A stretch of DNA of 64,000 nucleotides from the NCBI RefSeq assembly GCF_900250075.1, contig NZ_LT977070.1, positions 3,304,480 to 3,368,479 of the forward strand, written 5' to 3'. Below, piece after piece: positions 1 to 64,000 of this stretch. The translations under genes were made by a program, and so were the position numbers. The notes under the pieces are model-generated. The model ran no database searches. It saw only the letters and a list, made by a program, of their open reading frames with translations, and was not told the origin of the DNA. Within the stretch, counting starts at the first letter, position 1. Each line of letters begins with the position of its first letter. This DNA comes from Cupriavidus taiwanensis. Its GTDB lineage: Bacteria; Pseudomonadota; Gammaproteobacteria; Burkholderiales; Burkholderiaceae.

Positions 1-196
1 GTGCCGCGTCGTGTTGCGAGGGGGCGAATATTAGGCCGGTTTCGCCGCCCTTGCAACACCTTTGTCACGATGATCCGCTAAACGTTCCCGCGATTATCGT
101 GTAAGCCTTTGAATCACATAGGGAAACAGCCACATCACGGGTCGGAAGCAAGGCAATAGCCCTTCTCCACCCTCGGGTATTCCCTGATCCCGGAGC

Positions 197-973
197 CTAA
201 CGGTGCTGGAAATTCGGGCCGCGCTTCTCGACGAAGGCGGCCATGCCCTCCTTCTGGTCTTCGGTGGCGAAGGTGGCATGGAACAGGCGGCGCTCGAAGT
301 GGACGCCCTCGGCCAGCGTGGTCTCGTAAGCGGCGTTGACCGATTCCTTGATCATCATGACTACCGGCAGCGAGAACCCGGCGATGGTCTCGGCCGCCGC
401 CAGCACTTCGTCCAGCAGCTTGTCGGCCGGGACCACGCGCGACACCAGGCCCGCGCGTTCGGCTTCGGCGGCGTCCATCATGCGCGCGGTCAGGCACAGG
501 TCCATCGCCTTGGCCTTGGACACCGCGCGCGGCAGGCGCTGGGTGCCGCCGGCGCCGGGCATGGTGCCGAGCTTGACCTCGGGCTGGCCGAATCTGGCCG
601 AGTCCGCCGCGATGATGATGTCGCACATCATCGCCAGTTCGCAGCCGCCACCCAGCGCATAACCGGCTACGCCGGCGATGACCGGCTTGCGGATCTTGCG
701 GATGGTTTCCCAGTTGCGAGTGATGTAGTCGCCCTTGTAGACGTCCATGAAGGAGTACTTGGCCATCATGCCGATGTCGGCGCCGGCGGCGAAGGCGCGC
801 TCGCTGCCGGTGATGACGATGGCGCCGATACCTTCATCCTGGTCAAAGGCGGTCAGCGCGGCGCCCAGTTCATCCATCAGCGCATCATTGAGCGCATTCA
901 GGGCCTTCGGGCGGTTCAGCGTGATCAGGCCAACACGGCCGCGGGTCTCGACCAGGATGTTCTCATACGGCAT
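197..973 (-). CDS. Short-chain enoyl-CoA hydratase (crotonase family)
   Basis: This protein should hydrate trans-2-enoyl-CoA to 3-hydroxyacyl-CoA in cytoplasmic beta-oxidation-type pathways. The 258-residue length is the normal family size. The sequence follows mitochondrial ECHS1 and bacterial PaaF closely: [10 protein letters not shown] near the N-terminus, the oxyanion-hole segment AFAAGADI, and the two catalytic glutamates in [11 protein letters not shown] and [18 protein letters not shown]. The C-terminal [17 protein letters not shown] is typical of ECHS1-like hydratases. It lies about 90 bp downstream of the amino-acid ABC genes on the same strand but is functionally unrelated to them. 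A PaaF role is possible because paaG, paaI and paaK lie 3 kb away, but a general hydratase fits equally well. Family is certain; physiological substrate is not. Confidence 0.93.
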
Positions 974-1060
974 GTCTTCTCCTAAATATGATCAGGCGGA
1001 TGGCATGGTCGCCACCGGCTGCGGGCTATTCTGCCATCGGTTGCGGCGTGACGGCGCCGG

Positions 1061-1870
1061 CTAGAGCATGTGCGCGAGGAATTCGCGGGTGCGCGCGTGG
1101 GCCGGGGCGCCGAACACTTCTGCGGGAGGGCCTTCCTCGAGAATCTGGCCCTCGTCCATGAATACGACGTGGTTCGCCACTTCACGCGCAAACCCCATTT
1201 CATGGGTGACGACGAGCATGGTCATATGTTCTTCCGCCAGTTGCCGCATGGTGCGCAGCACCTCGCCGGTCAGTTCCGGATCCAGCGCGGAAGTGGGCTC
1301 GTCGAACAGCATGATGTCCGGTTCCATCGCCAGCGCGCGCGCAATCGCCACCCGCTGTTTCTGGCCGCCGGACAGCCGCGCCGGGTAGTTGTCGCGCTTG
1401 GCCAGCAGGCCCACCTTGCGCAGCAACTCCTCGGCCTGCGGGATCACCGCATCGCGCCGCAACCCCTTGACGGTCATCGGCGCCTCGATGATGTTCTGCA
1501 ACACCGTCATATGCGGAAACAGGTTGAACGACTGGAACACCATGCCCATCTTGCGGCAGATGCGACGCACGTCCGCGTCCGGCACATAGCGGGCCGCGCT
1601 GTCTGGGCCGGCGGCGGCCAGCGTCTCGCCCTCGATGTGAAGGCTGCCGCGGTCGATCACCTCGAGATGATTCAGGCAACGCAGCAAGGTACTCTTGCCC
1701 GAGCCCGACGGGCCGATCACCGCGGTGACATCGCCCTTGCGCAAGGTCAGCGAAACACCGCGCAGGACCTGCAGCGGCCCAAACGACTTGTAGATATCCC
1801 GTGCCGCGATCATGACGCCAGGCGCATCGGGTGAAGGGGCGCCGTTCGGGCTAGTCATCATGTTTGGCAT
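1061..1870 (-). CDS. Polar amino-acid ABC transporter ATPase (GlnQ/HisP type)
   Basis: This is the ATP-hydrolysing subunit that powers uptake through the neighbouring permease. It shows a Walker A motif (GPSGSGKST), a Q-loop ([18 protein letters not shown]), the ABC signature [15 protein letters not shown] and a Walker B followed by the D-loop ([13 protein letters not shown]). This is the standard polar amino-acid transporter ATPase layout, slightly long at 269 residues because of an N-terminal extension. The start is ambiguous: ATG codons at 1870, 1861 and 1858 all overlap the end of the permease gene, so translation is probably coupled. It is the last gene of a receptor-permease-ATPase operon. 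The substrate cannot be read from the ATPase. Confidence 0.95.
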
Positions 1871-2504
1871 AGCGTTTTTCGAGATTCTGGAAGAACCAGG
1901 TCAGAATCAGCGTCATCACCAGGTAGAACAGCGCGGCGACGAGGAATGGCGTGGTGGTGAAATCGCGCTGCACGATGCCGCGCGCCGTGCGCAGGATGTC
2001 GTTGAGCGCCAGCACGTAGATCAGCGAGGTGTCCTTGATCAGCGTAATGGTTTCATTGCTGACCGGCGGCAGCACGCGGCTGACCATCTGCGGCAGCACG
2101 ACCCGCCGCATGGTCTGGAAGTACGTCATGCCCAGAGCCTTGCTTGCCTCGTACTGGCCGCGGTCGACGGACTTGATCCCGGCGCGGAAGATTTCGGCGA
2201 AGTACGCGGCGTAGTTGAGCGCGAAGGCCACCACTGCCGCGGGAAAATCAGGCAGCCGCACGCCGATGACCGGCACGAACGGCAGCGCGAAATATATAAA
2301 CAGCATCTGCAGCATCAGCGGCGTACCGCGCATCAGCCAGATATAGCCGTTGACCAGGCCGCTCAGCAGCGGCCATGACGAAATGCGCGCCAGTGCCAGC
2401 GCAAGCCCCAGCGGCACCGACAGGGCGAGCGTGATGGCGAATAGCGTCAGCGTGACTTTGGCACCCTGCGCCAGCGGCAGCAGAAGAGATAAGACGTAAT
2501 CCAT
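1851..2504 (-). CDS. Polar amino-acid ABC transporter permease
   Basis: This is the inner-membrane permease of the importer, 217 residues, the usual size for His/Glu/Gln-type permeases that act as homodimers. About five hydrophobic segments are visible. The cytoplasmic EAA loop that contacts the ATPase is present ([21 protein letters not shown] region, roughly residues 120-140). The N-terminal TM1 has the motif [20 protein letters not shown] typical of the family. It overlaps the ATPase gene by up to 20 bases and is separated from the receptor gene by a 106-base gap that contains a strong hairpin. Only one permease gene is present, so a homodimer is inferred. Confidence 0.95.
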
Positions 2505-2568
2505 GCTCGCGCGTACAGAAGGAGGTAAGGCCTCCGGGAAGCCCGCCGAACGGGTCCGGAGTTGGCGT

Positions 2569-2593
2569 GCCCCTCGCCTGAGCCGCGAGGGGC
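2569..2593 (-). other. Intercistronic hairpin between receptor and permease genes
   Basis: A perfect 9-bp stem (GCCCCTCGC at 2569-2577 with GCGAGGGGC at 2585-2593, 7-nt loop) lies just after the receptor stop codon. No T-run follows on the minus strand, so it is unlikely to be a full terminator. Such hairpins commonly protect the upstream mRNA and give more receptor than permease and ATPase. That role is inferred. Confidence 0.6.
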
Positions 2594-2610
2594 GTTACGC
2601 CGGGTCTGGA

Positions 2611-3402
2611 TTACTTGGTGATGTCGGCGCCAAACCACTGGGTGGCGATACGCGCCGCGGTGCCGTCCTGCTTCATCGACGCCAGGGTCTGGTCGAGCTT
2701 GCCGAGCAGTTGAGCATCATCCTTGCGCACGCCGACACCGTATTCCTCGGTGCCGAAGTTCTCCTCCAGCACGCGGTATTCGCCGGCGCGCTTGCTGATC
2801 AGGTAGCGGCCCACCACCTCATCCACCACGATCGCGTCGAGGCGGCCTGCCGACAGGTCCATAAGCGCCGTCACGTTATCGCCGAAGGTCTTCAGTTCCT
2901 TCAGGCTGGCGGCAATCTGGCTTTCCTTCTTGATGGCATCCACCGCGCTGCTGCCGTCCTGCGCGCCCACGATGCGGCCGGCCAGGTCAGCCTTGGCCTT
3001 CACCGGCGACTGGCTGCCGACGATCACGATCTGGTGGTTGGTCATGTACGGCGCGGTAAAGCTGATGTTCTTCTTGCGCTCTTCGGTGATGGTCAGCCCG
3101 TTCCACAGCACATCGACGCGCTTGCCGTTCAGTTCCGCCTCCTTGGCGCTCCAGTCGATCGGCTTGAACTCGACCGTCATGCCAAGACGGCGGCTGGCCT
3201 CCTTGGCCATATCGATATCGAAGCCGACCAGCTCGTTGTTGGCATCACGGAATCCCATCGGCGGGAAATTGTCGTCCAGGCCCACGATGATCTTGGCGGC
3301 CGTATCCGTGCCGGCAGCCGGCGCGGGGGCAGATTCCTTCTTGCCGCACGCGGCGAACAGCGCGACGGACGAGATCAGGAGCAATGCAGCGAACTTCTTC
3401 AT
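2611..3402 (-). CDS. Periplasmic polar amino-acid-binding lipoprotein (ABC receptor)
   Basis: This is the solute receptor of the importer (SBP family 3, relatives of FliY/GlnH). The N-terminus is a lipoprotein signal: a short basic start, a hydrophobic core and a lipobox ending ALFAAC with Cys19, followed by a Lys/Glu/Ala/Pro linker. The mature part has the family hallmarks GLDDNFPPMGF, LVGFDIDMAKEASRRLGM, ISFTAPYM and the hinge segment around DAIVVDE. At 263 residues it has the normal length. It is first in the operon with the permease and ATPase and should be the most expressed gene. Cystine, glutamine or another polar amino acid are all possible ligands; the sequence alone does not decide. 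Confidence 0.93.
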   Translation of the reverse strand: MKKFAALLLISSVALFAACGKKESAPAPAAGTDTAAKIIVGLDDNFPPMGFRDANNELVGFDIDMAKEASRRLGMTVEFKPIDWSAKEAELNGKRVDVLWNGLTITEERKKNISFTAPYMTNHQIVIVGSQSPVKAKADLAGRIVGAQDGSSAVDAIKKESQIAASLKELKTFGDNVTALMDLSAGRLDAIVVDEVVGRYLISKRAGEYRVLEENFGTEEYGVGVRKDDAQLLGKLDQTLASMKQDGTAARIATQWFGADITK

Positions 3403-3581
3403 AGGATTTCCAATGCGGATGGGAGAGCGCGCCGGGCGTCGCTCGCGCAGGCCGGCGGGGTTTCAGATTGTTGTTGGCAGCGCGATTATAGAGCGGTGCC
3501 GTCGGCCGGCATTGCGTACCAGCCGGCATTTGCGCCAATCTCTTCCTACCCGCGGGCAAAAATTGGTGCTAACATTTGCCG

Positions 3582-3595
3582 ACCGACTGGTCGGT
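3582..3595. promoter_or_regulatory. TetR-type (PaaR-like) operator upstream of paaG
   Basis: ACCGAC-TG-GTCGGT is a perfect 6-bp inverted repeat with a 2-base centre, 72 bases before the paaG start codon and next to an A/T-rich stretch that may hold the promoter. Its form matches the ACCGACCGGTCGGT-type sites described for PaaR/TetR regulators of phenylacetate genes in betaproteobacteria (from memory). The regulator itself is not in this window. Confidence 0.6.
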
Positions 3596-3666
3596 TTATT
3601 TTAGAGGCATCAGCCCGTACCGAGCGCACGCCTGGAGTCATCGATTCCATCCGGCAGGAGACAACA

Positions 3667-4491
3667 ATGCCCCCGACGTCCACGCCCGCTGGCCAGCCGG
3701 TCAGCATCGAGAGCGGTCCCATCCTGCTGGCCTGGCAGGGCCCGGTCGCCATCATCACGCTCAATCGTCCCGACAAGCTCAACAGCTTTACCCGTGCCAT
3801 GCACCAGGCGCTGCAGCAGGCGCTGGACCACGTCGAGGCCGGCGGCGCCCGCGCCCTGCTGCTGACGGGGGCGGGCCGCGGCTTCTGCGCGGGCCAGGAC
3901 CTGGCCGACCTGGATTTCACGCCGGGGCATATGACCGACCTGGGCGAGCTGATCGATACCTGGTTCAATCCGCTGATCCGCCGCCTGCACGGCCTGCCGC
4001 TGCCGGTGGTGGCGGCGGTCAACGGCACCGCGGCCGGTGCCGGCGCCAACCTTGCGCTGGCCTGCGACATGGTGCTGGCGGCGCGCTCCGCCAGCTTTAT
4101 CCAGGCTTTTGTCAAGATCGGGCTCGCGCCGGACTCGGGCGGCACCTGGCTGCTGCCGCAGCGCATCGGCATGGCGCGCGCGCTGGGCCTGGCCATGACC
4201 GGCGAGCGCCTGAGCGCCGAGGACGCCGAAGCCTGGGGCCTGGTCTGGCAGACCATGGACGATCCGCTGCTGCCGGAACAGGCGCTGGCGCTCGCCACGC
4301 ACCTGGCCGGACAGCCGACGCGCGCGCTGGCCGCGATCAAGCGCGCCATGTATGCCAGCGCCACCGCCACGCTCGACGCCCAGCTCGACCTCGAACGCGA
4401 CCTGCAGCGCGAGCTTGGCCAGTCCGCCGACTATGCGGAAGGCGTCAACGCCTTCCTCGCCAAGCGCGCCCCGCATTTCACCGGCAAGTAG
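3667..4491 (+). CDS. paaG: Ring 1,2-epoxyphenylacetyl-CoA isomerase (PaaG, crotonase family)
   Basis: PaaG isomerises ring-1,2-epoxyphenylacetyl-CoA to the oxepin form during aerobic phenylacetate degradation in the cytoplasm. The 274-residue protein is a crotonase-fold enzyme with the oxyanion-hole segment GRGFCAGQDLADL and AAVNGTAAGAGANLALACD. It carries Asp in GLAPDSGGTWLLPQ, where hydratases have a Glu-containing motif; this Asp-type active site is characteristic of PaaG. The start at 3667 follows CAGGAGACAAC, a good ribosome-binding site, and aligns with the family N-terminus; the open frame continues far upstream but without support. It heads a compact operon with paaI (44-base gap) and paaK. 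Confidence 0.9.
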   Translation: MPPTSTPAGQPVSIESGPILLAWQGPVAIITLNRPDKLNSFTRAMHQALQQALDHVEAGGARALLLTGAGRGFCAGQDLADLDFTPGHMTDLGELIDTWFNPLIRRLHGLPLPVVAAVNGTAAGAGANLALACDMVLAARSASFIQAFVKIGLAPDSGGTWLLPQRIGMARALGLAMTGERLSAEDAEAWGLVWQTMDDPLLPEQALALATHLAGQPTRALAAIKRAMYASATATLDAQLDLERDLQRELGQSADYAEGVNAFLAKRAPHFTGK

Positions 4492-4535
4492 GATGCGGGC
4501 CAGCCCGCCCGCATCCCCAGACACAGGAGATCAGC

Positions 4536-4988
4536 TTGAAACAGGACCCCCAGGCCCTCGCGGAAGCCGCCGCGGCCGCGATGTATGAAGCCGACACCTG
4601 CAGCCGCTGGCTGGGCATCACGGTCCAGGCGGTGCGCCCCGGCTATGCGCGGCTGACCATGCCGGTGCGCAAGGAATTCCTCAACGGCCACGGCATCTGC
4701 CATGGCGGCCTGATGTTTACGCTGGCCGATTCCGCCTTCGCCTTTGCCTGCAACAGCCATAACATCAACACCGTGGCGGCCGGCTGCAGCATCGAGTTCC
4801 TGCGGCCCGTGCATGGCGACGACGTGCTCACCGCCGAGGCCACTGAACAGGTGTTGTCCGGCCGGCACGGCATCTACGATATCCGCGTGACCAACGCGGC
4901 GGGCCAGGCGGTGGCGATGTTCCGCGGCAAGTCCGCGCAGATCAAGGGACACGTGGTGCCGCCGCCCGACGCAATCGACGGCGCCTGA
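4536..4988 (+). CDS. paaI: Phenylacetyl-CoA-pathway thioesterase PaaI (hotdog fold)
   Basis: PaaI hydrolyses hydroxyphenylacetyl-CoA-type esters and is thought to rescue CoA from dead-end intermediates of phenylacetate breakdown. The 150-residue product has the hotdog thioesterase core: FLNGHGICHGGLMFTLADSAFAFACN, with the catalytic HGG-x-LAD pattern, and a C-terminal strand GIYDIRVTNAAGQAVAMFRGKS. The start is taken as TTG at 4536 because a strong AGGAGA lies 5 bases upstream and no ATG in frame gives a full N-terminus. A TTG start may limit output relative to paaG and paaK. It sits between paaG and paaK on the same strand. Confidence 0.9.
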   Translation: MKQDPQALAEAAAAAMYEADTCSRWLGITVQAVRPGYARLTMPVRKEFLNGHGICHGGLMFTLADSAFAFACNSHNINTVAAGCSIEFLRPVHGDDVLTAEATEQVLSGRHGIYDIRVTNAAGQAVAMFRGKSAQIKGHVVPPPDAIDGA

Positions 4989-5039
4989 GCAAGGCCTGGC
5001 AAGACCCTGATGACAAACGCCCCCCGTGCAGGAGACCTC

Positions 5040-6344
5040 ATGAGCACGCGCCTGACCGATCTGCCCCTGGACCCGATCGAGACCGCCAGCCGCGCCGAAC
5101 TGCAGGCGTTGCAGCTGGAGCGCCTGAAATGGTCGCTTGGCCACGCCTACGCCCATTCGCCGGTCTACCGGCGCAAGTTCGACCAAGCCGGCGTGCACCC
5201 GGACCAGCTGCAATCGCTGGCCGACCTGGCGCGCTTTCCGTTCACCAGCAAGCAGGATCTGCGCGACAACTACCCGTTCGGCATGTTCGCGGTGCCGCAG
5301 GAGCGGGTGGCGCGCATCCATGCCTCTTCCGGCACCACGGGCAAGCCCACCGTGGTCGGCTACACGCTGCAGGACATCGACAACTGGGCCACGGTGATGG
5401 CGCGCTCGATCCGCGCCTCGGGCGCGCGGCGCGGCGACAAGGTCCATATCAGCTACGGCTACGGGCTGTTCACCGGCGGACTGGGCGCGCACTACGGGGT
5501 CGAGAAGGCGGGCCTGACCGCGATCCCGTTCGGCGGCGGGCAGACCGAGCGGCAGGTGCAGCTGATCCAGGACTTCAAGCCGGAAGTGATCATGGTGACC
5601 CCCAGCTATATGCTGGCGATCGCCGACGAATTCGAGCGCCAGGGCATCGACCCGGCCAGCACCTCGCTGCGCGTCGGCATCTTCGGCGCCGAGCCGTGGA
5701 CACCGGAGATGCGGCTGGCGATCGAGAAGCGCATGGGCATTTCGGCGGTCGACATCTATGGCCTGTCCGAGGTCATGGGGCCGGGCGTGGCCAACGAATG
5801 CGCCGAAACCAAGGACGGCCCGACCATCTGGGAAGACCACTTCTACCCGGAGATCATCGACCCGGACACCGGCGCGGTGCTGCCCGACGGCGAGTTCGGC
5901 GAACTGGTGTTCACCTCGCTGACCAAGGAAGCAATGCCGGTGGTGCGCTACCGTACGCGCGACCTGACCCGCCTGCTGCCGGGCACTGCCCGCGCGGCAT
6001 TTCGCCGCATGGAGAAGGTCACCGGCCGCACCGACGACATGATGATCGTGCGCGGCGTCAACGTGTTCCCGTCGCAGATCGAGGAACTGATCCTGAAGCA
6101 GGCCGAACTGGCGCCGCACTACCAGTGCGTGCTGGGCAAGGACGGCCACCTGGACACACTGACGGTGCGCGTGGAATGCGCCCATGGCGGCGAGCCGGCG
6201 CATGCGCAGGCCGCGCGCGAGCGGCTGGCGCATGAGATCAAGTCCTATATCGGGGTGACCGCTTCCATCGAGGTGCTGCCTGAGGGGGGCATCGAGCGCT
6301 CGGTGGGGAAGGCGAAGCGGATCGTGGACCAGCGGCCGCGGTGA
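5040..6344 (+). CDS. paaK: Phenylacetate-CoA ligase
   Basis: PaaK activates phenylacetate with ATP and CoA, the entry step of the pathway. The 434-residue protein shows the adenylation-family P-loop SSGTTGKPTVVGYT, the substrate-pocket region SYGYGLFTGGLGAHYG, the A5 motif IYGLSEVMGPG, the YRTRDLTRLLPG segment and the C-terminal hinge GRTDDMMIVRGVNVFPSQIEE. ATG at 5040 is preferred over an in-frame ATG at 5010, because GGAGA precedes it at optimal spacing and it matches the family N-terminus. It is third in the paaG-paaI-paaK operon. The ring epoxidase genes (paaABCDE) are not in this window and must lie elsewhere. Confidence 0.95.
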   Translation: MSTRLTDLPLDPIETASRAELQALQLERLKWSLGHAYAHSPVYRRKFDQAGVHPDQLQSLADLARFPFTSKQDLRDNYPFGMFAVPQERVARIHASSGTTGKPTVVGYTLQDIDNWATVMARSIRASGARRGDKVHISYGYGLFTGGLGAHYGVEKAGLTAIPFGGGQTERQVQLIQDFKPEVIMVTPSYMLAIADEFERQGIDPASTSLRVGIFGAEPWTPEMRLAIEKRMGISAVDIYGLSEVMGPGVANECAETKDGPTIWEDHFYPEIIDPDTGAVLPDGEFGELVFTSLTKEAMPVVRYRTRDLTRLLPGTARAAFRRMEKVTGRTDDMMIVRGVNVFPSQIEELILKQAELAPHYQCVLGKDGHLDTLTVRVECAHGGEPAHAQAARERLAHEIKSYIGVTASIEVLPEGGIERSVGKAKRIVDQRPR

Positions 6345-6360
6345 AATGCGCCAGTGGGCT

Positions 6361-6386
6361 CCCCTCGCCCGCTTGCGGGAGAGGGG
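6361..6386. terminator. Palindrome between convergent paaK and mltA
   Basis: CCCCTCGCCCGC-TT-GCGGGAGAGGGG forms a long stem with one internal G/A mismatch, 16 bases after the paaK stop and 36 bases before the mltA stop. It can act on both strands. Almost the same sequence recurs at 50979-51001, also between convergent genes, so this is probably a dispersed REP-like palindrome serving as a terminator. Confidence 0.6.
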
Positions 6387-6422
6387 AAACAACATTCGCA
6401 GTATTAGCCTGATGGGCTGGCC

Positions 6423-7502
6423 TTAACTGCGCGGCATCAGCACCCACATCCTGCCGCCCTGCTTCATCCGTCCGGCGGTCTCGCCGGCGGCATCGCCGGC
6501 CCCCCAGAAGAAGTCCGCACGCACGCCGCCCTTGATCGCGCTGCCGGTATCCTGCGCGAACATCAGGCGCTGGATCGGCTCGGTCGACAGCGGACGCGTG
6601 GTCGACAGGAACACCGGCACGCCCAGCGGGATCGTGGCCGGGTCGACCGCGATCGAGCGCTCCGCGGTCAGCGGCACGCCCAGCGCGCCCACCGGGCCGT
6701 CGTTGCTGGGTGGCAGCTCGCGGAAGAAGACAAAGCGCGGGTTGATATTGAGCATCTCTTCGACGCGCCCGGGATTGGCGCGCGCCCAGGCCTTGATGCC
6801 CTGCATGGTGGCCTGGGCCGGGGTGATCTCGCCGCGGTCCAGCAGCCACTTGCCGAACGAGCGGAACGGCTGGTCGTTGGTACCGCCGAAGCCCACCCGC
6901 ATCATGCTGCCGTCCGCCATGCGGATGCGGCCCGAGCCCTGGATCTGCAGGAACGCGGCCTCGACCGCGTCGTCGACCCAGACCAGCTCGTTGCCGCGCA
7001 TGGCCGGGTTCTGCAGCAGTTCGGCGCGCGCCGGCAGTGCTCGGTTGCCGAACTGCGGCGGCTTGCGGTACAGCGGCACCTGGAATTTGCCCTGGCGCGT
7101 GCGCGACCCATGCAGGATCGGCTCGTAGTAGCCGGTGATCAGGCCACTGTCGGTGCCGTCGCCATTGACCACGCGGTATGGCTGGAAGTTGCTTTCGAAG
7201 TACGCGCGCATGGCGTTGATGTCGCCGGCATTGACCATCATGCCGGCGGCGCAGGCGCGGGACCATTCCGCGCGCTTCTTCAGCGCCTGGCAGCTTTGCT
7301 GCAGCGCCGGCCAGGCGGCGCGCACATCGTCCTGGGCCCAGCCGCCGATCTCGGCCCAGCTGGCCGCCTGCAGCCGGCCCTTCTGCGACGACGCGGTCGG
7401 CGGCGTAGTGCCGGACGGGGTGGTCTCGATGCGCGGCGGCGGGCCGCTCATGCAGCCGGCCAGCAGCACCGCGGCGCCGGCCAGCGCGAGCCAGCCGCGC
7501 AT
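6423..7502 (-). CDS. mltA: Membrane-bound lytic murein transglycosylase A
   Basis: MltA is an outer-membrane lipoprotein that cleaves peptidoglycan glycan strands to 1,6-anhydro-muropeptides. The N-terminus chosen here (MRGWLALAGAAVLLAGC) is a textbook lipoprotein signal with Cys17. The C-terminal half contains the MltA and 3D domains: ITGYYEP, the barrel segment with VQGSGRIRM-like IQGSGRIRMADG, and the 3D motif FAQDTGSAIKGGVRADFFWG with the catalytic-region aspartates, ending GGRMWVLMPR. The frame stays open to a TTG at 7583 with ATG at 7568, which would add up to 27 residues before the signal. I prefer 7502 on signal-peptide grounds although no clear ribosome-binding site precedes it. Confidence 0.93.
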   Translation of the reverse strand: MRGWLALAGAAVLLAGCMSGPPPRIETTPSGTTPPTASSQKGRLQAASWAEIGGWAQDDVRAAWPALQQSCQALKKRAEWSRACAAGMMVNAGDINAMRAYFESNFQPYRVVNGDGTDSGLITGYYEPILHGSRTRQGKFQVPLYRKPPQFGNRALPARAELLQNPAMRGNELVWVDDAVEAAFLQIQGSGRIRMADGSMMRVGFGGTNDQPFRSFGKWLLDRGEITPAQATMQGIKAWARANPGRVEEMLNINPRFVFFRELPPSNDGPVGALGVPLTAERSIAVDPATIPLGVPVFLSTTRPLSTEPIQRLMFAQDTGSAIKGGVRADFFWGAGDAAGETAGRMKQGGRMWVLMPRS

Positions 7503-7630
7503 GCGGCGCGGCGACGGGGAGGAAACCTGGGAAACCTGTGGAATCGGGAAAGCGTCCGCGTATGCCATCTTGCTATTGTTCAAAGTCCTGGAAACCGCAG
7601 CGTGCGGGGCGCATTCCGCCGGAATGCCCC

Positions 7631-7636
7631 TACAAT
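7631..7636 (+). promoter_or_regulatory. Possible -10 element before the small membrane protein gene
   Basis: TACAAT lies 56 bases before the start codon of the small membrane protein at 7693, in the short gap divergent from mltA. No convincing -35 box is visible, so this is a weak call. Confidence 0.3.
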
Positions 7637-7692
7637 GCCACCGTCATCCCTCAACCACCGCCTGCGCCCCCGCGGGCCGCGCTGCATCTGCC

Positions 7693-7908
7693 ATGAGCAA
7701 GTTCTTCGAAGCCCATCCCATGCTGCTGTTCGCCCTGGAAGCCGGCGTGGCGCTGTTCCTGCTGATCTTTATCGTGGTCTGGACCATGGGCACGGCGAAA
7801 AAGCACCCGCGTCCCACCCGCGCGCCGTCGGAGCACCCGTCGCGCCAGCCGGCGCAGGGCGACACGCAAGCGCCGCAGCAGGATCAGGACAGCGCACCGC
7901 GCCCGTAG
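7693..7908 (+). CDS. Small single-pass membrane protein of unknown function
   Basis: I do not recognise a characterised family. The 71-residue product begins with about ten polar or amphipathic residues, then one strongly hydrophobic segment (about residues 10-32, LLFALEAGVALFLLIFIVVW). It ends in a basic, Pro/Gln-rich tail of about 35 residues that is probably disordered and cytoplasmic. The start ATG at 7693 is the first Met before the membrane segment; the open frame extends further upstream but through sequence antisense to mltA. It is divergent from mltA and convergent with apaG, whose stop lies 13 bases beyond. Confidence 0.6.
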   Translation: MSKFFEAHPMLLFALEAGVALFLLIFIVVWTMGTAKKHPRPTRAPSEHPSRQPAQGDTQAPQQDQDSAPRP

Positions 7909-7921
7909 GTTCCCCGCACGT

Positions 7922-8296
7922 TCAGTGCAGCATGCGCGGCAGCACCAGCGCGAACTCGGGGATCGGCACCTCGAAGCGATGGCCGTCCTCGGCCACGCAG
8001 AAGTACTCGCCCTTCATCGAGCCCACCGGGGTCGAGATCGTGGCCCAGCTGGTGTACTCGAAATGCTCGCCCGGCTTGAGCAGCGGCTGGTGGCCAACCA
8101 CCCCCAGCCCGGCAACTTCCTGCGTGCCGTTGTCGCTGTCCGTGATGATCCAGTGCCGCGAGATCAGCTGTGCCGCGACCTCGCCGGTATTGTGGATGGT
8201 GATGGTGTAGGCGAAGGCATGGCGCCCGCGCTCGGGGTCGGACTGGTCCGGCAGGTACTGGGTGCGCACCGACACGGAGAAGGCGTACTCGCTCAT
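7922..8296 (-). CDS. apaG: Co2+/Mg2+ efflux protein ApaG
   Basis: ApaG is a small fibronectin-III-like (DUF525) protein linked in enterobacteria to divalent-cation resistance; its biochemical role is unsettled. The 124-residue product matches the family size and shows FAYTITIHNTGEVAAQLISRHW, a GLGVVGHQPLLKPGEHFEYTS segment and GSMKGEYFC, all hallmark positions of the domain. The start at 8296 gives MSEYAFSVSV, the usual N-terminus; an upstream in-frame ATG would add 26 residues antisense to the rpe promoter region. It is divergent from rpe, as in many beta- and gammaproteobacteria. Confidence 0.93.
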   Translation of the reverse strand: MSEYAFSVSVRTQYLPDQSDPERGRHAFAYTITIHNTGEVAAQLISRHWIITDSDNGTQEVAGLGVVGHQPLLKPGEHFEYTSWATISTPVGSMKGEYFCVAEDGHRFEVPIPEFALVLPRMLH

Positions 8297-8420
8297 TTGG
8301 GCAGGGCCGGCGGCGGGATCGGCCGGCAGGGAAATGGGTAGCCGCATTGTGCGGGATGGGCGCGGGACGGGCAAGAGCGCGGGCCTGGCGCCGCCCGGAC
8401 GCGATCGCCCCGGGCGGGCG

Positions 8421-8426
8421 TAGAAT
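8421..8426 (+). promoter_or_regulatory. Possible -10 element of the rpe promoter
   Basis: TAGAAT occurs about 150 bases before the rpe start codon in the apaG-rpe divergent gap, within the pattern GCGTAGAATAGCGG often seen in GC-rich betaproteobacterial promoters. No clear -35 box is visible. Weak call. Confidence 0.3.
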
Positions 8427-8574
8427 AGCGGTCTTTCAACGCCGTGCCGCCCGCCGTGGCCCCGGCCGCTCTTGCCGCCCTGCTGGCCCCCTGGCTGGTT
8501 TCAGCGGCCTGGCGGCGCCCGCGGCCCGCCGCCAGCGGCGATAACAGCATTCCCTGCATTCACCGCGCGCCACC

Positions 8575-9276
8575 ATGACCCAGCCCACCTTCCGCATCGC
8601 CCCCTCCATCCTGTCCGCCGACTTCGCCCGCCTGGGCGAGGAAGTCCGCCGCGTGACCGAGGCCGGCGCCGACTGGATCCACTTCGACGTGATGGACAAC
8701 CATTACGTGCCCAACCTGACCGTGGGCCCGTTGGTGTGCGAGGCGATCCGTCCCCACGTGACCGCGCCCATCGACGTGCACCTGATGGTGCGCCCGGTGG
8801 ACCGGATCATCCCGGACTTTGCCAAGGCCGGCGCCAATATCATCACCTTCCACCCGGAAGCCAGCGAACACATCGACCGCTCGCTCGCGCTGATCCGGGA
8901 TAACGGCTGCCAGGCGGGCCTGGTATTCAACCCGGCCACCCCGCTGCACCACCTGGACCACGTGATGGACCGGCTGGACGTGATCCTGCTGATGTCGGTC
9001 AACCCGGGTTTCGGCGGCCAGTCGTTCATCCCCGAGACACTGAACAAGCTGCGCGCGGTGCGCCAGCGCATCGACGAATACACCGCGCGCACCGGCCGCA
9101 CCATCCTGCTGGAAGTGGACGGCGGCGTGAAGGTCGACAATATCGCCGAGATTGCCGCGGCCGGCGCCGACACCTTCGTGGCGGGCTCGGCGGTGTTCGG
9201 CAAGCCGGACGCCGACGGCGGCTACCGCGGCATCATCTCGGCGCTGCGCAGCGAACTGGCCAAGGCCGGCCAATGA
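8575..9276 (+). CDS. rpe: Ribulose-phosphate 3-epimerase
   Basis: Rpe interconverts D-ribulose 5-phosphate and D-xylulose 5-phosphate in the pentose phosphate pathway (and the Calvin cycle where present). The 233-residue TIM barrel shows all family motifs: [34 protein letters not shown] with the catalytic Asp and metal-binding His, [21 protein letters not shown] and the phosphate-binding DGGVKVDNI plus VAGSAVFG. The last four bases overlap the gph start (ATGA), so the two are translationally coupled. If the organism also has a plasmid-borne or second cbbE, this would be the housekeeping copy; that cannot be judged here. Confidence 0.97.
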
Positions 9277-10016
9277 CGGCGGGCATGGCACTGCGCCGCA
9301 CCGACTGGAGCGGCATCGAAGGCGTGATCGTCGACCTGGACGGCACCATGGTCGATACGGCGGGCGACTTCCACGCCTCGATCAACGCCATGCTGCTGGC
9401 GCTGGGCCGCCAGCACCCCAACCTGGGGCCGGTGGCGCCGATGTCCGGGCAGGAGATCGTCAGCTACGTCGGCAAGGGCTCGGAAAACCTGATCCGGCGC
9501 GTGCTCGACGCGCGCTTCTCGCCGCTGCACGCCAACGGCCTGTTTGCCGATGCCTACGCGCTCTACGACCGCGAGTACATCCGCATCAACGGCCAGTTCT
9601 CGCAGGTCTACCCAGGCGTGCGCGACGGGCTGGCGGCGATGAAAGCGGCCGGCCTGCGGCTGGCCTGCGTGACCAACAAGCCCTACAGCTTCACCGAGCC
9701 GCTGCTGGCCAAGACCGGGCTGGCGCCGTATTTCGAGCTGGTCTACGGCGGCGACGCGTTCCAGCTGCGCAAGCCCGACCCCTTCCCGCTGCTCAAGGTG
9801 GCGGAGGTGTTCCGGCTCGATCCGTCGGCGATGGCGGCCCTCGGCGACTCGGAAAACGACGCCCAGGCGGCGCGCGCGGCGGGCATGGGCGTGCTGCTGG
9901 TGCCCTATGGCTACAACCATGGCAATCCTGTACAAGCCGTCGAGGCCGATGGTATAGTCGACACCATTGCCCACGCCGCAGCGCTGTTTGCGGCACACCG
10001 GGCAGGTCATCGCTAG
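9273..10016 (+). CDS. gph: Phosphoglycolate phosphatase (HAD family)
   Basis: Gph dephosphorylates 2-phosphoglycolate, a product of DNA 3'-end repair and of RuBisCO oxygenation. The 247-residue protein has HAD motif I ([10 protein letters not shown] with the nucleophilic Asp), motif II (CVTNKP), motif III ([11 protein letters not shown]) and motif IV ([16 protein letters not shown]). The start codon overlaps the rpe stop by four bases, the usual rpe-gph arrangement, and the trp leader begins 45 bases after its stop. A promoter for the trp operon may lie in the last bases of this gene, but only a weak TATAGT at 9953 is visible. Confidence 0.95.
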
Positions 10017-10060
10017 GGTCGGTCATCAGATCGGCCGCGACTGAAATCCCTGAACATTCA

Positions 10061-10147
10061 ATGTTTCTCAACCGCAAACGCATCTCTTCTGGCAGTGATC
10101 GGCAGGCCTGGCCCTGGCGTCGCTGGCGCGCCTCCCAACAGGCGTAA
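10061..10147 (+). CDS. trpL: trp operon leader peptide (28 residues, three Trp)
   Basis: This short frame starts at ATG 10061 and ends at TAA 10145-10147. Its C-terminal half contains AWPWRRWRAS, with Trp at codons 17, 19 and 22, which is extreme for a 28-residue peptide. It sits 45 bases after gph and 306 bases before trpE, where a translation-monitoring leader would be expected. The stop codon overlaps RNA segment 2 of the attenuator described separately. The ribosome-binding site is weak by eye. The peptide has no expected function of its own; translation through the Trp codons is the sensor. The assignment comes from sequence pattern and position. Confidence 0.8.
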   Translation: MFLNRKRISSGSDRQAWPWRRWRASQQA

Positions 10148-10191
10148 AGTGCGTTCGCGAGTCTGCTGACACGCCTTCGATCCGAAGGCGT
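10128..10191 (+). promoter_or_regulatory. trp transcription attenuator with alternative stems 1:2, 2:3, 3:4
   Basis: Segment 1 (GCGCCT, 10128-10133) can pair with segment 2 (AGGCGT, 10140-10145). Segment 2 can instead pair perfectly with ACGCCT (10171-10176), which is the 5' half of segment 3. Segment 3 (ACGCCTTCG, 10171-10179) pairs perfectly with segment 4 (CGAAGGCGT, 10183-10191). Segment 1 starts two bases after the last Trp codon, so a ribosome stalled there would mask it and free segment 2. This is the classic attenuator logic. No U-run follows stem 3:4, so the terminating mechanism (intrinsic, Rho-assisted or pausing) is open. Confidence 0.65.
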
Positions 10192-10453
10192 CGACACCAC
10201 CGGCCAAGGCGACGAGCCATGCCGGGCATCACCACCCAAACCCGCCGAGCCAGCGTAGCCTTGTTTCTCTGCTACGTTTAGCTCAAGAACGCGCCGCACG
10301 CCCGCTTTCCGGCCGTGTGCAGCCTTGTCCGCAAGCTTGCCGCACCACGGTCCGCAACCGGGGCGGAATTCCCATACGCTCCAGCCAACTCTGCCGATAT
10401 GCGGCACCGCGCCTGACCATCGCTCGCGGCGCGGGCCGAACAAGAGGACCGAC
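10192..10453 (+). other. Remaining trpE 5' leader, 262 bases
   Basis: No gene is apparent here. The main structure is a nested hairpin at 10247-10283: outer GAGC/GCTC arms around GCGTAGC (10253-10259) and GCTACGT (10271-10277), with one G-U pair and an 11-base loop. No T-run follows it. The trpE ribosome-binding site (AGAGGA, 10443-10448) ends the region. The rest is unexplained. Confidence 0.5.
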
Positions 10454-11971
10454 ATGACCGAACTGGAATTCAAATCGCTGGCCGACCAGGGCTACAACCG
10501 CATCCCGCTGATCGCCGAGGCCTTTGCCGACCTGGAAACGCCGCTGTCGCTGTACCTGAAGCTGGCCCAGTCGCAGACCCGCGGCGTCAACACCTTCCTG
10601 CTCGAATCGGTGGTGGGCGGCGAGCGCTTCGGCCGCTATTCCTTCATCGGCCTGCATGCGCGCACGCTGCTGCGCGCCTACGGCAACCGCACCGAGGTGG
10701 TGACTGACGGCAAGGTGGTGGAAACCCACGAAGGCAATCCCCTCGATTTCATCGCCGAGTTCGAGAGCCGCTTCAAGGTGGCGCTGCGCCCCGGCCTGCC
10801 GCGCTTCTGCGGCGGCCTGGCCGGCTACTTCGGCTACGACGCGGTCCGCTATATCGAGAAGAAGCTCGCCAGCACGCAGAAGCCCGACGACCTGAACCTG
10901 CCCGACATCCAGCTGCTGCTGTGCGAAGAGCTGGCGGTGATCGACAACCTGTCGGGCAAGCTCTACCTGATCGTCTACGCCGACCCGACCACGCCGGAGG
11001 CCTATTCGCGCGCACGCCAGCGCCTGCGCGAACTGCGCATGAAGCTGCGCCAGCCGGTCGACGTGCCGGTGACCAGCCCGTCGGTGCAGACCGAGGTCTA
11101 CCGCGAATTCGCCAAGGCCGACTACCTGGCCGCGGTGCACAAGGCCAAGGAATACATCATGGCCGGCGACATGATGCAGGTGCAGATCGGCCAGCGCCTG
11201 GTCAAGCCCTATCGCGACGCGCCGCTGTCGCTGTACCGCGCGCTGCGCTCGCTGAATCCGTCGCCGTACATGTACTTCTACAACTTCGGCGACTTCCAGG
11301 TGGTGGGCGCGTCGCCGGAAATCCTGGTGCGCCAGGAAGCGCGCAAGGTGGGCGCCAACGGCGACACCCGCACCGAACACATCGTTACCATCCGCCCGCT
11401 GGCCGGTACGCGCCCGCGCGGCAATACGCCGGACAAGGACGCGCAGCTGGCCACCGAGCTGCTCAACGACCCGAAGGAGATCGCCGAGCACGTGATGCTG
11501 ATCGACCTGGCGCGGAATGACATCGGCCGCATTGCCGAGACCGGTTCGGTCAAGGTCACCGACAAGATGGTGATCGAGAAATACTCGCACGTGCAGCATA
11601 TCGTCAGCTCGGTCGAAGGCACGCTGCGCGAGGGCATGAGCAACCTCGACGTGCTGCGCGCGACCTTCCCGGCCGGCACGCTGTCGGGCGCGCCCAAGGT
11701 CCATGCGATGGAAATCATCGACGAACTCGAGCCGCGCAAGCGCGGCATCTATGGCGGCGCGGTGGGCTACCTGTCGTTCGGCGGCGAGATGGACCTGGCC
11801 ATCGCCATCCGCACCGGCATCGTCAAGGACGGCAACCTCTACGTGCAGGCCGCCGCTGGCATCGTTGCCGATTCGGATCCCGAAGCCGAATGGAGGGAAA
11901 CCGAGGCCAAGGCGCGCGCCGTGATCCGCGCCGCCGAGCAGGTCCAGGATGGCCTGGACTCCGACATCTGA
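10454..11971 (+). CDS. trpE: Anthranilate synthase component I
   Basis: TrpE converts chorismate to anthranilate using ammonia delivered by TrpG, the first committed step of tryptophan synthesis. The 505-residue length is normal. The N-terminal allosteric domain contains [18 protein letters not shown], including the Ser/Arg positions that bind feedback Trp, and the C-terminal chorismate-binding domain shows [38 protein letters not shown] and [19 protein letters not shown]. The start at 10454 follows AGAGGA and gives MTELEF; the frame is open upstream but without support. It is followed after 20 bases by trpG. Regulation by Trp is expected both at the protein (feedback) and at the leader. Confidence 0.97.
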
Positions 11972-11991
11972 GAGAACAGGAGACAGACGCC

Positions 11992-12561
<570 letters not shown>

Positions 12562-12623
12562 GACTGCTCGATTCCGCGCCCGCCAGCCCCCACCACGCCA
12601 TCCAGACTGCCAACGAGAACGCC

Positions 12624-13649
12624 ATGATCACGCCGCAAGAAGCCCTGACGCGCTGTATCGAACACCGCGAAATCTTCCATGACGAGATGCTGCACCTGAT
12701 GCGGCAGATCATGCAGGCGCAGATCTCGCCGGTGATGGCCGCCGCGATCCTGACCGGGCTGCGCGTCAAGAAGGAAACCATCGGCGAGATCTCGGCCGCC
12801 GCGCAGGTGATGCGCGAGTTCGCCAACAAGGTGGTGGTGAAGGACCGCGAACACTTTGTCGATATCGTCGGCACCGGCGGCGACGGCTCGCACACCTTCA
12901 ATATCTCGACCGCGTCGATGTTCGTCGCCGCCGCCGCGGGCGCGAAGATCGCCAAGCACGGCAACCGCGGCGTCAGCTCCAAGTCGGGCAGCGCCGACGT
13001 GCTGGAGGCGCTGGGCGTGAACATCATGCTGACGCCCGAGCAGGTCGGCCAGTGCATCGAAGAAACCGGCATCGGCTTCATGTTCGCGCCCACCCACCAT
13101 CCCGCGATGAAGAACGTCGCGCCGATCCGCAAGGAAATGGGCGTGCGCACCATCTTCAACATCCTGGGCCCGCTGACCAATCCGGCCGATGCGCCCAACA
13201 TCCTGATGGGCGTGTTCCACCCCGACCTGGTCGGCATCCAGGTGCGGGTGATGCAGCGCCTGGGCGCGCAGCACGCCATCGTGGTGTACGGCAAGGACGG
13301 CATGGACGAGGTCTCGCTCGGCGCCGCGACGCTGGTGGGCGAACTGAAGGACGGCGAAGTGCGCGAGTACGAGATCCACCCCGAAGACTTCGGCTTGTCG
13401 ATGATCTCCAACCGCGGCCTGAAGGTGGCCGATGCCGCCGAATCGAAGGACATGCTGCTCGAGGCGCTGTCCAACGCGCCGGGCACCCCGCGCGAAATCG
13501 TGTCGCTGAACGCCGGCACCGCGCTGTACGCCGCCAACGTGGCGGACTCGGTCGAGGACGGCATCCGCCGCGCGCGCGAAGCCATCGCCAGCGGCGCGGC
13601 CCGGCAGAAGCTCGACGCCTTCGTGCGGGCCACGCAGCAGTTCAAGTAA
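12624..13649 (+). CDS. trpD: Anthranilate phosphoribosyltransferase
   Basis: TrpD transfers the phosphoribosyl group of PRPP to anthranilate. The 341-residue protein has the glycine-rich PRPP site [17 protein letters not shown], the [21 protein letters not shown] segment, and [14 protein letters not shown], all family hallmarks. ATG at 12624 gives [18 protein letters not shown], the conserved N-terminus. An alternative ATG at 12558, overlapping the trpG stop, would add 22 residues with no family counterpart; translation might begin there for coupling, but the protein homology favours 12624. It lies between trpG and trpC in the operon. Confidence 0.96.
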
Positions 13650-13660
13650 GAGACGCCGAT

Positions 13661-14464
13661 ATGTCCGACATCCTGCAGAAAATCCTGGCTGTAAAGGCCG
13701 ACGAAGTCGCCGCCGCGCGCAAGCGCCGCGACCTGCCCAGCCTGCGCGCCGAGGCCGAAAGCCTGCGCACCGAGGCCGGTCTCGCGCCGCGCGGCTTCGA
13801 GCGCGCGCTGCGCGACAAGATCGCCGGCGGCCACGCCGGCGTGATCGCCGAGATCAAGAAGGCGTCGCCGTCCAAGGGCGTGCTGCGCGAGCAGTTCCTG
13901 CCCGAGGCCATCGCCGAGAGCTATGCCACGCACGGCGCGGCCTGCCTGTCGGTGCTGACCGACGAGCACTTCTTCCAGGGCCACGCCGACTACCTGAAGC
14001 GCGCCCGCGGCGCCTGCCCGCTGCCGGCGCTGCGCAAGGACTTCATGGTCGACCTGTACCAGGTCTATGAAGCGCGCACCTGGGGGGCCGACTGCATCCT
14101 GCTGATCGTCGCGGCGCTGGACCCTGGCCTGATGGCGGAGCTGGAAGCGTGCGCGCTCGAACTCGGCATGGACGTGCTGGTGGAAGTGCACGGCAACGAT
14201 GAGCTCGACGCCGCGCTGCGGCTGAAGACGCCGCTGCTGGGCGTGAACAACCGCAACCTGCGCACCTTCGAGGTGTCGCTGGACAACACCCTCGAGCTGC
14301 TGCCGCGCATGCCGGCCGACAAGCTGGTGGTGACCGAGTCCGGCATCCTCGGGCCGGCGGACGTGCAGCGCATGCGCGATGCCAATGTGCATGCGTTCCT
14401 GGTGGGCGAGGCCTTCATGCGGGCGAAGGAGCCGGGGGTGGAGCTGGCGCGTTTGTTTGGGTGA
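13661..14464 (+). CDS. trpC: Indole-3-glycerol-phosphate synthase
   Basis: TrpC closes the indole ring, converting CdRP to indole-3-glycerol phosphate. The 267-residue TIM barrel shows [17 protein letters not shown] (phosphate and catalytic Lys), [30 protein letters not shown] with the catalytic Lys, [13 protein letters not shown] and [15 protein letters not shown]. It starts 11 bases after trpD and is monofunctional. The remaining genes for the pathway (trpF, trpB, trpA) are not in this window, as is usual for the split trp loci of Burkholderiaceae. Confidence 0.97.
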
Positions 14465-14474
14465 TTTCCTCCCC

Positions 14475-15104
14475 ATGCCCCAGGAAATCGAACTCAAACT
14501 CGCCGTCCCCGACGCCGCCCTGGCCCCGCTGGCCGCCTGGCTCGACGCCCACGGCCAGCCGCAAGGCGAAGCCACGCTGCTCAACGTCTACCTCGACACG
14601 CCCCGGCGCAACCTGGCGCAGGCGCGCGCCGCGCTGCGCCTGCGCCGCAAGGGCGAGCAGTGGCTGCAGACGCTGAAGACCGCCGGCAGCAGCCAGGGCG
14701 GCCTGGCCACGCGGCATGAGTGGGAGACCGCCATCGCCGGCGAGGCCATCGAACTGCGAACGTTTCCCGCCGAGGCGCAAGCCGTGCTGGCGCCGCTGAT
14801 CGGCAGCCTGGCCCCGGTGTTCCGCACCGACTTCATCCGCCGCACCTGGATCGTGACGCAGGACGACGCGCGGATCGAAGCCGCGCTCGACACCGGCACC
14901 ATCACTGCCCCGGCCAGTGCCGCGCAGGAGCGCATCCAGGAACTCGAGCTGGAATGGCTCGATGGCGACGCCGCGCACGCCGCCGAGGCGCTGCGTGCCT
15001 TCGCCGCGCGGCTTGCCGCCGTGGCGGCGCTGGCGCCGTCGGACCTGAGCAAGGCTGCGCGGGGCTACCGCCTGGCCGGGATCGCCGAGGGCAAGGCGTC
15101 ATAA
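14475..15104 (+). CDS. CYTH-domain protein (likely inorganic triphosphatase)
   Basis: This 209-residue protein begins with the CYTH signature EIELKLAV (ExExK), and has the conserved basic and acidic positions [37 protein letters not shown] and [10 protein letters not shown]. Such proteins form the triphosphate tunnel fold and hydrolyse inorganic triphosphate or related substrates with Mg2+; E. coli YgiF carries this domain plus a CHAD domain. Here the CHAD part is absent, so it corresponds to the CYTH half only. ATG 14475 lies 10 bases after trpC and may be cotranscribed with the trp genes; a functional link is not evident. Confidence 0.85.
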
Positions 15105-15133
15105 TCGCGGTTTTCCCGCCGCGCATATCCCGC

Positions 15134-15910
15134 ATGCAAGCCGATCTCTTTGCCGCCGACGCGCCCCGCGCGCCCGGCGAACCCTCTCCCGCCGCCAGCC
15201 TGCAAGCGCAGGCCGATGCCTTGCCCGCCGCCTGGCGCGCCTTGCTCGAGCCCTGCATCGCCGTGCCGGCGTGGCGCGAGCTGGCCGCCTTCGTCGACGG
15301 CGAACGCGCCGCCGGCAAGCCGGTGTTCCCGCACCATGTCTTCCACGCGCTGCACCTGACGCCGCCCGACGCGGTCAAGGTTGTGATCCTGGGCCAGGAT
15401 CCCTACCACGGCACCGGCACGGTTGGCGGCGTGGAGCAGCCGCAGGCGCACGGGCTCGCCTTCTCGGTGCCGGAAGGCATCAAGGTGCCGCCCAGCCTGC
15501 GCAACATCTTCAAGGAGATCGCCGCGGAATTCGGCGCCGACGGCAACTGCCCGCCGCGCACTTCCGGCAACCTGGAAGGCTGGGCGCGCCAGGGCGTGCT
15601 GCTGCTCAACACCGTGCTGACGGTCGAGCAGGGCCAGGCCGCCAGCCATGCGCGGCGCGGCTGGGAAGCCGTCACCGATTGCCTGATCCAGCACCTCGCC
15701 GCGAGCCAGCCGAACCTGGTGTTCATGCTGTGGGGCAGCCATGCGCAGGCCAAGAAGCCGCTGCTAGGCGCCGGCCACTGCGTGCTGGAAGCGCCGCACC
15801 CGTCGCCGTTGTCGGCGCACCGGGGCTTCCTCGGCTGCGGCCACTTTCGCGAAGCCAACCGCTGGCTGGAAACGCACGGCCGCACGGCGATCGACTGGAC
15901 CGCCGCCTAG
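15134..15910 (+). CDS. ung: Uracil-DNA glycosylase (family 1)
   Basis: Ung removes uracil from DNA to start base-excision repair. The 258-residue protein has motif A, GQDPYHG (residues 87-93, catalytic Asp89), [37 protein letters not shown] and motif [12 protein letters not shown] with the leucine-loop His. The N-terminal 40 residues are Ala/Pro-rich and variable. ATG 15134 is the nearest Met before the conserved part. It follows the CYTH gene by 29 bases on the same strand and converges with the acylphosphatase gene. Confidence 0.97.
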
Positions 15911-15922
15911 CGCGGCGCACCG

Positions 15923-16201
15923 TTAGACCGTCGGCCGGAACTCGAAGCCGGCAAACTCCCCTTCCCCGCGCCCGACCTCGACAAACGCAACCTGCGCCGC
16001 CGGCGGGCCGGTTTCCATCCACGCCTGCAGCGCTTCCAGCTGCTTGAGCGTGCCGTGCGCCATCACCTCGACGGTGCCGTCGGCCCGGTTGCGCACCCAG
16101 CCGCCCAGCCCGAGTTCGTCCGCCGCGTCGGCGCAGGCGGCGCGATAGCCCACGCCCTGCACGCGCCCGTGCGCGACCAGGCGCCATGTTGCCTTGTTCA
16201 T
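15923..16201 (-). CDS. acyP: Acylphosphatase
   Basis: Acylphosphatase hydrolyses carboxyl-phosphate bonds in small acyl phosphates. The 92-residue protein is of normal size with the family signature GRVQGVGYRA (phosphate-binding loop and catalytic Arg) and the second motif GGWVRNRADGTVEVMAHG with the catalytic Asn. The start at 16201 is preceded by AAGGAACC on the minus strand; the open frame extends further but without homology. It is divergent from the ABC permease gene at 16422. Confidence 0.94.
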   Translation of the reverse strand: MNKATWRLVAHGRVQGVGYRAACADAADELGLGGWVRNRADGTVEVMAHGTLKQLEALQAWMETGPPAAQVAFVEVGRGEGEFAGFEFRPTV

Positions 16202-16272
16202 GGTGGGTTCCTTGCGAGCGCACGCCACGCGTGCGCGGTGTGTCATCGACACCAAGTAAACTAGACCGCCAT

Positions 16273-16355
16273 GCCGGGCGTTACCAGGGGATGCGCGCCG
16301 CCCGGCGTGATCAGCATGAAGCCGGCGGCATGCGGGCTGTGCCGTTGTCCGCCGG
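16273..16355 (+). other. Two strong hairpins in the leader of the ABC permease gene
   Basis: In the 220-base gap before the permease gene, GCCGGGCG (16273-16280) pairs perfectly with CGCCCGGC (16299-16306), and CCGGCGG (16322-16328) pairs with CCGCCGG (16349-16355). They may fold in the permease mRNA if transcription starts upstream. I could not match them to a known riboswitch class. GC-rich DNA readily yields such stems, so the significance is uncertain. Confidence 0.35.
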
Positions 16356-16421
16356 GGCCGCGAACCAGAGGCAGGCCACAAGCCTTCGTCCTCCAAGCTC
16401 GATACAGCCCGAGAAGCGCCC

Positions 16422-18176
16422 ATGATGCCACCCGCCGACCGCAACGGGGCCCCGCCCGCCCCTGGCTTTGACAGCCAGCTGCTGCGCGCCCCGCCCAACC
16501 GCTTCGACCTGGCGCTGCTGCCGATCATCCTGGCCGTGATCGTGATGATCGCGTTCGCCGCGCAGCAGATGAATGCCCCGTTCCGGCCCGACCAGCCGCT
16601 GGCGGTGCACCTGGACGTGGCCTACCTGCCCTATTACCTGATGCGCACCAGCGTGCGCATGCTGGCCGCGCTGGCGGCGTCGCTGCTGTTCTCGCTGGCC
16701 TTCGCCGCGCTGGCGTCGAAGAGCCGCGCCGCCGAGAAGGTGCTGGTGCCCGCGCTGGATATCCTGCAGTCGATCCCGGTGCTGGGCTTCCTGTCCATCA
16801 CCGTGACCGGCTTCATCGCCCTCTTTCCGGGCAACCTGGCCGGCGTGGAGTGCGCGGCGATCTTTGCCATCTTCACCTCGCAGGCCTGGAACATGGCGTT
16901 CAGCCTGTACCAGTCGTTCCGCACCATTCCGGGCGACCTGCTCGAGGCCGCGGCGATGTTCCGGCTGTCGCCGTGGCAGCGCTTCTGGCGGCTGGAAGTG
17001 CCGTACGCCATGCCGGGGCTGCTGTGGAACATGATGATGTCGATGTCGGGCGGCTGGTTCTTCGTGGTCGCGTCCGAGGCCATCTCGGTATCGGGCCACG
17101 ATATCCGGCTGCCCGGCATCGGCTCCTATATCGCGCTGGCGATCCAGCAGCAGGACCTGGCCGCGATCGGCTGGGCCATCGTTGCGATGCTGGTGGGCAT
17201 CCTGCTGTACGACCAGCTGCTGTTCCGCCCGCTGGTGGCCTGGGCCGACCGCTTCCGCTTCGAGACCCTGGCGCAGGACAAGCTGCCGCAGTCGTGGCTG
17301 CTGGACCTGCTGCGCCGCTCGGCGTGGGTGGGCGCGCTGCTGGCGCAGGCCGCGGCGCTGGCCGCGCGCACGCTGGCGTGGGGCGCGCGCTCGCGCATGC
17401 CGGCAGCGGCCCGCCCGGTCGATCCGCGCCGGGCGTTATGGCTGGGCCGCGCGCGCGACACGGCGATCGTGCTGGTGGCGCTGGCCGCGCTGCTGCGCGT
17501 GGGCTATTTCGTGCATAGCGAGGTGGGCTGGGCCGAGGTCCTCCATGTGCTGTGGCTGGGCACGCTGACCATGGCGCGGGTGATCGTGCTGATTGCGCTG
17601 GCGGCGCTGGTATGGGTGCCGATCGGCATCCGCATCGGCCTGAACCCGGACCTGGCGCGCATCGCCCAACCGATCGCGCAGTTCCTGGCGGCGTTTCCGG
17701 CCAACCTGATGTTCCCGCTGGCGGTGATGCTGATCGCGCGCTTCGGGCTGAATCCGGAGATCTGGCTGAGCCCGCTGCTGATCTTCGGCACCCAGTGGTA
17801 CATCCTGTTCAACGTGATCGCGGGGGCGTCGGGCATCCCCACCGAGCTCAGGCTCGCCGCGCGCAACTTCGGCCTGCGCGGCTGGCTGCTGTGGCGGCGC
17901 TTCCTGATTCCGGCGGTATTCCCGAGCCTGCTGACCGGCCTGGTGACGGCCGCGGGCGGCTCCTGGAACGCCAGCATCGTGTCCGAATACGTGACCTGGG
18001 GCGACCGCACCATCGTCGCCACCGGCCTCGGCAGCTATATCGCCGAGACCACCGCGCGCGGCGACTTCCCGCGCATTGCGCTGGGCATCGTCGTGATGGC
18101 GCTGTTCGTGGTCGGCTTCAACCGGCTGTTGTGGAACCGCCTGTACCAACTCGCGCAGGAGCGCACACGCCTGTAA
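16422..18176 (+). CDS. NitT/TauT-type ABC transporter permease, two fused domains
   Basis: This 584-residue protein contains two complete permease domains in tandem instead of the usual single-domain homodimer. Each half has about six membrane segments and its own EAA loop: EAAAMFRLSPWQRFWRLEVP in the first half and LRLAARNFGLRGWLLWRRFL in the second. A linker with basic and Ala-rich residues joins them near residues 290-340. The family moves nitrate, sulfonates, taurine, bicarbonate or related anions. The ATPase gene follows after 12 bases, but no periplasmic receptor gene is found here. The role is import by family; the substrate is unknown. Confidence 0.88.
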   Translation: MMPPADRNGAPPAPGFDSQLLRAPPNRFDLALLPIILAVIVMIAFAAQQMNAPFRPDQPLAVHLDVAYLPYYLMRTSVRMLAALAASLLFSLAFAALASKSRAAEKVLVPALDILQSIPVLGFLSITVTGFIALFPGNLAGVECAAIFAIFTSQAWNMAFSLYQSFRTIPGDLLEAAAMFRLSPWQRFWRLEVPYAMPGLLWNMMMSMSGGWFFVVASEAISVSGHDIRLPGIGSYIALAIQQQDLAAIGWAIVAMLVGILLYDQLLFRPLVAWADRFRFETLAQDKLPQSWLLDLLRRSAWVGALLAQAAALAARTLAWGARSRMPAAARPVDPRRALWLGRARDTAIVLVALAALLRVGYFVHSEVGWAEVLHVLWLGTLTMARVIVLIALAALVWVPIGIRIGLNPDLARIAQPIAQFLAAFPANLMFPLAVMLIARFGLNPEIWLSPLLIFGTQWYILFNVIAGASGIPTELRLAARNFGLRGWLLWRRFLIPAVFPSLLTGLVTAAGGSWNASIVSEYVTWGDRTIVATGLGSYIAETTARGDFPRIALGIVVMALFVVGFNRLLWNRLYQLAQERTRL

Positions 18177-18188
18177 GGCAAGGCAACA

Positions 18189-19517
18189 ATGGCAGAGAAC
18201 ATTGCAACCCCCACCGCCGCGGCGGTGATCGAACTGCGCGGCGTCGGCAAGGTCTTCCGCACCGCCAGCCAGAGCCACCGCGCCGTGCTCGAAGGCGTGG
18301 ACCTGACGCTGCGCGAGGGCGAGATCGTCGCCATGCTGGGCAAGTCCGGCTCGGGCAAGTCCACGCTGCTGCGCATCATGGCGGGGCTGGTCGGCGCCGA
18401 CCGGGGCGAGGTGCGATTCCGCGACCAGCGCCTGGCCGGCACCGCCGAAGGCATCGCCATGGTGTTCCAGTCCTTCGCGCTGTTTCCGTGGCTGACGGTA
18501 CAGCAGAACGTCGAGCTGGGACTGGAGGCGCAGGGCGTGCCCAGAACCGAGCGCGAACGCCGCGCCGAAGCCGCGATCGACATGATCGGCCTGGCCGGCT
18601 TCAACAGCGCGCTGCCGCGCGAGCTGTCGGGCGGCATGCGCCAGCGCGTGGGGATTGCGCGCGCGCTGGTGACCGAGCCCGACCTGCTGCTGATGGATGA
18701 AGCGTTCTCGGCGCTGGACGTGCTGACCGGCGAGACCCTGCGCGACGAGATGCTGGCGCTGTGGGCAAGCGGGCGCGCCAATATCCGCAGCATCCTGATC
18801 GTTTCGCACAATATCGAGGAAGCGGTGATGATGGCCGACCGCATCGTGATCCTGTCGAGCGACCCGGGCCGCATCCGCGCCGAAGTGCCGGTGGCGCTGC
18901 CGCGCCCGCGCAACCGCGACAGTGCGCAGGTACGCGCGCTGGTCGACCAGATCTACGCGCTGATGACGGCCCCGGCGGCCGAGGCGCGCGTGCCCGCGCC
19001 CGCGCGCGAGATCGGCTACCGGCTGCCGGACGCCGACATCAGCCAGATGGAAGCCATCCTGAACCTGCTGTGCGAAGCCCCGTTCCAGGGCCGCGCCGAC
19101 CTGCCCCACCTGGCCGACAAGGCCGGCCTGACCGACGACGAACTGCTGCCGGCCTGCGAAGCGCTGCAGCTGGTGCAGCTGGTGTCGATCGAGGCCGGCG
19201 ACATCGCCGCCACCGACGCGGGCCGCGCCTACTACGCCGCCGGCCCGCAGCAGCGCAAGGCCATCTTCGGGCGGCAACTGCTGGCCAACGTCGCGCTGGC
19301 CGCGCATGTGCGCCGCGAGCTGGTGGCGAGCGAAGCCGGCGAGATCCGCGAGGAGCAGGTGCTCGAGGAACTGGAGCAATTCCTCAAGCCGGCGGAGGCC
19401 GAACGCGTGCTGAGCGTGGCGATCGGTTGGGGGCGGTATGGGGAAATCTTCGAGTACAGCTACCACAGCGGGATGCTGACGTTGCCGGAGGATGAGGGGG
19501 CGGGGCACGGCGCGTGA
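18189..19517 (+). CDS. NitT/TauT-type ABC ATPase with C-terminal AAA-associated domain
   Basis: This subunit powers the fused permease upstream. The N-terminal 260 residues form an ABC ATPase with Walker A GKSGSGKST, Q-loop MVFQSFALFPWLTV, signature LSGGMRQRVGIARAL and Walker B LLLMDEAFSALD. The remaining 160 residues, beginning about EIGYRLPDADISQMEAIL, resemble the AAA-associated C-terminal domain (PF09821 by memory) found on a subset of NitT/TauT ATPases, which may sense a ligand or regulate activity. The length of 442 residues fits that two-domain class. It ends 34 bases before the converging FUSC gene. Confidence 0.88.
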   Translation: MAENIATPTAAAVIELRGVGKVFRTASQSHRAVLEGVDLTLREGEIVAMLGKSGSGKSTLLRIMAGLVGADRGEVRFRDQRLAGTAEGIAMVFQSFALFPWLTVQQNVELGLEAQGVPRTERERRAEAAIDMIGLAGFNSALPRELSGGMRQRVGIARALVTEPDLLLMDEAFSALDVLTGETLRDEMLALWASGRANIRSILIVSHNIEEAVMMADRIVILSSDPGRIRAEVPVALPRPRNRDSAQVRALVDQIYALMTAPAAEARVPAPAREIGYRLPDADISQMEAILNLLCEAPFQGRADLPHLADKAGLTDDELLPACEALQLVQLVSIEAGDIAATDAGRAYYAAGPQQRKAIFGRQLLANVALAAHVRRELVASEAGEIREEQVLEELEQFLKPAEAERVLSVAIGWGRYGEIFEYSYHSGMLTLPEDEGAGHGA

Positions 19518-19550
19518 GCCTGCCGCGCAAGGCGGACCGTAATACGGGCT

Positions 19551-21959
19551 CTACGACCGCGCCCGCATCGCCCGCCCGATCGCTCCGGTGCGCAGCGCAA
19601 TCTTGGCCGCGTCCTCGCGCAGCGCGCGCAGCCGGCGCTCCAGCACCGCGTTGGCGGGGCGGCCGGTGGAGCTTGACGTCACCCCTGCCTGTTCGCTCGA
19701 CTCGCCCGCCGCGGCGGCCTGCACCAGCGTGTCGGTGCGGCGCTTGTCGGCGGAATCGGCCAGGCGCGCGCGGCGTTCCGCGGCGGCGTCTTCCTCGGCT
19801 TCGGCCGCTTCGGGCGTGACAGTTGCGACGACCTGGTCAGGGGCCGCTTCAGCCAGCGCTTCCGGCGCCGCCTCGACTGCCGCCGCAACCGGCTTGTCGG
19901 CTTCCACCGGGACGGCCTCCTTGCGCTCCGCCGGCGCCTTGCGGATGAAGCCTGCGCCGCGGCCGCCGCCGCGCTCGTCGGCGTGCAGCCGTTCGCTGGC
20001 CACCTGCAGGCTGTGGCTGGCGGCCTCGGTGGCCTGCTCGATCGCGGCCTCGGCGGCCGGGAGATCGAGTTCCTCGTAGTGCTGGCGCACCTGGATGCGC
20101 GCCGCCGCCACGTGCGCCGCCACCAGGTAGTTCTGCACGATGAAGCGGTTCAGGTTGTCGACCGCGCGATGCCGGCTCCTGGGCTCGTCCAGCATGCGCT
20201 GGAACGACGAGATCAGCGCCGACAGGTTGTCCATGAACTGCTTGCGCTGCACGCGGTAGGCAAAGTCATCCTTGGCCCGGCGCAGCAGCAGGTCGCGCGT
20301 GGCGGCGATATAGCGGCGGTTGGCCTGCAGCACGGCCTCCACCAGCTTGGGGATGGCGCGGTATTCCCAGCTCGGCAGCACGAAGCTGAACAGCGAGGCG
20401 ATGATGCCGCCGATCACCGTATCCACCAGCCGCTCGCCCGCCACGGTGGGACTGTTCGGCATCAGCAGGTGGATCTGGATCAGCACCTGGATGCAGGCGG
20501 CGATCGCGGTGTAGCGGTATTTGATGGTGACGAAGGCGGCGCTGGCCACCAGCGACAGGAACAGCACGCCCAGCAGGATCAGCGGCTGGTGCACCACCTT
20601 CAGGATCGCGACCGAGACCACGCAGCCGATCAGCGTGCCGATCACGCGGTCGTTGTAGCGCTGCTTGGTCATGCTGAAGTTGGGCTTCAGGATCACGATG
20701 ATGGTCAGCAGGATCCAGTAGCTGTGCGACACATAAGGCAGGCGCTCGGCAATCCACAGGCCCAGCGCCACCGCCATCGACACCCGCAGCGCAAAGCGGA
20801 ACGCCGGCGAAGTCCACTTCAGGTTGTCGCGCAGCACGCTCAGCTCGTACTTCTGGCGCGTCAGGAACGGCGTCATGTCGGAGCCGGGCAGCACCTTGGC
20901 CGGTTCCACCGGCGTGCGCGAGGCCTCGTGCAGCTGGCCGATCAGCGTGATCGCGCCGCGCATCATGTCGAGCGTCTCGACCAGCGCCGTCATCGCCGCC
21001 GGGTTGATATGGTGGTGGCGCAGCTGCGCGATCTCGGCCTCGACCGCGCGCAGGCCAGGGCCGTATTCCACCGTGGCGTACGAACCGCGCCCGCGCGTGA
21101 CCTCGTAGGCGATCTCTTCGACGTCCTTGCACATCTGCATCACCAGCCCGCGCAGGTGGTCCAGCACCGGCGTGCCGGCGAAGGTCTGGCGCAGCATCGG
21201 ATAGTCGGTGTTGGTCGACAGGATGTACTCGTACAGGTCAAGCATGCGCAGGTGCACCTGCACCAGCAGCCCGTCGTGCGGGGTGCGGTTGCCGCGCAGC
21301 ACCAGGTCGCGCGCGGCCTGCTGGCGCTCGGCCACCACGATCTGCTGGCGCACCAGCTGGTTGAACTGGGCCTCGAAGTCGTTGCCGGCGTCGTAGAAGC
21401 CGGCCTTGATTTCGAGGTAGCCCGCCAGCTCGTACAGCGATTCGGCCAGCACCTGCTGCCGGGTGCGGCGCTCGGTGACCCAGCTCACCAGCATCGCGTA
21501 ACCGAGATAGGCGACCGCACCGACGCTGAACAGCGCCGCATGTTCCAGCGCGCGCCGCACCAGGAAGTCTTCGTTGATGGTGAGCGTCATCACGAACAGT
21601 GCGGCGAACTGCAGCGGCAGCGTCTTGTTGCCGTACACCGTCATCATGCCGGCCATGAACGTCACCAGCACCAGCAGGAACGGCATCACGCGCGGGAACG
21701 GCGTGGCCAGCGCCACCACCAGCGTGACCACGCTGCACAGCAGCACGCTGGCCAGCATCTCGTTGAACTTGTGGTTCAGCGGGCTCGGCAGATCCATCAG
21801 GCTGGTGCACAGCGCGCCCATCGACACCACCATGGCGGTGGGCAGGTCGCTGAAATGCAGCGCGATCAGCGTCGCGCCGATCACGCCCGTGGCCGAGCGC
21901 AGCCCCCGGTACACATAGTGCGAATACAGGAAGGTGCGGGGATCGTGCGCGTATTGCAT
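19551..21959 (-). CDS. FUSC-family inner-membrane protein (YccS/AaeB-like)
   Basis: This 802-residue protein has two sets of hydrophobic helices (roughly residues 15-165 and 385-530), each followed by long soluble helical segments. This is the FUSC duplicated architecture of YccS and of AaeB-type aromatic-acid exporters. Motifs such as YWILLTIIVILKPNFSMTKQRYNDRVIGTLIG in the second membrane half are typical. The C-terminal 150 residues are Ala/Glu/Pro-rich, low-complexity and probably disordered, more than is usual. No membrane-fusion partner or regulator gene is adjacent, so an export function is only a possibility. It is convergent with the ABC operon. Confidence 0.85.
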   Translation of the reverse strand: MQYAHDPRTFLYSHYVYRGLRSATGVIGATLIALHFSDLPTAMVVSMGALCTSLMDLPSPLNHKFNEMLASVLLCSVVTLVVALATPFPRVMPFLLVLVTFMAGMMTVYGNKTLPLQFAALFVMTLTINEDFLVRRALEHAALFSVGAVAYLGYAMLVSWVTERRTRQQVLAESLYELAGYLEIKAGFYDAGNDFEAQFNQLVRQQIVVAERQQAARDLVLRGNRTPHDGLLVQVHLRMLDLYEYILSTNTDYPMLRQTFAGTPVLDHLRGLVMQMCKDVEEIAYEVTRGRGSYATVEYGPGLRAVEAEIAQLRHHHINPAAMTALVETLDMMRGAITLIGQLHEASRTPVEPAKVLPGSDMTPFLTRQKYELSVLRDNLKWTSPAFRFALRVSMAVALGLWIAERLPYVSHSYWILLTIIVILKPNFSMTKQRYNDRVIGTLIGCVVSVAILKVVHQPLILLGVLFLSLVASAAFVTIKYRYTAIAACIQVLIQIHLLMPNSPTVAGERLVDTVIGGIIASLFSFVLPSWEYRAIPKLVEAVLQANRRYIAATRDLLLRRAKDDFAYRVQRKQFMDNLSALISSFQRMLDEPRSRHRAVDNLNRFIVQNYLVAAHVAAARIQVRQHYEELDLPAAEAAIEQATEAASHSLQVASERLHADERGGGRGAGFIRKAPAERKEAVPVEADKPVAAAVEAAPEALAEAAPDQVVATVTPEAAEAEEDAAAERRARLADSADKRRTDTLVQAAAAGESSEQAGVTSSSTGRPANAVLERRLRALREDAAKIALRTGAIGRAMRARS

Positions 21960-22024
21960 GCAGCGGGAACGTTGGACTGCGGTGGCGGTAGCGGTATCCG
22001 GTGTCGCGGCGAAAGAAGACTAGC

Positions 22025-23839
22025 TCACTGGCCCAGCCAGCGCGAGCGCGCCGCATGCCGCCCGCCCTCCGCCTTGAGCTTGAACTGCGCCGCCGGCTCG
22101 CGCGCCAGCGTCACCGGCAGCGCCTGCAGCTCGTCGCGGCGGAAGGCGTGCAGCTCGATGCGGTCGCCGGGGCGGTAGCGCGCCAGCAGCTTGTCGAGCT
22201 GGCCCGGCGCCATGCGCACGCCGTCGACGGCAACCAGCAGGTCGCCTGCGGACAGCCCTGCGGCCTGCGCGGCGCCGCCATCGAGCACCTGGGTCACGCG
22301 CACCCAGCCGTCCTCGGTCTTGACCTTGATCCCCAGCGCGGCGGTGCGCGCCGGCTTCTGCGCCTCGGCCTTGATTCCGAACGCCTTGAACAGCGGCGGC
22401 AGCGGCAACTCGCCGGTGCCTTCGGTCAGCGCACGCAGGAGCGGCCCCATGCGCAGGCCCGTGACTTCATCGAACAGCGCATGGACCTCGGCCTCGGTCA
22501 CGCCGCGCTGCACCGCGTCCGGCGCATAGAAGCCGCGGCCGTAGCCGCGCCACAGCGCGCGCATGACATCGTCGAGCGAGCGCCGCCCGCGGGTCTTGTC
22601 GCGGATGGTCAGGTCCAGCACCAGCGCCACCAGCGCGCCCTTGGTGTAGTAGCTGACGATGGCGTTGGGCGCATTCTCGTCCTGGCGGTAGTACTTGGTC
22701 CAGGCATCGAACGAGCTTTCGGCCACGCTCTGCTTGGTGCGGCCGTTGCCGCGCAGCACGCCGTTCCAGGTCTTGGCCAGCATCTCGACATACTGCGCCT
22801 CGGTGACGCAGCCCGAGCGCACCAGCACCAGGTCGTCGTAGTAGCTGGTAAAGCCCTCGAACAGCCACAGCAGCGGCGTGTAGGTTTCCTGCGCCAGCCG
22901 GTACGGCACGAATGCGGCCGGCTTGATGCGCTTGACGTTCCAGGTGTGGAAATACTCGTGGCTGCACAGCCCGAGGAAGGTGCGGTAGCCCTCGCTGGTT
23001 TCGCTGTTGCCGCGCACCGGCAGGTCGTTGCGCGAGCAGATCAGCGCGGTGCTGGCGCGATGCTCCAGGCCGCCGTAGCCGTCGCTGGTGACCATGGTCA
23101 TGAACACGTAGCGGCGGTTGCTGTCCAGGAACGGCGCCTGCGCGGTGCGCGGCTCGAACAGCCGGATCTGGGTCTCGCAGATGCGCTTCAGGTCGCGGCA
23201 CACGCGCTCGAGATCCAGTTGCGGCACGCGCCCGGTGAAGACCACGTCGTGCTGCGCGCCGCAGGCGCGGAAGCTGGCCAGCTGGAAGGTGCCCATCTCG
23301 ACCGGGTGGTCGACCAGTTCGTCGTAGTCGGCCACCTGGTAGCGGCCGAAGCCGTAGCGCTTGGCCCCGTCGCGTCCCGGCGCCTCGCGCATGGCGGTGG
23401 CCACGCGCCAGTCGCGGTAGGCCTCGCCCGCGGGCGCGTGGATGTCGACGGTGCAGGGCCGCTCGGCCTGCCCCTCCACGCACAGGAACACCGAGCTGCC
23501 GTTGAAGAAGCCGTGGGTGGTGTCCAGGTGCGCGGCGCGCACCGACAGGTCCCAGGCGTAGACCTCGTAGCTGAGCGTCAGCGGGCCGTCGGCCAGGGCG
23601 ACGGGCGCGGCCTGCCAGCGCTGCTTGTCGAGCTTGCTCAGCGCGATCTCGCGCCCGCCCGCGTCGGCGCGGATGCGCACGATATTGCGCGCGAAGTCCC
23701 GGATCATGTAGCTGCCGGGAATCCACGCCGGCAGCAAGAAACACTGCCCGGCCGGATCGGGCTCGCTCACGGTGACGGTAACGGCAAACAGGTGCGCTTC
23801 AGGCTGAAGCGGGGCGATGGCGTAGCGGATCGGCGTCAT
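22025..23839 (-). CDS. M61-family (glycyl aminopeptidase-like) metallopeptidase with PDZ domain
   Basis: This 604-residue enzyme belongs to the M61 family. The zinc-binding motif HEYFH lies at about residues 294-298 within LCSHEYFHTWNVKRIKP, with the downstream Glu in LLWLFEGFTSYYDDLVL completing the gluzincin site. The N-terminal beta domain contains AWIPGSYMIRDFARNI, and a C-terminal PDZ domain spans roughly residues 505-590 (VTQVLDGGAAQAAGLSAGDLLVAVDG). No signal peptide is visible, so it is probably cytoplasmic. The start at 23839 gives MTPIRYAIAPL, matching relatives; longer frames upstream are unsupported. Substrates of bacterial M61 enzymes are poorly known. Confidence 0.92.
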   Translation of the reverse strand: MTPIRYAIAPLQPEAHLFAVTVTVSEPDPAGQCFLLPAWIPGSYMIRDFARNIVRIRADAGGREIALSKLDKQRWQAAPVALADGPLTLSYEVYAWDLSVRAAHLDTTHGFFNGSSVFLCVEGQAERPCTVDIHAPAGEAYRDWRVATAMREAPGRDGAKRYGFGRYQVADYDELVDHPVEMGTFQLASFRACGAQHDVVFTGRVPQLDLERVCRDLKRICETQIRLFEPRTAQAPFLDSNRRYVFMTMVTSDGYGGLEHRASTALICSRNDLPVRGNSETSEGYRTFLGLCSHEYFHTWNVKRIKPAAFVPYRLAQETYTPLLWLFEGFTSYYDDLVLVRSGCVTEAQYVEMLAKTWNGVLRGNGRTKQSVAESSFDAWTKYYRQDENAPNAIVSYYTKGALVALVLDLTIRDKTRGRRSLDDVMRALWRGYGRGFYAPDAVQRGVTEAEVHALFDEVTGLRMGPLLRALTEGTGELPLPPLFKAFGIKAEAQKPARTAALGIKVKTEDGWVRVTQVLDGGAAQAAGLSAGDLLVAVDGVRMAPGQLDKLLARYRPGDRIELHAFRRDELQALPVTLAREPAAQFKLKAEGGRHAARSRWLGQ

Positions 23840-23922
23840 GGGCAGGATTGTAACGTCGGCGCTGCATGCAGCGCCGACGCGGGGAGGCGCGGGACAAGGC
23901 CGGCAAAGCGGCCTGGTGCTGC

Positions 23923-24927
23923 TCAGCCGCGATTCACATCCACCACCACGCGCCCGCGCATGGCGCCTTCCATGATCTTGCGGCCGGCGTCGATGGCTTC
24001 GCCCAGGCCGATCTCGCGCGTCAGCGCATTGAGCCGGTCCGGCTCCAGGTCGCTGGCCAGGCGCTGCCAGGCCTGTTCGCGCAGCGGCATCGCCGCCATC
24101 ACGCTGTCGATGCCATGCAGCGTGATGCCGCGCAGGATGAAGGGCGCCACCGAGCCCGGGAAGTCCAGCCCCTGCGCCAGCCCGCACGCCGTCACCACGC
24201 CGCCGTAGCGCACCTGCGCGCAGGCATTGACCAGCGTGTGCGAGCCCACCGAATCGATCACCGCGGCCCAGCGTTCCTTCTGCATTGGCTTGCCGGGCAC
24301 GCCCAGCTCGGCGCGGTCGATCACGTCGTCGGCGCCCAGCGCCTTCAGGAAATCCGCCTCGCGCGTCTTGCCGGTCGAAGCCACCACCTGGTAGCCCAGC
24401 TTGCTCAGCAGCGCGATCGCCACCGAACCGACCCCGCCCGAGGCCCCGGTCACCAGCACCTCGCCGTCGCCGGGGCGCACCGGGCCGTTGACGCCACCGC
24501 GCTCCAGCGCCAGCACCGACAGCATCGCGGTATAGCCAGCGGTGCCGATCGCCATGGCCTGGCGCGTGGTGAAGGCCGCGGGCAGCGGCACCAGCCAGTC
24601 GCCCTTCAGGCGCGCGCGCTGCGCCAGGCAGCCCCAGTGGGTCTCGCCCACGCCGTACCCGTTCAGCACCACCTTGTCGCCGGCCTTCCAGCGCGGATGC
24701 GCGGACTCAAGCACCGTGCCGGCACCATCGATGCCCGCCACCATCGGCCACTTGCGCACCACCGGCGAGCGCCCGGTGATGGCCAGGCCGTCCTTGAAGT
24801 TGATGGTGGAGTAATCGACGGCAACCAGCACGTCGCCATCGGCCGGCAACTGGGCTTCGTCGAGGGTGGCCAGGTTGGCCTGGGTGGCGCCGTCAGCCTG
24901 GGTCAGCAGCACTGCCTGGAAAGTCAT
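23923..24927 (-). CDS. acuI: Acrylyl-CoA reductase-type NADPH oxidoreductase (AcuI/YhdH)
   Basis: This 334-residue medium-chain reductase matches AcuI/YhdH, which reduces acryloyl-CoA to propionyl-CoA with NADPH. Supporting segments are VDYSTINFKDGLAITGRSP at the N-terminus, the nucleotide-binding TGASGGVGSVAIALLSKLGY, VASTGKTREADFLKALGADDVIDR and the C-terminal IGLGEAIDAGRKIMEGAMRGRVVVDV. There are no structural zinc cysteines, as expected. ATG 24927 is preceded by AAGGAGACACC, a strong site, and is preferred over an upstream Met. It lies downstream of dsbC but is separated by a strong hairpin, so it probably has its own promoter. Confidence 0.88.
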   Translation of the reverse strand: MTFQAVLLTQADGATQANLATLDEAQLPADGDVLVAVDYSTINFKDGLAITGRSPVVRKWPMVAGIDGAGTVLESAHPRWKAGDKVVLNGYGVGETHWGCLAQRARLKGDWLVPLPAAFTTRQAMAIGTAGYTAMLSVLALERGGVNGPVRPGDGEVLVTGASGGVGSVAIALLSKLGYQVVASTGKTREADFLKALGADDVIDRAELGVPGKPMQKERWAAVIDSVGSHTLVNACAQVRYGGVVTACGLAQGLDFPGSVAPFILRGITLHGIDSVMAAMPLREQAWQRLASDLEPDRLNALTREIGLGEAIDAGRKIMEGAMRGRVVVDVNRG

Positions 24928-24985
24928 GGTGTCTCCTTGGTCGCCTGGCGGCGATCGCATGCAATGAGGGGAAAGGCAGAAAGCA

Positions 24986-25011
24986 CGACGGCCGGACAGG
25001 TCCGGCCGTCG
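24986..25011 (-). terminator. Hairpin after dsbC
   Basis: CGACGGCCGGAC (24986-24997) and GTCCGGCCGTCG (25000-25011) form a perfect 12-bp stem with a 2-base centre. On the minus strand it is followed by TGCTTTCTGCC, a poor U-run. It lies 29 bases after the dsbC stop and is a plausible terminator for dsbC or a barrier before acuI. Confidence 0.6.
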
Positions 25012-25039
25012 CTCGAGCCGGGACAGGTCCGGCGCACGT

Positions 25040-25798
25040 TTATTTCTTGATGCTGGCGAGCTTGCGTTCCAGCGTGGCGACGTCCGCCGCGCCGGGGATG
25101 CGGGTGCCGTCGGTGAAGAACACCGCCGGCGTGCCGGTCACGTTCATGCTGTGGCCCAAGGCCAGGTTCTCTTCCAGCGGGGTCTTGCAGCTGCCGTTGC
25201 CGGTCAGCGCCACCTGCTTGAGCATCCAGTCGCGCCAGGCCTTGGTGCGGTCGGCCGCGCACCAGACCTGCTTCGACTTGGTCTCCGAATCCGGCGACAG
25301 CACCGGGTACAGGAAGGTGTACACGGTGATGTTGTCCATCTGCTGGAAGGTCTGCTCGATGCGCTTGCAGTAGCCGCAGTTGGGATCGGAGAACACCGCG
25401 ATCTGGCGGCTGCCATCGCCCTTGGACCACTTGATCGCGCGCGCCAGCGGCAGGTCCGACCACTTGATGCGGTTGATCTCGGCCAGCCGCTCCTCGGTCA
25501 GGTTGGTGCCGGTGCGGGTATCGATCATCTCGCCGTTCAGGATGTAGCGGCCGGTGGCATCCGTGTACACCACCTGGCCGCCGATATTGGCTTCGAACAG
25601 GCCCGGCACCGGGGTCTTGCCGACGCTCTTCACTTCGGCGCGGCCGCCCAGCATCTTCTGCAGCGACTCCTTGATGCGGTCGGTGCCGGGCTCGCCCGCC
25701 GCCATGGCGTGCAGCGCGAAGCCGGCCGCGGCCAGCCCGCCGGCGATGGCGGTGAGGGTGGCGTAGACGGCGGGACGGCGGCGCAGGGATGGGAACAT
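25040..25798 (-). CDS. dsbC: Periplasmic disulfide isomerase DsbC
   Basis: DsbC corrects wrong disulfides in exported proteins. The 252-residue protein has an N-terminal signal peptide ending around ALHAMA, an N-terminal dimerisation domain with EANIGGQVVYTDATGRYILNGEMID, and a thioredoxin-fold catalytic domain with the active site CGYC at residues 141-144 (DPNCGYCKR). The cis-Pro loop is VTGTPAVFFTDG. A second cysteine pair (VWCAAD and NGSCKTPL) matches the structural disulfide of DsbC. It lies 58 bases downstream of the UbiH-family gene on the same strand. A partner DsbD is not in this window. Confidence 0.95.
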   Translation of the reverse strand: MFPSLRRRPAVYATLTAIAGGLAAAGFALHAMAAGEPGTDRIKESLQKMLGGRAEVKSVGKTPVPGLFEANIGGQVVYTDATGRYILNGEMIDTRTGTNLTEERLAEINRIKWSDLPLARAIKWSKGDGSRQIAVFSDPNCGYCKRIEQTFQQMDNITVYTFLYPVLSPDSETKSKQVWCAADRTKAWRDWMLKQVALTGNGSCKTPLEENLALGHSMNVTGTPAVFFTDGTRIPGAADVATLERKLASIKK

Positions 25799-25856
25799 GT
25801 GGACTCCAGGGGATTCGGTAAGGGGGCGTACGGGGGAGCGGACAGTGCGTGCGAAC

Positions 25857-27146
25857 CTAGCCGAGCGCGCGCCCGATCAGCAAGCGCTTGAGCAGCGTCT
25901 GTCCGCCGACCGCGCGCATGCCGGTATTGCGCACCACCCGCGCCACGCTGCCCGGCAGCGAGAACAGCCGGTGCAGCCCGTCGGTGGCGGCGGTCAGCGA
26001 CAACAGGTCGGTGGCGCGCGCACGCTCGTAGCGGCGCAGCAGGCGCAGGTCGCCTTCGCTGCGGAAAGGTTCTTTGTCGGCCATCACGCGCCCAAGTTCC
26101 GCGACGTCGCGCAGGCCCAGGTTCATGCCCTGGCCGGCCAGCGGATGCACCACGTGGGCGGCGTCGCCCACCAGCGCCACGTGCGGCTGCACGAACTGGT
26201 CGGCACGTTGCAGCACCAGCGGGAAGCCCTGCGCAGAGGTCACGCAGCGCAGCGTGCCGAACTGCGCCCCGACCGCGCCGCTGGCGCCCTGCATCACCGT
26301 GGCGGCCAGCGCCTCCGGCGACAGCGCCAGCAGTTCGCGCGCGTGGGCCTCGTCGGCGGACCAGACCATCGACACATGGTTGTCCGGCAGCGGCAGCATG
26401 GCCAGCACCTCGCCGTTGGCGGGCTCCTCGTCGGCCATCAGCTTTTCCGGCGCGCCCAGGAACCACTGCCAGGCGGTTTCATGGTGCGGCCGCTCACACG
26501 CAAAATTGGCGACCACGCCAAGCTGGCGGTACTTGCGCGTGCTGACGCCGATATGGCATTGCTGGCGCAGCCACGAGCGCGCGCCGTCGGCGCCGATCGC
26601 CAGCGCGGCGCGCACCTTGCCGCCGTTGTCCAGCGTCAGGGTGATGCCGTCGGGGTCTCGCTCGCACACGCTGGCGGTGCCGTCGTGCCACGTCACCTGG
26701 TGCTGGAAGCCCAGCGCGGTGTCGAGCGCGCGCTCGACCAGCCGCGACTCGATGATCCAAGCCAGCTGCGGTACCGCCGCGGCATACGCGGAAAAATGCA
26801 GGTCGCCGTCGAAGCTGGGCGAGGTCTCGGCGGCGCTGACGTCGCCGAACACGCGCATGTCGCGCACCGGCTGAATCCGCGCCGGGTCCAGCGCCTCCCA
26901 CACGCGCATGCGCTCGAGCAGCGCCTGCGAGCTGGCGGAGAAGGCGTAGATGCGGCTGTCCCAGTCGTCCGGCCCGGCGCTGGCCGCGGCGCGCGCCGGC
27001 TTCGGCGCGATCAGCGCGACGTCCATGCCCTGCTGGGCCAGCAGCAGCGCGCAGGACTTGCCGACGATGCCGCCACCGACGACGGCAACCTGGAAAGCGG
27101 AGGATTTGCGCGCGGCAGGTCGCGCGGACGCGTGGGATCGGGTCAT
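25857..27146 (-). CDS. UbiH/UbiF/COQ6-family FAD-dependent hydroxylase
   Basis: This 429-residue flavoprotein should hydroxylate the aromatic ring of a ubiquinone precursor. The three family motifs are present: the ADP-binding VAVVGGGIVGKSCALLLAQQG near residue 21, the NADPH/FAD DG motif AIGADGARSWLRQQ, and the ribityl-binding VALVGDAAHVVHPLAGQGMNLGLRD. The specific ring position (C5, C6 or C1) cannot be told from motifs alone; a UbiH-like role is likely because the context gene dsbC follows it in many betaproteobacteria. The start at 27146 gives a 19-residue basic, Ser/Ala-rich leader before the flavin fold. Confidence 0.88.
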   Translation of the reverse strand: MTRSHASARPAARKSSAFQVAVVGGGIVGKSCALLLAQQGMDVALIAPKPARAAASAGPDDWDSRIYAFSASSQALLERMRVWEALDPARIQPVRDMRVFGDVSAAETSPSFDGDLHFSAYAAAVPQLAWIIESRLVERALDTALGFQHQVTWHDGTASVCERDPDGITLTLDNGGKVRAALAIGADGARSWLRQQCHIGVSTRKYRQLGVVANFACERPHHETAWQWFLGAPEKLMADEEPANGEVLAMLPLPDNHVSMVWSADEAHARELLALSPEALAATVMQGASGAVGAQFGTLRCVTSAQGFPLVLQRADQFVQPHVALVGDAAHVVHPLAGQGMNLGLRDVAELGRVMADKEPFRSEGDLRLLRRYERARATDLLSLTAATDGLHRLFSLPGSVARVVRNTGMRAVGGQTLLKRLLIGRALG

Positions 27147-27406
27147 GGCTGGATTATAGCCACGTCACTCAGGAGCCCCGTCCGAGCCGGTCCGCCGCTA
27201 CGAAAGCGGCCCGCCCGGCGCACCGGGACACCTTTGGGCAAGCCTCCGACAGTACCCGTCTCATTGGCTCGTTCCTTATATCCACAGGTCATAAGGCTTA
27301 GAACAAAACAATAGGACAAGCCTTGCCGCCCACGGATGGGCGCGAGCCTATATTGAAACGAAATATTTCTGGCCGGGGAACTCACCACCTGAAGGGAGGT
27401 GGACCA

Positions 27407-27652
27407 ATGATTAAACAATCACTATTGATTGCCGTCGCTGCCGCTGGGGCCATGGGCACGGCATTCGGGGGTACCGGTCCTCGCGACGTCTACACGGATG
27501 GCGCGAAGGTTTCGAAGTTTGATGTCTACACCGACGGCGCGCGTACGCGCGACAGCTTCACCGATGGCGCACGAACCGTGGACCAGCGCGACATGTTTAC
27601 CGACGGCGCAAAGACCACGGACATGCGGGACGGATTTGCCGACGGCGCCTGA
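27407..27652 (+). CDS. Small exported protein with five tandem D-x-[YF]-T-D-G-A repeats
   Basis: I recognise no characterised family. The 81-residue product starts at ATG 27407 after a strong GGGAGGTGG ribosome-binding site. Residues 1-22 form a signal peptide (MIKQSLLIAVAAAGAMGTAF). The rest is almost entirely five imperfect copies of a 7-residue unit: DVYTDGA, DVYTDGA, DSFTDGA, DMFTDGA and DGFADGA, spaced 10-13 residues apart and reaching the last residue. The acidic, Gly-containing units could bind metal or form a short beta repeat, but this is a guess. It has its own upstream region of 260 bases and a strong terminator, so it is probably monocistronic. Confidence 0.75.
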   Translation: MIKQSLLIAVAAAGAMGTAFGGTGPRDVYTDGAKVSKFDVYTDGARTRDSFTDGARTVDQRDMFTDGAKTTDMRDGFADGA

Positions 27653-27687
27653 TCACTACCTGACGATCTGGCACCAGTCCACGATGC

Positions 27688-27720
27688 ACGGCCAAGGCTG
27701 ACCCCTTGGCCGTCTTGTTT
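27688..27720 (+). terminator. Rho-independent terminator of the repeat-protein gene
   Basis: ACGGCCAAGG (27688-27697) and CCTTGGCCGT (27704-27713) form a perfect 10-bp stem with a 6-base loop, followed by CTTGTTT. It lies 36 bases after the stop codon. Confidence 0.85.
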
Positions 27721-27765
27721 GCCAGGTCGCGCCTGTCCCGCCACCGTGCCCTGCCCCCAAAAGGT

Positions 27766-27771
27766 TACAAT
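27766..27771 (+). promoter_or_regulatory. Possible -10 element of the ychF promoter
   Basis: TACAAT lies about 165 bases before the ychF start codon and after the preceding terminator, in the pattern GGTTACAATCGCGG. No strong -35 hexamer is visible. The open frame through this leader is not a convincing gene. Confidence 0.4.
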
Positions 27772-27935
27772 CGCGGTTTTCCGTGGCAAAGGCGTGCAAC
27801 CTCGCCGAGCCTGCGCGATGTGATGTCTTTGTCTCGTCCCGAAGCCCTTCCCTGGCGGCAGCGCGCGATCCGCGCCCGCGACGGCTGCGCGGACCCTCTG
27901 GCATCACGCAACCCAATGATTCCGAAGACCAAACC

Positions 27936-29027
27936 ATGAGCCTCCAATGCGGCATCGTCGGCCTGCCCAACGTCGGCAAGTCCACGCTGTTCAATGCCCT
28001 AACCAAGGCCGGCATCGCCGCCGAAAACTATCCGTTCTGCACCATCGAGCCCAATGTGGGCGTGGTCGAGGTGCCGGATCCGAGGCTCGCGAAGCTGGCC
28101 GAGATCGTCAAGCCGGAGCGCATCCTGCCGGCCACGGTCGAGTTCGTCGACATCGCCGGCCTGGTGGCTGGCGCCTCCAAGGGTGAGGGCCTGGGCAACC
28201 AGTTCCTGGCCAATATCCGTGAATGCGATGCCATCACCCACGTGGTGCGCTGCTTCGAGGACGACAACGTGATCCACGTGGCCGGCCGTGTGGACCCGCT
28301 GTCGGACATCGAAGTCATCAACACCGAACTGGCGCTGGCCGACCTGGCCACCGTCGAGAAGGCGCTGGCGCGCTACGTCAAGCCGGCCCGCGCCGGGGAC
28401 AAGGAAGCCCAGCGCCTGGTCGCCGTGCTGGAAAAGGCGCAAGCCGTGCTGGACCAGGCCAAGGCCGTGCGCACCCTGGACCTGGCGCCCGAAGAGTGGG
28501 ATGTGATCCGCCCGTTCTGCCTGATCACCGCCAAGCCGACCATGTACGTGGCCAACGTGCGCGAGGATGGTTTCGACAACAACCCGCACCTGGACGCGGT
28601 GCGTGAATACGCCAAGCAGACCGATTCCCCCGTGGTCGCCGTCTGCGCCGCCATCGAAGCCGAGATCGCCGACCTCGACGAGGCCGACAAGGCCGAATTC
28701 CTGGCCGACCTGGGCATGGAAGAACCCGGCCTGGACCGTGTGATCCGTGCCGGCTTCAAGCTGCTCGGCCTGCAGACCTACTTCACCGCCGGCGTCAAGG
28801 AAGTGCGCGCCTGGACCATCCACGTCGGCGACACCGCCCCCAAGGCAGCCGGCGTGATCCACACCGATTTCGAACGCGGCTTTATCCGCGCGCAGACCAT
28901 CGCCTATGAAGATTTCATCAGCTTCAAGGGCGAGACCGGCGCGAAGGAAGCCGGCAAGATGCGGGCGGAAGGGAAGGAGTATGTGGTGAAGGATGGGGAT
29001 GTTATGAACTTCCTGTTCAACGTCTGA
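27936..29027 (+). CDS. ychF: Redox-regulated ATPase YchF (OLA1 family)
   Basis: YchF is a ribosome-associated P-loop ATPase of the Obg superfamily involved in stress and translation. The 363 residues match the E. coli protein. Motifs visible are the P-loop [15 protein letters not shown], switch regions with [20 protein letters not shown], the NxxE-type replacement of NKxD in the [11 protein letters not shown] region, a helical hairpin, and a C-terminal TGS domain ending [15 protein letters not shown]. Translation from the first in-frame start at 27783 would add 51 unsupported residues; ATG 27936 gives the conserved MSLQCGIVG. It is followed by a clear terminator. Confidence 0.97.
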
Positions 29028-29049
29028 TTCCCGCCTGACTCGTCAGGAA

Positions 29050-29072
29050 GCCCGCAGCGATGCGGGCTTTTT
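29050..29072 (+). terminator. Rho-independent terminator of ychF
   Basis: GCCCGCA (29050-29056), a GCGA tetraloop and TGCGGGC (29061-29067) are followed by TTTTT. It lies 22 bases after the ychF stop codon. Confidence 0.9.
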
Positions 29073-29100
29073 CATTGGCGCGGAATACACCGCGCCTGCC

Positions 29101-29598
29101 TCACAACTTTTCCATCCCCTTCCCCCGCAACCCCACCAGCAGCGCCTGCCCGTCCGCCCCCACGCGGAACTCGCCATACTGCGCCTGCGCGAAGCGCTTG
29201 CCCTGCCCCTCCTGAAAGAAATACGCATCGGTCGACACCTGCACCTGCATGCCGCCCCAGCGCGAGCGCGCGGTCTGGTAGCGCAGCAGTTGCTCGCCCG
29301 GCGCCAGCGGCTCGGCGCCGTGCACGCGCACTAAGCCGGCAATGCCCTGTTCATCGCGGCGGATCACGGCGACGCCGTCGCGCGGCACCTGGGCGTCCTG
29401 AGCCCGGGCGGCGCGGATCTGGTTGCCGATGTCGAAGTTCAGCGCCATGTAGTCGCCCTGCATCAGCGAGCGCGGGTCGACCGGCGCGAGCCTGAGGAAG
29501 ACGACGTCGCCGTGCGCCAGCAGGCGCTCCTTGCCGGCGATGCCGACGGCGGCCAGCGCCAGCGTCAGCGCCCAGGCGATCAGGATCCAGCGTTTCAT
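29101..29598 (-). CDS. GDYXXLXY-domain membrane-anchored protein
   Basis: The 165-residue product has an N-terminal signal anchor (MKRWILIAWALTLALAAVGIAG) and the name-giving motif GDYMALNF around residue 49. It is a family of unknown function normally found with DUF2157 and DUF4401 membrane proteins, exactly as here. The start at 29598 overlaps the preceding DUF4401 gene by four bases, so it is coupled. The C-terminal part is soluble and probably periplasmic. It is the last gene of the three-gene operon. The molecular role is unknown. Confidence 0.85.
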   Translation of the reverse strand: MKRWILIAWALTLALAAVGIAGKERLLAHGDVVFLRLAPVDPRSLMQGDYMALNFDIGNQIRAARAQDAQVPRDGVAVIRRDEQGIAGLVRVHGAEPLAPGEQLLRYQTARSRWGGMQVQVSTDAYFFQEGQGKRFAQAQYGEFRVGADGQALLVGLRGKGMEKL

Positions 29599-30710
29599 GC
29601 GGCCTCCATCTGTGCGCGGCGCAGCAGCCAGTAGCGGCCGGCGAGCAGCAGGGCGCCGGCGGCGGCGAGGGTGGCCGACTTGGCAAGCAGAGTCCAGTGC
29701 AGCGCCGAGTAGTACCAGATAAAGCCGATCGCGATGCTGGTGACGCCCAGCCCCAGCCACGGCATCGACGCCCGCCGCAGCGCCAGCCCGAGCGCGAGTA
29801 CGCCGGCCACGACCGCGGGCGCCGCTGCCATCAGCGCGCCGAACGCGACCAGGCCGCCCAGCACGGCGCCCTGCATGGCTTGGCCGAGCCCCAGGCGGCG
29901 GCATTCGGCCAGCGCGAAGCCGGCCAGCATCACCGTGACCAGTCCGCCCGCGGCCCAGTGCGCCAGCGGGATGCGCGCCGCTTCCGGCCCCTCCAGCCAG
30001 GCCAGCGGATGGCTCATGCCGGTAACGACCAGCGCCGCCGCCAGCGTGAACAGCAGCGTCGCGTCGGCCAGCGGTTCCAGCAGCGCATGGCGGCCGTCCG
30101 CGCACAGGCGCGCCTCGGCCAGCGTGAAACCGGCCGTCAGGGCGGCGCCGAGCGGCACCAGCCAGCCGAGCGACCAGGTCAGCAACAGCCAGTCCTCCGG
30201 CTTGCCGCCGGCCATGGCGAGATGCACCGCGCCGGCCAGCCCGATCCACGCGCCCAGCCCGCACAGCAGCCGGTGCAGCCGGTTGGGCACGAGCCAGGCC
30301 AGCGCGGCCTCGAACAGCGCCAGTGCGGCCCAGAAGCCGGCACTCTCGGCCACGCGCGTGAAGCCCAGCGCCTCGGTCAGGCCGAACACGGCCATGCCCT
30401 GCCCGCTCAGGCTGACCGCCAGCGCGAACTGCCCCGCGGCGATGCCGCCGCCGCGCCAGTACAGCAACGCGGCCAGCGCAATCATGGCCAGCCCGGTGAC
30501 GGCCATCGCCACGCCGTTCTCGCGCGCGGCAACGAACACGGTGCCGACCAGGAAGAACTGGAAGAACAAGGCGCCCAGCCAGCCCGCCGCGCCCATCAGG
30601 CAGCGCACCGCCCACGGCGTGTGGGGATGCGCGGGCGGCTCGCCCTGGACCTCGCCGCGGGCGGCGAGCTGTTGCCAGAGCCGTTGCTCGGTCTGCAGTA
30701 CGTTGCTCAT
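29595..30710 (-). CDS. DUF4401-type polytopic membrane protein
   Basis: This 371-residue protein has a soluble N-terminus of about 35 residues (MSNVLQTEQRLWQQLAARGE), then about ten hydrophobic segments rich in Ala and Leu with short loops. It resembles the DUF4401 family of unknown function. The start at 30710 overlaps the DUF2157 gene by four bases, and its own stop overlaps the GDYXXLXY gene by four bases, so the three are tightly coupled. No catalytic motif is visible. A transport or scaffold role is possible but unproven. Confidence 0.8.
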   Translation of the reverse strand: MSNVLQTEQRLWQQLAARGEVQGEPPAHPHTPWAVRCLMGAAGWLGALFFQFFLVGTVFVAARENGVAMAVTGLAMIALAALLYWRGGGIAAGQFALAVSLSGQGMAVFGLTEALGFTRVAESAGFWAALALFEAALAWLVPNRLHRLLCGLGAWIGLAGAVHLAMAGGKPEDWLLLTWSLGWLVPLGAALTAGFTLAEARLCADGRHALLEPLADATLLFTLAAALVVTGMSHPLAWLEGPEAARIPLAHWAAGGLVTVMLAGFALAECRRLGLGQAMQGAVLGGLVAFGALMAAAPAVVAGVLALGLALRRASMPWLGLGVTSIAIGFIWYYSALHWTLLAKSATLAAAGALLLAGRYWLLRRAQMEAA

Positions 30711-31753
30711 GCCTGCTCCAGCTGGCTGCGCCAGGCCCGCATCAGCCACGCGGCAGCGGCGGCGGCCAGGCCGATGGTCAGCAGGCCAAGCAGCAGGAAG
30801 GCGCCGAAATCGTCCTTGCCTTCGAACAGCACCTTGGCAATGGCCGCGACGGCCAGCACGATGCCGGTCAGGCAGGCCAGGCTCAGCACCACGATGTCGA
30901 AGGCATGCCAGCGGAACCACCAGACCAGCGCGGCCAGCGCCAGCACCGCCAGCGCGAAGGCGGCGCCGTCGAAGTCGCTGCGCAGCAGGCTGGCCAGCCC
31001 GAGCGAGCCGGCATGCAGGCACGCCAGCGCCGCCAGCATGCGGCCGCCGGTCAGCCCGCGAAAGCCCAGCGCAGGCGCCTGTGCGCACAGCAGCTGCCAC
31101 AGCACCAGCTGCAGCGCCACCGCGCCCAGCAAGGCCAGCGTGGCGGTGCGCACGTGACGCGAATCGAACAGCAGCGAGAACACCCCATCGACGCCGAAGC
31201 GGATACTGAAGTACCGCAGCAGCGCCATGTTGCCCACCAGGATGACCAGCCACCAGTGCGGCGCCGCGCGCGCCGCCAGCGCCCACGGCAGCGCCAGCAG
31301 CGCCCATAGCGCGAACAGCTGCCAGGCGTCGGCGCCGGTCTGGTAGGTCTGGCCGATCACGGCCAGCAGCACGCCGGCCACCACCTGCGCACCGCCCAGC
31401 GCGGCGCGTCCGGCGGCATCGCCCGCCGGGCGCAGCCAGGCCAGGCCGGCCAGCAGCGTGATCGGGCCGGCCAGCAGGCCGAACTTGGAAAACTTGTGCA
31501 GGTCCTGCCAGTTGAAGGCAAAGAACACGATCACGCCGGCGCACAGCAGCGCGGTGCCAAGCGCCATCAGCGCGGTGTCGAGCCAGCGGCGCCAGTCCGC
31601 GGCGACCGGTTCGGTGCGCGCCCACGGCGCCGCGACCGCCGGCGGCCCTAGGCGGCCCAGCGCGCGCCAGTGGGCCAGCGCCTGGCGGATGGCGCGCCGC
31701 TCGCCCACGGCTTCTTGGTCCGGGCCATTTGCTCCGATGCGGGTTGCTTGCAT
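30707..31753 (-). CDS. DUF2157-type polytopic membrane protein
   Basis: The 348-residue protein starts with about 60 soluble residues, including an Arg-rich helix and RRWLDTALMALGTALLCAGVI leading into the first membrane segment. About ten hydrophobic segments follow. The pattern FAFNWQDLHKFSKFGLLAGPI is the hallmark of DUF2157 proteins. The family has no established function. It is first in the operon with DUF4401 and GDYXXLXY genes. ATG 31753 is preceded by AAGGGCGAG. It is divergent from the MTA/SAH nucleosidase gene. Confidence 0.85.
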   Translation of the reverse strand: MQATRIGANGPDQEAVGERRAIRQALAHWRALGRLGPPAVAAPWARTEPVAADWRRWLDTALMALGTALLCAGVIVFFAFNWQDLHKFSKFGLLAGPITLLAGLAWLRPAGDAAGRAALGGAQVVAGVLLAVIGQTYQTGADAWQLFALWALLALPWALAARAAPHWWLVILVGNMALLRYFSIRFGVDGVFSLLFDSRHVRTATLALLGAVALQLVLWQLLCAQAPALGFRGLTGGRMLAALACLHAGSLGLASLLRSDFDGAAFALAVLALAALVWWFRWHAFDIVVLSLACLTGIVLAVAAIAKVLFEGKDDFGAFLLLGLLTIGLAAAAAAWLMRAWRSQLEQA

Positions 31754-31907
31754 GCTCGCCCTTGCGTGCTGGAATGACGGCGACTTTAGCAAAGTGATAC
31801 CTGGGCCGCACCTGTTGCGTGGGAGGGGGCGTGCGCTCGCGCTCCATCCAGGCCCGGCCTGCGCGGGCCGGGTATGCTGTGGGCCTTGTCCAAGTTGCCC
31901 ACGCCCC

Positions 31908-32675
31908 ATGACCCTCGGAATCCTTGCCGCCATCCACGATGAAGTCGACGGCCTTGTCGCCGCCATGCGCCATGACGACAGCCGCGCCACCGTACGCACC
32001 ATCGGCATGCGCGACTACTACAGCGGCCATTTGTACGGGCAACCGTGCGTGCTGGTGCTGGCGCGCATGGGCAAGGTGGCGGCCTCGGCTACCACGGTCA
32101 CGCTGATCCGCGAGCTGGGCGCCACGCAGATCGTCTTTACCGGCCTGGCCGGCGGCATCGGCGCCACCACGCAGGTGGGCGACATCGTTATCGCCGACCG
32201 CACCCTGCAGCATGACCTGGACGCGCGCCCGTTTTTCGGCCGCCATGAAGTGCCGCTGCTGGAGCGCGCCGAATTCCCGGCCGATGCGGCGCTGACGGCC
32301 GAGCTGCATGCCGCCGCGGCAGATTTCCTGCGCGACGACCTGGCCGTCGACGTGCCGCGCGCGGTGCGCGAGAAGTTTGGCGTCGCGGCGCCGACCCTGC
32401 ACCGGGGCATGATCGCCAGCGGCGACCAGTTCATCGGCTCGCCCGCCGCGGTGGCGGAGTTGCGCGAGCGGCTGCCCGGCCTGCTGGCGGTAGAAATGGA
32501 AGGCGCCGCGGTGGCACAGGTCTGCCATGAATATGGCGTGCCTTACGCGGTGATGCGGACCATCTCGGACCGCGCCGACGACACCGCCCATGTGGATTTC
32601 TCGGCATTCCTGACCGACGTGGCCAGTCACTATTCCAGCGGGGTGCTGCGCCGCCTGCTGGCCGCCAGGGCCTGA
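31908..32675 (+). CDS. mtnN: 5'-methylthioadenosine/S-adenosylhomocysteine nucleosidase
   Basis: This enzyme cleaves adenine from MTA and SAH in sulfur salvage and controls methyl-transfer by-products. The 255-residue protein shows GILAAIHDEVDGL with the N-terminal catalytic Glu, ARMGKVAASATTV, FTGLAGGI, GMIASGDQFIG and the ribose-binding AVEMEGAAVAQVCHEYGVPYAVMRTISDRAD, including the catalytic Asp near the end. It is about 20 residues longer than E. coli MtnN. ATG 31908 gives the conserved MTLGILAA. It stands alone between divergent and convergent neighbours. Confidence 0.93.
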   Translation: MTLGILAAIHDEVDGLVAAMRHDDSRATVRTIGMRDYYSGHLYGQPCVLVLARMGKVAASATTVTLIRELGATQIVFTGLAGGIGATTQVGDIVIADRTLQHDLDARPFFGRHEVPLLERAEFPADAALTAELHAAAADFLRDDLAVDVPRAVREKFGVAAPTLHRGMIASGDQFIGSPAAVAELRERLPGLLAVEMEGAAVAQVCHEYGVPYAVMRTISDRADDTAHVDFSAFLTDVASHYSSGVLRRLLAARA

Positions 32676-32747
32676 CGCCAGGCAAGGCGGCCGACTGACC
32701 GGGATCAAGCCGCGTGCAGATTCCTGACCGGAAAGTCGGTTCAGTAT

Positions 32748-32993
32748 TTACCGACCGCGCGGCCGCACCGTGCCCCAGAACCCCACCAGCAGCGCCGACC
32801 CGGCGATCACCGCGAGCCAGCTGCTGAGCTGGCCGTCGACAAACCAATGCAGTGCGCGGCCGGTGTAGAAAGCCGACGCCGCACCCGCCGCACCCAGCAC
32901 CAGCGCGGCCGGCACGGTCACCACGCGCCCTGCCGGGTGCAGCCGGCGTGCCGCCAGTCCGACCAGCAAACCCACGATCAAGGTGCCCAGCAT
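32748..32993 (-). CDS. GlsB/YeaQ/YmgE-family small membrane protein
   Basis: The 81-residue product contains three hydrophobic segments and the family signature GLLVGLAARRLHPAGR near the N-terminus, then VLGAAGAASAFYTGRAL. The family (transglycosylase-associated protein in Pfam) is linked to stress responses; its molecular role is unknown. The start at 32993 follows CAGGAGAAGCGG, an excellent ribosome-binding site; the longer open frame to 33161 is not needed. It is divergent from hemA, with the hemA promoter in between. Confidence 0.85.
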   Translation of the reverse strand: MLGTLIVGLLVGLAARRLHPAGRVVTVPAALVLGAAGAASAFYTGRALHWFVDGQLSSWLAVIAGSALLVGFWGTVRPRGR

Positions 32994-33110
32994 CCGCTTC
33001 TCCTGTGTTGTCCGCATCACAGCCGGCAACCGGCCGCGGCGTAACGATACTGCAATCCGGCGCCCCTGCCACCCACCGCAGCGGGCGACTGCAATGATCG
33101 GTCCCGGCGG

Positions 33111-33116
33111 TATAAT
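33111..33116 (+). promoter_or_regulatory. Consensus -10 element of the hemA promoter
   Basis: A perfect TATAAT lies 45 bases before the hemA start codon in the gap divergent from the GlsB-like gene. The -35 region 17 bases upstream (ACTGCA) is poor, so an activator or an extended element may contribute. Confidence 0.55.
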
Positions 33117-33160
33117 GACATCCGGTCCGGCCGCGCTTCGGGCCACACCAGTCCCCAACA

Positions 33161-34465
33161 ATGCAACTGCTCGCGATCGGCATCAATCACACTACGGCAC
33201 CCGTCTCGCTGCGCGAGCGGGTGGCGTTTCCGCTCGAGCAGATCAAGCCGGCGCTGGGGGCCCTGCGCTCCCACCTGTCGGGGCGCAGCGGCACCGAAGC
33301 CGCGATCCTGTCCACCTGCAACCGCACCGAGATCTACTGCGCGACCGACGTCCTGACGCCGGGCACGGATGGCTTCGAGCACACCCTGCGCTGGCTGTCG
33401 CAGCACCACAACGTGCCCGCCGGCGAACTGGCCCCGCACCTGTACGCGCTGCCGCAGTCCGAAGCCGTGCGCCACGCCTTCCGCGTGGCCAGCGGCCTGG
33501 ATTCGATGGTGCTGGGCGAGACCCAGATCCTGGGCCAGCTCAAGGACGCGGTGCGCACCGCCGGCGAAGCCGGCTCGCTCGGCACTTACCTGAACCAGCT
33601 GTTCCAGCGCACCTTCGCGGTGGCCAAGGAAGTGCGCGGGCAGACCGAGATCGGCGCGCATTCGGTGTCGATGGCCGCGGCCGCGGTGCGGCTGGCACAG
33701 CGGATCTTTGAAAGCGTCTCGACCCAGCGCGTGCTGTTTATCGGCGCGGGCGAGATGATCGAGCTGTGCGCCACCCACTTTGCCGCGCAGCAGCCGCGCC
33801 AGATCGTGGTGGCCAACCGCACCGTAGAACGTGGCGAAAAGCTGGCCGAGCAGCTCAGCGGCCAGGGCCTGACCGCCAACGCGATCCGCCTGTCAGACCT
33901 GGGCGAGCGCCTGCATGAGTTCGACATAGTGGTGTCGTGCACCGCCAGCTCGCTGCCGATCATCGGCCTGGGCGCGGTGGAGCGCGCGGTCAAGCGGCGC
34001 AAGCACCGCCCCATCATGATGGTTGACCTGGCCGTGCCGCGCGACGTCGAGCCCGAAGTCGCGCGCCTGGACGACGTCTTCCTCTATACCGTCGACGACC
34101 TCGGCGCGGTCGTGCGCGAAGGCAACGCCCTGCGCCAGGCCGCGGTGGCGCAGGCCGAAGCCATTATCGAAAGCCGCGTGCAGAACTTCATGCACTGGCT
34201 GGAAACCCGCAGCGTGGTGCCGGTCATCCGCGAACTGCAGAGCAGCGGCGAAGCCATCCGGCAGGCCGAACTGGAGCGCGCGCGCCGCATGCTGGCGCGC
34301 GGCGACGATCCGCAGGCCGTGCTCGAGGCGCTCTCCGGCGCGCTCACGCGCAAGTTCCTGCACGGCCCCACGCACGCGCTCAACCACACCCAGGGCGAGG
34401 ACCGCGAGGCGCTGCTGCGCCTGGTGCCGGGCCTGTTCCGCCACAGCAGCCACTCCGAGCGCTAG
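33161..34465 (+). CDS. hemA: Glutamyl-tRNA reductase
   Basis: HemA reduces glutamyl-tRNA to glutamate 1-semialdehyde, the first step of C5 haem synthesis. The 434-residue protein has the catalytic motif [10 protein letters not shown] with nucleophile Cys53, [13 protein letters not shown], the NADPH-binding segment [17 protein letters not shown] and the dimerisation helix at the C-terminus. The N-terminal [19 protein letters not shown] is conserved and confirms the start. It leads the hemA-prfA-prmC-grxD-ubiX block, although gaps and terminators show this is not one simple operon. Instability under haem excess is known for enterobacterial HemA but cannot be judged here. Confidence 0.97.
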
Positions 34466-34558
34466 CCGCGCTCGCCTTGCCGGCGCCCCGCGCCCGGCAC
34501 GCCTTCGCCGCCGCCATCGCACGCGCAGCCCGGCCCACCCCATTCCCTGTCCGCCCCG

Positions 34559-35641
34559 ATGAAAGCCAGCATGCTTGCCAAGCTCGACCAACTGGCCGAG
34601 CGACTCGACGAAGTCAACGCCCTGCTCGCGCGCGAAGACGCGACCGCCAATATCGACCAGTACCGCAAGCTCAGCCGCGAACATGCGGAGCTGTCGCCCG
34701 TGGCCGAGCAATACGGCCAGTACCGGCAGGCCCAGGACGACCTCGCCACCGCGCAGGCCCTGCTCGACGATCCGGAGATGAAGGACTTCGCCGCCGACGA
34801 GATCGCCGCCGCGCGCGACCGCCTCGAAGCGCTGCAGGCCAGCCTGCAGCGCCTGCTTTTGCCCAAGGACCCGAACGACGACCGCAACCTGCTGCTGGAA
34901 ATCCGCGCCGGCACCGGCGGCGAGGAGAGCGCGCTGTTCGCCGCCGATCTGCTGCGGATGTACACGCGTTATGCCGAACGGCAGCGCTGGCAGGTCGAGG
35001 TCATGAGCGAATCGGAATCGGACCTGGGCGGCTACAAGGAAGTGATCATCCGGATCGCCGGCGATGCCGCGTTTTCCAGGCTGAAGTTCGAATCGGGCGG
35101 CCATCGCGTTCAGCGCGTGCCCGCGACCGAGGCGCAGGGCCGCATCCATACCTCCGCCTGCACGGTTGCCGTGATGCCCGAAGCCGACGAGGTCGGCGAG
35201 GTCGAGATCAACCCGGCCGACCTGCGCATCGACACCTTCCGCGCCTCTGGCGCGGGCGGCCAGCACGTCAACAAGACCGATTCCGCGGTACGACTGACCC
35301 ACCTGCCCACCGGCATCGTGGTCGAGTGCCAGGACGACCGCAGCCAGCACCGCAACAAGGACAAGGCGATGAAGGTGCTCGCCGCCCGCATCAAGGACAT
35401 GCAGGCGCGCGCCGCGCAGGCGCGCGAGGCCAGCACCCGGCGCAACCTGATCGGCTCGGGCGACCGCAGCGACCGCATCCGCACCTACAACTTCCCGCAG
35501 GGCCGCGTGACCGACCACCGCATTAACCTGACGCTGTACAAGATCGACATGATCATGGACGGCGACATGGACGAGCTGCTGTCGGCGCTGTCCGCCGAGC
35601 ACCAGGCGGACCAGCTGGCGGCGCTGGGCGAAGACGCCTGA
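34559..35641 (+). CDS. prfA: Peptide chain release factor 1
   Basis: RF1 terminates translation at UAA and UAG. The 360-residue protein has the PAT anticodon tripeptide at about residues 187-189 ([10 protein letters not shown]) and the catalytic GGQ at about residues 232-234 ([16 protein letters not shown]), whose glutamine is the substrate of PrmC encoded downstream. The C-terminal [15 protein letters not shown] is conserved. The start [12 protein letters not shown] matches relatives at Met1; Met5 is an alternative. It lies 93 bases after hemA. Confidence 0.97.
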
Positions 35642-35687
35642 GCGCGCCTTTATGACACCCAGTCGAGGCTTCGGCGATGAACAACGC

Positions 35688-35754
35688 GTAAAGTCGCCTA
35701 TGTCTTTGTATCTGTTGTAAATGCTTGAAACAGCACTGGCGGGGGTAAAGTCGC
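35688..35754 (+). repeat. Direct repeat GTAAAGTCGC upstream of the lipoprotein gene
   Basis: The exact 10-mer GTAAAGTCGC occurs at 35688-35697 and 35745-35754, 57 bases apart, just upstream of a TATAAT at 35759-35764. The placement suggests a regulator-binding pair, but two copies of a 10-mer are weak evidence. Confidence 0.35.
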
Positions 35755-35758
35755 TGTC

Positions 35759-35764
35759 TATAAT
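35759..35764 (+). promoter_or_regulatory. Consensus -10 element of the Ala-rich lipoprotein gene
   Basis: A perfect TATAAT lies 69 bases before the start codon. No good -35 hexamer is found at 16-18 bases; TTGAAA at 35725 is too far away. An activator binding to the upstream direct repeat could substitute. Confidence 0.5.
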
Positions 35765-35832
35765 CGATTTCGACCGGCAAACGGAGAATGGTGCCGGGTA
35801 GTCACTCCCGAGAACATAGCTAGGACGAAATC

Positions 35833-36162
35833 ATGAAAAAACTGCTCGCGCTGTTGATGATCACCGCGGCCATGGCCGCTTGCAGCAAGAAGGAAGAAGC
35901 GCCGCCCGCCGCCTCGAACGCCGAGAGCGCGATGCAAAGCGCCGCGGAATCCGCCAAGGCCGCCGCAAGCGATGCCGCCGCTGCCGCCAGCAACGCCGCA
36001 GATGCCGCCAAGGCTGCCGCCAGCGATGCCGCCTCCAACGCTTCCGCCGCCGCGGAGAAGGCCAAGGAAGACGCGGGCAACGCCATGGAGCATGCCAAGC
36101 AGGCCGCCAAGGATGCCGTCAACGCCGGCGCGGACAAGGCCAAGGACGCCGTCAATAAGTAA
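35833..36162 (+). CDS. Small alanine-rich lipoprotein
   Basis: The 109-residue product has a lipoprotein signal (MKKLLALLMITAAMAAC, Cys17) followed by a Ser-Lys-Lys-Glu-Glu start, which favours outer-membrane sorting by the +2 rule. The rest is nearly all Ala, Lys, Asp, Glu, Ser and Asn with AA-x-D-AA repeats, predicting one long amphipathic helix or coiled coil like Lpp-type or LEA-like stress proteins. It has its own -10 element and terminator, so it is probably expressed alone. I do not recognise a named family. Confidence 0.8.
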   Translation: MKKLLALLMITAAMAACSKKEEAPPAASNAESAMQSAAESAKAAASDAAAAASNAADAAKAAASDAASNASAAAEKAKEDAGNAMEHAKQAAKDAVNAGADKAKDAVNK

Positions 36163-36251
36163 TCGCCCCGGCGGGGTCATTGCGCCCGCCGCAGCCGATG
36201 AGCGGTACACTGGCACGAAGCCGGAAGTTTCACCAGAGCACCGCCCCAAAG

Positions 36252-36283
36252 CCCCGCCAGGTCCCGCACCGGTGGGGTTTTTT
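36252..36283 (+). terminator. Rho-independent terminator of the Ala-rich lipoprotein gene
   Basis: CCCCGCC (36252-36258) and GGTGGGG (36271-36277) form a 7-bp stem with one G-U pair, followed by TTTTTT. It ends only 35 bases before the prmC start codon. Confidence 0.8.
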
Positions 36284-36317
36284 GTAGCCGGCACCAGAAC
36301 CGTCTTTTACCCACTCG

Positions 36318-37211
36318 ATGTCCACCCCCGACTCCACCGCGCTGCCGGCAACTCCCACGCTGCACGAGGCCCAGACCCTCGCCGCCATGGCCGGCCTGCC
36401 TGCGCTGGAAGCGCGCATGCTGCTGACCCATGTCACCGGCCTGAGCCGCACGCAGCTGATCACGCGCGACACCGACGTGCTGACCATCGCCCAGCGCGAC
36501 GCGTTTGCGACGCTGCTGGCGCGACGGCTGGCGGGCGAGCCGATGGCCTACCTGATCGGCGAACGCGAGTTCTTCGGCCGCAAGTTCCGGGTCACGCCCG
36601 ACGTGCTGATCCCGCGCCCCGATACCGAGGTTGCCGCGGAAGCCGCGCTGGCGCGGCTGGCCACGGTGCCGCAGCCCAATGTGCTGGACCTCGGCACGGG
36701 CTCCGGCATCCTTGCCGTGACGCTTGCGCGTGAGCGGCGCGACGCGCGGGTCTGGGCCACCGACATCTCGCCCGGCGCGCTGATGGTGGCGCAGGACAAT
36801 GCCCGCGCGCTGGGCGCCGAGCATATCGAGTTCCTGGTCTCGGACTGGTACGCGGCGCTGCCGCGGGAGCTGCGCTTCCACCTGATCGTCAGCAACCCGC
36901 CCTATATCGCCGCGGGCGATCCGCACCTGGCCGAAGGCGACCTGCGCTTCGAGCCGATCGACGCGCTGACCGACCACGACGACGGCCTCTCCGACTTGCG
37001 CGCCATCGTCGGCGGCGCCGGGGCGCGGCTGCTGCCGGGCGGCTGGCTGCTGATGGAACACGGCTATGACCAGGCGGCGGCCACGCGCCAGCTGCTGCAA
37101 GCCGGCGGCTTCGACGAGGTCTTCACCGCGCGCGACCTGGCCGGGCTGGAGCGCTGCACCGGCGGACGCTGGCCGGGCGCGCAACCCGCCGGTACGTCCG
37201 CGGCACCCTGA
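36318..37211 (+). CDS. prmC: Release factor glutamine N5-methyltransferase
   Basis: PrmC methylates the GGQ glutamine of release factors, raising termination efficiency. The 297-residue protein has an N-terminal helical substrate domain with LLTHVTGLSRTQLITRD and GEPMAYLIGEREFFGRKF, then a SAM-binding Rossmann fold with LDLGTGSGILAVTLA and the catalytic SNPPYIAAGDPHL (NPPY near residue 193). It follows prfA, its substrate gene, with the Ala-rich lipoprotein gene inserted between. ATG 36318 is only 35 bases after a strong terminator, so the promoter must be very close or readthrough must supply transcription. Confidence 0.95.
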   Translation: MSTPDSTALPATPTLHEAQTLAAMAGLPALEARMLLTHVTGLSRTQLITRDTDVLTIAQRDAFATLLARRLAGEPMAYLIGEREFFGRKFRVTPDVLIPRPDTEVAAEAALARLATVPQPNVLDLGTGSGILAVTLARERRDARVWATDISPGALMVAQDNARALGAEHIEFLVSDWYAALPRELRFHLIVSNPPYIAAGDPHLAEGDLRFEPIDALTDHDDGLSDLRAIVGGAGARLLPGGWLLMEHGYDQAAATRQLLQAGGFDEVFTARDLAGLERCTGGRWPGAQPAGTSAAP

Positions 37212-37230
37212 AGCGCCGCGGCGATTCCGG

Positions 37231-37236
37231 TAAAAT
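37231..37236 (+). promoter_or_regulatory. Possible -10 element before grxD
   Basis: TAAAAT lies about 100 bases before the grxD start in the pattern CCGGTAAAATCGGC. No clear -35 hexamer is visible. Confidence 0.4.
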
Positions 37237-37332
37237 CGGCGTCAGATTCCCGCCGTGCGGCCCGGCCGCACGGTATCCCTTTCCCCCCAGGCGGCGCCCG
37301 CGACACGGCTTCGCCCCACTGAAAAGCAAACC

Positions 37333-37644
37333 ATGAGCGACGTGCAGCAACAGATCGACCAGATCGTCAAGGGCAACCCGGTAGTCCTGTTCATGAAGGG
37401 CACCGCGCAATTCCCGATGTGCGGCTTCTCGGGCCGCGCCATCCAGATCCTGAAGGCCTGCGGCGTCGATGCGCCGACCACGGTCAACGTGCTGGACGAC
37501 GAAGGCATCCGCCAGGGCATCAAGGAATACGCCAACTGGCCGACCATTCCCCAGCTCTATGTGAACGGCGAGTTCATCGGCGGCTCGGACATCATGATGG
37601 AGATGTACCAGAACGGCGAACTGCAAACCCTGCTGAAGGGCTGA
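37333..37644 (+). CDS. grxD: Monothiol glutaredoxin (Grx4 type)
   Basis: GrxD binds and transfers [2Fe-2S] clusters, often with BolA. The 103-residue protein carries the monothiol active site CGFS at residues 30-33 (MCGFSG), the glutathione-binding [16 protein letters not shown] and [13 protein letters not shown], all conserved. ATG 37333 gives [20 protein letters not shown], the normal N-terminus. It is followed by ubiX after 8 bases. Confidence 0.97.
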
Positions 37645-37652
37645 GTCCCGCC

Positions 37653-38276
37653 ATGTCCGGGGCTGGCGGCACACCGCAACGGCTGATCGTCGCCATCACC
37701 GGCGCCACCGGGGCCATCTACGGCGTGCGCCTGCTGCAGGTGCTGCGCGCGGCGCCCGCGGTGGAAACCCACCTGCTGATTTCGCCGGCCGGCGTGATGA
37801 ACCTGCAGCACGAGCTGGACATCGGCCGCGCCGAGGTCGAAGCGCTCGCCAGCGTGGTGCACAACGTGCGCGACATCGGCGCGACCATCGCCAGCGGTTC
37901 ATTCCGCGCCCAGGCCATGGTGGTGGCGCCGTGCTCGATGCGCACGCTGGCGGCAATCGCGCATGGTTTCTCGGACAACCTGATCACCCGCGCCGCCGAC
38001 GTCACGCTCAAGGAACGCCGCAAGCTGGTGCTGATGGTGCGGGAAACGCCCCTGAACCTTGCGCACCTGCGCAACATGACGGCGGTGACGGAAATGGGCG
38101 GGATCGTGTTCCCGCCGGTGCCGGGCTTCTACCAGAAGCCGCAAAGCATTGCCGAACTGGTTGACCATACGGTCGGGCGCGTGCTGGACCTGGTGGACCT
38201 GCCGCAGATCGGGCAGGCCCTGGCACCCAGCTGGGGCGGGCTGAACGCCCGCGCCGGCGACGCGGCCGGGAATTGA
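37653..38276 (+). CDS. ubiX: Flavin prenyltransferase UbiX
   Basis: UbiX makes prenylated FMN, the cofactor of the decarboxylase UbiD used in ubiquinone synthesis. The 207-residue protein shows the FMN-binding [67 protein letters not shown] and [13 protein letters not shown]. It lies 8 bases after grxD and is probably cotranscribed. UbiD is not in this window. Confidence 0.95.
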
Positions 38277-38305
38277 ATCCGGCCGCCCGGGTTACAGCGC
38301 AACGC

Positions 38306-38509
38306 TTACCAGCGACGATAGCCGCGGCCATAGTAGCCGTAGCCGCCGTAGTAGTACGGACGCGGCGCCACCACCACCGGCGCGGGCGCCACGTACACCG
38401 GCGCCGGACCGACCGCCGGGCCGGCGGGCGTGGGATAGACGGCGCAGCCGCCCAGCAGGGTCACCGATGCCGCACCGGCAGCCAGTCCAATCGTCAGCAT
38501 TCTCATCAT
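38306..38509 (-). CDS. Small Tyr/Pro-rich lipoprotein
   Basis: The 67-residue product has a lipoprotein signal ending SVTLLGGC (Cys22). After it come Pro/Ala/Val-rich segments (PVYVAPAPVVVAP) and a C-terminal Tyr/Gly-rich tail (PYYYGGYGYYGRGYRRW). Such short proteins with YYGG tails are frequent in Burkholderiaceae and of unknown function. The start has a possible second Met two residues later. It is convergent with ubiX. Confidence 0.7.
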   Translation of the reverse strand: MMRMLTIGLAAGAASVTLLGGCAVYPTPAGPAVGPAPVYVAPAPVVVAPRPYYYGGYGYYGRGYRRW

Positions 38510-38644
38510 TTCATCCTTGGGGTCGCAACGGGCATGTGCCTGCCTTGCTGACGTTATACGGGCAGAACAGGTAATACGGCGTCAAAGCCGTGTAACGCTT
38601 GTTACCGTTCCCTACGCGCCATGCCGCCCGCCCCCGGGATGTCG

Positions 38645-40162
38645 TCAGATTTCGAAGCGGATGCCCTGTGCCAGCGGCAGCGAATCGCCGTAGTTGATGG
38701 TGTTGGTGGCACGGCGCATATAACCCTTCCACGCATCCGAGCCTGACTCGCGCCCGCCGCCGGTCGCCTTCTCGCCGCCGAAGGCGCCGCCGATTTCCGC
38801 GCCGCTGGTGCCGATATTGACGTTGGCGATGCCGCAATCGCTGCCCGCCGACGACAGGAAGCGCTCGGCCTCGCGCATCGATTCGGTGAAGATGCACGAC
38901 GATAGCCCGTGCGCGGCGGCATTGTTCAGCGCGATGGCCTCGTCCAGCGAGGTGTACGGCATCAGGTACAGGATCGGCGCGAAGGTCTCGGTCAGCATGG
39001 TGTCGTGCTGCGCGTCGGTCATTACCAGCGCGGGCCGCACGTAGCAGGCATGCGGATAGCGGTCGGCCAGCAGGCGCTCGCCGCCGGTGACGATATTGCC
39101 CTGCGCGCGGCACGCCGCCAGCGCGTTGGCCATGGCGTCGCCGGCGGCGCTGTCGATCAGCGGGCCGACCAGCGTGCCGTCTGCCAGCGGATCGCCGACC
39201 GGCAGCCGGTCGAACACCGTGATCAGCCGGCTCGCCATGGTGTCCATCAGGTCGGCATGGATAAAGCAGCGGCGCAGCGTGGTGCAGCGCTGCCCCGCGG
39301 TGCCGGCCGCGGCAAAGGTGATGGCGCGCACCGCCAGTTCGATATCGGCCGAGGGCGCGACGATGGCGGCGTTGTTGCCGCCCAACTCCAGGATGCAGCG
39401 CTTGAAGTGCCCGGCGCAGGCGATGCCGACCTCGCGGCCCATGCGGGTCGAGCCGGTGGCGCTGACCAGCCGCACCGCCGGGTGCTCGACCAGGTGGGTG
39501 CCCAGGTTGCGTCCGCCCGGCAGCACCGCCGAGATGCCGCCGTGCTGCGCCGCCGCCGCGGCCAGCACGCGCTCCAGCAGGCCGTGCGCGGCGAGCGCGC
39601 ACAGCGACACCTTCTCCGACGGTTTCCAGATCACGCCGTTGCCGCACACCAGCGCCAGCGCCGCATTCCACGCCCACACCGCCACCGGGAAGTTGAACGC
39701 CGAAATCACGCCGCATAGTCCGTACGGATGCCAGGTCTCGCGCATGGCGTGCTGCGGGCGCTCGGAGGCGATGGTCAGCCCGTGCAGCTGGCGCGACAGG
39801 CCGACCGCGAAATCGCAGATGTCGATCATCTCCTGCACCTCGCCCAGCCCTTCCTGCAGGATCTTGCCGGATTCGAGCGAGACCAGCCGGCCCAGCGCCG
39901 TCTTGTGTTCGCGCAGCACCTCGCCGAAGCGCCGCACGATCTCGCCGCGCGCCGGCGCCGGCATCAGCGCCCACGTGGTCTGCGCCGCGTGGGCCCGCGC
40001 GATCAGCGCATCGGCCTGCGCCGGCGTACAGGGCGGCAGGTGGCCGATGGCCTCGCCGTCGACCGGCGAGCGCACCGTCACGGCACCGGCAGGCGTGCCC
40101 TCGCGCCATGGTCGCGGCAGGCCCAGCGAATCCCAGCAGGCGGCAAACTCTTGCGCTTTCAT
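38645..40162 (-). CDS. ALDH7-type 2-aminoadipate-6-semialdehyde dehydrogenase
   Basis: This 505-residue aldehyde dehydrogenase resembles the ALDH7A1/AmaB/Pcd group, which oxidises L-2-aminoadipate 6-semialdehyde (in equilibrium with piperideine-6-carboxylate) to L-2-aminoadipate. Visible motifs are the cofactor region GVISAFNFPVAVWAWNAALA and KPSEKVSLCALA, catalytic Glu in CILELGGNNAAIV, catalytic Cys in GTAGQRCTTLRRCF and LTETFAPILYLMPY. Its start overlaps the stop of the lysine 6-dehydrogenase-like gene by four bases, so the two are coupled and catalyse consecutive steps. Activity on the semialdehyde is inferred from family and context. Confidence 0.88.
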   Translation of the reverse strand: MKAQEFAACWDSLGLPRPWREGTPAGAVTVRSPVDGEAIGHLPPCTPAQADALIARAHAAQTTWALMPAPARGEIVRRFGEVLREHKTALGRLVSLESGKILQEGLGEVQEMIDICDFAVGLSRQLHGLTIASERPQHAMRETWHPYGLCGVISAFNFPVAVWAWNAALALVCGNGVIWKPSEKVSLCALAAHGLLERVLAAAAAQHGGISAVLPGGRNLGTHLVEHPAVRLVSATGSTRMGREVGIACAGHFKRCILELGGNNAAIVAPSADIELAVRAITFAAAGTAGQRCTTLRRCFIHADLMDTMASRLITVFDRLPVGDPLADGTLVGPLIDSAAGDAMANALAACRAQGNIVTGGERLLADRYPHACYVRPALVMTDAQHDTMLTETFAPILYLMPYTSLDEAIALNNAAAHGLSSCIFTESMREAERFLSSAGSDCGIANVNIGTSGAEIGGAFGGEKATGGGRESGSDAWKGYMRRATNTINYGDSLPLAQGIRFEI

Positions 40163-41340
40163 ACGAGACTCTCCTGGAGCGGATGCTGCGTGTAGTGGCG
40201 GCCGAAGCGGTTGGCCAGGAAGGCGTCGAGCGGCATCGACTCCTGCCGCACGAAGCCGGCCTGCGGCAACGCGCCGGTGGCCACCATGTCGAGCGCGGTG
40301 CAGATGCCCGCGGCGGTGGTCAGCTGGATCGCATTGACGTGGCCGCCCTCACCGTCCACGCCGCCGATGCGCGCCGAGAACGAAGCCTGCGTCAGCGGGC
40401 CGCGCCCGCGCTCGCCGCCGGCCGGATAGCCGGTGGCGGTGGCGAACACGATCACCACGTCCTGCTCGGTCAGCGGAATGGCGCGGTCGAAGATATCGCG
40501 CAGCCAGTCGCGGCGTTCGCGCAGGCGCAGGTCGTTGAGCAGCAGTTTCATCAGCGCGCAGTGGCCGGGATAGCGGATCGACTTGTAGTCGACATGGCGC
40601 GCGCGCCCGGCCAGCGTCTCGGGCAGCGTGCCGAGCCCGCCCGATGTATTAAAGGCTTCATATTCGATGCCGTCCAGCGCAAAGCTCTCCAGCCCTTCCA
40701 GCGCCGTCAGTTCGACGCGCCGGCCGTCGACGATGGCCTCGCATGGGTTGCAGTACTCGTTGATCAGCCCCTCGGTGCTCCAGGTCAGGTTGTACTTGAG
40801 CGCGTTGCTCGGATAGCGCGGCAGCGCCCCCACCCGCATCTGCAGGTCCAGCAGCTCGCCGCCGCCGCGCAGGAAACGCTGCGCGAGATCGTGGCCGACC
40901 ACGCCGATAAATCCTGGCGCCAGCCCGCATTGCGGCATCAGCACCGAGCGCGCGCCCTGCGCCAGCTGGCGGATGGCCTGGGTGGCGGCGACGTCCTCGG
41001 TCAGGTCGAAGTAATGCACGCCCAGGCGCGCCGCCACCGAGGCCACGCTGATCGCGGCATGGAACGGCAGCGCGTTGAGCACGGCGTCGGCGCCGGCCAG
41101 CAGCGCGGCGCAGGTGCCGGGCTCGGTGGGGTCGCCGGCGCGCGCCAGCACGCCGCGCGGCAGGCCATCGAGGCGGCGCCCGTCATGGTCGACCAGACTG
41201 ACGCGGTAGTCGCCGCTGTCGTGCAGCATGGCCGCAATGGTGCGGCCGATCTTGCCCGCGCCCAGCACTGTCACGTGCAACGGGCGGGCCGCCTTGGGCA
41301 GCTCGCGCGGGGCCTGCCGGCCGAGGTTCGAGGCTTGCAT
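40159..41340 (-). CDS. L-lysine 6-dehydrogenase-like protein (saccharopine dehydrogenase family)
   Basis: The 393-residue protein has an N-terminal NAD(P)-binding fold (VTVLGAGKIGRTIAAML) and the saccharopine-dehydrogenase C-terminal fold. Segments such as PQCGLAPGFIGVVGHDLA, NLTWSTEGLINEYCNP, EAFNTSGGLGTLPETL and YKSIRYPGHCALMKLLL line up with recalled bacterial lysine 6-dehydrogenases, which oxidise the epsilon-amino group of lysine to the semialdehyde. A saccharopine dehydrogenase is less likely because no lysine-ketoglutarate reductase is present. ATG 41340 follows GGAGACACC. It is first in the operon with the ALDH7 gene and divergent from an Lrp/AsnC regulator. Confidence 0.8.
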   Translation of the reverse strand: MQASNLGRQAPRELPKAARPLHVTVLGAGKIGRTIAAMLHDSGDYRVSLVDHDGRRLDGLPRGVLARAGDPTEPGTCAALLAGADAVLNALPFHAAISVASVAARLGVHYFDLTEDVAATQAIRQLAQGARSVLMPQCGLAPGFIGVVGHDLAQRFLRGGGELLDLQMRVGALPRYPSNALKYNLTWSTEGLINEYCNPCEAIVDGRRVELTALEGLESFALDGIEYEAFNTSGGLGTLPETLAGRARHVDYKSIRYPGHCALMKLLLNDLRLRERRDWLRDIFDRAIPLTEQDVVIVFATATGYPAGGERGRGPLTQASFSARIGGVDGEGGHVNAIQLTTAAGICTALDMVATGALPQAGFVRQESMPLDAFLANRFGRHYTQHPLQESLV

Positions 41341-41469
41341 GGTGTCTCCGTCCAGAAGAAGAAAAGATTTCGGTTGACTGGAGTATGGATAGCCCGGCCG
41401 ACACAATGAAGGCACAAGAACGACGAAAAACCGCCATAATCGAACGAAACGACGAGGCATCCCGACGCA

Positions 41470-41919
41470 ATGACCGAACTCGACACCACCGACCGCCACC
41501 TGCTGTCGCTGCTGCAGGCCAACGCGCGCGAAAGCGCCGCCAACCTCGCCCGGCACCTGGGGATCGCGCGCACCACGGTGGTGGCGCGCATCGCGCGGCT
41601 GGAGCGCAGCGGCGTGATCGCCGGCTACGGCGTGCGGCTGGGCCAGCGCATGGAAGACAACGCCATCCTGGCGTATTGCGGCCTGTCGGTGCAGCCCAAG
41701 GCCGCGCCCGCTATCCTGCGCGCGCTGCAGCGGCTGCCCGAGATCGAAGAGGTCAATTCCGTCAGCGGCCCGGTCGACTACCTGGTGGCGATCCGCTGCG
41801 ACACGCATGACCGGCTCGACCGGCTGCTCGACGAGATCGGCATGCTCGACGGCGTCAACCACACCACCACCTCGATCGTGCTGGCGCGCAAGCTCGACCG
41901 CCGGCGCGCCGCCGGCTGA
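41470..41919 (+). CDS. Lrp/AsnC-family transcriptional regulator
   Basis: The 149-residue protein has an N-terminal helix-turn-helix (LDTTDRHLLSLLQANARESAANLARHLGIARTTVVARIARLERSGVI) and a C-terminal RAM ligand-binding domain with LPEIEEVNSVSGPVDYLVAI. It is of normal size for the family. It is divergent from the lysine 6-dehydrogenase-like gene, sharing a 129-base intergenic region, and 45 bases upstream of the DapB-like gene on the same strand. A role as lysine-responsive regulator of both transcription units is inferred from position. Confidence 0.92.
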   Translation: MTELDTTDRHLLSLLQANARESAANLARHLGIARTTVVARIARLERSGVIAGYGVRLGQRMEDNAILAYCGLSVQPKAAPAILRALQRLPEIEEVNSVSGPVDYLVAIRCDTHDRLDRLLDEIGMLDGVNHTTTSIVLARKLDRRRAAG

Positions 41920-41964
41920 CGCGGTATGCTGCCAGACCCATCAGCCTTTGCGGAGCAACAGAAC

Positions 41965-42774
41965 ATGAATAACCCGATCCGTGTCGCCGTGGGCGGCGTG
42001 ACCGGCTGGGCCGGCGGCGAACTGGCGCGCGGCGTGGCCCATGCGGCCGACATGACCCTGGTGGCGGGCCTGTCGCGCGGCGCCGCCGGCCAGACCCTGG
42101 CGCAGCTGACCGGCCATGCCGATACCCCGGGCGTGGCCGCCGCCAGCATCGAAGCGCTGGGCCAGACGCCGTACGACGTCTACGTCGAATACACCAAGCC
42201 CGGCATCGCCAAGCACAACATCCTGCAGGCGCTGGCGCACGGCGCGCACGTGGTGGTCGGCACCTCCGGACTGACCGACGACGACTATGCCGAGATCGAC
42301 GCGGCCGCGCGCCAGGCCGAGCGCGGCGTGCTCGCCTGCGGCAATTTCGCTATCACCGTGGTGCTGCTGCAGAAATTTGCCGAGATGGCGGCGCGCCACC
42401 TGGAACACTGGGAGATCATCGACTACGCCAAGGCCGGCAAGATCGACGTCCCCTCCGGCACGGTGCGCGAGCTGGCGTACCGGCTCGGCCAGGTCAAGGC
42501 CGCCGCGAAGGCGGTGCCGGTCGACCAGGTCAACGGCCCGAAGGAGACCCGCGGCGCGACCATGTCGGGCACGCAGGTGCACGCCGTGCGGCTGCCGGGC
42601 TACCAGCTGGGCGTGGAAGTGATCTTCGGCGCCGACGGCCAGCGCCTGCACCTGAAGCACGAGGCCGGCGACGGCTCCAAGCCCTATGTTGCCGGCGCGC
42701 TGCTGGCGATCCGCAAGGTGCACACCGTGCGCGGCGTGGTGCGGGGGCTGGACAAGGTGATGGAAGGACTGTGA
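41965..42774 (+). CDS. Divergent DapB-family (dihydrodipicolinate reductase-like) paralogue
   Basis: The 269-residue protein has the DapB two-domain layout: N-terminal nucleotide-binding fold (VAVGGVTGWAGGELARG), VYVEYTKPG, VVVGTSGLTDDD and GNFAITVVLLQKFAE, and the signature region KIDVPSGTVREL. In canonical DapB this signature is preceded by His-His-x-x-Lys, with catalytic His; here the segment reads IIDYAKAGKIDVPSGT, so both histidines are replaced (Ala-Lys) while the downstream Lys is kept. That argues against ordinary lysine biosynthesis. It sits next to lysine-degradation genes and a Lrp/AsnC regulator, so a related cyclic-imine substrate is plausible but unproven. ATG 41965 is used. Confidence 0.82.
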   Translation: MNNPIRVAVGGVTGWAGGELARGVAHAADMTLVAGLSRGAAGQTLAQLTGHADTPGVAAASIEALGQTPYDVYVEYTKPGIAKHNILQALAHGAHVVVGTSGLTDDDYAEIDAAARQAERGVLACGNFAITVVLLQKFAEMAARHLEHWEIIDYAKAGKIDVPSGTVRELAYRLGQVKAAAKAVPVDQVNGPKETRGATMSGTQVHAVRLPGYQLGVEVIFGADGQRLHLKHEAGDGSKPYVAGALLAIRKVHTVRGVVRGLDKVMEGL

Positions 42775-42819
42775 GGCGGCCGGCGGCGCAGGCGAGCTGA
42801 GCGCCGCCTGCCTGTGCCG

Positions 42820-43560
42820 TTACCAGCTGCCTGGCTTTTCCGGCTTGGCCGGTGCCTTCGGCGCGGGCTTGGCCGCGGCGGTCTTGCCCTTGGCCGCCGG
42901 CGCCGAGGCCGGATTGAGCTGCTTGTCGACCTCGGCGTCCTTGTCCGCCATCAGCGCGCGCGCCTGCGGCAGCAGCATCTCGATGGTGCCGGTGCTGGGG
43001 TCTTCCGGCATCGCGTACAACTCCACCGTCAGCGGCCGCTGCATCCAGCCGGCATGCAGCGTCTTGACGGTCTTGCCGGCCTTGTCCCGCATGTCTTCCT
43101 GCTCCTGGCGGAAGGGCTTGCCGTAGAGCGCGCTGATGCTGTCGGCCGCGGCCTGCTGCGAGTTGGCGCCGGCGGTCGGCACCACCAGGCCGACCAGCGC
43201 ATTGCGGTCGACAAAGGCCACCACATAGGGGCCATCCATGAACGCCGGGCGCTGCGCGCGCGGCACGCCGACCTGGCGCATCAGGCCGTCGCCCTTCAGT
43301 TCGACGCAAAAGCCGGTGACATCGCGGCCGTCGGGCGTGCGCTTGTCGGCGCAGTCGGGCAGCGCCGGCAGCGGGTTGCCGATTTCCAGCATGCCCAGCA
43401 GCGGCGCCAGGGCGCTGTTTTCCGCCTGGGCCGAGGGCTTGGCGGCCGGTGCGGAGGCGGGGGCGGGAGCGGGGGAAGCGGCAGCGGCAGCAGGGGCGGC
43501 ATTGGCGCCGGCGGCGCCCAGCAGGCCGGCAAGCGCCAGCCCGGCAACGGGGAATTTCAA
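42820..43560 (-). CDS. Exported protein of unknown function, Ala/Pro-rich ends
   Basis: I recognise no named family. The 246-residue product begins with a signal peptide (LKFPVAGLALAGLLGAAGANA), then about 30 Ala/Pro/Ser residues of linker, then a folded part of about 150 residues. The folded part contains two cysteines (LPDCADKRT and GFCVELKGD) that may form a disulfide, and the C-terminal 45 residues are Lys/Ala/Pro-rich. Start TTG at 43560 is chosen because AGGAG lies 6 bases before it and no ATG precedes the signal peptide. It is convergent with the DapB-like gene. Confidence 0.7.
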   Translation of the reverse strand: MKFPVAGLALAGLLGAAGANAAPAAAAASPAPAPASAPAAKPSAQAENSALAPLLGMLEIGNPLPALPDCADKRTPDGRDVTGFCVELKGDGLMRQVGVPRAQRPAFMDGPYVVAFVDRNALVGLVVPTAGANSQQAAADSISALYGKPFRQEQEDMRDKAGKTVKTLHAGWMQRPLTVELYAMPEDPSTGTIEMLLPQARALMADKDAEVDKQLNPASAPAAKGKTAAAKPAPKAPAKPEKPGSW

Positions 43561-43737
43561 AACGGACTCCTGGTGAAAGGCTCCGGGTTGGAGCCCGCCC
43601 CCGCCGGGTTGTTCCTGCGCGGCGCGAGATCGTGGCGAACGATTCACTTGCGCGCGCACGGCAAGGGGCGACAAGGGGGCGTGCGCTAGCTTACCCGATG
43701 GCACCGGCGCCGCCGTCACTCGCGCGCCGCGCTGACA

Positions 43738-45228
43738 TTACCCTGCCGGCGCCTTGCGCGTCAGCGCCAGGGCCTCGCGCCGGAAAGTGTGGCCGACCTG
43801 GTGGTAGAACGGGTGCGGCGAGAACTGCCGCGAGATGAACGACGCCAGCAAGGACGCCGCCAGCAGGAACACCGTCAGGTCCTGCGTGCGCGTCATCTCC
43901 ATCACGATCACGCTGGCGGTGATCGGCGCCTGCGTGGCCGCCGCCAGGAACGCCGCCATCGACACCAGCGCCAGCACGCGCGGCTCAGCCATGCCGCCGA
44001 CGAAATGCGCGACGTTCTCGCCGATGCCCGCGCCGATCGCCAGCGCGGGCGTGAAGATCCCGCCCGGGATGCCGGCGAAGTACGACACCACGGTCGCCGC
44101 CAGCTTGGCCAGGCCGAACCACAGCGTCGCCTGCGATTCGCCGTTGATCAGCGCCGCGGCCTGCTCATAGCCGGTGCCAAAGGTTGCGCCCGCGGTGGCC
44201 CAGCCGAGGATCGCCACCACCAGGCCGCAGCCGAACGCGGTCCACACCGGATGCCGCCCCGGCCAGTCGCGCCATGCGGCGGGCAGCAGCGCCGGCACAC
44301 CGCCCTGGAGCGCCTTGGCGAACACGCCGCCCAGCACGCCGGTCACCAGCGCGCACAGCAGGACCGGGCCCCAGGCCTCATGCAGTCCCAGCATCGGCAC
44401 CTTGACCACGAAATACGGGTTGTTGCCCAGCACCGCCAGCGACAGGAAGCCGGCGGTGAGCACGCCCGACAGCACCAGGCGGTCCCAGCGCACCGCGGTG
44501 CCGCGGCCCAGTTCCTCGATGGCGAACACCACCCCGGCCAGCGGCGTGTTGAACGCCGCCGCCAGCCCGCCTGCCGCGCCGGCCGCGATCAGGGCATTGG
44601 GATGAAAGCCGATGCGAAAGCGCAGCTTCTCCTGGCACCAGCGGCCCCAGGCCAGCATCGCCGCCGCACCCACCTGCACCGACGGGCCCTCGCGCCCGAC
44701 CGAGGCGCCCGCCAGCAGCGCCGCGGCGGTCAGTACCACCTTCCACATCGACTGGCGCAACGACACCAGCAGCGTCTGCGCCGGGCCCGACGGCGGCAAC
44801 GTGACCGCCGCGATCACCTGCGGGATGCCGCTGCCGCGCGCCTGGGGCGCCAGCCGGATGGTCAGCCAGCGCAGCGCGGCCAGCCCGAACGGCAGCATCA
44901 CGAACGCCAGCCACGGCGTGGCCTGGGTCAGCTGGCGGTTCCAGTGCAGCGCGACCTCGGCGATCCACGCGAACACCAGCGAGAACAGCCCGACGCAGCC
45001 CGCGCCGAACATGAACGCGGCATAGCGCAGCGTGGTGCGCGAGATGCGCCCGGCCTGGCGCGACTTGCGCCACGCCGCCACGCGCGCGCGGCGGCTGATC
45101 TGGTTCAGCAGGCGGGGATCGGGTGGCGGCGCGCCGGTGTCGGGCTGCGCCTGGGAGTCCGGGCTATCGCCCGGCGCGGCGGACGATGACGAGGCAGGCT
45201 TGGGATCGTTGGGGTCGCGATCTGTCAT
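43738..45228 (-). CDS. ClC-family chloride channel/transporter
   Basis: The 496-residue protein has a 65-residue soluble Pro/Ala/Ser-rich start and then about ten or more membrane segments. ClC hallmarks are GSGIPQVIA (first anion-site loop), GREGPSVQVGAA (second), and GIPGGIFTPALAIGAGIGE (third). These define the anion pathway. Whether it is an H+/Cl- exchanger or a channel depends on the gating Glu in GREGP, which is present, and on the proton Glu further on, which I could not settle by eye. No CBS domains are present. The start at 45228 is preferred over Met at 45249. Confidence 0.9.
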   Translation of the reverse strand: MTDRDPNDPKPASSSSAAPGDSPDSQAQPDTGAPPPDPRLLNQISRRARVAAWRKSRQAGRISRTTLRYAAFMFGAGCVGLFSLVFAWIAEVALHWNRQLTQATPWLAFVMLPFGLAALRWLTIRLAPQARGSGIPQVIAAVTLPPSGPAQTLLVSLRQSMWKVVLTAAALLAGASVGREGPSVQVGAAAMLAWGRWCQEKLRFRIGFHPNALIAAGAAGGLAAAFNTPLAGVVFAIEELGRGTAVRWDRLVLSGVLTAGFLSLAVLGNNPYFVVKVPMLGLHEAWGPVLLCALVTGVLGGVFAKALQGGVPALLPAAWRDWPGRHPVWTAFGCGLVVAILGWATAGATFGTGYEQAAALINGESQATLWFGLAKLAATVVSYFAGIPGGIFTPALAIGAGIGENVAHFVGGMAEPRVLALVSMAAFLAAATQAPITASVIVMEMTRTQDLTVFLLAASLLASFISRQFSPHPFYHQVGHTFRREALALTRKAPAG

Positions 45229-45332
45229 GGCTGGGGCGGGCGCAGGCATCCGGCGGGAGCGCGCCCCGCCGCCTTGATGAGCTGAAACTATACGCCCATC
45301 GCCCACCGGTCCCTGCGCGCCCGGCCGACGCG

Positions 45333-46349
45333 TCAGTCCAGCGAGATGTTGTTCGCCTTGATCACCTTGCCCCAATGGGCGCGGTCGGCCTCGAGATAGC
45401 GGTCGATCTCTGCCTGCGTGCGCGGCGGCTGCACCAGCAGCCCGAGGGCACTGAAAGTGGCGCGGAACTGCGGGTCCTTCAGCACGTGGTCGGCGGCGGC
45501 CTGCAGCCTGGCCACGGCTTCGGGCGGCGTCTGCGCGGGCACGGCCAGGCCGAACCAGGTGGCGGCCTGGAAGTTGGGATAGCCGCTTTCGGCCACGGTC
45601 GGCACGTTCGGCAGGACCTCCAGCCGGCTGCGCCCGGTGACCGCCAGCGCCTTGAGCTTGCCCGCCTTGATATGCGGCAGCGAGGTGCTGACCACGTCCA
45701 CCATCAGTTGCACGTCATTGGCCAGCAGCGCTGCCAGCGCCGGGGCGCTGCCGTTGTACGGCACGTGCGTGACACCGATGCCCAGTTCGGTCTTGAGCAT
45801 CTCGGTGGCCAGCTGCAGCGCATTGCCCAGGCCCACCGAGGCATAGTTGAGCTTGCCGCCCTCGGCCTTGGCGTAGGCCGCGAACTCGCGGATATTGCCG
45901 GCCGGCACCCGGGTGTTGGTGACCACCACCAGCGGCGCCTCGGCGCCAATGCTGAAGATGCGGAAGTCCTTGGGCGGATCGTACTGGATCTTCTTGTACA
46001 GCATCGGGTTGAGCACCATGCTGCCATTGGTCGCCAGCACCATGGTGTAGCCGTCGGCCGGCGCGCGCGCCACGCTGGTGGTGCCGATCATGGTGGCGGC
46101 GCCGGGGCGGTTTTCGACCACCACGGTCTGGCCCAGCTGGCGCGACATGCCATCGGCCAGCGCGCGGCCGAACTGGTCGGTCGAGCCGCCCGGCGTGTAC
46201 GGCACCACCAGCTTGAGCGGGCGGTCGGGATAGGCCGCCTGCGCGGCGCCGCTCCAGGTTGCCAGCGCAAATCCTGCGCCGGCCGCGATCGCGGCGAGCC
46301 ATGCGCGCCGTGGCTTGCGTCCGGTGGTCTTGGTCGGTTTGTTCTGCAT
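45333..46349 (-). CDS. Bug-type (tripartite tricarboxylate transporter) periplasmic solute receptor
   Basis: The 338-residue protein belongs to the Bug family, expanded in betaproteobacteria. It has a Tat- or Sec-like signal with two basic residues ([21 protein letters not shown]) ending AQA, the first ligand loop LVVPYTPGGSTDQFGRALAD, VVVENRPGAATMIGT and VPYNGSAPALAALLANDV, all family motifs. Bug receptors bind carboxylates. No TctA or TctB membrane genes are nearby. It lies 54 bases downstream of an acyl-CoA synthetase gene and may be cotranscribed, suggesting its ligand is the acid that the synthetase activates. Confidence 0.93.
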   Translation of the reverse strand: MQNKPTKTTGRKPRRAWLAAIAAGAGFALATWSGAAQAAYPDRPLKLVVPYTPGGSTDQFGRALADGMSRQLGQTVVVENRPGAATMIGTTSVARAPADGYTMVLATNGSMVLNPMLYKKIQYDPPKDFRIFSIGAEAPLVVVTNTRVPAGNIREFAAYAKAEGGKLNYASVGLGNALQLATEMLKTELGIGVTHVPYNGSAPALAALLANDVQLMVDVVSTSLPHIKAGKLKALAVTGRSRLEVLPNVPTVAESGYPNFQAATWFGLAVPAQTPPEAVARLQAAADHVLKDPQFRATFSALGLLVQPPRTQAEIDRYLEADRAHWGKVIKANNISLD

Positions 46350-46403
46350 CGCGTCTCCTCCTGTCGTTATCGGCTTGTGCCAGGTGCAGTCCCGCCGGTG
46401 CGC

Positions 46404-47897
46404 TCAGACGCGGCGCTGGCGGCCTTCCCAGTATCGGTCGCGCAGCCGGCGCTTGGCCAGCTTGCCGGTTTCGTCGCGCGGCAATTGCGCCTCGACCACG
46501 ATGCTGCGCGGCACCTTGAAGCCGGACAGCCGCTCGCGCAGCCAGTCGATCACCTCGGCCTCGCGGATCTCGGCGCCCGGCATCGGCTGCACCATGGCCA
46601 GCAGGCGCTCGCCGTATTCCGAGTCGGGAATGCCGAACACCACGCAGTCGGCCACGCCGGGATAGCGCACCAGCTCATGCTCGATCTCCGCCGGGTAGAT
46701 GTTGACGCCGCCGGAAATCACCATGTCCGAGGCGCGGTCGCAGATGAACAGGTAGCCGTCTGCGTCGACATAGCCCATGTCGCCCAGCGTCACCAGCCCG
46801 TCGCGGTCGATGGCGGCGCGCGCGGCCTCATTGTTGCGGTAGGTGAAGTCCGGGTAAGCGGGCTGGCGCACGTAGACCAGGCCGATTTCGCCCGGCGCGC
46901 ACTGGCGGCCTTGTTCGTCGAGGATGCGCAGCTGCGCGTCGTCGACCGGCCTGCCGGCGGTGCCCGGGCGCGCGGCGGCGTCGGCCGGGGTGGCCACGGT
47001 GATCATGCCGGCCTCGCTGGAGGCGTAGGTTTCATGGATCACCGGACCCAGCCACTCCAGCATCGCGCGCTTGACCTCTGGCGCGCACGGCGACCCGGTC
47101 GAGGCGACGAAGCGGATGGAAGACAGGTCGTATCTGGCGCGCACCTCCGGGGGCAGCTTGAGCAGCCGCACGTACATGATCGGCACCAGGTAGAGCACGT
47201 CGATGCGGTGCTGCTCCACCAGCGCCAGCACCTGCTCGGCGTCGAAGCGCGGCGTCAGCACCAGGCGCTCGGCCATCTGCAGCGCGTTCTGGATAAACGA
47301 GCCCGGCGCACTGTGGTACAGCGGCGCCGACATCAGCGCGCGGCAGCCCGGCTCCAGCCCGTAGGTCTGCCGCACCACCGAACGCATGCGCGCCAGCTGT
47401 TCCTCGAGCCCGTCCAGCGGCAGCGCCTGGCGCAGCACGCCCTTGGGCCGGCCGGTGGTGCCCGAGGTGTATGCCATATGGCCGCGCGGTGCCACGCGCG
47501 GGCCGTCGTAGGCGGGCTGTTGCGCGAGCCACGCTTCATATTCAGTCGCGCCCGCGGCGGGACCGCCCACCGACAGCACCGGCATGCCGGCCGGGACCGC
47601 ATCGCGCACCGCGGGCAGCAGGTCGTCCTGCGCCAGCAGCACCCTGGCGCCGCTGTCGCCCAGCAGGAAGCGGACTTCCTCGGCGGTAAAGTGCCAGTTG
47701 ATGGGGCAGTAGTAGCAGCCGGCGATGCGGCAGGCATGGACCACGTCGGCATACACCGGATCGTTGCGCAGCAGTACCGCGATCACGTCGCCCTCCTGCA
47801 CGCCGAGCGCACGCAGGCCGCCGGCCAGGCGGGCGCCGCGCGCCAGCAGATCCTCGCCGCTGCGGTGCATGTCTTGATACCAAAGGTCCGTGGCCAT
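46404..47897 (-). CDS. Acyl-CoA synthetase (AMP-binding, class I adenylating)
   Basis: The 497-residue enzyme should convert a carboxylic acid to its CoA thioester with ATP. It has the P-loop YTSGTTGRPKGVLRQ, an A5-like ETYASSEAGMITVA, the A7 motif TLGDMGYVDADGYLFICDRASDMVISGGVNIYPAEIE, and the catalytic Lys in GKLAKRRLRDRY. Start 47897 is preceded by GGAGACAGCGG. It leads a probable two-gene operon with a Bug receptor and is divergent from a LysR gene that may regulate it. The substrate is not determinable; an aromatic or branched carboxylic acid would fit such loci. Confidence 0.9.
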   Translation of the reverse strand: MATDLWYQDMHRSGEDLLARGARLAGGLRALGVQEGDVIAVLLRNDPVYADVVHACRIAGCYYCPINWHFTAEEVRFLLGDSGARVLLAQDDLLPAVRDAVPAGMPVLSVGGPAAGATEYEAWLAQQPAYDGPRVAPRGHMAYTSGTTGRPKGVLRQALPLDGLEEQLARMRSVVRQTYGLEPGCRALMSAPLYHSAPGSFIQNALQMAERLVLTPRFDAEQVLALVEQHRIDVLYLVPIMYVRLLKLPPEVRARYDLSSIRFVASTGSPCAPEVKRAMLEWLGPVIHETYASSEAGMITVATPADAAARPGTAGRPVDDAQLRILDEQGRQCAPGEIGLVYVRQPAYPDFTYRNNEAARAAIDRDGLVTLGDMGYVDADGYLFICDRASDMVISGGVNIYPAEIEHELVRYPGVADCVVFGIPDSEYGERLLAMVQPMPGAEIREAEVIDWLRERLSGFKVPRSIVVEAQLPRDETGKLAKRRLRDRYWEGRQRRV

Positions 47898-47957
47898 CCG
47901 CTGTCTCCAAGCTTGGGTTTTGTCAGCCGACCACTGTATCGGCGTAGCCACGCATCG

Positions 47958-48003
47958 ACAATCAGGCCGGGTGGAATCACAATGTTGCGCCAGACGTGAC
48001 AAT
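47958..48003. promoter_or_regulatory. Three ACAAT repeats at helical spacing between acyl-CoA synthetase and LysR genes
   Basis: ACAAT occurs at 47958, 47979 and 47999, spaced 21 and 20 bases, that is two helical turns, in the 123-base divergent gap. This would place three half-sites on the same DNA face. It is suggestive of a LysR-type operator, but the motif is short. Confidence 0.35.
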
Positions 48004-48020
48004 CCTTCAGGCAATCCCCG

Positions 48021-48935
48021 ATGGACCTCAACCTGATCCAGGCCTTCGTCGACATCGTCGACGCCGGCAACCTTGCCGAAGCCGGGCGCCGGCGCGGCGT
48101 TACGCGGTCGCAGGTCAGCCGCCAGCTGCGCGAGCTGGAACACCAGGCTGGCGCGCAGTTGCTGCGCCGGACCACGCGCCGGCTCGAGCTGACCGAGCCC
48201 GGCCAGGCGCTGTACCAGCACGGCGTGCGCATCCTGCAGGAAGTGGCCTCGGCGCAGGCCGAGATCGACAGCCTGGGCCAGACCCTGCGCGGCCATGTGC
48301 GCGTGAGCGTGCCTACCGGGCTGGGCGACGCCTATATCGCGCCGCTGCTGCTGCAGTTCGCGCACATGCATCCCGGCATCACGCTGCGGGTATTCTTTGC
48401 CAATCGCGTCAACGACCTGATCGCGGCCGAAATCGACGTGGCGCTGAAGGTCACGTCGGCGCCGCCGCTGGACCACGTGGCGCGGGAAATCTGCGATATC
48501 CGCTGGCAACTGTATGCATCGCCGCAGTACCTCGCCAGCATTGGGTCGGTGCAGGTACCGCCGGACCTTGCCGGCTGCAGCTTCCTGTGCCCGCCCTTCC
48601 CGCCCCGACAGTTCCCGCTGTCGCTGTATCGCGACGGCCAGCGCGTGGACGTGGCGCTGACGCCCACGCTGCAGTCCGAACACTTCCTGTTCCTGGCGCG
48701 GGCCGTGCGCGAAGGCCATGGCATCGGCATGCTGCCGGTCTATATCGGGTGGGGAGAGGTGCGGGCCGGCAACCTGGTGCCGGTGCTGCCGGACTGGCGC
48801 CCGGAAGGGCTGGGCAACAAGCTGTTCATCATCACCACGCCCAACCTGCATCCGTCGATGGCAACGCGCGCGCTGATCGGCTTCCTGCGCGAGGAACTGG
48901 AGAAGCTGGAGGTATTCCGGGACGCGGTGAAGTAG
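48021..48935 (+). CDS. LysR-family transcriptional regulator
   Basis: The 304-residue protein has an N-terminal winged helix (MDLNLIQAFVDIVDAGNLAEAGRRRGVTRSQVSRQLRELEHQAGAQLLRRTTRRLELTEPG) and a C-terminal periplasmic-binding-protein-like effector domain (VSVPTGLGDAYIAPLLLQF onwards). The family usually acts as an inducer-dependent tetramer. It is divergent from the acyl-CoA synthetase and Bug receptor operon, which is the likely target. It ends 134 bases before the HxlR gene. Confidence 0.93.
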   Translation: MDLNLIQAFVDIVDAGNLAEAGRRRGVTRSQVSRQLRELEHQAGAQLLRRTTRRLELTEPGQALYQHGVRILQEVASAQAEIDSLGQTLRGHVRVSVPTGLGDAYIAPLLLQFAHMHPGITLRVFFANRVNDLIAAEIDVALKVTSAPPLDHVAREICDIRWQLYASPQYLASIGSVQVPPDLAGCSFLCPPFPPRQFPLSLYRDGQRVDVALTPTLQSEHFLFLARAVREGHGIGMLPVYIGWGEVRAGNLVPVLPDWRPEGLGNKLFIITTPNLHPSMATRALIGFLREELEKLEVFRDAVK

Positions 48936-49000
48936 CCGGCACCAGTGGCCGCTGATCGCACGCTTTCGCCAAGCCATTGGTTGGCCCGCCTGCGAACTTG

Positions 49001-49037
49001 CGATTTGCAAGCTATGCTGCAGCAAGCTTGCAAATCG
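49001..49037. promoter_or_regulatory. Long palindromic operator upstream of the HxlR regulator
   Basis: CGATTTGCAAGCT (49001-49013) and AGCTTGCAAATCG (49025-49037) form a perfect 13-bp inverted repeat with an 11-base spacer. The arms also contain shorter repeats of TTGCAAG. It ends 32 bases before the HxlR gene start codon and probably overlaps its promoter, so autoregulation is likely. Confidence 0.65.
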
Positions 49038-49069
49038 AAAGCAAGCCCCCCACACCACGGCGGAGACCC

Positions 49070-49594
49070 ATGCCCCCCACCGATTTCACCGCGATGCCCT
49101 GCCCCGTGGCCCGCTCGATGGCCGTGCTGGGCGAACGCTGGGCCATCCTCGTGTTGCGCGAGGCCTTCTACGGCAGCACCCGTTTCGACGAGTTCGAGCG
49201 CAACCTGGGCATCGCCCCAAACATCCTCAGCGCGCGCCTGAAGACCCTGGTGGCGCACGGGCTGCTGGCGCGCGTTGCGCCCGAGGGCGGCGCACGCCAT
49301 GTCTACCAGCTGACCGACAAGGGTCGCGACTTCTTCCCGGCCTACGTGGCGCTAAAAGCCTGGGCCGACCGCTGGATGACCGACGACAAGGGACCGCTGA
49401 CGCTGCTGCAGGACCGCCGCACCGGTGCCGAGATCGCCGAGCCGGCATTGACCCGCGCCGATGGCAGCGCGATCACGCTGGACGACGTGCGGGTGTTGCC
49501 GGGCCCGGGTGCGGGCCGCTTCCTGCGCCAACGCTTCGGCGACGCCGGGGCCGCCGCGGTCGCGGCGGGCGGGCAGGAGACCGGCCATGACTGA
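49070..49594 (+). CDS. HxlR-family transcriptional regulator
   Basis: The 174-residue protein has the HxlR winged helix: CPVARSMAVLGERWAILVLREAF, FDEFERNLGIAPNILSARLKTLVAHGLL and RVAPEGGARHVYQLTDKG. The last 60 residues extend beyond the core domain. ATG 49070 follows GGAGACCC. The gene overlaps the MATE exporter gene by 8 bases, so this regulator probably controls the exporter and itself through the palindrome upstream. The inducer is unknown; HxlR regulators often respond to electrophiles or drugs. Confidence 0.92.
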   Translation: MPPTDFTAMPCPVARSMAVLGERWAILVLREAFYGSTRFDEFERNLGIAPNILSARLKTLVAHGLLARVAPEGGARHVYQLTDKGRDFFPAYVALKAWADRWMTDDKGPLTLLQDRRTGAEIAEPALTRADGSAITLDDVRVLPGPGAGRFLRQRFGDAGAAAVAAGGQETGHD

Positions 49595-50945
49595 CACGCG
49601 CGCATTGCCCGCCGGCACTCTCCCCGCCGACGCGGTGCCGGCCACCGAAATCGCCCGCCGCATCGGCAAGCTGGCCGGGCCCACCGCGCTGATTGCCCTG
49701 CTGCAGGCGGTGGCACAGCTGATCGAAACCTGGCTAGCCGCGCGCCAGGGCACCGCGGCGCTGGCCGGCTGGGCCGTGGTGCTGCCGTTTGCGCTGCTGC
49801 TGCAGCAGATGTCGACCGGGGCCATGGGCGGCGGCGTGGTCGCGGCCATCGCGCGCGCGCTGGGCGCCAACAAGCGTGACGAAGCCTCGGCGCTGGTGAT
49901 GCATGCGCTATGGATCGCCGTGATCGCCGGCCTGGCGTTTGCCGTGGCGCTGGCCGGGTTCCCGCGCGCGGTGCTGGGCGCGGTGGCCGGCGCCACCGCC
50001 GCCGATGCGGCCGCCACTTATGCGATCTGGCTGTTCGGCGCCGGCGCGATCCCGGCCTGGCTGGCCAACACGCTGGCGTCGGTGCTGCGCGGCGGCGGCC
50101 GCCACGCGCTCGCGGCGCGCGTGCTGGCGCTGATGTGGATCGCGTTCCCGGCGCTGTCATGGCTGCTGGCCGAGCCCGCCGGCATGGGCCTGGCCGGCAT
50201 CGGCGCGGCGCTGGCGGCGGTATCTTGGGCCGCGGCGCTGGCGATGGCGATCGTGGTCGCGCGCGGCGGCGCGGGCTTCGTACCGGTGCTGCGGGTGCGG
50301 CTGTCGTGGCCGCTGTTCGCGCGCATCCTGTCGGTGGGGCTGGTGGCGTGCGCGCTGGCCTCGGTCGCCAACCTGACCACCATCCTGGTCACCGCGCAGC
50401 TGCGCCACCATGGCACCGCCGCGGTGGCGGCCTACGGCATCTCGGCGCGGCTGGAATTCCTGATGATCCCGCTTGCGTTCGGCGTGGGCTCGGCGCTGAC
50501 GGCGCTGGTCGGCCGCGCCGTCGGCGCCGGCGACTGGCATACGGCGCGGCGCACGGCCTGGGTGGGCGCACTGCTGGCGCTGGCCATCGCCGGCAGCGCG
50601 GGCGCCGCCGTCGGCCTGGCGCCGGTGCGCTTTGCCAGCCTGTTCACCAATGATGCCGAAGTGATCGCCATCGCCGCGCGCGCGCTGTCATGGGTGGGGC
50701 CGGCATTCGGCGGCTTCGGGCTCGGCATGGCGCTGTACTTCGCCTCGATGGGCGCGGGGCGCATGCGCTGGCCGGTGGCGGCCGGGCTGTGCCGGATCGC
50801 GCTTGCCGCCGGCGGCGGCTGGTTATTGGCCAATGTGTTCGGGATGGGGTTGGACGGGCACTTCCTTGGGGTGGCGCTGGGAATCACGGCGTATGGCGTG
50901 GTGACGGCGCTGGGGGTCAGGCAGGGGGAGTGGTCGGCGCGATGA
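49587..50945 (+). CDS. MATE-family multidrug exporter
   Basis: The 452-residue protein has about twelve membrane segments in two similar halves, starting ARRIGKLAGPTALIALLQAVAQLIETW, with motifs such as GGGVVAAIARALGANKRDEA and the second-half equivalent GVGSALTALVGRAVGAGD. This is the DinF/NorM layout. ATG 49587 follows AGGAGA within the end of the HxlR gene (8-base overlap). Export of a cationic or aromatic compound driven by H+ or Na+ is the family role; the substrate is unknown. It converges with the RND operon across a dispersed palindrome. Confidence 0.88.
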   Translation: MTDTRALPAGTLPADAVPATEIARRIGKLAGPTALIALLQAVAQLIETWLAARQGTAALAGWAVVLPFALLLQQMSTGAMGGGVVAAIARALGANKRDEASALVMHALWIAVIAGLAFAVALAGFPRAVLGAVAGATAADAAATYAIWLFGAGAIPAWLANTLASVLRGGGRHALAARVLALMWIAFPALSWLLAEPAGMGLAGIGAALAAVSWAAALAMAIVVARGGAGFVPVLRVRLSWPLFARILSVGLVACALASVANLTTILVTAQLRHHGTAAVAAYGISARLEFLMIPLAFGVGSALTALVGRAVGAGDWHTARRTAWVGALLALAIAGSAGAAVGLAPVRFASLFTNDAEVIAIAARALSWVGPAFGGFGLGMALYFASMGAGRMRWPVAAGLCRIALAAGGGWLLANVFGMGLDGHFLGVALGITAYGVVTALGVRQGEWSAR

Positions 50946-50978
50946 AGCCGTTACGGGCCAACATCGCTGGTTGGCTCG

Positions 50979-51001
50979 CCTCTCCCGCCTTGCGGGAGAG
51001 G
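50979..51001. terminator. Palindrome between convergent MATE and RND genes
   Basis: CCTCTCCCGC-CTT-GCGGGAGAGG forms a perfect 10-bp stem, 34 bases after the MATE stop. It shares the CTCTCCCGC...GCGGGAGAG core with the palindrome at 6361-6386. Confidence 0.6.
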
Positions 51002-51072
51002 GGAGCCTCTGCAAGCGGTGCCAGTGAATGGTGGCGGCAGCGGTGCGCAAACCCTCGCAACTCCGTGCGTTG

Positions 51073-52521
51073 CTACCGCGCCAGCACCTTCGCATCTCCC
51101 TGCATTCCCGCCTCGCGCACAGCCTGCGGCACCGACGGCCAGCCGCCGCCCAGCGACTTGTACAGCGCCGCGGTGCTGGTCAGCGTGTCCACCTGGCCCT
51201 GGATCACCGCCAGTTGTGCGTTGAACAGCTTCTCGCGGGCATTGGTCACCTCGAGGTAGCTCGAATAGCCGCCCTCATAGCGCGCGAAGGCCTGGTCCGC
51301 ATAGATCGTCAGGCTCTTTTCCTGCTCGCGCAGGCTGCCAAGGCGGGTGCGCGTCTCGGTGCCGCTGGCCAGCGCGGAGTTGACGTCGGCCAGTGCCTCC
51401 AGCACCGTGCGCTGATAGGCCAGCAGGGCCTGGTCGCGCTGCGCCGAGGCCGTCTGCACCTGCCCGCGGATGGCGCCGCCCTGGAACACCGGCTGGGCCA
51501 GGCCGGCGCCGAACCCCCACACCTGCGAAGCGCTGTGCCACAGCGCTCCCGGCGTGCTGGCGATGGCTCCGAACAAGCCGCTCAGGTTGACCGCCGGCAG
51601 GTACAGTGCCTGCGCCGCGCCAAGCTGCGCGTTTGCCGCGATGGCCGACTGCTCGGCCTGCAGCACGTCCGGACGCCGCGACAGCAGCGTGGCGGGCATG
51701 TCGGCGCCGATGGACGGCGCCTGCAAGGCTGTCACCGCCTTGCCGCGCTCGATCGGCCCGGGCTCGCGCCCGAGCAGCACAGACAGCGCGTTTTCGGTCT
51801 GCGCAATGGCGGTGCGCAACGGCGGGATGGTGGCCTCGGCCACGTAGAAATCATTCTCCGCCTGCGCCAGCTCCATCTGGGAAATGACGCCGCCCTCGTA
51901 CCGCTGCCTGAAAATGTCCAGCCCGTCGCCGCGCGAAGCCAGCGTCTGCTTTGCGACGTCGAGTTGCGCATCGAGCCCCCGCAAGGTCGCATAGCCCTGG
52001 ACCACGGACGCCGCCAGCGACAGCACCACCCCGCGGCGGGCATATTCCGCGTTCCACAGGCTGGCCTCGGCCGCCTCGGCCTGGCGGCGGATGCGGCCCC
52101 ACAGGTCCAGTTCCCAGCTCGCGTTGGCCAGCAGCTGGTAGGTGTTGCGCGGGCTGTCGAGCCCGGCGAAGGTCGTGCCGTTGAACGTGCCGAGGCGCTG
52201 GCGCGCGGCCGACGCCGACAGGTTCAGCTGCGGAAAGAAGCCCGAGCGCGCCACCATCAGCTGGCCGCGGAATTCGTCGATGCGCGCCGCCGCAATGCGC
52301 ACGTCAAAGTTGCTGGCAAGCGCCTCGTCCACCAGCGCGGTGAGCACCGGATCGTCGAACTGGTTCCACCAGTCGCTGTCGGCGGCAATCGCCAGCGGGC
52401 CGGTGTCGATGCGGTACTGGGCCACGTCCGGCGTCGCCGGCCGCCGGTAATCAGGGCCGATGGCGCAGCCGCCCAGCGCCGCCGCCGCGCAGGCTCCCAG
52501 CATCCAGGCACGCGGGATCAT
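51073..52521 (-). CDS. RND efflux outer-membrane lipoprotein (OprM/NodT family)
   Basis: This is the outer-membrane channel of the tripartite pump. The 482-residue protein has a lipoprotein signal ending AAALGGC (Cys19), followed by AIGPDYRRP, the typical OprM start, and two OEP repeats: residues about 60-260 (with [31 protein letters not shown]) and 270-460 (with [37 protein letters not shown]). The start overlaps the inner-membrane pump gene by four bases, so adaptor, pump and channel are one operon. Confidence 0.94.
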
Positions 52522-55500
52522 GATGGTTCTCCGGCCGGAGGTCTGGCTGGGGGCGGGCCGTCGCCCGAGGTCGGCGCCGCACCGCCCGCCGCCTTTTCCC
52601 TGGGCTTGCGCTCGGCCAGTACCTCCAGCCCCCAGAAGAACATCGGGATAAAGAACAGCGCAATCACCGTGGCCCCGAGCATGCCGCCGATCACGCCCGT
52701 GCCCAGCGATTGCCGGCTCGCCGCCGAGGCGCCGCTGGCGATGGCGAGCGGCACGCAGCCCAGGATGAAGGCCAGCGAGGTCATGATGATCGGCCGCAGG
52801 CGCAGCTTGGCGGCGTGAATGGCCGCGTCATAGGCGCTGAGGCCCTCCTTCTGCCGCATTTCCACGGCGAACTCGAAGATCAGGATGGCGTTCTTGGCCG
52901 CCAGCGCGATCAGCACGGTCAGCCCGATCTGGAAATAGACATCGTTGAGCATGCCGCGCATCAGGATGGCCAGCAAGGCGCCAAACAGGGCGAACGGCAC
53001 GGCCAGCAGCACGCCGAGCGGCAACGACCATTTCTCGTACTGCGCCGCCAGGATCAGGAACACCATCAGCAAGGCAAAGGCGAAGACATAGACCGCCGTG
53101 GATCCAGCGGTCTTTTCTTCAAAGGCCTGCCCGCTCCAGGAATAGGCGTAGCCGATGCCGAGCACCTCCTGCGCGGTTTCCTCCATGGCCGCGATGGCCT
53201 GCCCCGAGCTGTAGCCCGGCGCGGCGTCGCCCATGATCTTGGCCGCGGGGAAGTTGTTGAAGCGCGTGACGATGTCGGCGCCAGGGACGTACTTGGTGGT
53301 GGTCACCGCCTTGATCGGCACCATCTCGCCCTTGTGGTTGCGCACATAGACATTGTCCAGGTCCTCGGGACGCGAGCGGTACTTCGGCTCGGCCTGCAGG
53401 ATCACCTGGAACAGCCGGCTGTTCTTCGGGAACTGGCTCACGTAAAGCGAACCGAACATGGTCTGCAGCGCGGAGTACACCGCCTCGACCGGCACCCCCT
53501 GCGTTTCCGAGCGCTCCCGGTCCACCTCGACCATGAACTGGCGCGAGCGCGAATTGATGGTGGAATTGACGCCCGTCAGCTCCGGCCGCTGGCGCGCCCT
53601 GGCAATAAACTGGTGCACCTTCTCCTCGAGCTGCTGGTAGGTGCCGTCCGCCGTGCTCTGCAGCCAGAACTCGAAGCCGCCCGTGGTGCCCAGGCCGGGT
53701 ATCGAAGGCGGGTTGATGGGGATGACGGCGCCGTCCTGGTATGTGGAGAACTCTTTCTTGGCCTTGAGGATCAGGTCCTCGGCGCTCTCGCCCTCGCCGC
53801 GCTCGTCGAAGCCCTTGAGCGTGACGAACAGCGTGCCGGCATTGGCCTTGTTCTGGGAATCGATCAGGCTGTAGCCGTCCACCGTTGCCACCGAGGACAC
53901 GCCGGGCTGCCTGGCCAGCCAGGTTTCCGCGCGCGACGACAGGTTGCCGGTGCGGTCCAGGCTGGCGGCATCCGGCATCACCACGGCCCCGAACAGATAG
54001 CCCTGGTCCTCCACCGGCAGGAACGATCCCGGAATACGCATGAACATCAGCACGCTGACGGCGACCATCGCGAGGATGATCGCAATCGACATCGCGGTAC
54101 GCTTGATGACCACCTGCAGCGACCTGTCATAGCCGGCCACCAGCCGGTCAAAGGAATTGTTGAACCAGGTGAAGAAGCGGTTCTTCTTGTGTTCGCCGGG
54201 CTTGAGCAGGATGGCCGCCAGCGCCGGCGACAGCGTCAGCGCGACCACGCCCGACAGCACCACCGACACCGCGATGGTGATGGCGAACTGCTTGTAGAGC
54301 TGGCCGGTAATGCCGGACAGGAAGGCCACCGGAATGAACACGGCCAGCAGCACCAGCACGATGGCGACCACCGGGCCGCTGACTTCGTCCATGGCCTTCT
54401 TGGCAGCCTCCTTGGGCGGCAGCTTGAACTCGACCATGTTGCGCTCGACGTTCTCGATCACCACGATGGCATCGTCCACGACGATGCCGATCGCTAACAC
54501 CATGCCGAACAAAGTGAGCATGTTCACCGAGAAGCCGAATGCGCTCATGCCGACAAAGGCGCCGATGATCGACACCGGCACGGCAAGGATCGGTACCAGG
54601 GTGGCGCGAAAACTCTGCAGGAACAGGTAGACCACCAGGATCACCAGGATCACGGCGTCGCGCAGCGTATGCACCACCTCGTCGATCGATTCCTGCACAA
54701 AGGTGGTGGTGTCCAGCGCGATGTCGTATTCCAGCCCGGGCGGGAAACTCTTCTTCAGTTCCGCCAGCGTGGCGCGCACCTGCTTGGAAACATCCAGCGC
54801 GTTGGCGCCCGGCTGCTGGTAGACCGCCATCAGCGTGGCCGTCTTGCCCTTGTAGCGACTGCGCAGCGAGTAATCCTTGGAGCCAAGTTCGGCATGCCCG
54901 ATGTCCTTGAGGCGCACCAGCGCGACGTCGCCGGACTGCGCGCGCAGGATCATGTTGTCGAACTCGGCCGGCTCCGTCATGCGGCCCTTGGTGGCAATCG
55001 GAAAGGTCAGCTGGACCGCGCCGTCGGTGGGCGACTGGCCGATGCGGCCGGCCGAGAACTGCTGGTTCTGGTTGGCCACCGCGTTCTTCACATCCTCGGT
55101 GGTGATGCCCAGCGATGCCATCCGGTCCGGCTTCAGCCAGATGCGCATGGCGTAGTCCGGACTGCCGAAGATGGAGGACTGGTTGGCGCCCGGAATGCGC
55201 TTGAGCGCGTCCAGCACGTAGATGTTGGCGTAGTTGCCGACGAAGGTCTGGTCGTAGCTGGCGTCCGGCGAATAGATGGCGATCACCATCATGAACGCCG
55301 ACGAACGCTTCTGCACCGATACGCCCTGCGAGGTCACGGCCTCCGGCAGCGTGGGCAGCGCCAGGTTGACGCGGTTCTGCACGTCGACCTGGGCCAGTTC
55401 CGGATCGGTGCCGATCTCGAAGTACGTGGTCAGCGTCAGGTCGCCCGTCGATGAACTGGTCGAGTTCATGTACATCATCCGGTCCGCGCCGTTGACCTGC

Positions 55501-55706
55501 TGCTCGATCGGCGCGGCGACGTTCTGCGCCACCACTTCCGCGCTGGCGCCCGGGTACCTGGTAGTGACGGTGATCGACGGCGGCGTGATGTCCGGGAACT
55601 GGGCGATCGGCAGCTTGGTCAGCGCCACCAGCCCGCCCACGGTGATGACAATGGAGACGACCGACGCAAAGATCGGCCGGTCAATAAAAAAATGGGCAAG
55701 CTTCAT
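52518..55706 (-). CDS. RND inner-membrane efflux pump (HAE1 family)
   Basis: The 1062-residue pump has the AcrB/MexF layout: N-terminal helix ([20 protein letters not shown]), two large periplasmic loops and twelve membrane segments. The proton-relay Asp pair is in [18 protein letters not shown], and the second-half [14 protein letters not shown] and [19 protein letters not shown] are typical. The length equals MexF, but relatedness to one subfamily cannot be settled by eye. Its start overlaps the adaptor stop by four bases and its stop overlaps the channel start by four bases. Substrates are unknown; drugs or solvents are typical for HAE1. Confidence 0.95.
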
Positions 55707-56932
55707 GGCTTGCCTCCCGCCGTGGCGACGCCGGACGCCGGCGTCGGCGCCGGTGCGGGTGCGGGTGCGGCCGCCACGCCGCTGGCCGCGGCGGGCGCGG
55801 CAGCTGGCCCGGCCTGCACCGCCTTGACAGGCGCCCCGGGCGCCAGCCGCAGCGTGCCGCTCACCGCGACCCGTTCACCCGGTTTCAGCCCGGATCGCAC
55901 CACCCAGTTGTCGCCGGTCCACTCCCCCACGTCCACCACCCGCTGCTGCGCCTTGTTGTCAGGACCGATCACCCAGACCGCCTGGCCGCGCTGGGTCTGC
56001 ACGATCGCGTCCTGGGGCACGGCGATGGCCTTGGCGCGCTTGGCGCCATGCACCTTTACGCGCACGAACTGGCCGGGCCGCAGGACGCCTTCCGGGTTGG
56101 ACACCTCCGCGCGGACCAGGTAGGTGCCGGTATCCGCGCTGAACGACGCGTCGGCAAAGGCGATGCGCCCGTGGTTGGGGAATGACTTGCCGTCCGCCAG
56201 CACGATCACGACATCGAACGCATCCTGCTCCGGGAACTTGATGGCGCCCGATTCGCGCTCGGTGCGCATCTTCAGGACTTCGTTCTCGGACAGGCTGAAA
56301 TTGACCCACATCGGATCCAGCTTGGCCACATAGGTAAGCAGGCTGTTGGTGGTGTCGATATAAGAGCCGGCCTGCCGCTTGGCAAAGCTGGACAGCCCCG
56401 CCACCGGCGACTTGATCGTCGTATAGCTCAGGTTGAGCCTCGCACTGATCACGTTGGCGCGTGCCCCTTCCACGGCGGCGGCCGCGGCCTGGGCCTTGCC
56501 GGTGGCGTCATCGAGGTCGCGCTGGCTGAGGGCGTTGCGCTCGGCCAGCGGGCGCACGCGCTTGAGGTCGGCCTGGGCCGTCACCAGGCGCGCCTGCTGC
56601 TGCGCCAGCTCTGCCTCAGCGGCCTGCAGGGTTGCCTCGAACGGCTTGCGATCCATCAGAAACAGGGTCTCGCCGGCCTTGACCAGTGCGCCTTCGGTAT
56701 AGACGCGCTTGTCCAGGAAGCCATTCACCCGGGCCCGGATTTCCACCTGCTGCGAGCTCTGCGTCTGCCCGACAAAGTCGAACACGATCGGCACATCGCG
56801 CAGCGCCACTGTCATGACTCCGACCTCGGCTGCGGGCGGCGCGGCCGGCGCGGCTTTCTCCTTGCCGCATCCGGCCAGTGCCAGGACAGGAAGCAGCCAT
56901 AGCGCGCCGCGCCAGTTGAACACGCTTTTCAC
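55703..56932 (-). CDS. RND efflux periplasmic adaptor (MFP) lipoprotein
   Basis: The 409-residue adaptor links the pump to the outer-membrane channel. The N-terminus is a lipoprotein signal ([12 protein letters not shown], Cys22). It then shows the lipoyl half [40 protein letters not shown], a helical hairpin, the second lipoyl half [16 protein letters not shown] and beta-barrel [14 protein letters not shown]. The C-terminal 40 residues are Ala/Pro repeats. Start GTG at 56932 is chosen because no ATG precedes the signal; a second GTG lies 9 bases later. It is first in the operon; no regulator gene is adjacent. Confidence 0.92.
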
Positions 56933-57182
56933 AGGACCCCCCAACCAGAAATTTGTTGCGTTGCCGTAGCGCGGCCGAAGCGACCGGCGTTGCAGTCGCC
57001 CGGCCCACCGGGTGCACCTTTGCCCACCCCTTTCCTCCGGCAGAGTAAGGCCGGGCCCAGTCAGCGCCAATTCAATCTTTCTTGCGCACGTATTAAGTCC
57101 TTTCGAGCCGCGTCACGCGCGCGCCATCCCTTTGTTCTGCGCCCGCCGTGCCGTGTCCGGACAACTATCGCCGCCGCGGCGA

Positions 57183-59597
57183 TCAGCGCCGGAACCCGCC
57201 ATGAAAGCCACCACCGCGCAAACCCCGGCCGCCGAATCCGCCCCCCATGCCGCCACCCATGCCGCCGCGCCCTTGCCACTGCTGCGCGGCTGCGCTGAAG
57301 CGCCGCTGCCCCAGCTCGCGCGCCTGGCGCTGCTGGTCCAGCCGGCCGGTGACATCGTTGCCGGGCTGTACCGGCTCCCAGCCGCCGGGGGTGTGCTTTT
57401 GCCAGCCGTTGTCGGTGTGCTGATACACGGAGCCGTCGTGGCCGGCATATACGTTGCCGTTGTTCCACACCACCGCGTTGTTCTTGTCCGGGTTGGCGAC
57501 GAAGCCGCGGCTGCCGGCTGTGTGCTGGCCGGTCTGCGTATTGCCGGCAATGCCCGCCTCGGCCGCGCCGACGCGGCCGGTCTGGGCGTTGTAGCCCGCC
57601 GCCTGCCGCCCCGCCGCATAGTCGCCGGTGTAAGTGTTGCCGGCCACGCCGCCGCGCGCCGCGCCTTCGCGCCCGGTCGACGGGTTGGCGAAGGCGCCCT
57701 GGCGGCCGGCCGCATAGTTGCCGGAATAGGGATTGAACGCGGCGCCGCGGCTGCCCTGGTAGCGCGCGCCGGTGGCGGGGTTGTAGCCGGCGCCCGCGGT
57801 GCCGCGCCATTCGGTGCCGGTCCAGGCGTTCCAGCCCTGCGCGTGCGTCACCGTACCCTGGCCCCAGCGGCCGTAGAAGTTGGCCTGGTTCACGTTGACG
57901 TAGTTCCAGTTGTACGGGCCGCCCCACCAGTATGGGCCCCAGTACGGCGAGGCCGCGCCCCAGAACGCGCCCGCGGCGAAGCCGAAGGCAAAGCCCTCGG
58001 CCAGGCCGATGCCGAAGCCGGCGCCGTAGCCATAGGTAACCGGATAGCCGTAGTAGACCGCGCCCACGTAGGGGGGATAGACATAGCCCGTGCCGTAGAC
58101 CACGGTGCCGTCGGCACTCACCACCACCCCCATGTAGCCGGGCGTGTAGCCCACCACCACGGTCTGCGGCGTGACGGCATAGATACGCACGTAGGTGACG
58201 TAGTACACCGGCGAGGTCGGCGGGATGGTATAGATCGCCGACGGCACCTCGGTGGCCACCTGCCACGGGCCGGCGGGCGCCGGCGCCGTGAACCAGACGC
58301 CGTTGGCCACCGCGTAGTAGTGGCTGCCATCGACCTCGATCACCGGCGTGCCGGTATTGATCGCGTAGCTGAGCGAAGTGCCGGTGATCGGCACGAAATG
58401 CGGCGCGCCGTCATACGCCACCGTCAGGCTGGCCTTGCTGCGCGACACCGTGGCGGTCTGCGGGATGGTGGCGGCGATCTCGGCCTCGCGCGCCTGCGGC
58501 GTGCCGGGCACGGAGACCAGCACATTGGCCTTGGGATCGGTGGGCGGGATGCGGGCAAAGTCGGGCGGCAGCCGGCTGCCCGGCACGTACTGCCACGGCC
58601 CGGTCAGCATCGGCGCGCGGAACCAGCGCCCCGAGACCAGCACGTAATACTGGTTGGCGGCCGGATCGACGAAGACCGCGTGGTCGGCGTTGGCCATGGT
58701 CAGCAGGCTGACGCCGCTGACCGGCGCCATCTGCGGCGCGCCGCTGGTCACCACCAGCTCGGTCGGCTGGGTGGCAAAGAGGATGGCCGGGGCGCGGGCG
58801 GGGCGCTTGCCGTCGGCGGGCAGCATCGTGTCGGGCTTCATGCTGGCGGCCGCCTTGCCGGCCGCGCTCTCCAGCGCCTTGGGCACGGTCGTCATCACTT
58901 CCCAGGCGCCGCCGGCGGATTCCGAGCGATACCAGTAGCCGGCCACCTTCAGCCATAGCTCGCCGTCAGCCGCGCGCAGCAGCAGCGCGCGGCTGTTCAG
59001 CGCGCGCTCGTACGACGTCCCCGGCACGGTACGCCAGGCGGGCTCGCCATCGACCAGCACCAGCAGCGTCGGCGTGGTGGCGAACAGGATCTGCGGCGCG
59101 TCATTGCGCACCGCGACGCGGCCGGCTTTCGCGATTTGCTGCGACACCGCGTAGCTGGCCTGCAGCTGGTCCAGCGGCACCGTCAGCCCGTTGGCCGGCA
59201 GACGCGACACCAGCGACTGGCGCACGCGGTCGGCGGCGTCGGGCTGCGTGGGCACTTCGACGCTGTCGACCGTGATGCGGCTCAGCTGCACCAGCCCGGA
59301 GGGCTTGTCGATATCGCCGGTGGCCGAGAAATGGACCACGCCGTAGGTCGGCGAGCCCGTCTTGTCGCCCACCGCCACCGCGGCGCGTCCGGACAGGCGG
59401 TTGCCGTCCCAGGTCTCGATCTGGGGCTGGTACAGCTCGATATGGTCGGGGGCCGCATCAAAGTTGCGCGGCCAGGTCAGGGGTGCCGTGGCCACCGCCG
59501 ACGACTTCTCCGGCGTGGCGGCCTGCGCGGCGAGCGGGGCCAGCGCCAGCCAGGCCGCCGCGATCAGCGCGCTGGTCTGCTTCATCCGAAACGACAT
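57183..59597 (-). CDS. Large exported protein with Gly/Tyr-rich middle and C-terminal TG repeats
   Basis: The 804-residue product has a signal peptide (MKQTSALIAAAWLALAPLAAQA). Residues about 40-470 carry repeated units with LFATTPTLLVLVDGEP, ILFATQPTELVVTSGAPQ and PHFVPITGTSLSYAINT, each followed by a YWYRSES- or RWFRAP-like Trp/Tyr segment, so a four-fold beta repeat is likely. A Tyr/Gly-rich hydrophobic stretch follows (PPYVGAVYYGYPVTYGYGAG). Residues 610-720 carry imperfect repeats with TG or SG (YNPATGARYQG, FNPYSGNYAAGRQG, FANPSTGREG). Similar proteins are, from memory, annotated as carbohydrate-binding family V/XII in Burkholderiaceae, with no proven function. Start 59597 gives the signal peptide. 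Confidence 0.75.
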   Translation of the reverse strand: MSFRMKQTSALIAAAWLALAPLAAQAATPEKSSAVATAPLTWPRNFDAAPDHIELYQPQIETWDGNRLSGRAAVAVGDKTGSPTYGVVHFSATGDIDKPSGLVQLSRITVDSVEVPTQPDAADRVRQSLVSRLPANGLTVPLDQLQASYAVSQQIAKAGRVAVRNDAPQILFATTPTLLVLVDGEPAWRTVPGTSYERALNSRALLLRAADGELWLKVAGYWYRSESAGGAWEVMTTVPKALESAAGKAAASMKPDTMLPADGKRPARAPAILFATQPTELVVTSGAPQMAPVSGVSLLTMANADHAVFVDPAANQYYVLVSGRWFRAPMLTGPWQYVPGSRLPPDFARIPPTDPKANVLVSVPGTPQAREAEIAATIPQTATVSRSKASLTVAYDGAPHFVPITGTSLSYAINTGTPVIEVDGSHYYAVANGVWFTAPAPAGPWQVATEVPSAIYTIPPTSPVYYVTYVRIYAVTPQTVVVGYTPGYMGVVVSADGTVVYGTGYVYPPYVGAVYYGYPVTYGYGAGFGIGLAEGFAFGFAAGAFWGAASPYWGPYWWGGPYNWNYVNVNQANFYGRWGQGTVTHAQGWNAWTGTEWRGTAGAGYNPATGARYQGSRGAAFNPYSGNYAAGRQGAFANPSTGREGAARGGVAGNTYTGDYAAGRQAAGYNAQTGRVGAAEAGIAGNTQTGQHTAGSRGFVANPDKNNAVVWNNGNVYAGHDGSVYQHTDNGWQKHTPGGWEPVQPGNDVTGRLDQQRQARELGQRRFSAAAQQWQGRGGMGGGMGGGFGGRGLRGGGFHGGFRR

Positions 59598-59875
59598 GGG
59601 GTTTCTCCGGGAGGGCGCCGCCTGCCGGCTGCCGGCTGCCGGCAGGATGCGGGCAGGATGCTGCACAACAGGCGGCCCATTGCGCGAATCTAAATTAGCC
59701 CTTCAAGCCGAACAATCCGAATTGAAAACATTCAGGATCCGCCAGAAAAAAGACAGATCAGAGGCGGGCGCCGGCCCAGCGGGTGCGCATCTTGCATCGC
59801 CTGCGCCCTCCGCCGCGGCCCTTGAAGCGGTCCGTCGCGGCCTCATCTCTTGGCACTCCACCCCGGCCCACGCCC

Positions 59876-61021
59876 ATGCCTCCACGCACCACCATCCTGA
59901 CCGCTGCGTTCGTCACGGCCCTGCTGCACGGCTATATCGGGCTGCGCCTGCTGCCGGCGATGCCGGTACCGATGGCGGTCAAGGCGCTGGGGGTAGCCTG
60001 GCTGGCGCTATCCTGCGCACTGCTGCCGGCCGGACTGCTGGCGCGGCGCGTCAGCCAGCCCTGGTCGGACCTGGTGTCCTGGGTCGGCATGCTCGCCATG
60101 GGATTCTTCTCATCGCTGCTGGTGCTGACGCTGGTACGCGACGTGGCCCTCGCCGCCGCCTGGCTGGCGGGGCAACTGCTTGGCTGGCGCGCGCCCGGCC
60201 TGGCCGCCGGCAGCGCCGTGGCAGTGCCGCTGCTGGCATTGCTGGTCACGCTGGCCGGTTATGTCAATGCGCGCCGCCTGGCGCGCGTGGTCGAGGTCGA
60301 CGTGCCGGTGCAGGGCCTGCCCGATGCGCTGCACGGCTTCACCATCGCCCAGATCAGCGACATCCATGTCGGCCCCACGATCAAGCGGCCTTACCTCGAC
60401 CGCATCGTCGACCGCGTCAACAGCCTGCAAGCGGACGCCGTCGCCATCACGGGCGACCTGGTCGACGGCACCGTGCGCGAACTGTCGGCTCACACCGCGC
60501 CGCTGGCCCGGCTGCAGGCGCGCCATGGCACCTACTTCGTCACCGGCAACCACGAGTACTATTCCGGCGCACAGCCGTGGATCGACGAGCTGCGCCGCCT
60601 GGGCGTGCGCGTGCTGATGAACGAACACGTGGTGCTGCACCATGACGGCGACGCGCTGGTGCTGGGCGGCGTCACCGACTATTCCGCCGGCCGCTTCCAC
60701 GAAAGCCATCGCAGCGACCCGCAGCGCGCCATCGCCGGCGCCCCCGCCGATGCCGGCGTACGCGTGTTGCTGGCCCACCAGCCACGCACCGCGCCCGCGG
60801 CGGCGCAAGCGGGTTTCGACCTGCAGCTGTCGGGACATACCCACGGCGGCCAGTTCTGGCCGTGGAACCTGTTCGTGCCGATGCAGCAGCCCTACACCGC
60901 GGGCCTGGTGCGGCATGGCTCGCTGTGGATCTATATCAGCCGTGGTACTGGATATTGGGGCCCGCCGAAGCGGTTCGGGGCGCCGTCGGAGATTACGCGG
61001 GTGAGGTTGGTGCGGGGGTAA
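59876..61021 (+). CDS. Membrane-anchored calcineurin-like metallophosphoesterase
   Basis: The 381-residue protein has an N-terminal hydrophobic region with about four membrane segments (residues 5-130) and a C-terminal phosphoesterase domain. The dimetal motifs are present: QISDIHVGP, ITGDLVDG, VTGNHEYYSG, LLAHQP and SGHTHGGQFWPWN. This matches the YkuE/YaeI-type group, which acts on phospholipid-like or UDP-sugar-lipid substrates in some members. ATG 59876 begins MPPRTTILTAAFVTALLHG, directly before the first membrane segment; the longer start at 59783 adds a basic extension. The substrate is unknown. Confidence 0.9.
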   Translation: MPPRTTILTAAFVTALLHGYIGLRLLPAMPVPMAVKALGVAWLALSCALLPAGLLARRVSQPWSDLVSWVGMLAMGFFSSLLVLTLVRDVALAAAWLAGQLLGWRAPGLAAGSAVAVPLLALLVTLAGYVNARRLARVVEVDVPVQGLPDALHGFTIAQISDIHVGPTIKRPYLDRIVDRVNSLQADAVAITGDLVDGTVRELSAHTAPLARLQARHGTYFVTGNHEYYSGAQPWIDELRRLGVRVLMNEHVVLHHDGDALVLGGVTDYSAGRFHESHRSDPQRAIAGAPADAGVRVLLAHQPRTAPAAAQAGFDLQLSGHTHGGQFWPWNLFVPMQQPYTAGLVRHGSLWIYISRGTGYWGPPKRFGAPSEITRVRLVRG

Positions 61022-61070
61022 TTAGGAAACTGCCGTAGAAGGCGAAGACATTGCGCGGGCATGGCGCAGT

Positions 61071-61104
61071 AAAAAACCCCGCTCATGTGAGTTGGGGCTC
61101 TTGT
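61071..61104. terminator. Bidirectional terminator between metallophosphoesterase and PRTase genes
   Basis: AAAAAA at 61071 is followed by CCCC-G-CTCA-TG-TGAG-TT-GGGG and then CTCTTGTTT. The stem has CCCC/GGGG and CTCA/TGAG arms, and T-runs suit both strands. It lies between two convergent genes. Confidence 0.7.
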
Positions 61105-61132
61105 TTGTAGCGCGGATTCTGCATGCTCATCG

Positions 61133-61990
61133 CTACCGGCGGTCGGGGCCCTTGCGCTTTACTTGCCCTTCAGGTTCATCGAGCTGAATGCCTTTCGCGC
61201 CAAGTCGGAGATACGTTTCTTGTTCCGCCTTAGCTCGGCGATTTCGGATCTCGTCAGATGTACGGAAACCGATGAGGTATCCCGCTTCATCCGCGGTGAG
61301 GGCGTGGGTGGCAATGCCGAAGATCTTGCGGATTTCATCGCCATACCTCCTTTCCAGTTCACGAATTACCCTGCCGGGTGCCATCAGTCTACCAGAGCGC
61401 CCTGCGCACACGAGGACGATTGCTGCGATCACGCCGCCACCGTGACATTGAATATAGTTGGCAAGCTCGGCTAGCGTGCCCCCCATTGTAGTAACGTCGT
61501 CGACCAGCACATAACGCCCATCTGGCACGACATATCCGGAAAAGCTAGCGCGCAGATTCAGCCGCTCCATTGGGTCTGCGCCGGTGTGGAATACCTTGGT
61601 CGTCTGCACGATGGTTTCATCGACTGATCCGTCCAGGACATGGTGTAAATACATTGCCAGCACTTGCGGGATGGCATTCTCGCCTGCGGCTTCTTTGGCA
61701 TGGGGCGCGACGAAGATGCATGAACGTGGAAAGGCTTCGTCGAGCAACCTTGTCACCAGCGGCGGTGCAAGGTCGGCAATCAGCTGTATTGCCGCTTCGG
61801 CGCTGCCGGCTTTGGCACCCTTGTAGCTCGGATGCGCCTTCAGTTCGGCATCGGACCGATAGAGGAAAAATGGCGAATCGACCGTCCCCGGAAACGGGTA
61901 CTCGCGATCCTGTCGAACCTCGAATGGCAGCCGCCTTCGGTGACGTCCAGGTAGCCGCTTTAGAACGAAGAGGTGGATTGACTTTCGCAT
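61133..61990 (-). CDS. Orphan phosphoribosyltransferase-fold protein, lower GC than its surroundings
   Basis: The 285-residue product has the type I PRTase PRPP loop YVLVDDVTTMGGTLAELANY (about residues 160-179). Preceding segments are FVAPHAKEAAGENAIPQVLA and VFHTGADPMERLNLRASFSGYVV. Residues 1-40 are very basic. The C-terminal 60 residues (FRTSDEIRNRRAKAEQETYLRLGAKG onwards) are charged. I cannot match it to a purine, pyrimidine or ComF enzyme. Base composition here is visibly lower in GC than on either side, which suggests transfer. It stands alone between a terminator and ettA. The start is at 61990. Function unknown. Confidence 0.75.
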   Translation of the reverse strand: MRKSIHLFVLKRLPGRHRRRLPFEVRQDREYPFPGTVDSPFFLYRSDAELKAHPSYKGAKAGSAEAAIQLIADLAPPLVTRLLDEAFPRSCIFVAPHAKEAAGENAIPQVLAMYLHHVLDGSVDETIVQTTKVFHTGADPMERLNLRASFSGYVVPDGRYVLVDDVTTMGGTLAELANYIQCHGGGVIAAIVLVCAGRSGRLMAPGRVIRELERRYGDEIRKIFGIATHALTADEAGYLIGFRTSDEIRNRRAKAEQETYLRLGAKGIQLDEPEGQVKRKGPDRR

Positions 61991-62076
61991 CCACCAAACC
62001 TATCCGGCATCACACTAATGCCAAAGGTCTGGCGACGTGTTTCAGAATTTTCGACAGCGCATACAGCCAGCACCAT

Positions 62077-62101
62077 AAAAAAACCAGGCCCACAGGCCTG
62101 G
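62077..62101 (-). terminator. Rho-independent terminator of ettA
   Basis: On the minus strand CCAGGCC, a 4-base loop and GGCCTGG are followed by TTTTTTT (plus-strand A-run at 62077-62083). It lies 25 bases after the ettA stop codon. Confidence 0.85.
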
Positions 62102-62125
62102 CTCTCTTGCTTGCTCAGCAGTGCC

Positions 62126-63793
62126 TCACCGCACAATCGGCTTGTACCGGATCCGCTTCGGCTTGGCCCCTTCCTCACCCAGCCGCTTCTTCTTGTCCGC
62201 CTCGTATTCCTGGTAGTTGCCGGGGAAGAACTCCACATGCGAGTCGCCCTCGAACGCCAGGATGTGCGTGGCGATCCGGTCCAGGAACCAGCGGTCGTGC
62301 GAGATCACCATCACGCAGCCGGCGAACTCCAGCAGCGCGTCTTCCAGCGCGCGCAGCGTTTCGACGTCGAGGTCGTTGGACGGTTCGTCCAGCAGCAGCA
62401 CGTTGCCGCCGGCGATCAGCGTCTTGGCCATGTGCAGGCGGCCGCGTTCGCCGCCCGACAGCGTGCCGACCTGCTTCTGCTGGTCGCCGCCCTTGAAGTT
62501 GAAGCGGCCGATATAGGCGCGCGACGGGGTTTCGTAGCGGCCCACGGTCAGCACGTCGGCGCCGCCCGAGATCTCCTCGAACACGGTCTTGGTGCCGTCC
62601 AGCGCGTCGCGGCTCTGGTCGACAAAGGCCATCTTCACGGTCGGCCCGATCTTGATCTCGCCGCTGTCCGGCTGTTCCTTGCCCGTGAGCATCTTGAAGA
62701 AGGTCGACTTGCCGGCGCCGTTCGGGCCGATGATGCCGACGATGGCGCCCGGCGGCACCTTGAAGCTCAGGTTCTCGATCAGCATGCGGTCGCCGAAGCC
62801 CTTGCTGACGTTGTCGAACTCGATCACTTCGTTGCCCAGGCGCTCACCCACCGGGATGAAGATTTCCTGGGTTTCGTTGCGCTTCTGGTATTCCTGGCTG
62901 TTCAGTTCATCGAAGCGGGCCAGGCGCGCCTTGGACTTGGCCTGGCGGCCCTTGGGGTTCTGGCGCACCCACTCCAGTTCCTTGTGCAGCGCCTTCTGGC
63001 GCGCCGATTCGCTGGCCTCTTCCTGCTTCAGGCGCGCTTCCTTCTGGTCCAGCCACGAGCTGTAGTTGCCCTTCCAGGGGATGCCGTGGCCGCGGTCCAG
63101 TTCGAGGATCCACTCGGCGGCGTTGTCGAGGAAGTAGCGGTCGTGGGTCACGGCCACCACGGTGCCGGGGAAGCGCGTCAGGAACTGCTCCAGCCAGTCG
63201 ACCGATTCGGCATCCAGGTGGTTGGTCGGTTCGTCGAGCAGCAGCATGTCGGGGCGCGACAGCAGCAGGCGGCACAGCGCCACGCGGCGCTTTTCACCGC
63301 CGGAAAGATGTTCGATCTTTGCATCCCACGGCGGCAGGCGCAGCGCGTCGGCGGCGATTTCCAGCTGCAGTTCGACGTTGTTGCCGTCGCTGGCGGCGAG
63401 GATGGCTTCGTACTTGGCCTGGTCGGCGGCGAGCGCGTCGAAGTCGGCGTCCGGCTCGGCATAGGCCGCGTAGATCTCGTCGAGCTTCTTGCGCGCCTCG
63501 AACACGCCGCCCAGCGCCTCCTCGACTGACTCGCGCACGGTCTGCTCGGGGTTGAGTTGCGGCTCCTGCGGCAGGTAGCCGATGTTCAGGTTCGGCATCG
63601 GCGTGGCCTCGCCCTCGATTTCCTTGTCGAGGCCGGCCATGATCTTGAGCAGCGTGGACTTGCCCGAGCCGTTCAGGCCGAGCACGCCGATCTTGGCGCC
63701 CGGGAAGAACGACAGCGAGATGTCCTTCAGGATGTGACGCTTGGGCGGAACGATCTTGCCCACGCGGTTCATGGTGAAAACGTACTGTGCCAT
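62126..63793 (-). CDS. ettA: Energy-dependent translational throttle protein EttA (ABC-F)
   Basis: EttA binds the ribosomal E site and gates the first peptide bond according to the ATP/ADP ratio. The 555-residue protein has two ABC ATPase domains: Walker [19 protein letters not shown] and [14 protein letters not shown], signatures [16 protein letters not shown] and [16 protein letters not shown], and Walker [15 protein letters not shown] and [14 protein letters not shown]. Between the domains lies the arm/linker with basic residues ([20 protein letters not shown]) and [18 protein letters not shown]. No membrane segment is present. The start at 63793 gives [19 protein letters not shown], as in relatives. 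Confidence 0.96.
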
Positions 63794-63942
63794 GGGTGCG
63801 TGTTGGTGATGGTGCTGGAGTAGGTGCGGGAATGGCGGAGTGTATCAGGCACGCCGGCGCGCGCAGCCTGGGCCCGGCCAGCTTTGGCCTCCGCCGGTAC
63901 AATCACAGGTTCGTCTTTCCGCTGATTTTTCAAGCCATCGCC

Positions 63943-64000
63943 ATGAGCAAACCCGCCCTGACCCTGAAGTTCAAGTGCAAGAAGTGCACCAAACCCGTCA
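63943..64000 (+). CDS. Start of a CxxC-containing protein, cut by window end
   Basis: ATG 63943 opens a frame of 19 complete codons before the window ends. The visible residues, MSKPALTLKFKCKKCTKPV, contain a Cys-Lys-Lys-Cys pair, which looks like half of a zinc ribbon. TACAAT at 63898 may be its -10 box. The family cannot be identified from this fragment. Confidence 0.55.
   Translation, partial: MSKPALTLKFKCKKCTKPV

Follow-up and report, generated by a model that had tools for sequence, protein, structure and literature searches.

A conserved tryptophan-rich leader ahead of trpEGDC in Cupriavidus taiwanensis, with a possible switch element just past its stop codon

The DNA analyzed here, a stretch of 64,000 nucleotides from Cupriavidus taiwanensis (referred to as the window), carries a short tryptophan-rich frame before trpEGDC. 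The frame is real and anciently conserved, and it very probably belongs to a ribosome-sensing trp leader; we infer that it is translated and that ribosomes stall on it. An earlier note on the same DNA had reported a classical attenuator at this site—the observation was for the most part correct and its interpretation half correct, as the leader appears to be a variant that has no textbook terminator and a candidate switch placed elsewhere. We place the switch element, with somewhat less than even confidence, in the segment just 3' of the leader stop codon. The firmest new result reaches beyond the genus: judged from their sequences, the leader's first codons appear to have coevolved with a downstream partner across the order. 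The locus comprises the following.

9273 to 10016: gph; the leader frame sits between gph and trpE
9929 to 9958, + strand: candidate operon promoter in the end of gph, sigma-70-like (TGTACA-18-TATAGT, with TG preceding the -10; consensus match only)
10061 to 10147, + strand: trp leader peptide frame, MFLNRKRISSGSDRQAWPWRRWRASQQA and stop (sequence reading, alignments, and order-wide scan)
10109 to 10126, + strand: Trp codons 17, 19, and 22 (UGG at 10109, 10115, and 10124; sequence reading)
10454 to 11971, + strand: trpE, anthranilate synthase component I (NCBIfam, TIGR00564 above cut-off)
11986 to 14464, + strand: trpG, trpD, and trpC (NCBIfam; outer limits, exact starts not fixed)

The frame opens with ATG at 10061 and runs for 28 codons to TAA at 10145-10147; this reading, with the genes assigned by NCBIfam, bears out the 28-codon leader with Trp at codons 17, 19, and 22 before trpEGDC that had been described earlier. 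The comparison proposed at that time, across Cupriavidus, Ralstonia, and Burkholderia, was run, and the leader frame and its Trp codons are conserved. The closest loci, with TrpE 93 to 100% identical, are all Cupriavidus, and the frame and its AWPWRRW core occur in all 24 Cupriavidus loci compared (25/25 with the window). Among these 25 sequences, fourfold-degenerate sites vary in 1 of 10 leader columns versus 12 of 17 within the initial 34 codons compared in trpE, codons 11 to 22 hold a single variable nucleotide, and the stretch directly 3' of the leader stop (leader nucleotides 89 to 102) is unchanged throughout. The promoter site GGTATAGT is seen in 24 of the 25 aligned Cupriavidus sequences (locus L013 being the exception); the predicted promoter at 9929-9958 would place the leader frame ~95 nt into the transcript. 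A pattern scan of the organism's own genome for W-x-W-R leaders returned 222 forward and 254 reverse matches, and the reversed pattern returned 94 and 83, numbers too high to be informative.

Related leaders were found in Ralstonia, Burkholderia, Paraburkholderia, Trinickia, Pandoraea, Collimonas, Undibacterium, Massilia, and others. Of 100 Burkholderiales genomes sampled, 66 carry a Trp-rich leader no more than 400 nt before trpE. The sample was hand-picked among the matches listed (top TrpE matches first, then across genera) from a TrpE search with matches in 361 of 399 genomes and is thereby biased toward relatives of the window's TrpE. As controls, five dinucleotide-shuffled sets gave 0, 1, 1, 1, and 1 per 100 and the reverse complement gave 2 per 100. 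The 400-nt rule skips more distant leaders (4 of 9 were counted in family f1), and no recognizable leader was found in three genomes of group g2. A strict leader rule applied to 178 loci left 142 with a leader and 36 without. At locus L084, from a 1.2-Mb genome (other sampled members of g4 are mostly 4 to 6 Mb), the leader looks decayed (MTNLRSFSWRQWLF), with the CGUUUUUUGUAUCGCUUC stretch retained.

Within and beyond the frame, the leader RNA offers the following elements.

10073 to 10082, + strand: segment 0, CGCAAACGCA, codons 5 to 8, the 5' arm of helix P1 (minimum free energy [MFE] fold of 10061-10210; RNAalifold of 10061-10171)
10091 to 10127, + strand: P2 hairpin over the Trp codons (RNAalifold; the one variable position of codons 11 to 22 falls here)
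10128 to 10145, + strand: P3 hairpin over the leader end and stop codon, the earlier note's stem 1:2 (RNAalifold; pairs intact in 25 Cupriavidus)
10149 to 10156, + strand: segment 2, post-stop, GUGCGUUC, invariant in 25/25, with alternative partners 10073-10082 and 10287-10294
10150 to 10159, + strand: 3' arm of P1, UGCGUUCGCG (MFE, RNAalifold)
10171 to 10191, + strand: the earlier note's 3:4 hairpin, a perfect 9 bp; subclade-specific
10252 to 10278, + strand: hairpin AGCGUAGC/GCUACGUU (CGUAGC/GCUACG), with species-dependent loop length (alignment, RNAalifold pairs 36-39)
10287 to 10294, + strand: segment 3, GAACGCGC, candidate partner of segment 2 (8 bp in 25/25 Cupriavidus)
10311 to 10352, + strand: covarying conserved hairpin 3' of segment 3 (RNAalifold; a U-A/C-G change among the pairs)

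In the reading that we prefer, a ribosome that finds tryptophan plentiful would reach the stop codon and cover segment 2 while the downstream RNA is being made. The 2:3 helix would then not form, the C-rich leader would be left open, and expression would be cut off before trpE. When tryptophan is scarce, the ribosome would halt at UGG 17, 19, or 22 and open P2, and the free segment 2 would pair with segment 3 (10149-10156/10287-10294) as the "on" structure. With no ribosome on the leader, segment 2 would fold back on leader codons 5 to 8 to give P1.

Among 8-bp helices joining 10061-10170 to 10171-10439, the candidate 2:3 pairing is the only one able to form in 23 or more of the 25 Cupriavidus, and none of 200 trials in which the downstream columns were shuffled singly gave such a helix. 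A mirror control, with the downstream columns reversed, returned one chance helix at leader positions 10122-10133 that is as conserved and slightly longer, so the column shuffles overstate how remarkable the pairing is, and the complementarity taken alone is only moderately convincing. In Ralstonia, the post-stop segment GCGUUUGC (GCGUUUG) has CAAACGC 75 to 103 nt downstream in 17/17 sequences, where segment 3 was placed by position and sequence rather than by alignment and where two of the 17 sequences look like duplicates and 15 were assigned by match to L023; one base pair is C-G in Cupriavidus and U-A there. The same Ralstonia loci (L023, L024, and L182 to L196) carry an extra GCGUUUG copy near -79 of trpE, and motif and complement alternate four times before trpE, comparable to segments 1-2-3-4 of a classical attenuator.

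Folding with the ribosome footprint masked gave mean 2:3 probabilities across the 25 Cupriavidus of 0.19 in free RNA, 0.37 with a ribosome at W17, and 0.65 with one at W22. With a queued ribosome added, the W17 and W22 values were 0.71 and 0.91; an initiating ribosome gave 0.47, and a ribosome on the stop codon gave 0.01. The corresponding Ralstonia values were 0.95 to 1.00 in all states except the stop, where the value was 0. In genus means, the modeled dependence of 2:3 on ribosome position fits antiterminator logic. At the level of single sequences, 2:3 at W22 alone was at most 0.21 in 8 of the 25 Cupriavidus (0.16 in the window, 0.43 with the queue), and the helix dominates without any ribosome in five Cupriavidus (L009, L011, L013, L025, and L056) and in all Ralstonia. 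Our confidence in the switch model is lower on account of the mirror control and of the divided start-site results given below.

The leader-start helix, P1, is missing from the MFE fold of 10061-10185 alone. Segment 0 is unchanged in the 25 Cupriavidus bar one A-to-G change in L013 that retains pairing, and P1 is near-invariant within the genus, with almost no covariation. The folding model gives it a mean probability in free RNA of 0.63 in Cupriavidus and about 0 in Ralstonia, and in a duplex swap test the two genera rank 29th of 46 and 11th of 46, respectively. The support for P1 comes from homology with Burkholderia, Pandoraea, and Oxalobacteraceae, in which these codons have a pairing arm downstream and the two sides change together, as in AAUAAAAAACGG/CCGUUUUUUAUU, AACAAAAAACGG/C(C/U)GUUUUUUGUU, and CAAGAAACGG/CCGUUUCUUG (14 Pandoraea), and further in ACAGAAAACGG/CCGUUUUUUGU, UUAAAAAACAU/AUGUUUUUUGA, ACAACAAACG/CGUUUGUUGU, and CAAUAAA/UUUAUUG.

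Two permutation tests, both of which ignore kinship between genera, compared own with foreign partners. An arm-swap test drew on 65 loci, which contain 24 different 5' arms; with the own partner the helix scores added up to 504, versus 414 ± 12.5 when permuted (0 of 20,000 as high), and 6 of the 24 arms came 10th or lower against foreign arms. In a duplex test over the whole downstream region, the energy sum for 47 genus representatives (one locus per genus label) was -962 versus -788 ± 21 when permuted (0 of 20,000), with the median representative only at the 24th percentile; 14 of the 142 loci had been removed (out-of-frame gph picks and unclear starts, e.g., L105, L112, and L179), and in f49 loci, here as in the strict-rule count and in the opening-cost models of the 48 loci below, the trpE start may be misplaced, trpE appearing to open with GTG. 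Outside Cupriavidus and Ralstonia, the partner of the leader's first codons depends on lineage and is either the trpE ribosome-binding site or a U-tract like that of a terminator. Most of the Pandoraea downstream arms are not U runs, so it is the pairing that is kept and not a U-tract.

The arrangement first drawn for the window was a classical attenuator, with stem 1:2 at the stop codon, a 2:3 stem of AGGCGU/ACGCCU, and the 3:4 hairpin at 10171-10191 as terminator. Its 1:2 stem stands: P3 (GCGCCU/AGGCGU, 10128-10133/10140-10145) extends into the stop codon and is kept in the 25 Cupriavidus and in Ralstonia, where it reads ACGCCC/GGGCGU with one two-sided change, from U-A in Cupriavidus to C-G. 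The 3:4 hairpin holds in part, being perfect in the window and present with 8 to 10 bp and compensatory changes in 12 of the 25 Cupriavidus (e.g., ACGUCCUCG/UGAGGACGU and GCGCCCUCG/CGAGGGCGU), and segment 4 does resemble segment 2; however, the other 13 have at this position either no hairpin or an unrelated smaller one, the hairpin has no U-tract, and it lies outside the invariant block. A terminator at 10171-10191 was rejected on account of the missing U-tract and those 13 sequences. Sequence conservation among the 25 Cupriavidus ends at leader nucleotide 110, where the originally drawn segment 3 starts, and the post-stop segment has its conserved complement at 10287-10294 instead of in that segment 3. 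Stems 2:3 and 3:4 in their original form are thus not a genus-wide switch. A terminator scan of 9900-10500 in the window found none (0.4 expected in shuffles), and no intrinsic terminator was found between leader stop and trpE in any of the 25 Cupriavidus or 17 Ralstonia sequences. A terminator-like site, called with a relaxed spacer that lets the T-rich stretch begin up to 4 nt after the stem, occurs in 18/19 Burkholderia, Paraburkholderia, and Trinickia loci, in 15/15 Pandoraea loci, and in 7/18 Oxalobacteraceae loci. To the extent that sequence scanning can show it, Cupriavidus does not use a classical terminator here, and we regard the classical arrangement as distinctly unlikely.

Control could also be translational, with the leader structure hiding or freeing the trpE ribosome-binding site, a possibility that was modeled in loci up to L078, in 48 loci from L085 on, and in the 25 Cupriavidus. 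In short-leader families (f5, f15, f22, f26, f28, and f32), in which 91 to 116 nt separate the leader start from trpE, the leader's first codons pair with the trpE ribosome-binding site. The modeled cost of opening that site in the 16 short-leader loci is 13.8 kcal/mol in free RNA, 9.3 at a first-Trp stall, and 13.1 with a ribosome on the stop codon, and 16/16 are cheaper at the first-Trp stall than at the stop; a last-Trp stall costs 11.7 (below the stop in 11/16) and a queue 5.4. The 32 long-leader loci show no such difference (stall 8.5 versus stop 8.8 kcal/mol). For Cupriavidus itself, the conserved hairpins between segment 3 and trpE favor translational control, as do the 6 of 25 sequences (L009, L015, L018, L019, L020, and L025) in which queued W17 is at least 2 kcal/mol cheaper than the stop, but 3 of 25 shift by at least 2 kcal/mol the opposite way, and the genus means are nearly equal (free, 4.9; W17, 5.4; queued W17, 4.5; stop, 5.1 kcal/mol). 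The window's own cost is low and insensitive to ribosome state (free, 2.7; W17, 3.2; stop, 2.6; range, 2.6 to 3.7 kcal/mol over five states), which leaves control at its trpE start unsupported. On these models, translational control describes the short-leader relatives well and the window poorly, with a mixed picture for some other Cupriavidus, and we consider it unlikely here. The non-Trp part of the peptide, MFLN(K/R)KR, is conserved from Cupriavidus to Oxalobacteraceae, which would suit a leader working in trans through a small peptide or a small RNA, for which Sinorhizobium peTrpL and rnTrpL are a precedent (PMC7298713). Outside Cupriavidus, however, RNA pairing explains the MFLNKKR codons, whose partners change with them, and within Cupriavidus synonymous sites are frozen too; action in trans is accordingly given little credence. 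Least credible is a short frame that is left untranslated and conserved as an RNA element only. It would accord with the leader's lack of a Shine-Dalgarno sequence (none was found in the window, where the duplex is +0.4 kcal/mol), yet across families leader lengths differ by whole codons, stop codons vary, and the UGG clusters are kept. Over all 142 loci with a leader, a Shine-Dalgarno duplex of -3 kcal/mol or stronger precedes 8 leaders (mean, +0.24) versus 125 trpE genes; nearly every Burkholderiales Trp leader is thus without one, 134/142 being weaker than that cutoff.

Besides P1, Oxalobacteraceae loci L029 to L077 show complementarity between AUGUUUCUC at the leader start and GAGAGAAACAUG at the trpE start. 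Their modeled opening cost is ~9 to 15 kcal/mol in free RNA in most and drops mainly with a queued or initiating ribosome.

For the switch at the post-stop segment, which we continue to prefer, the output would be premature transcription termination. Rho dependence is the most natural guess, though no more than a guess, made because no intrinsic terminator was found in Cupriavidus or Ralstonia and the start site is insensitive. Rho prefers C-rich, G-poor RNA; leader nucleotides 110 to 230 in Cupriavidus have a C fraction of 0.40 and a G fraction of 0.26.

Several further hairpins lie in the leader. The one at 10252-10278 is retained in most Cupriavidus through two-sided changes, one pair being G-U in 11/25 and C-G in 12/25, and is broken in a few rows; it is followed by UUUAGCUC or GUUAGCUC. 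Beyond segment 3, the 5' arm of the 10311-10352 hairpin can pair with 10293-10302 instead, so that 10293-10352 holds two competing conserved hairpins with GGCCGUGUGC (10311-10320) in common. The second of these covers 10349-10354, a complement of the trpE Shine-Dalgarno region. A chain of alternative hairpins linking segment 3 with the trpE Shine-Dalgarno sequence (10293-10352 to 10446-10451) was considered and is not claimed, because the overlap with segment 3 is only ~2 nt and the window's start-site cost is static; the helices are partly conserved.

Taken across the order, the Burkholderiales trp leaders may be one ancient device, a proposal that we put forward tentatively and hold to be rather less than evenly likely. 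In it, a helix would run from the first codons to a movable partner, and the sensor would have been rewired between outputs. In the translational, short-leader form, the partner would be the trpE ribosome-binding site; Burkholderia, Pandoraea, and Oxalobacteraceae would use the U-tract of a hairpin resembling a terminator; and Cupriavidus and Ralstonia, which would have lost the intrinsic terminator, would use the post-stop segment. Changes of leader K to R, H, or E would then have been driven by RNA pairing and not by the peptide. The lineages with and without a terminator-like site, together with the translational wiring, provide a natural series on how a sensor switches outputs.

Leader-based control of trpE had been called rarely described in betaproteobacteria, which is consistent with the open-access papers listed by our literature searches. 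None of the papers so listed deals with a trp leader of Burkholderiales; older comparative work in subscription journals may include some, such as that of Vitreschak et al. in 2004 and of Merino, Jensen and Yanofsky in 2008. In ermC-type translational attenuation, a stalled ribosome frees a downstream start in response to an antibiotic and not to charged tRNA. The freeing of a start site as modeled in the short-leader families is alike, but this is not the Cupriavidus design. In E. coli trpL, a near-stop leader segment is covered by the finishing ribosome and otherwise pairs downstream.

No Burkholderiales trp leader is described in the accessible portions of PMC4833913, PMC2965389, PMC3110155, and PMC1173090. 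A survey of Rfam motifs suggested that amino-acid attenuators arose in the gamma-proteobacteria, and its table counts 8 Burkholderia and 6 Ralstonia, which we read as genomes (PMC3766115); the Trp leaders in 66 of 100 Burkholderiales genomes argue against such a view. Rfam at gathering thresholds, including Trp_leader (RF00513), matched nothing in the window or in 15 related loci. The LEU element of actinobacterial leuA combines leucine codons with a pseudoknot (PMC1262725), and in our models the window's trpE start does not appear to be controlled in the way given there. The trpL leader of Sinorhizobium meliloti ends in a terminator and yields the small RNA rnTrpL (PMC7298713). It shares with the window a Trp leader before trpE(G) and differs in the terminator and small RNA. 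The claim that the window reproduces the enterobacterial trpL does not hold: no intrinsic terminator was found in Cupriavidus, nor an Rfam match at gathering thresholds or a leader Shine-Dalgarno sequence, and the design is not that of the enterobacteria. What it has in common with E. coli trpL (RF00513) is a frame with a cluster of Trp codons before trpE and a near-stop segment that would be covered by the finishing ribosome and could otherwise pair downstream. In Cupriavidus, by contrast, ~300 nt separate the leader stop from trpE, the leader start takes part in a helix, and the candidate antiterminator partner lies ~130 nt away.
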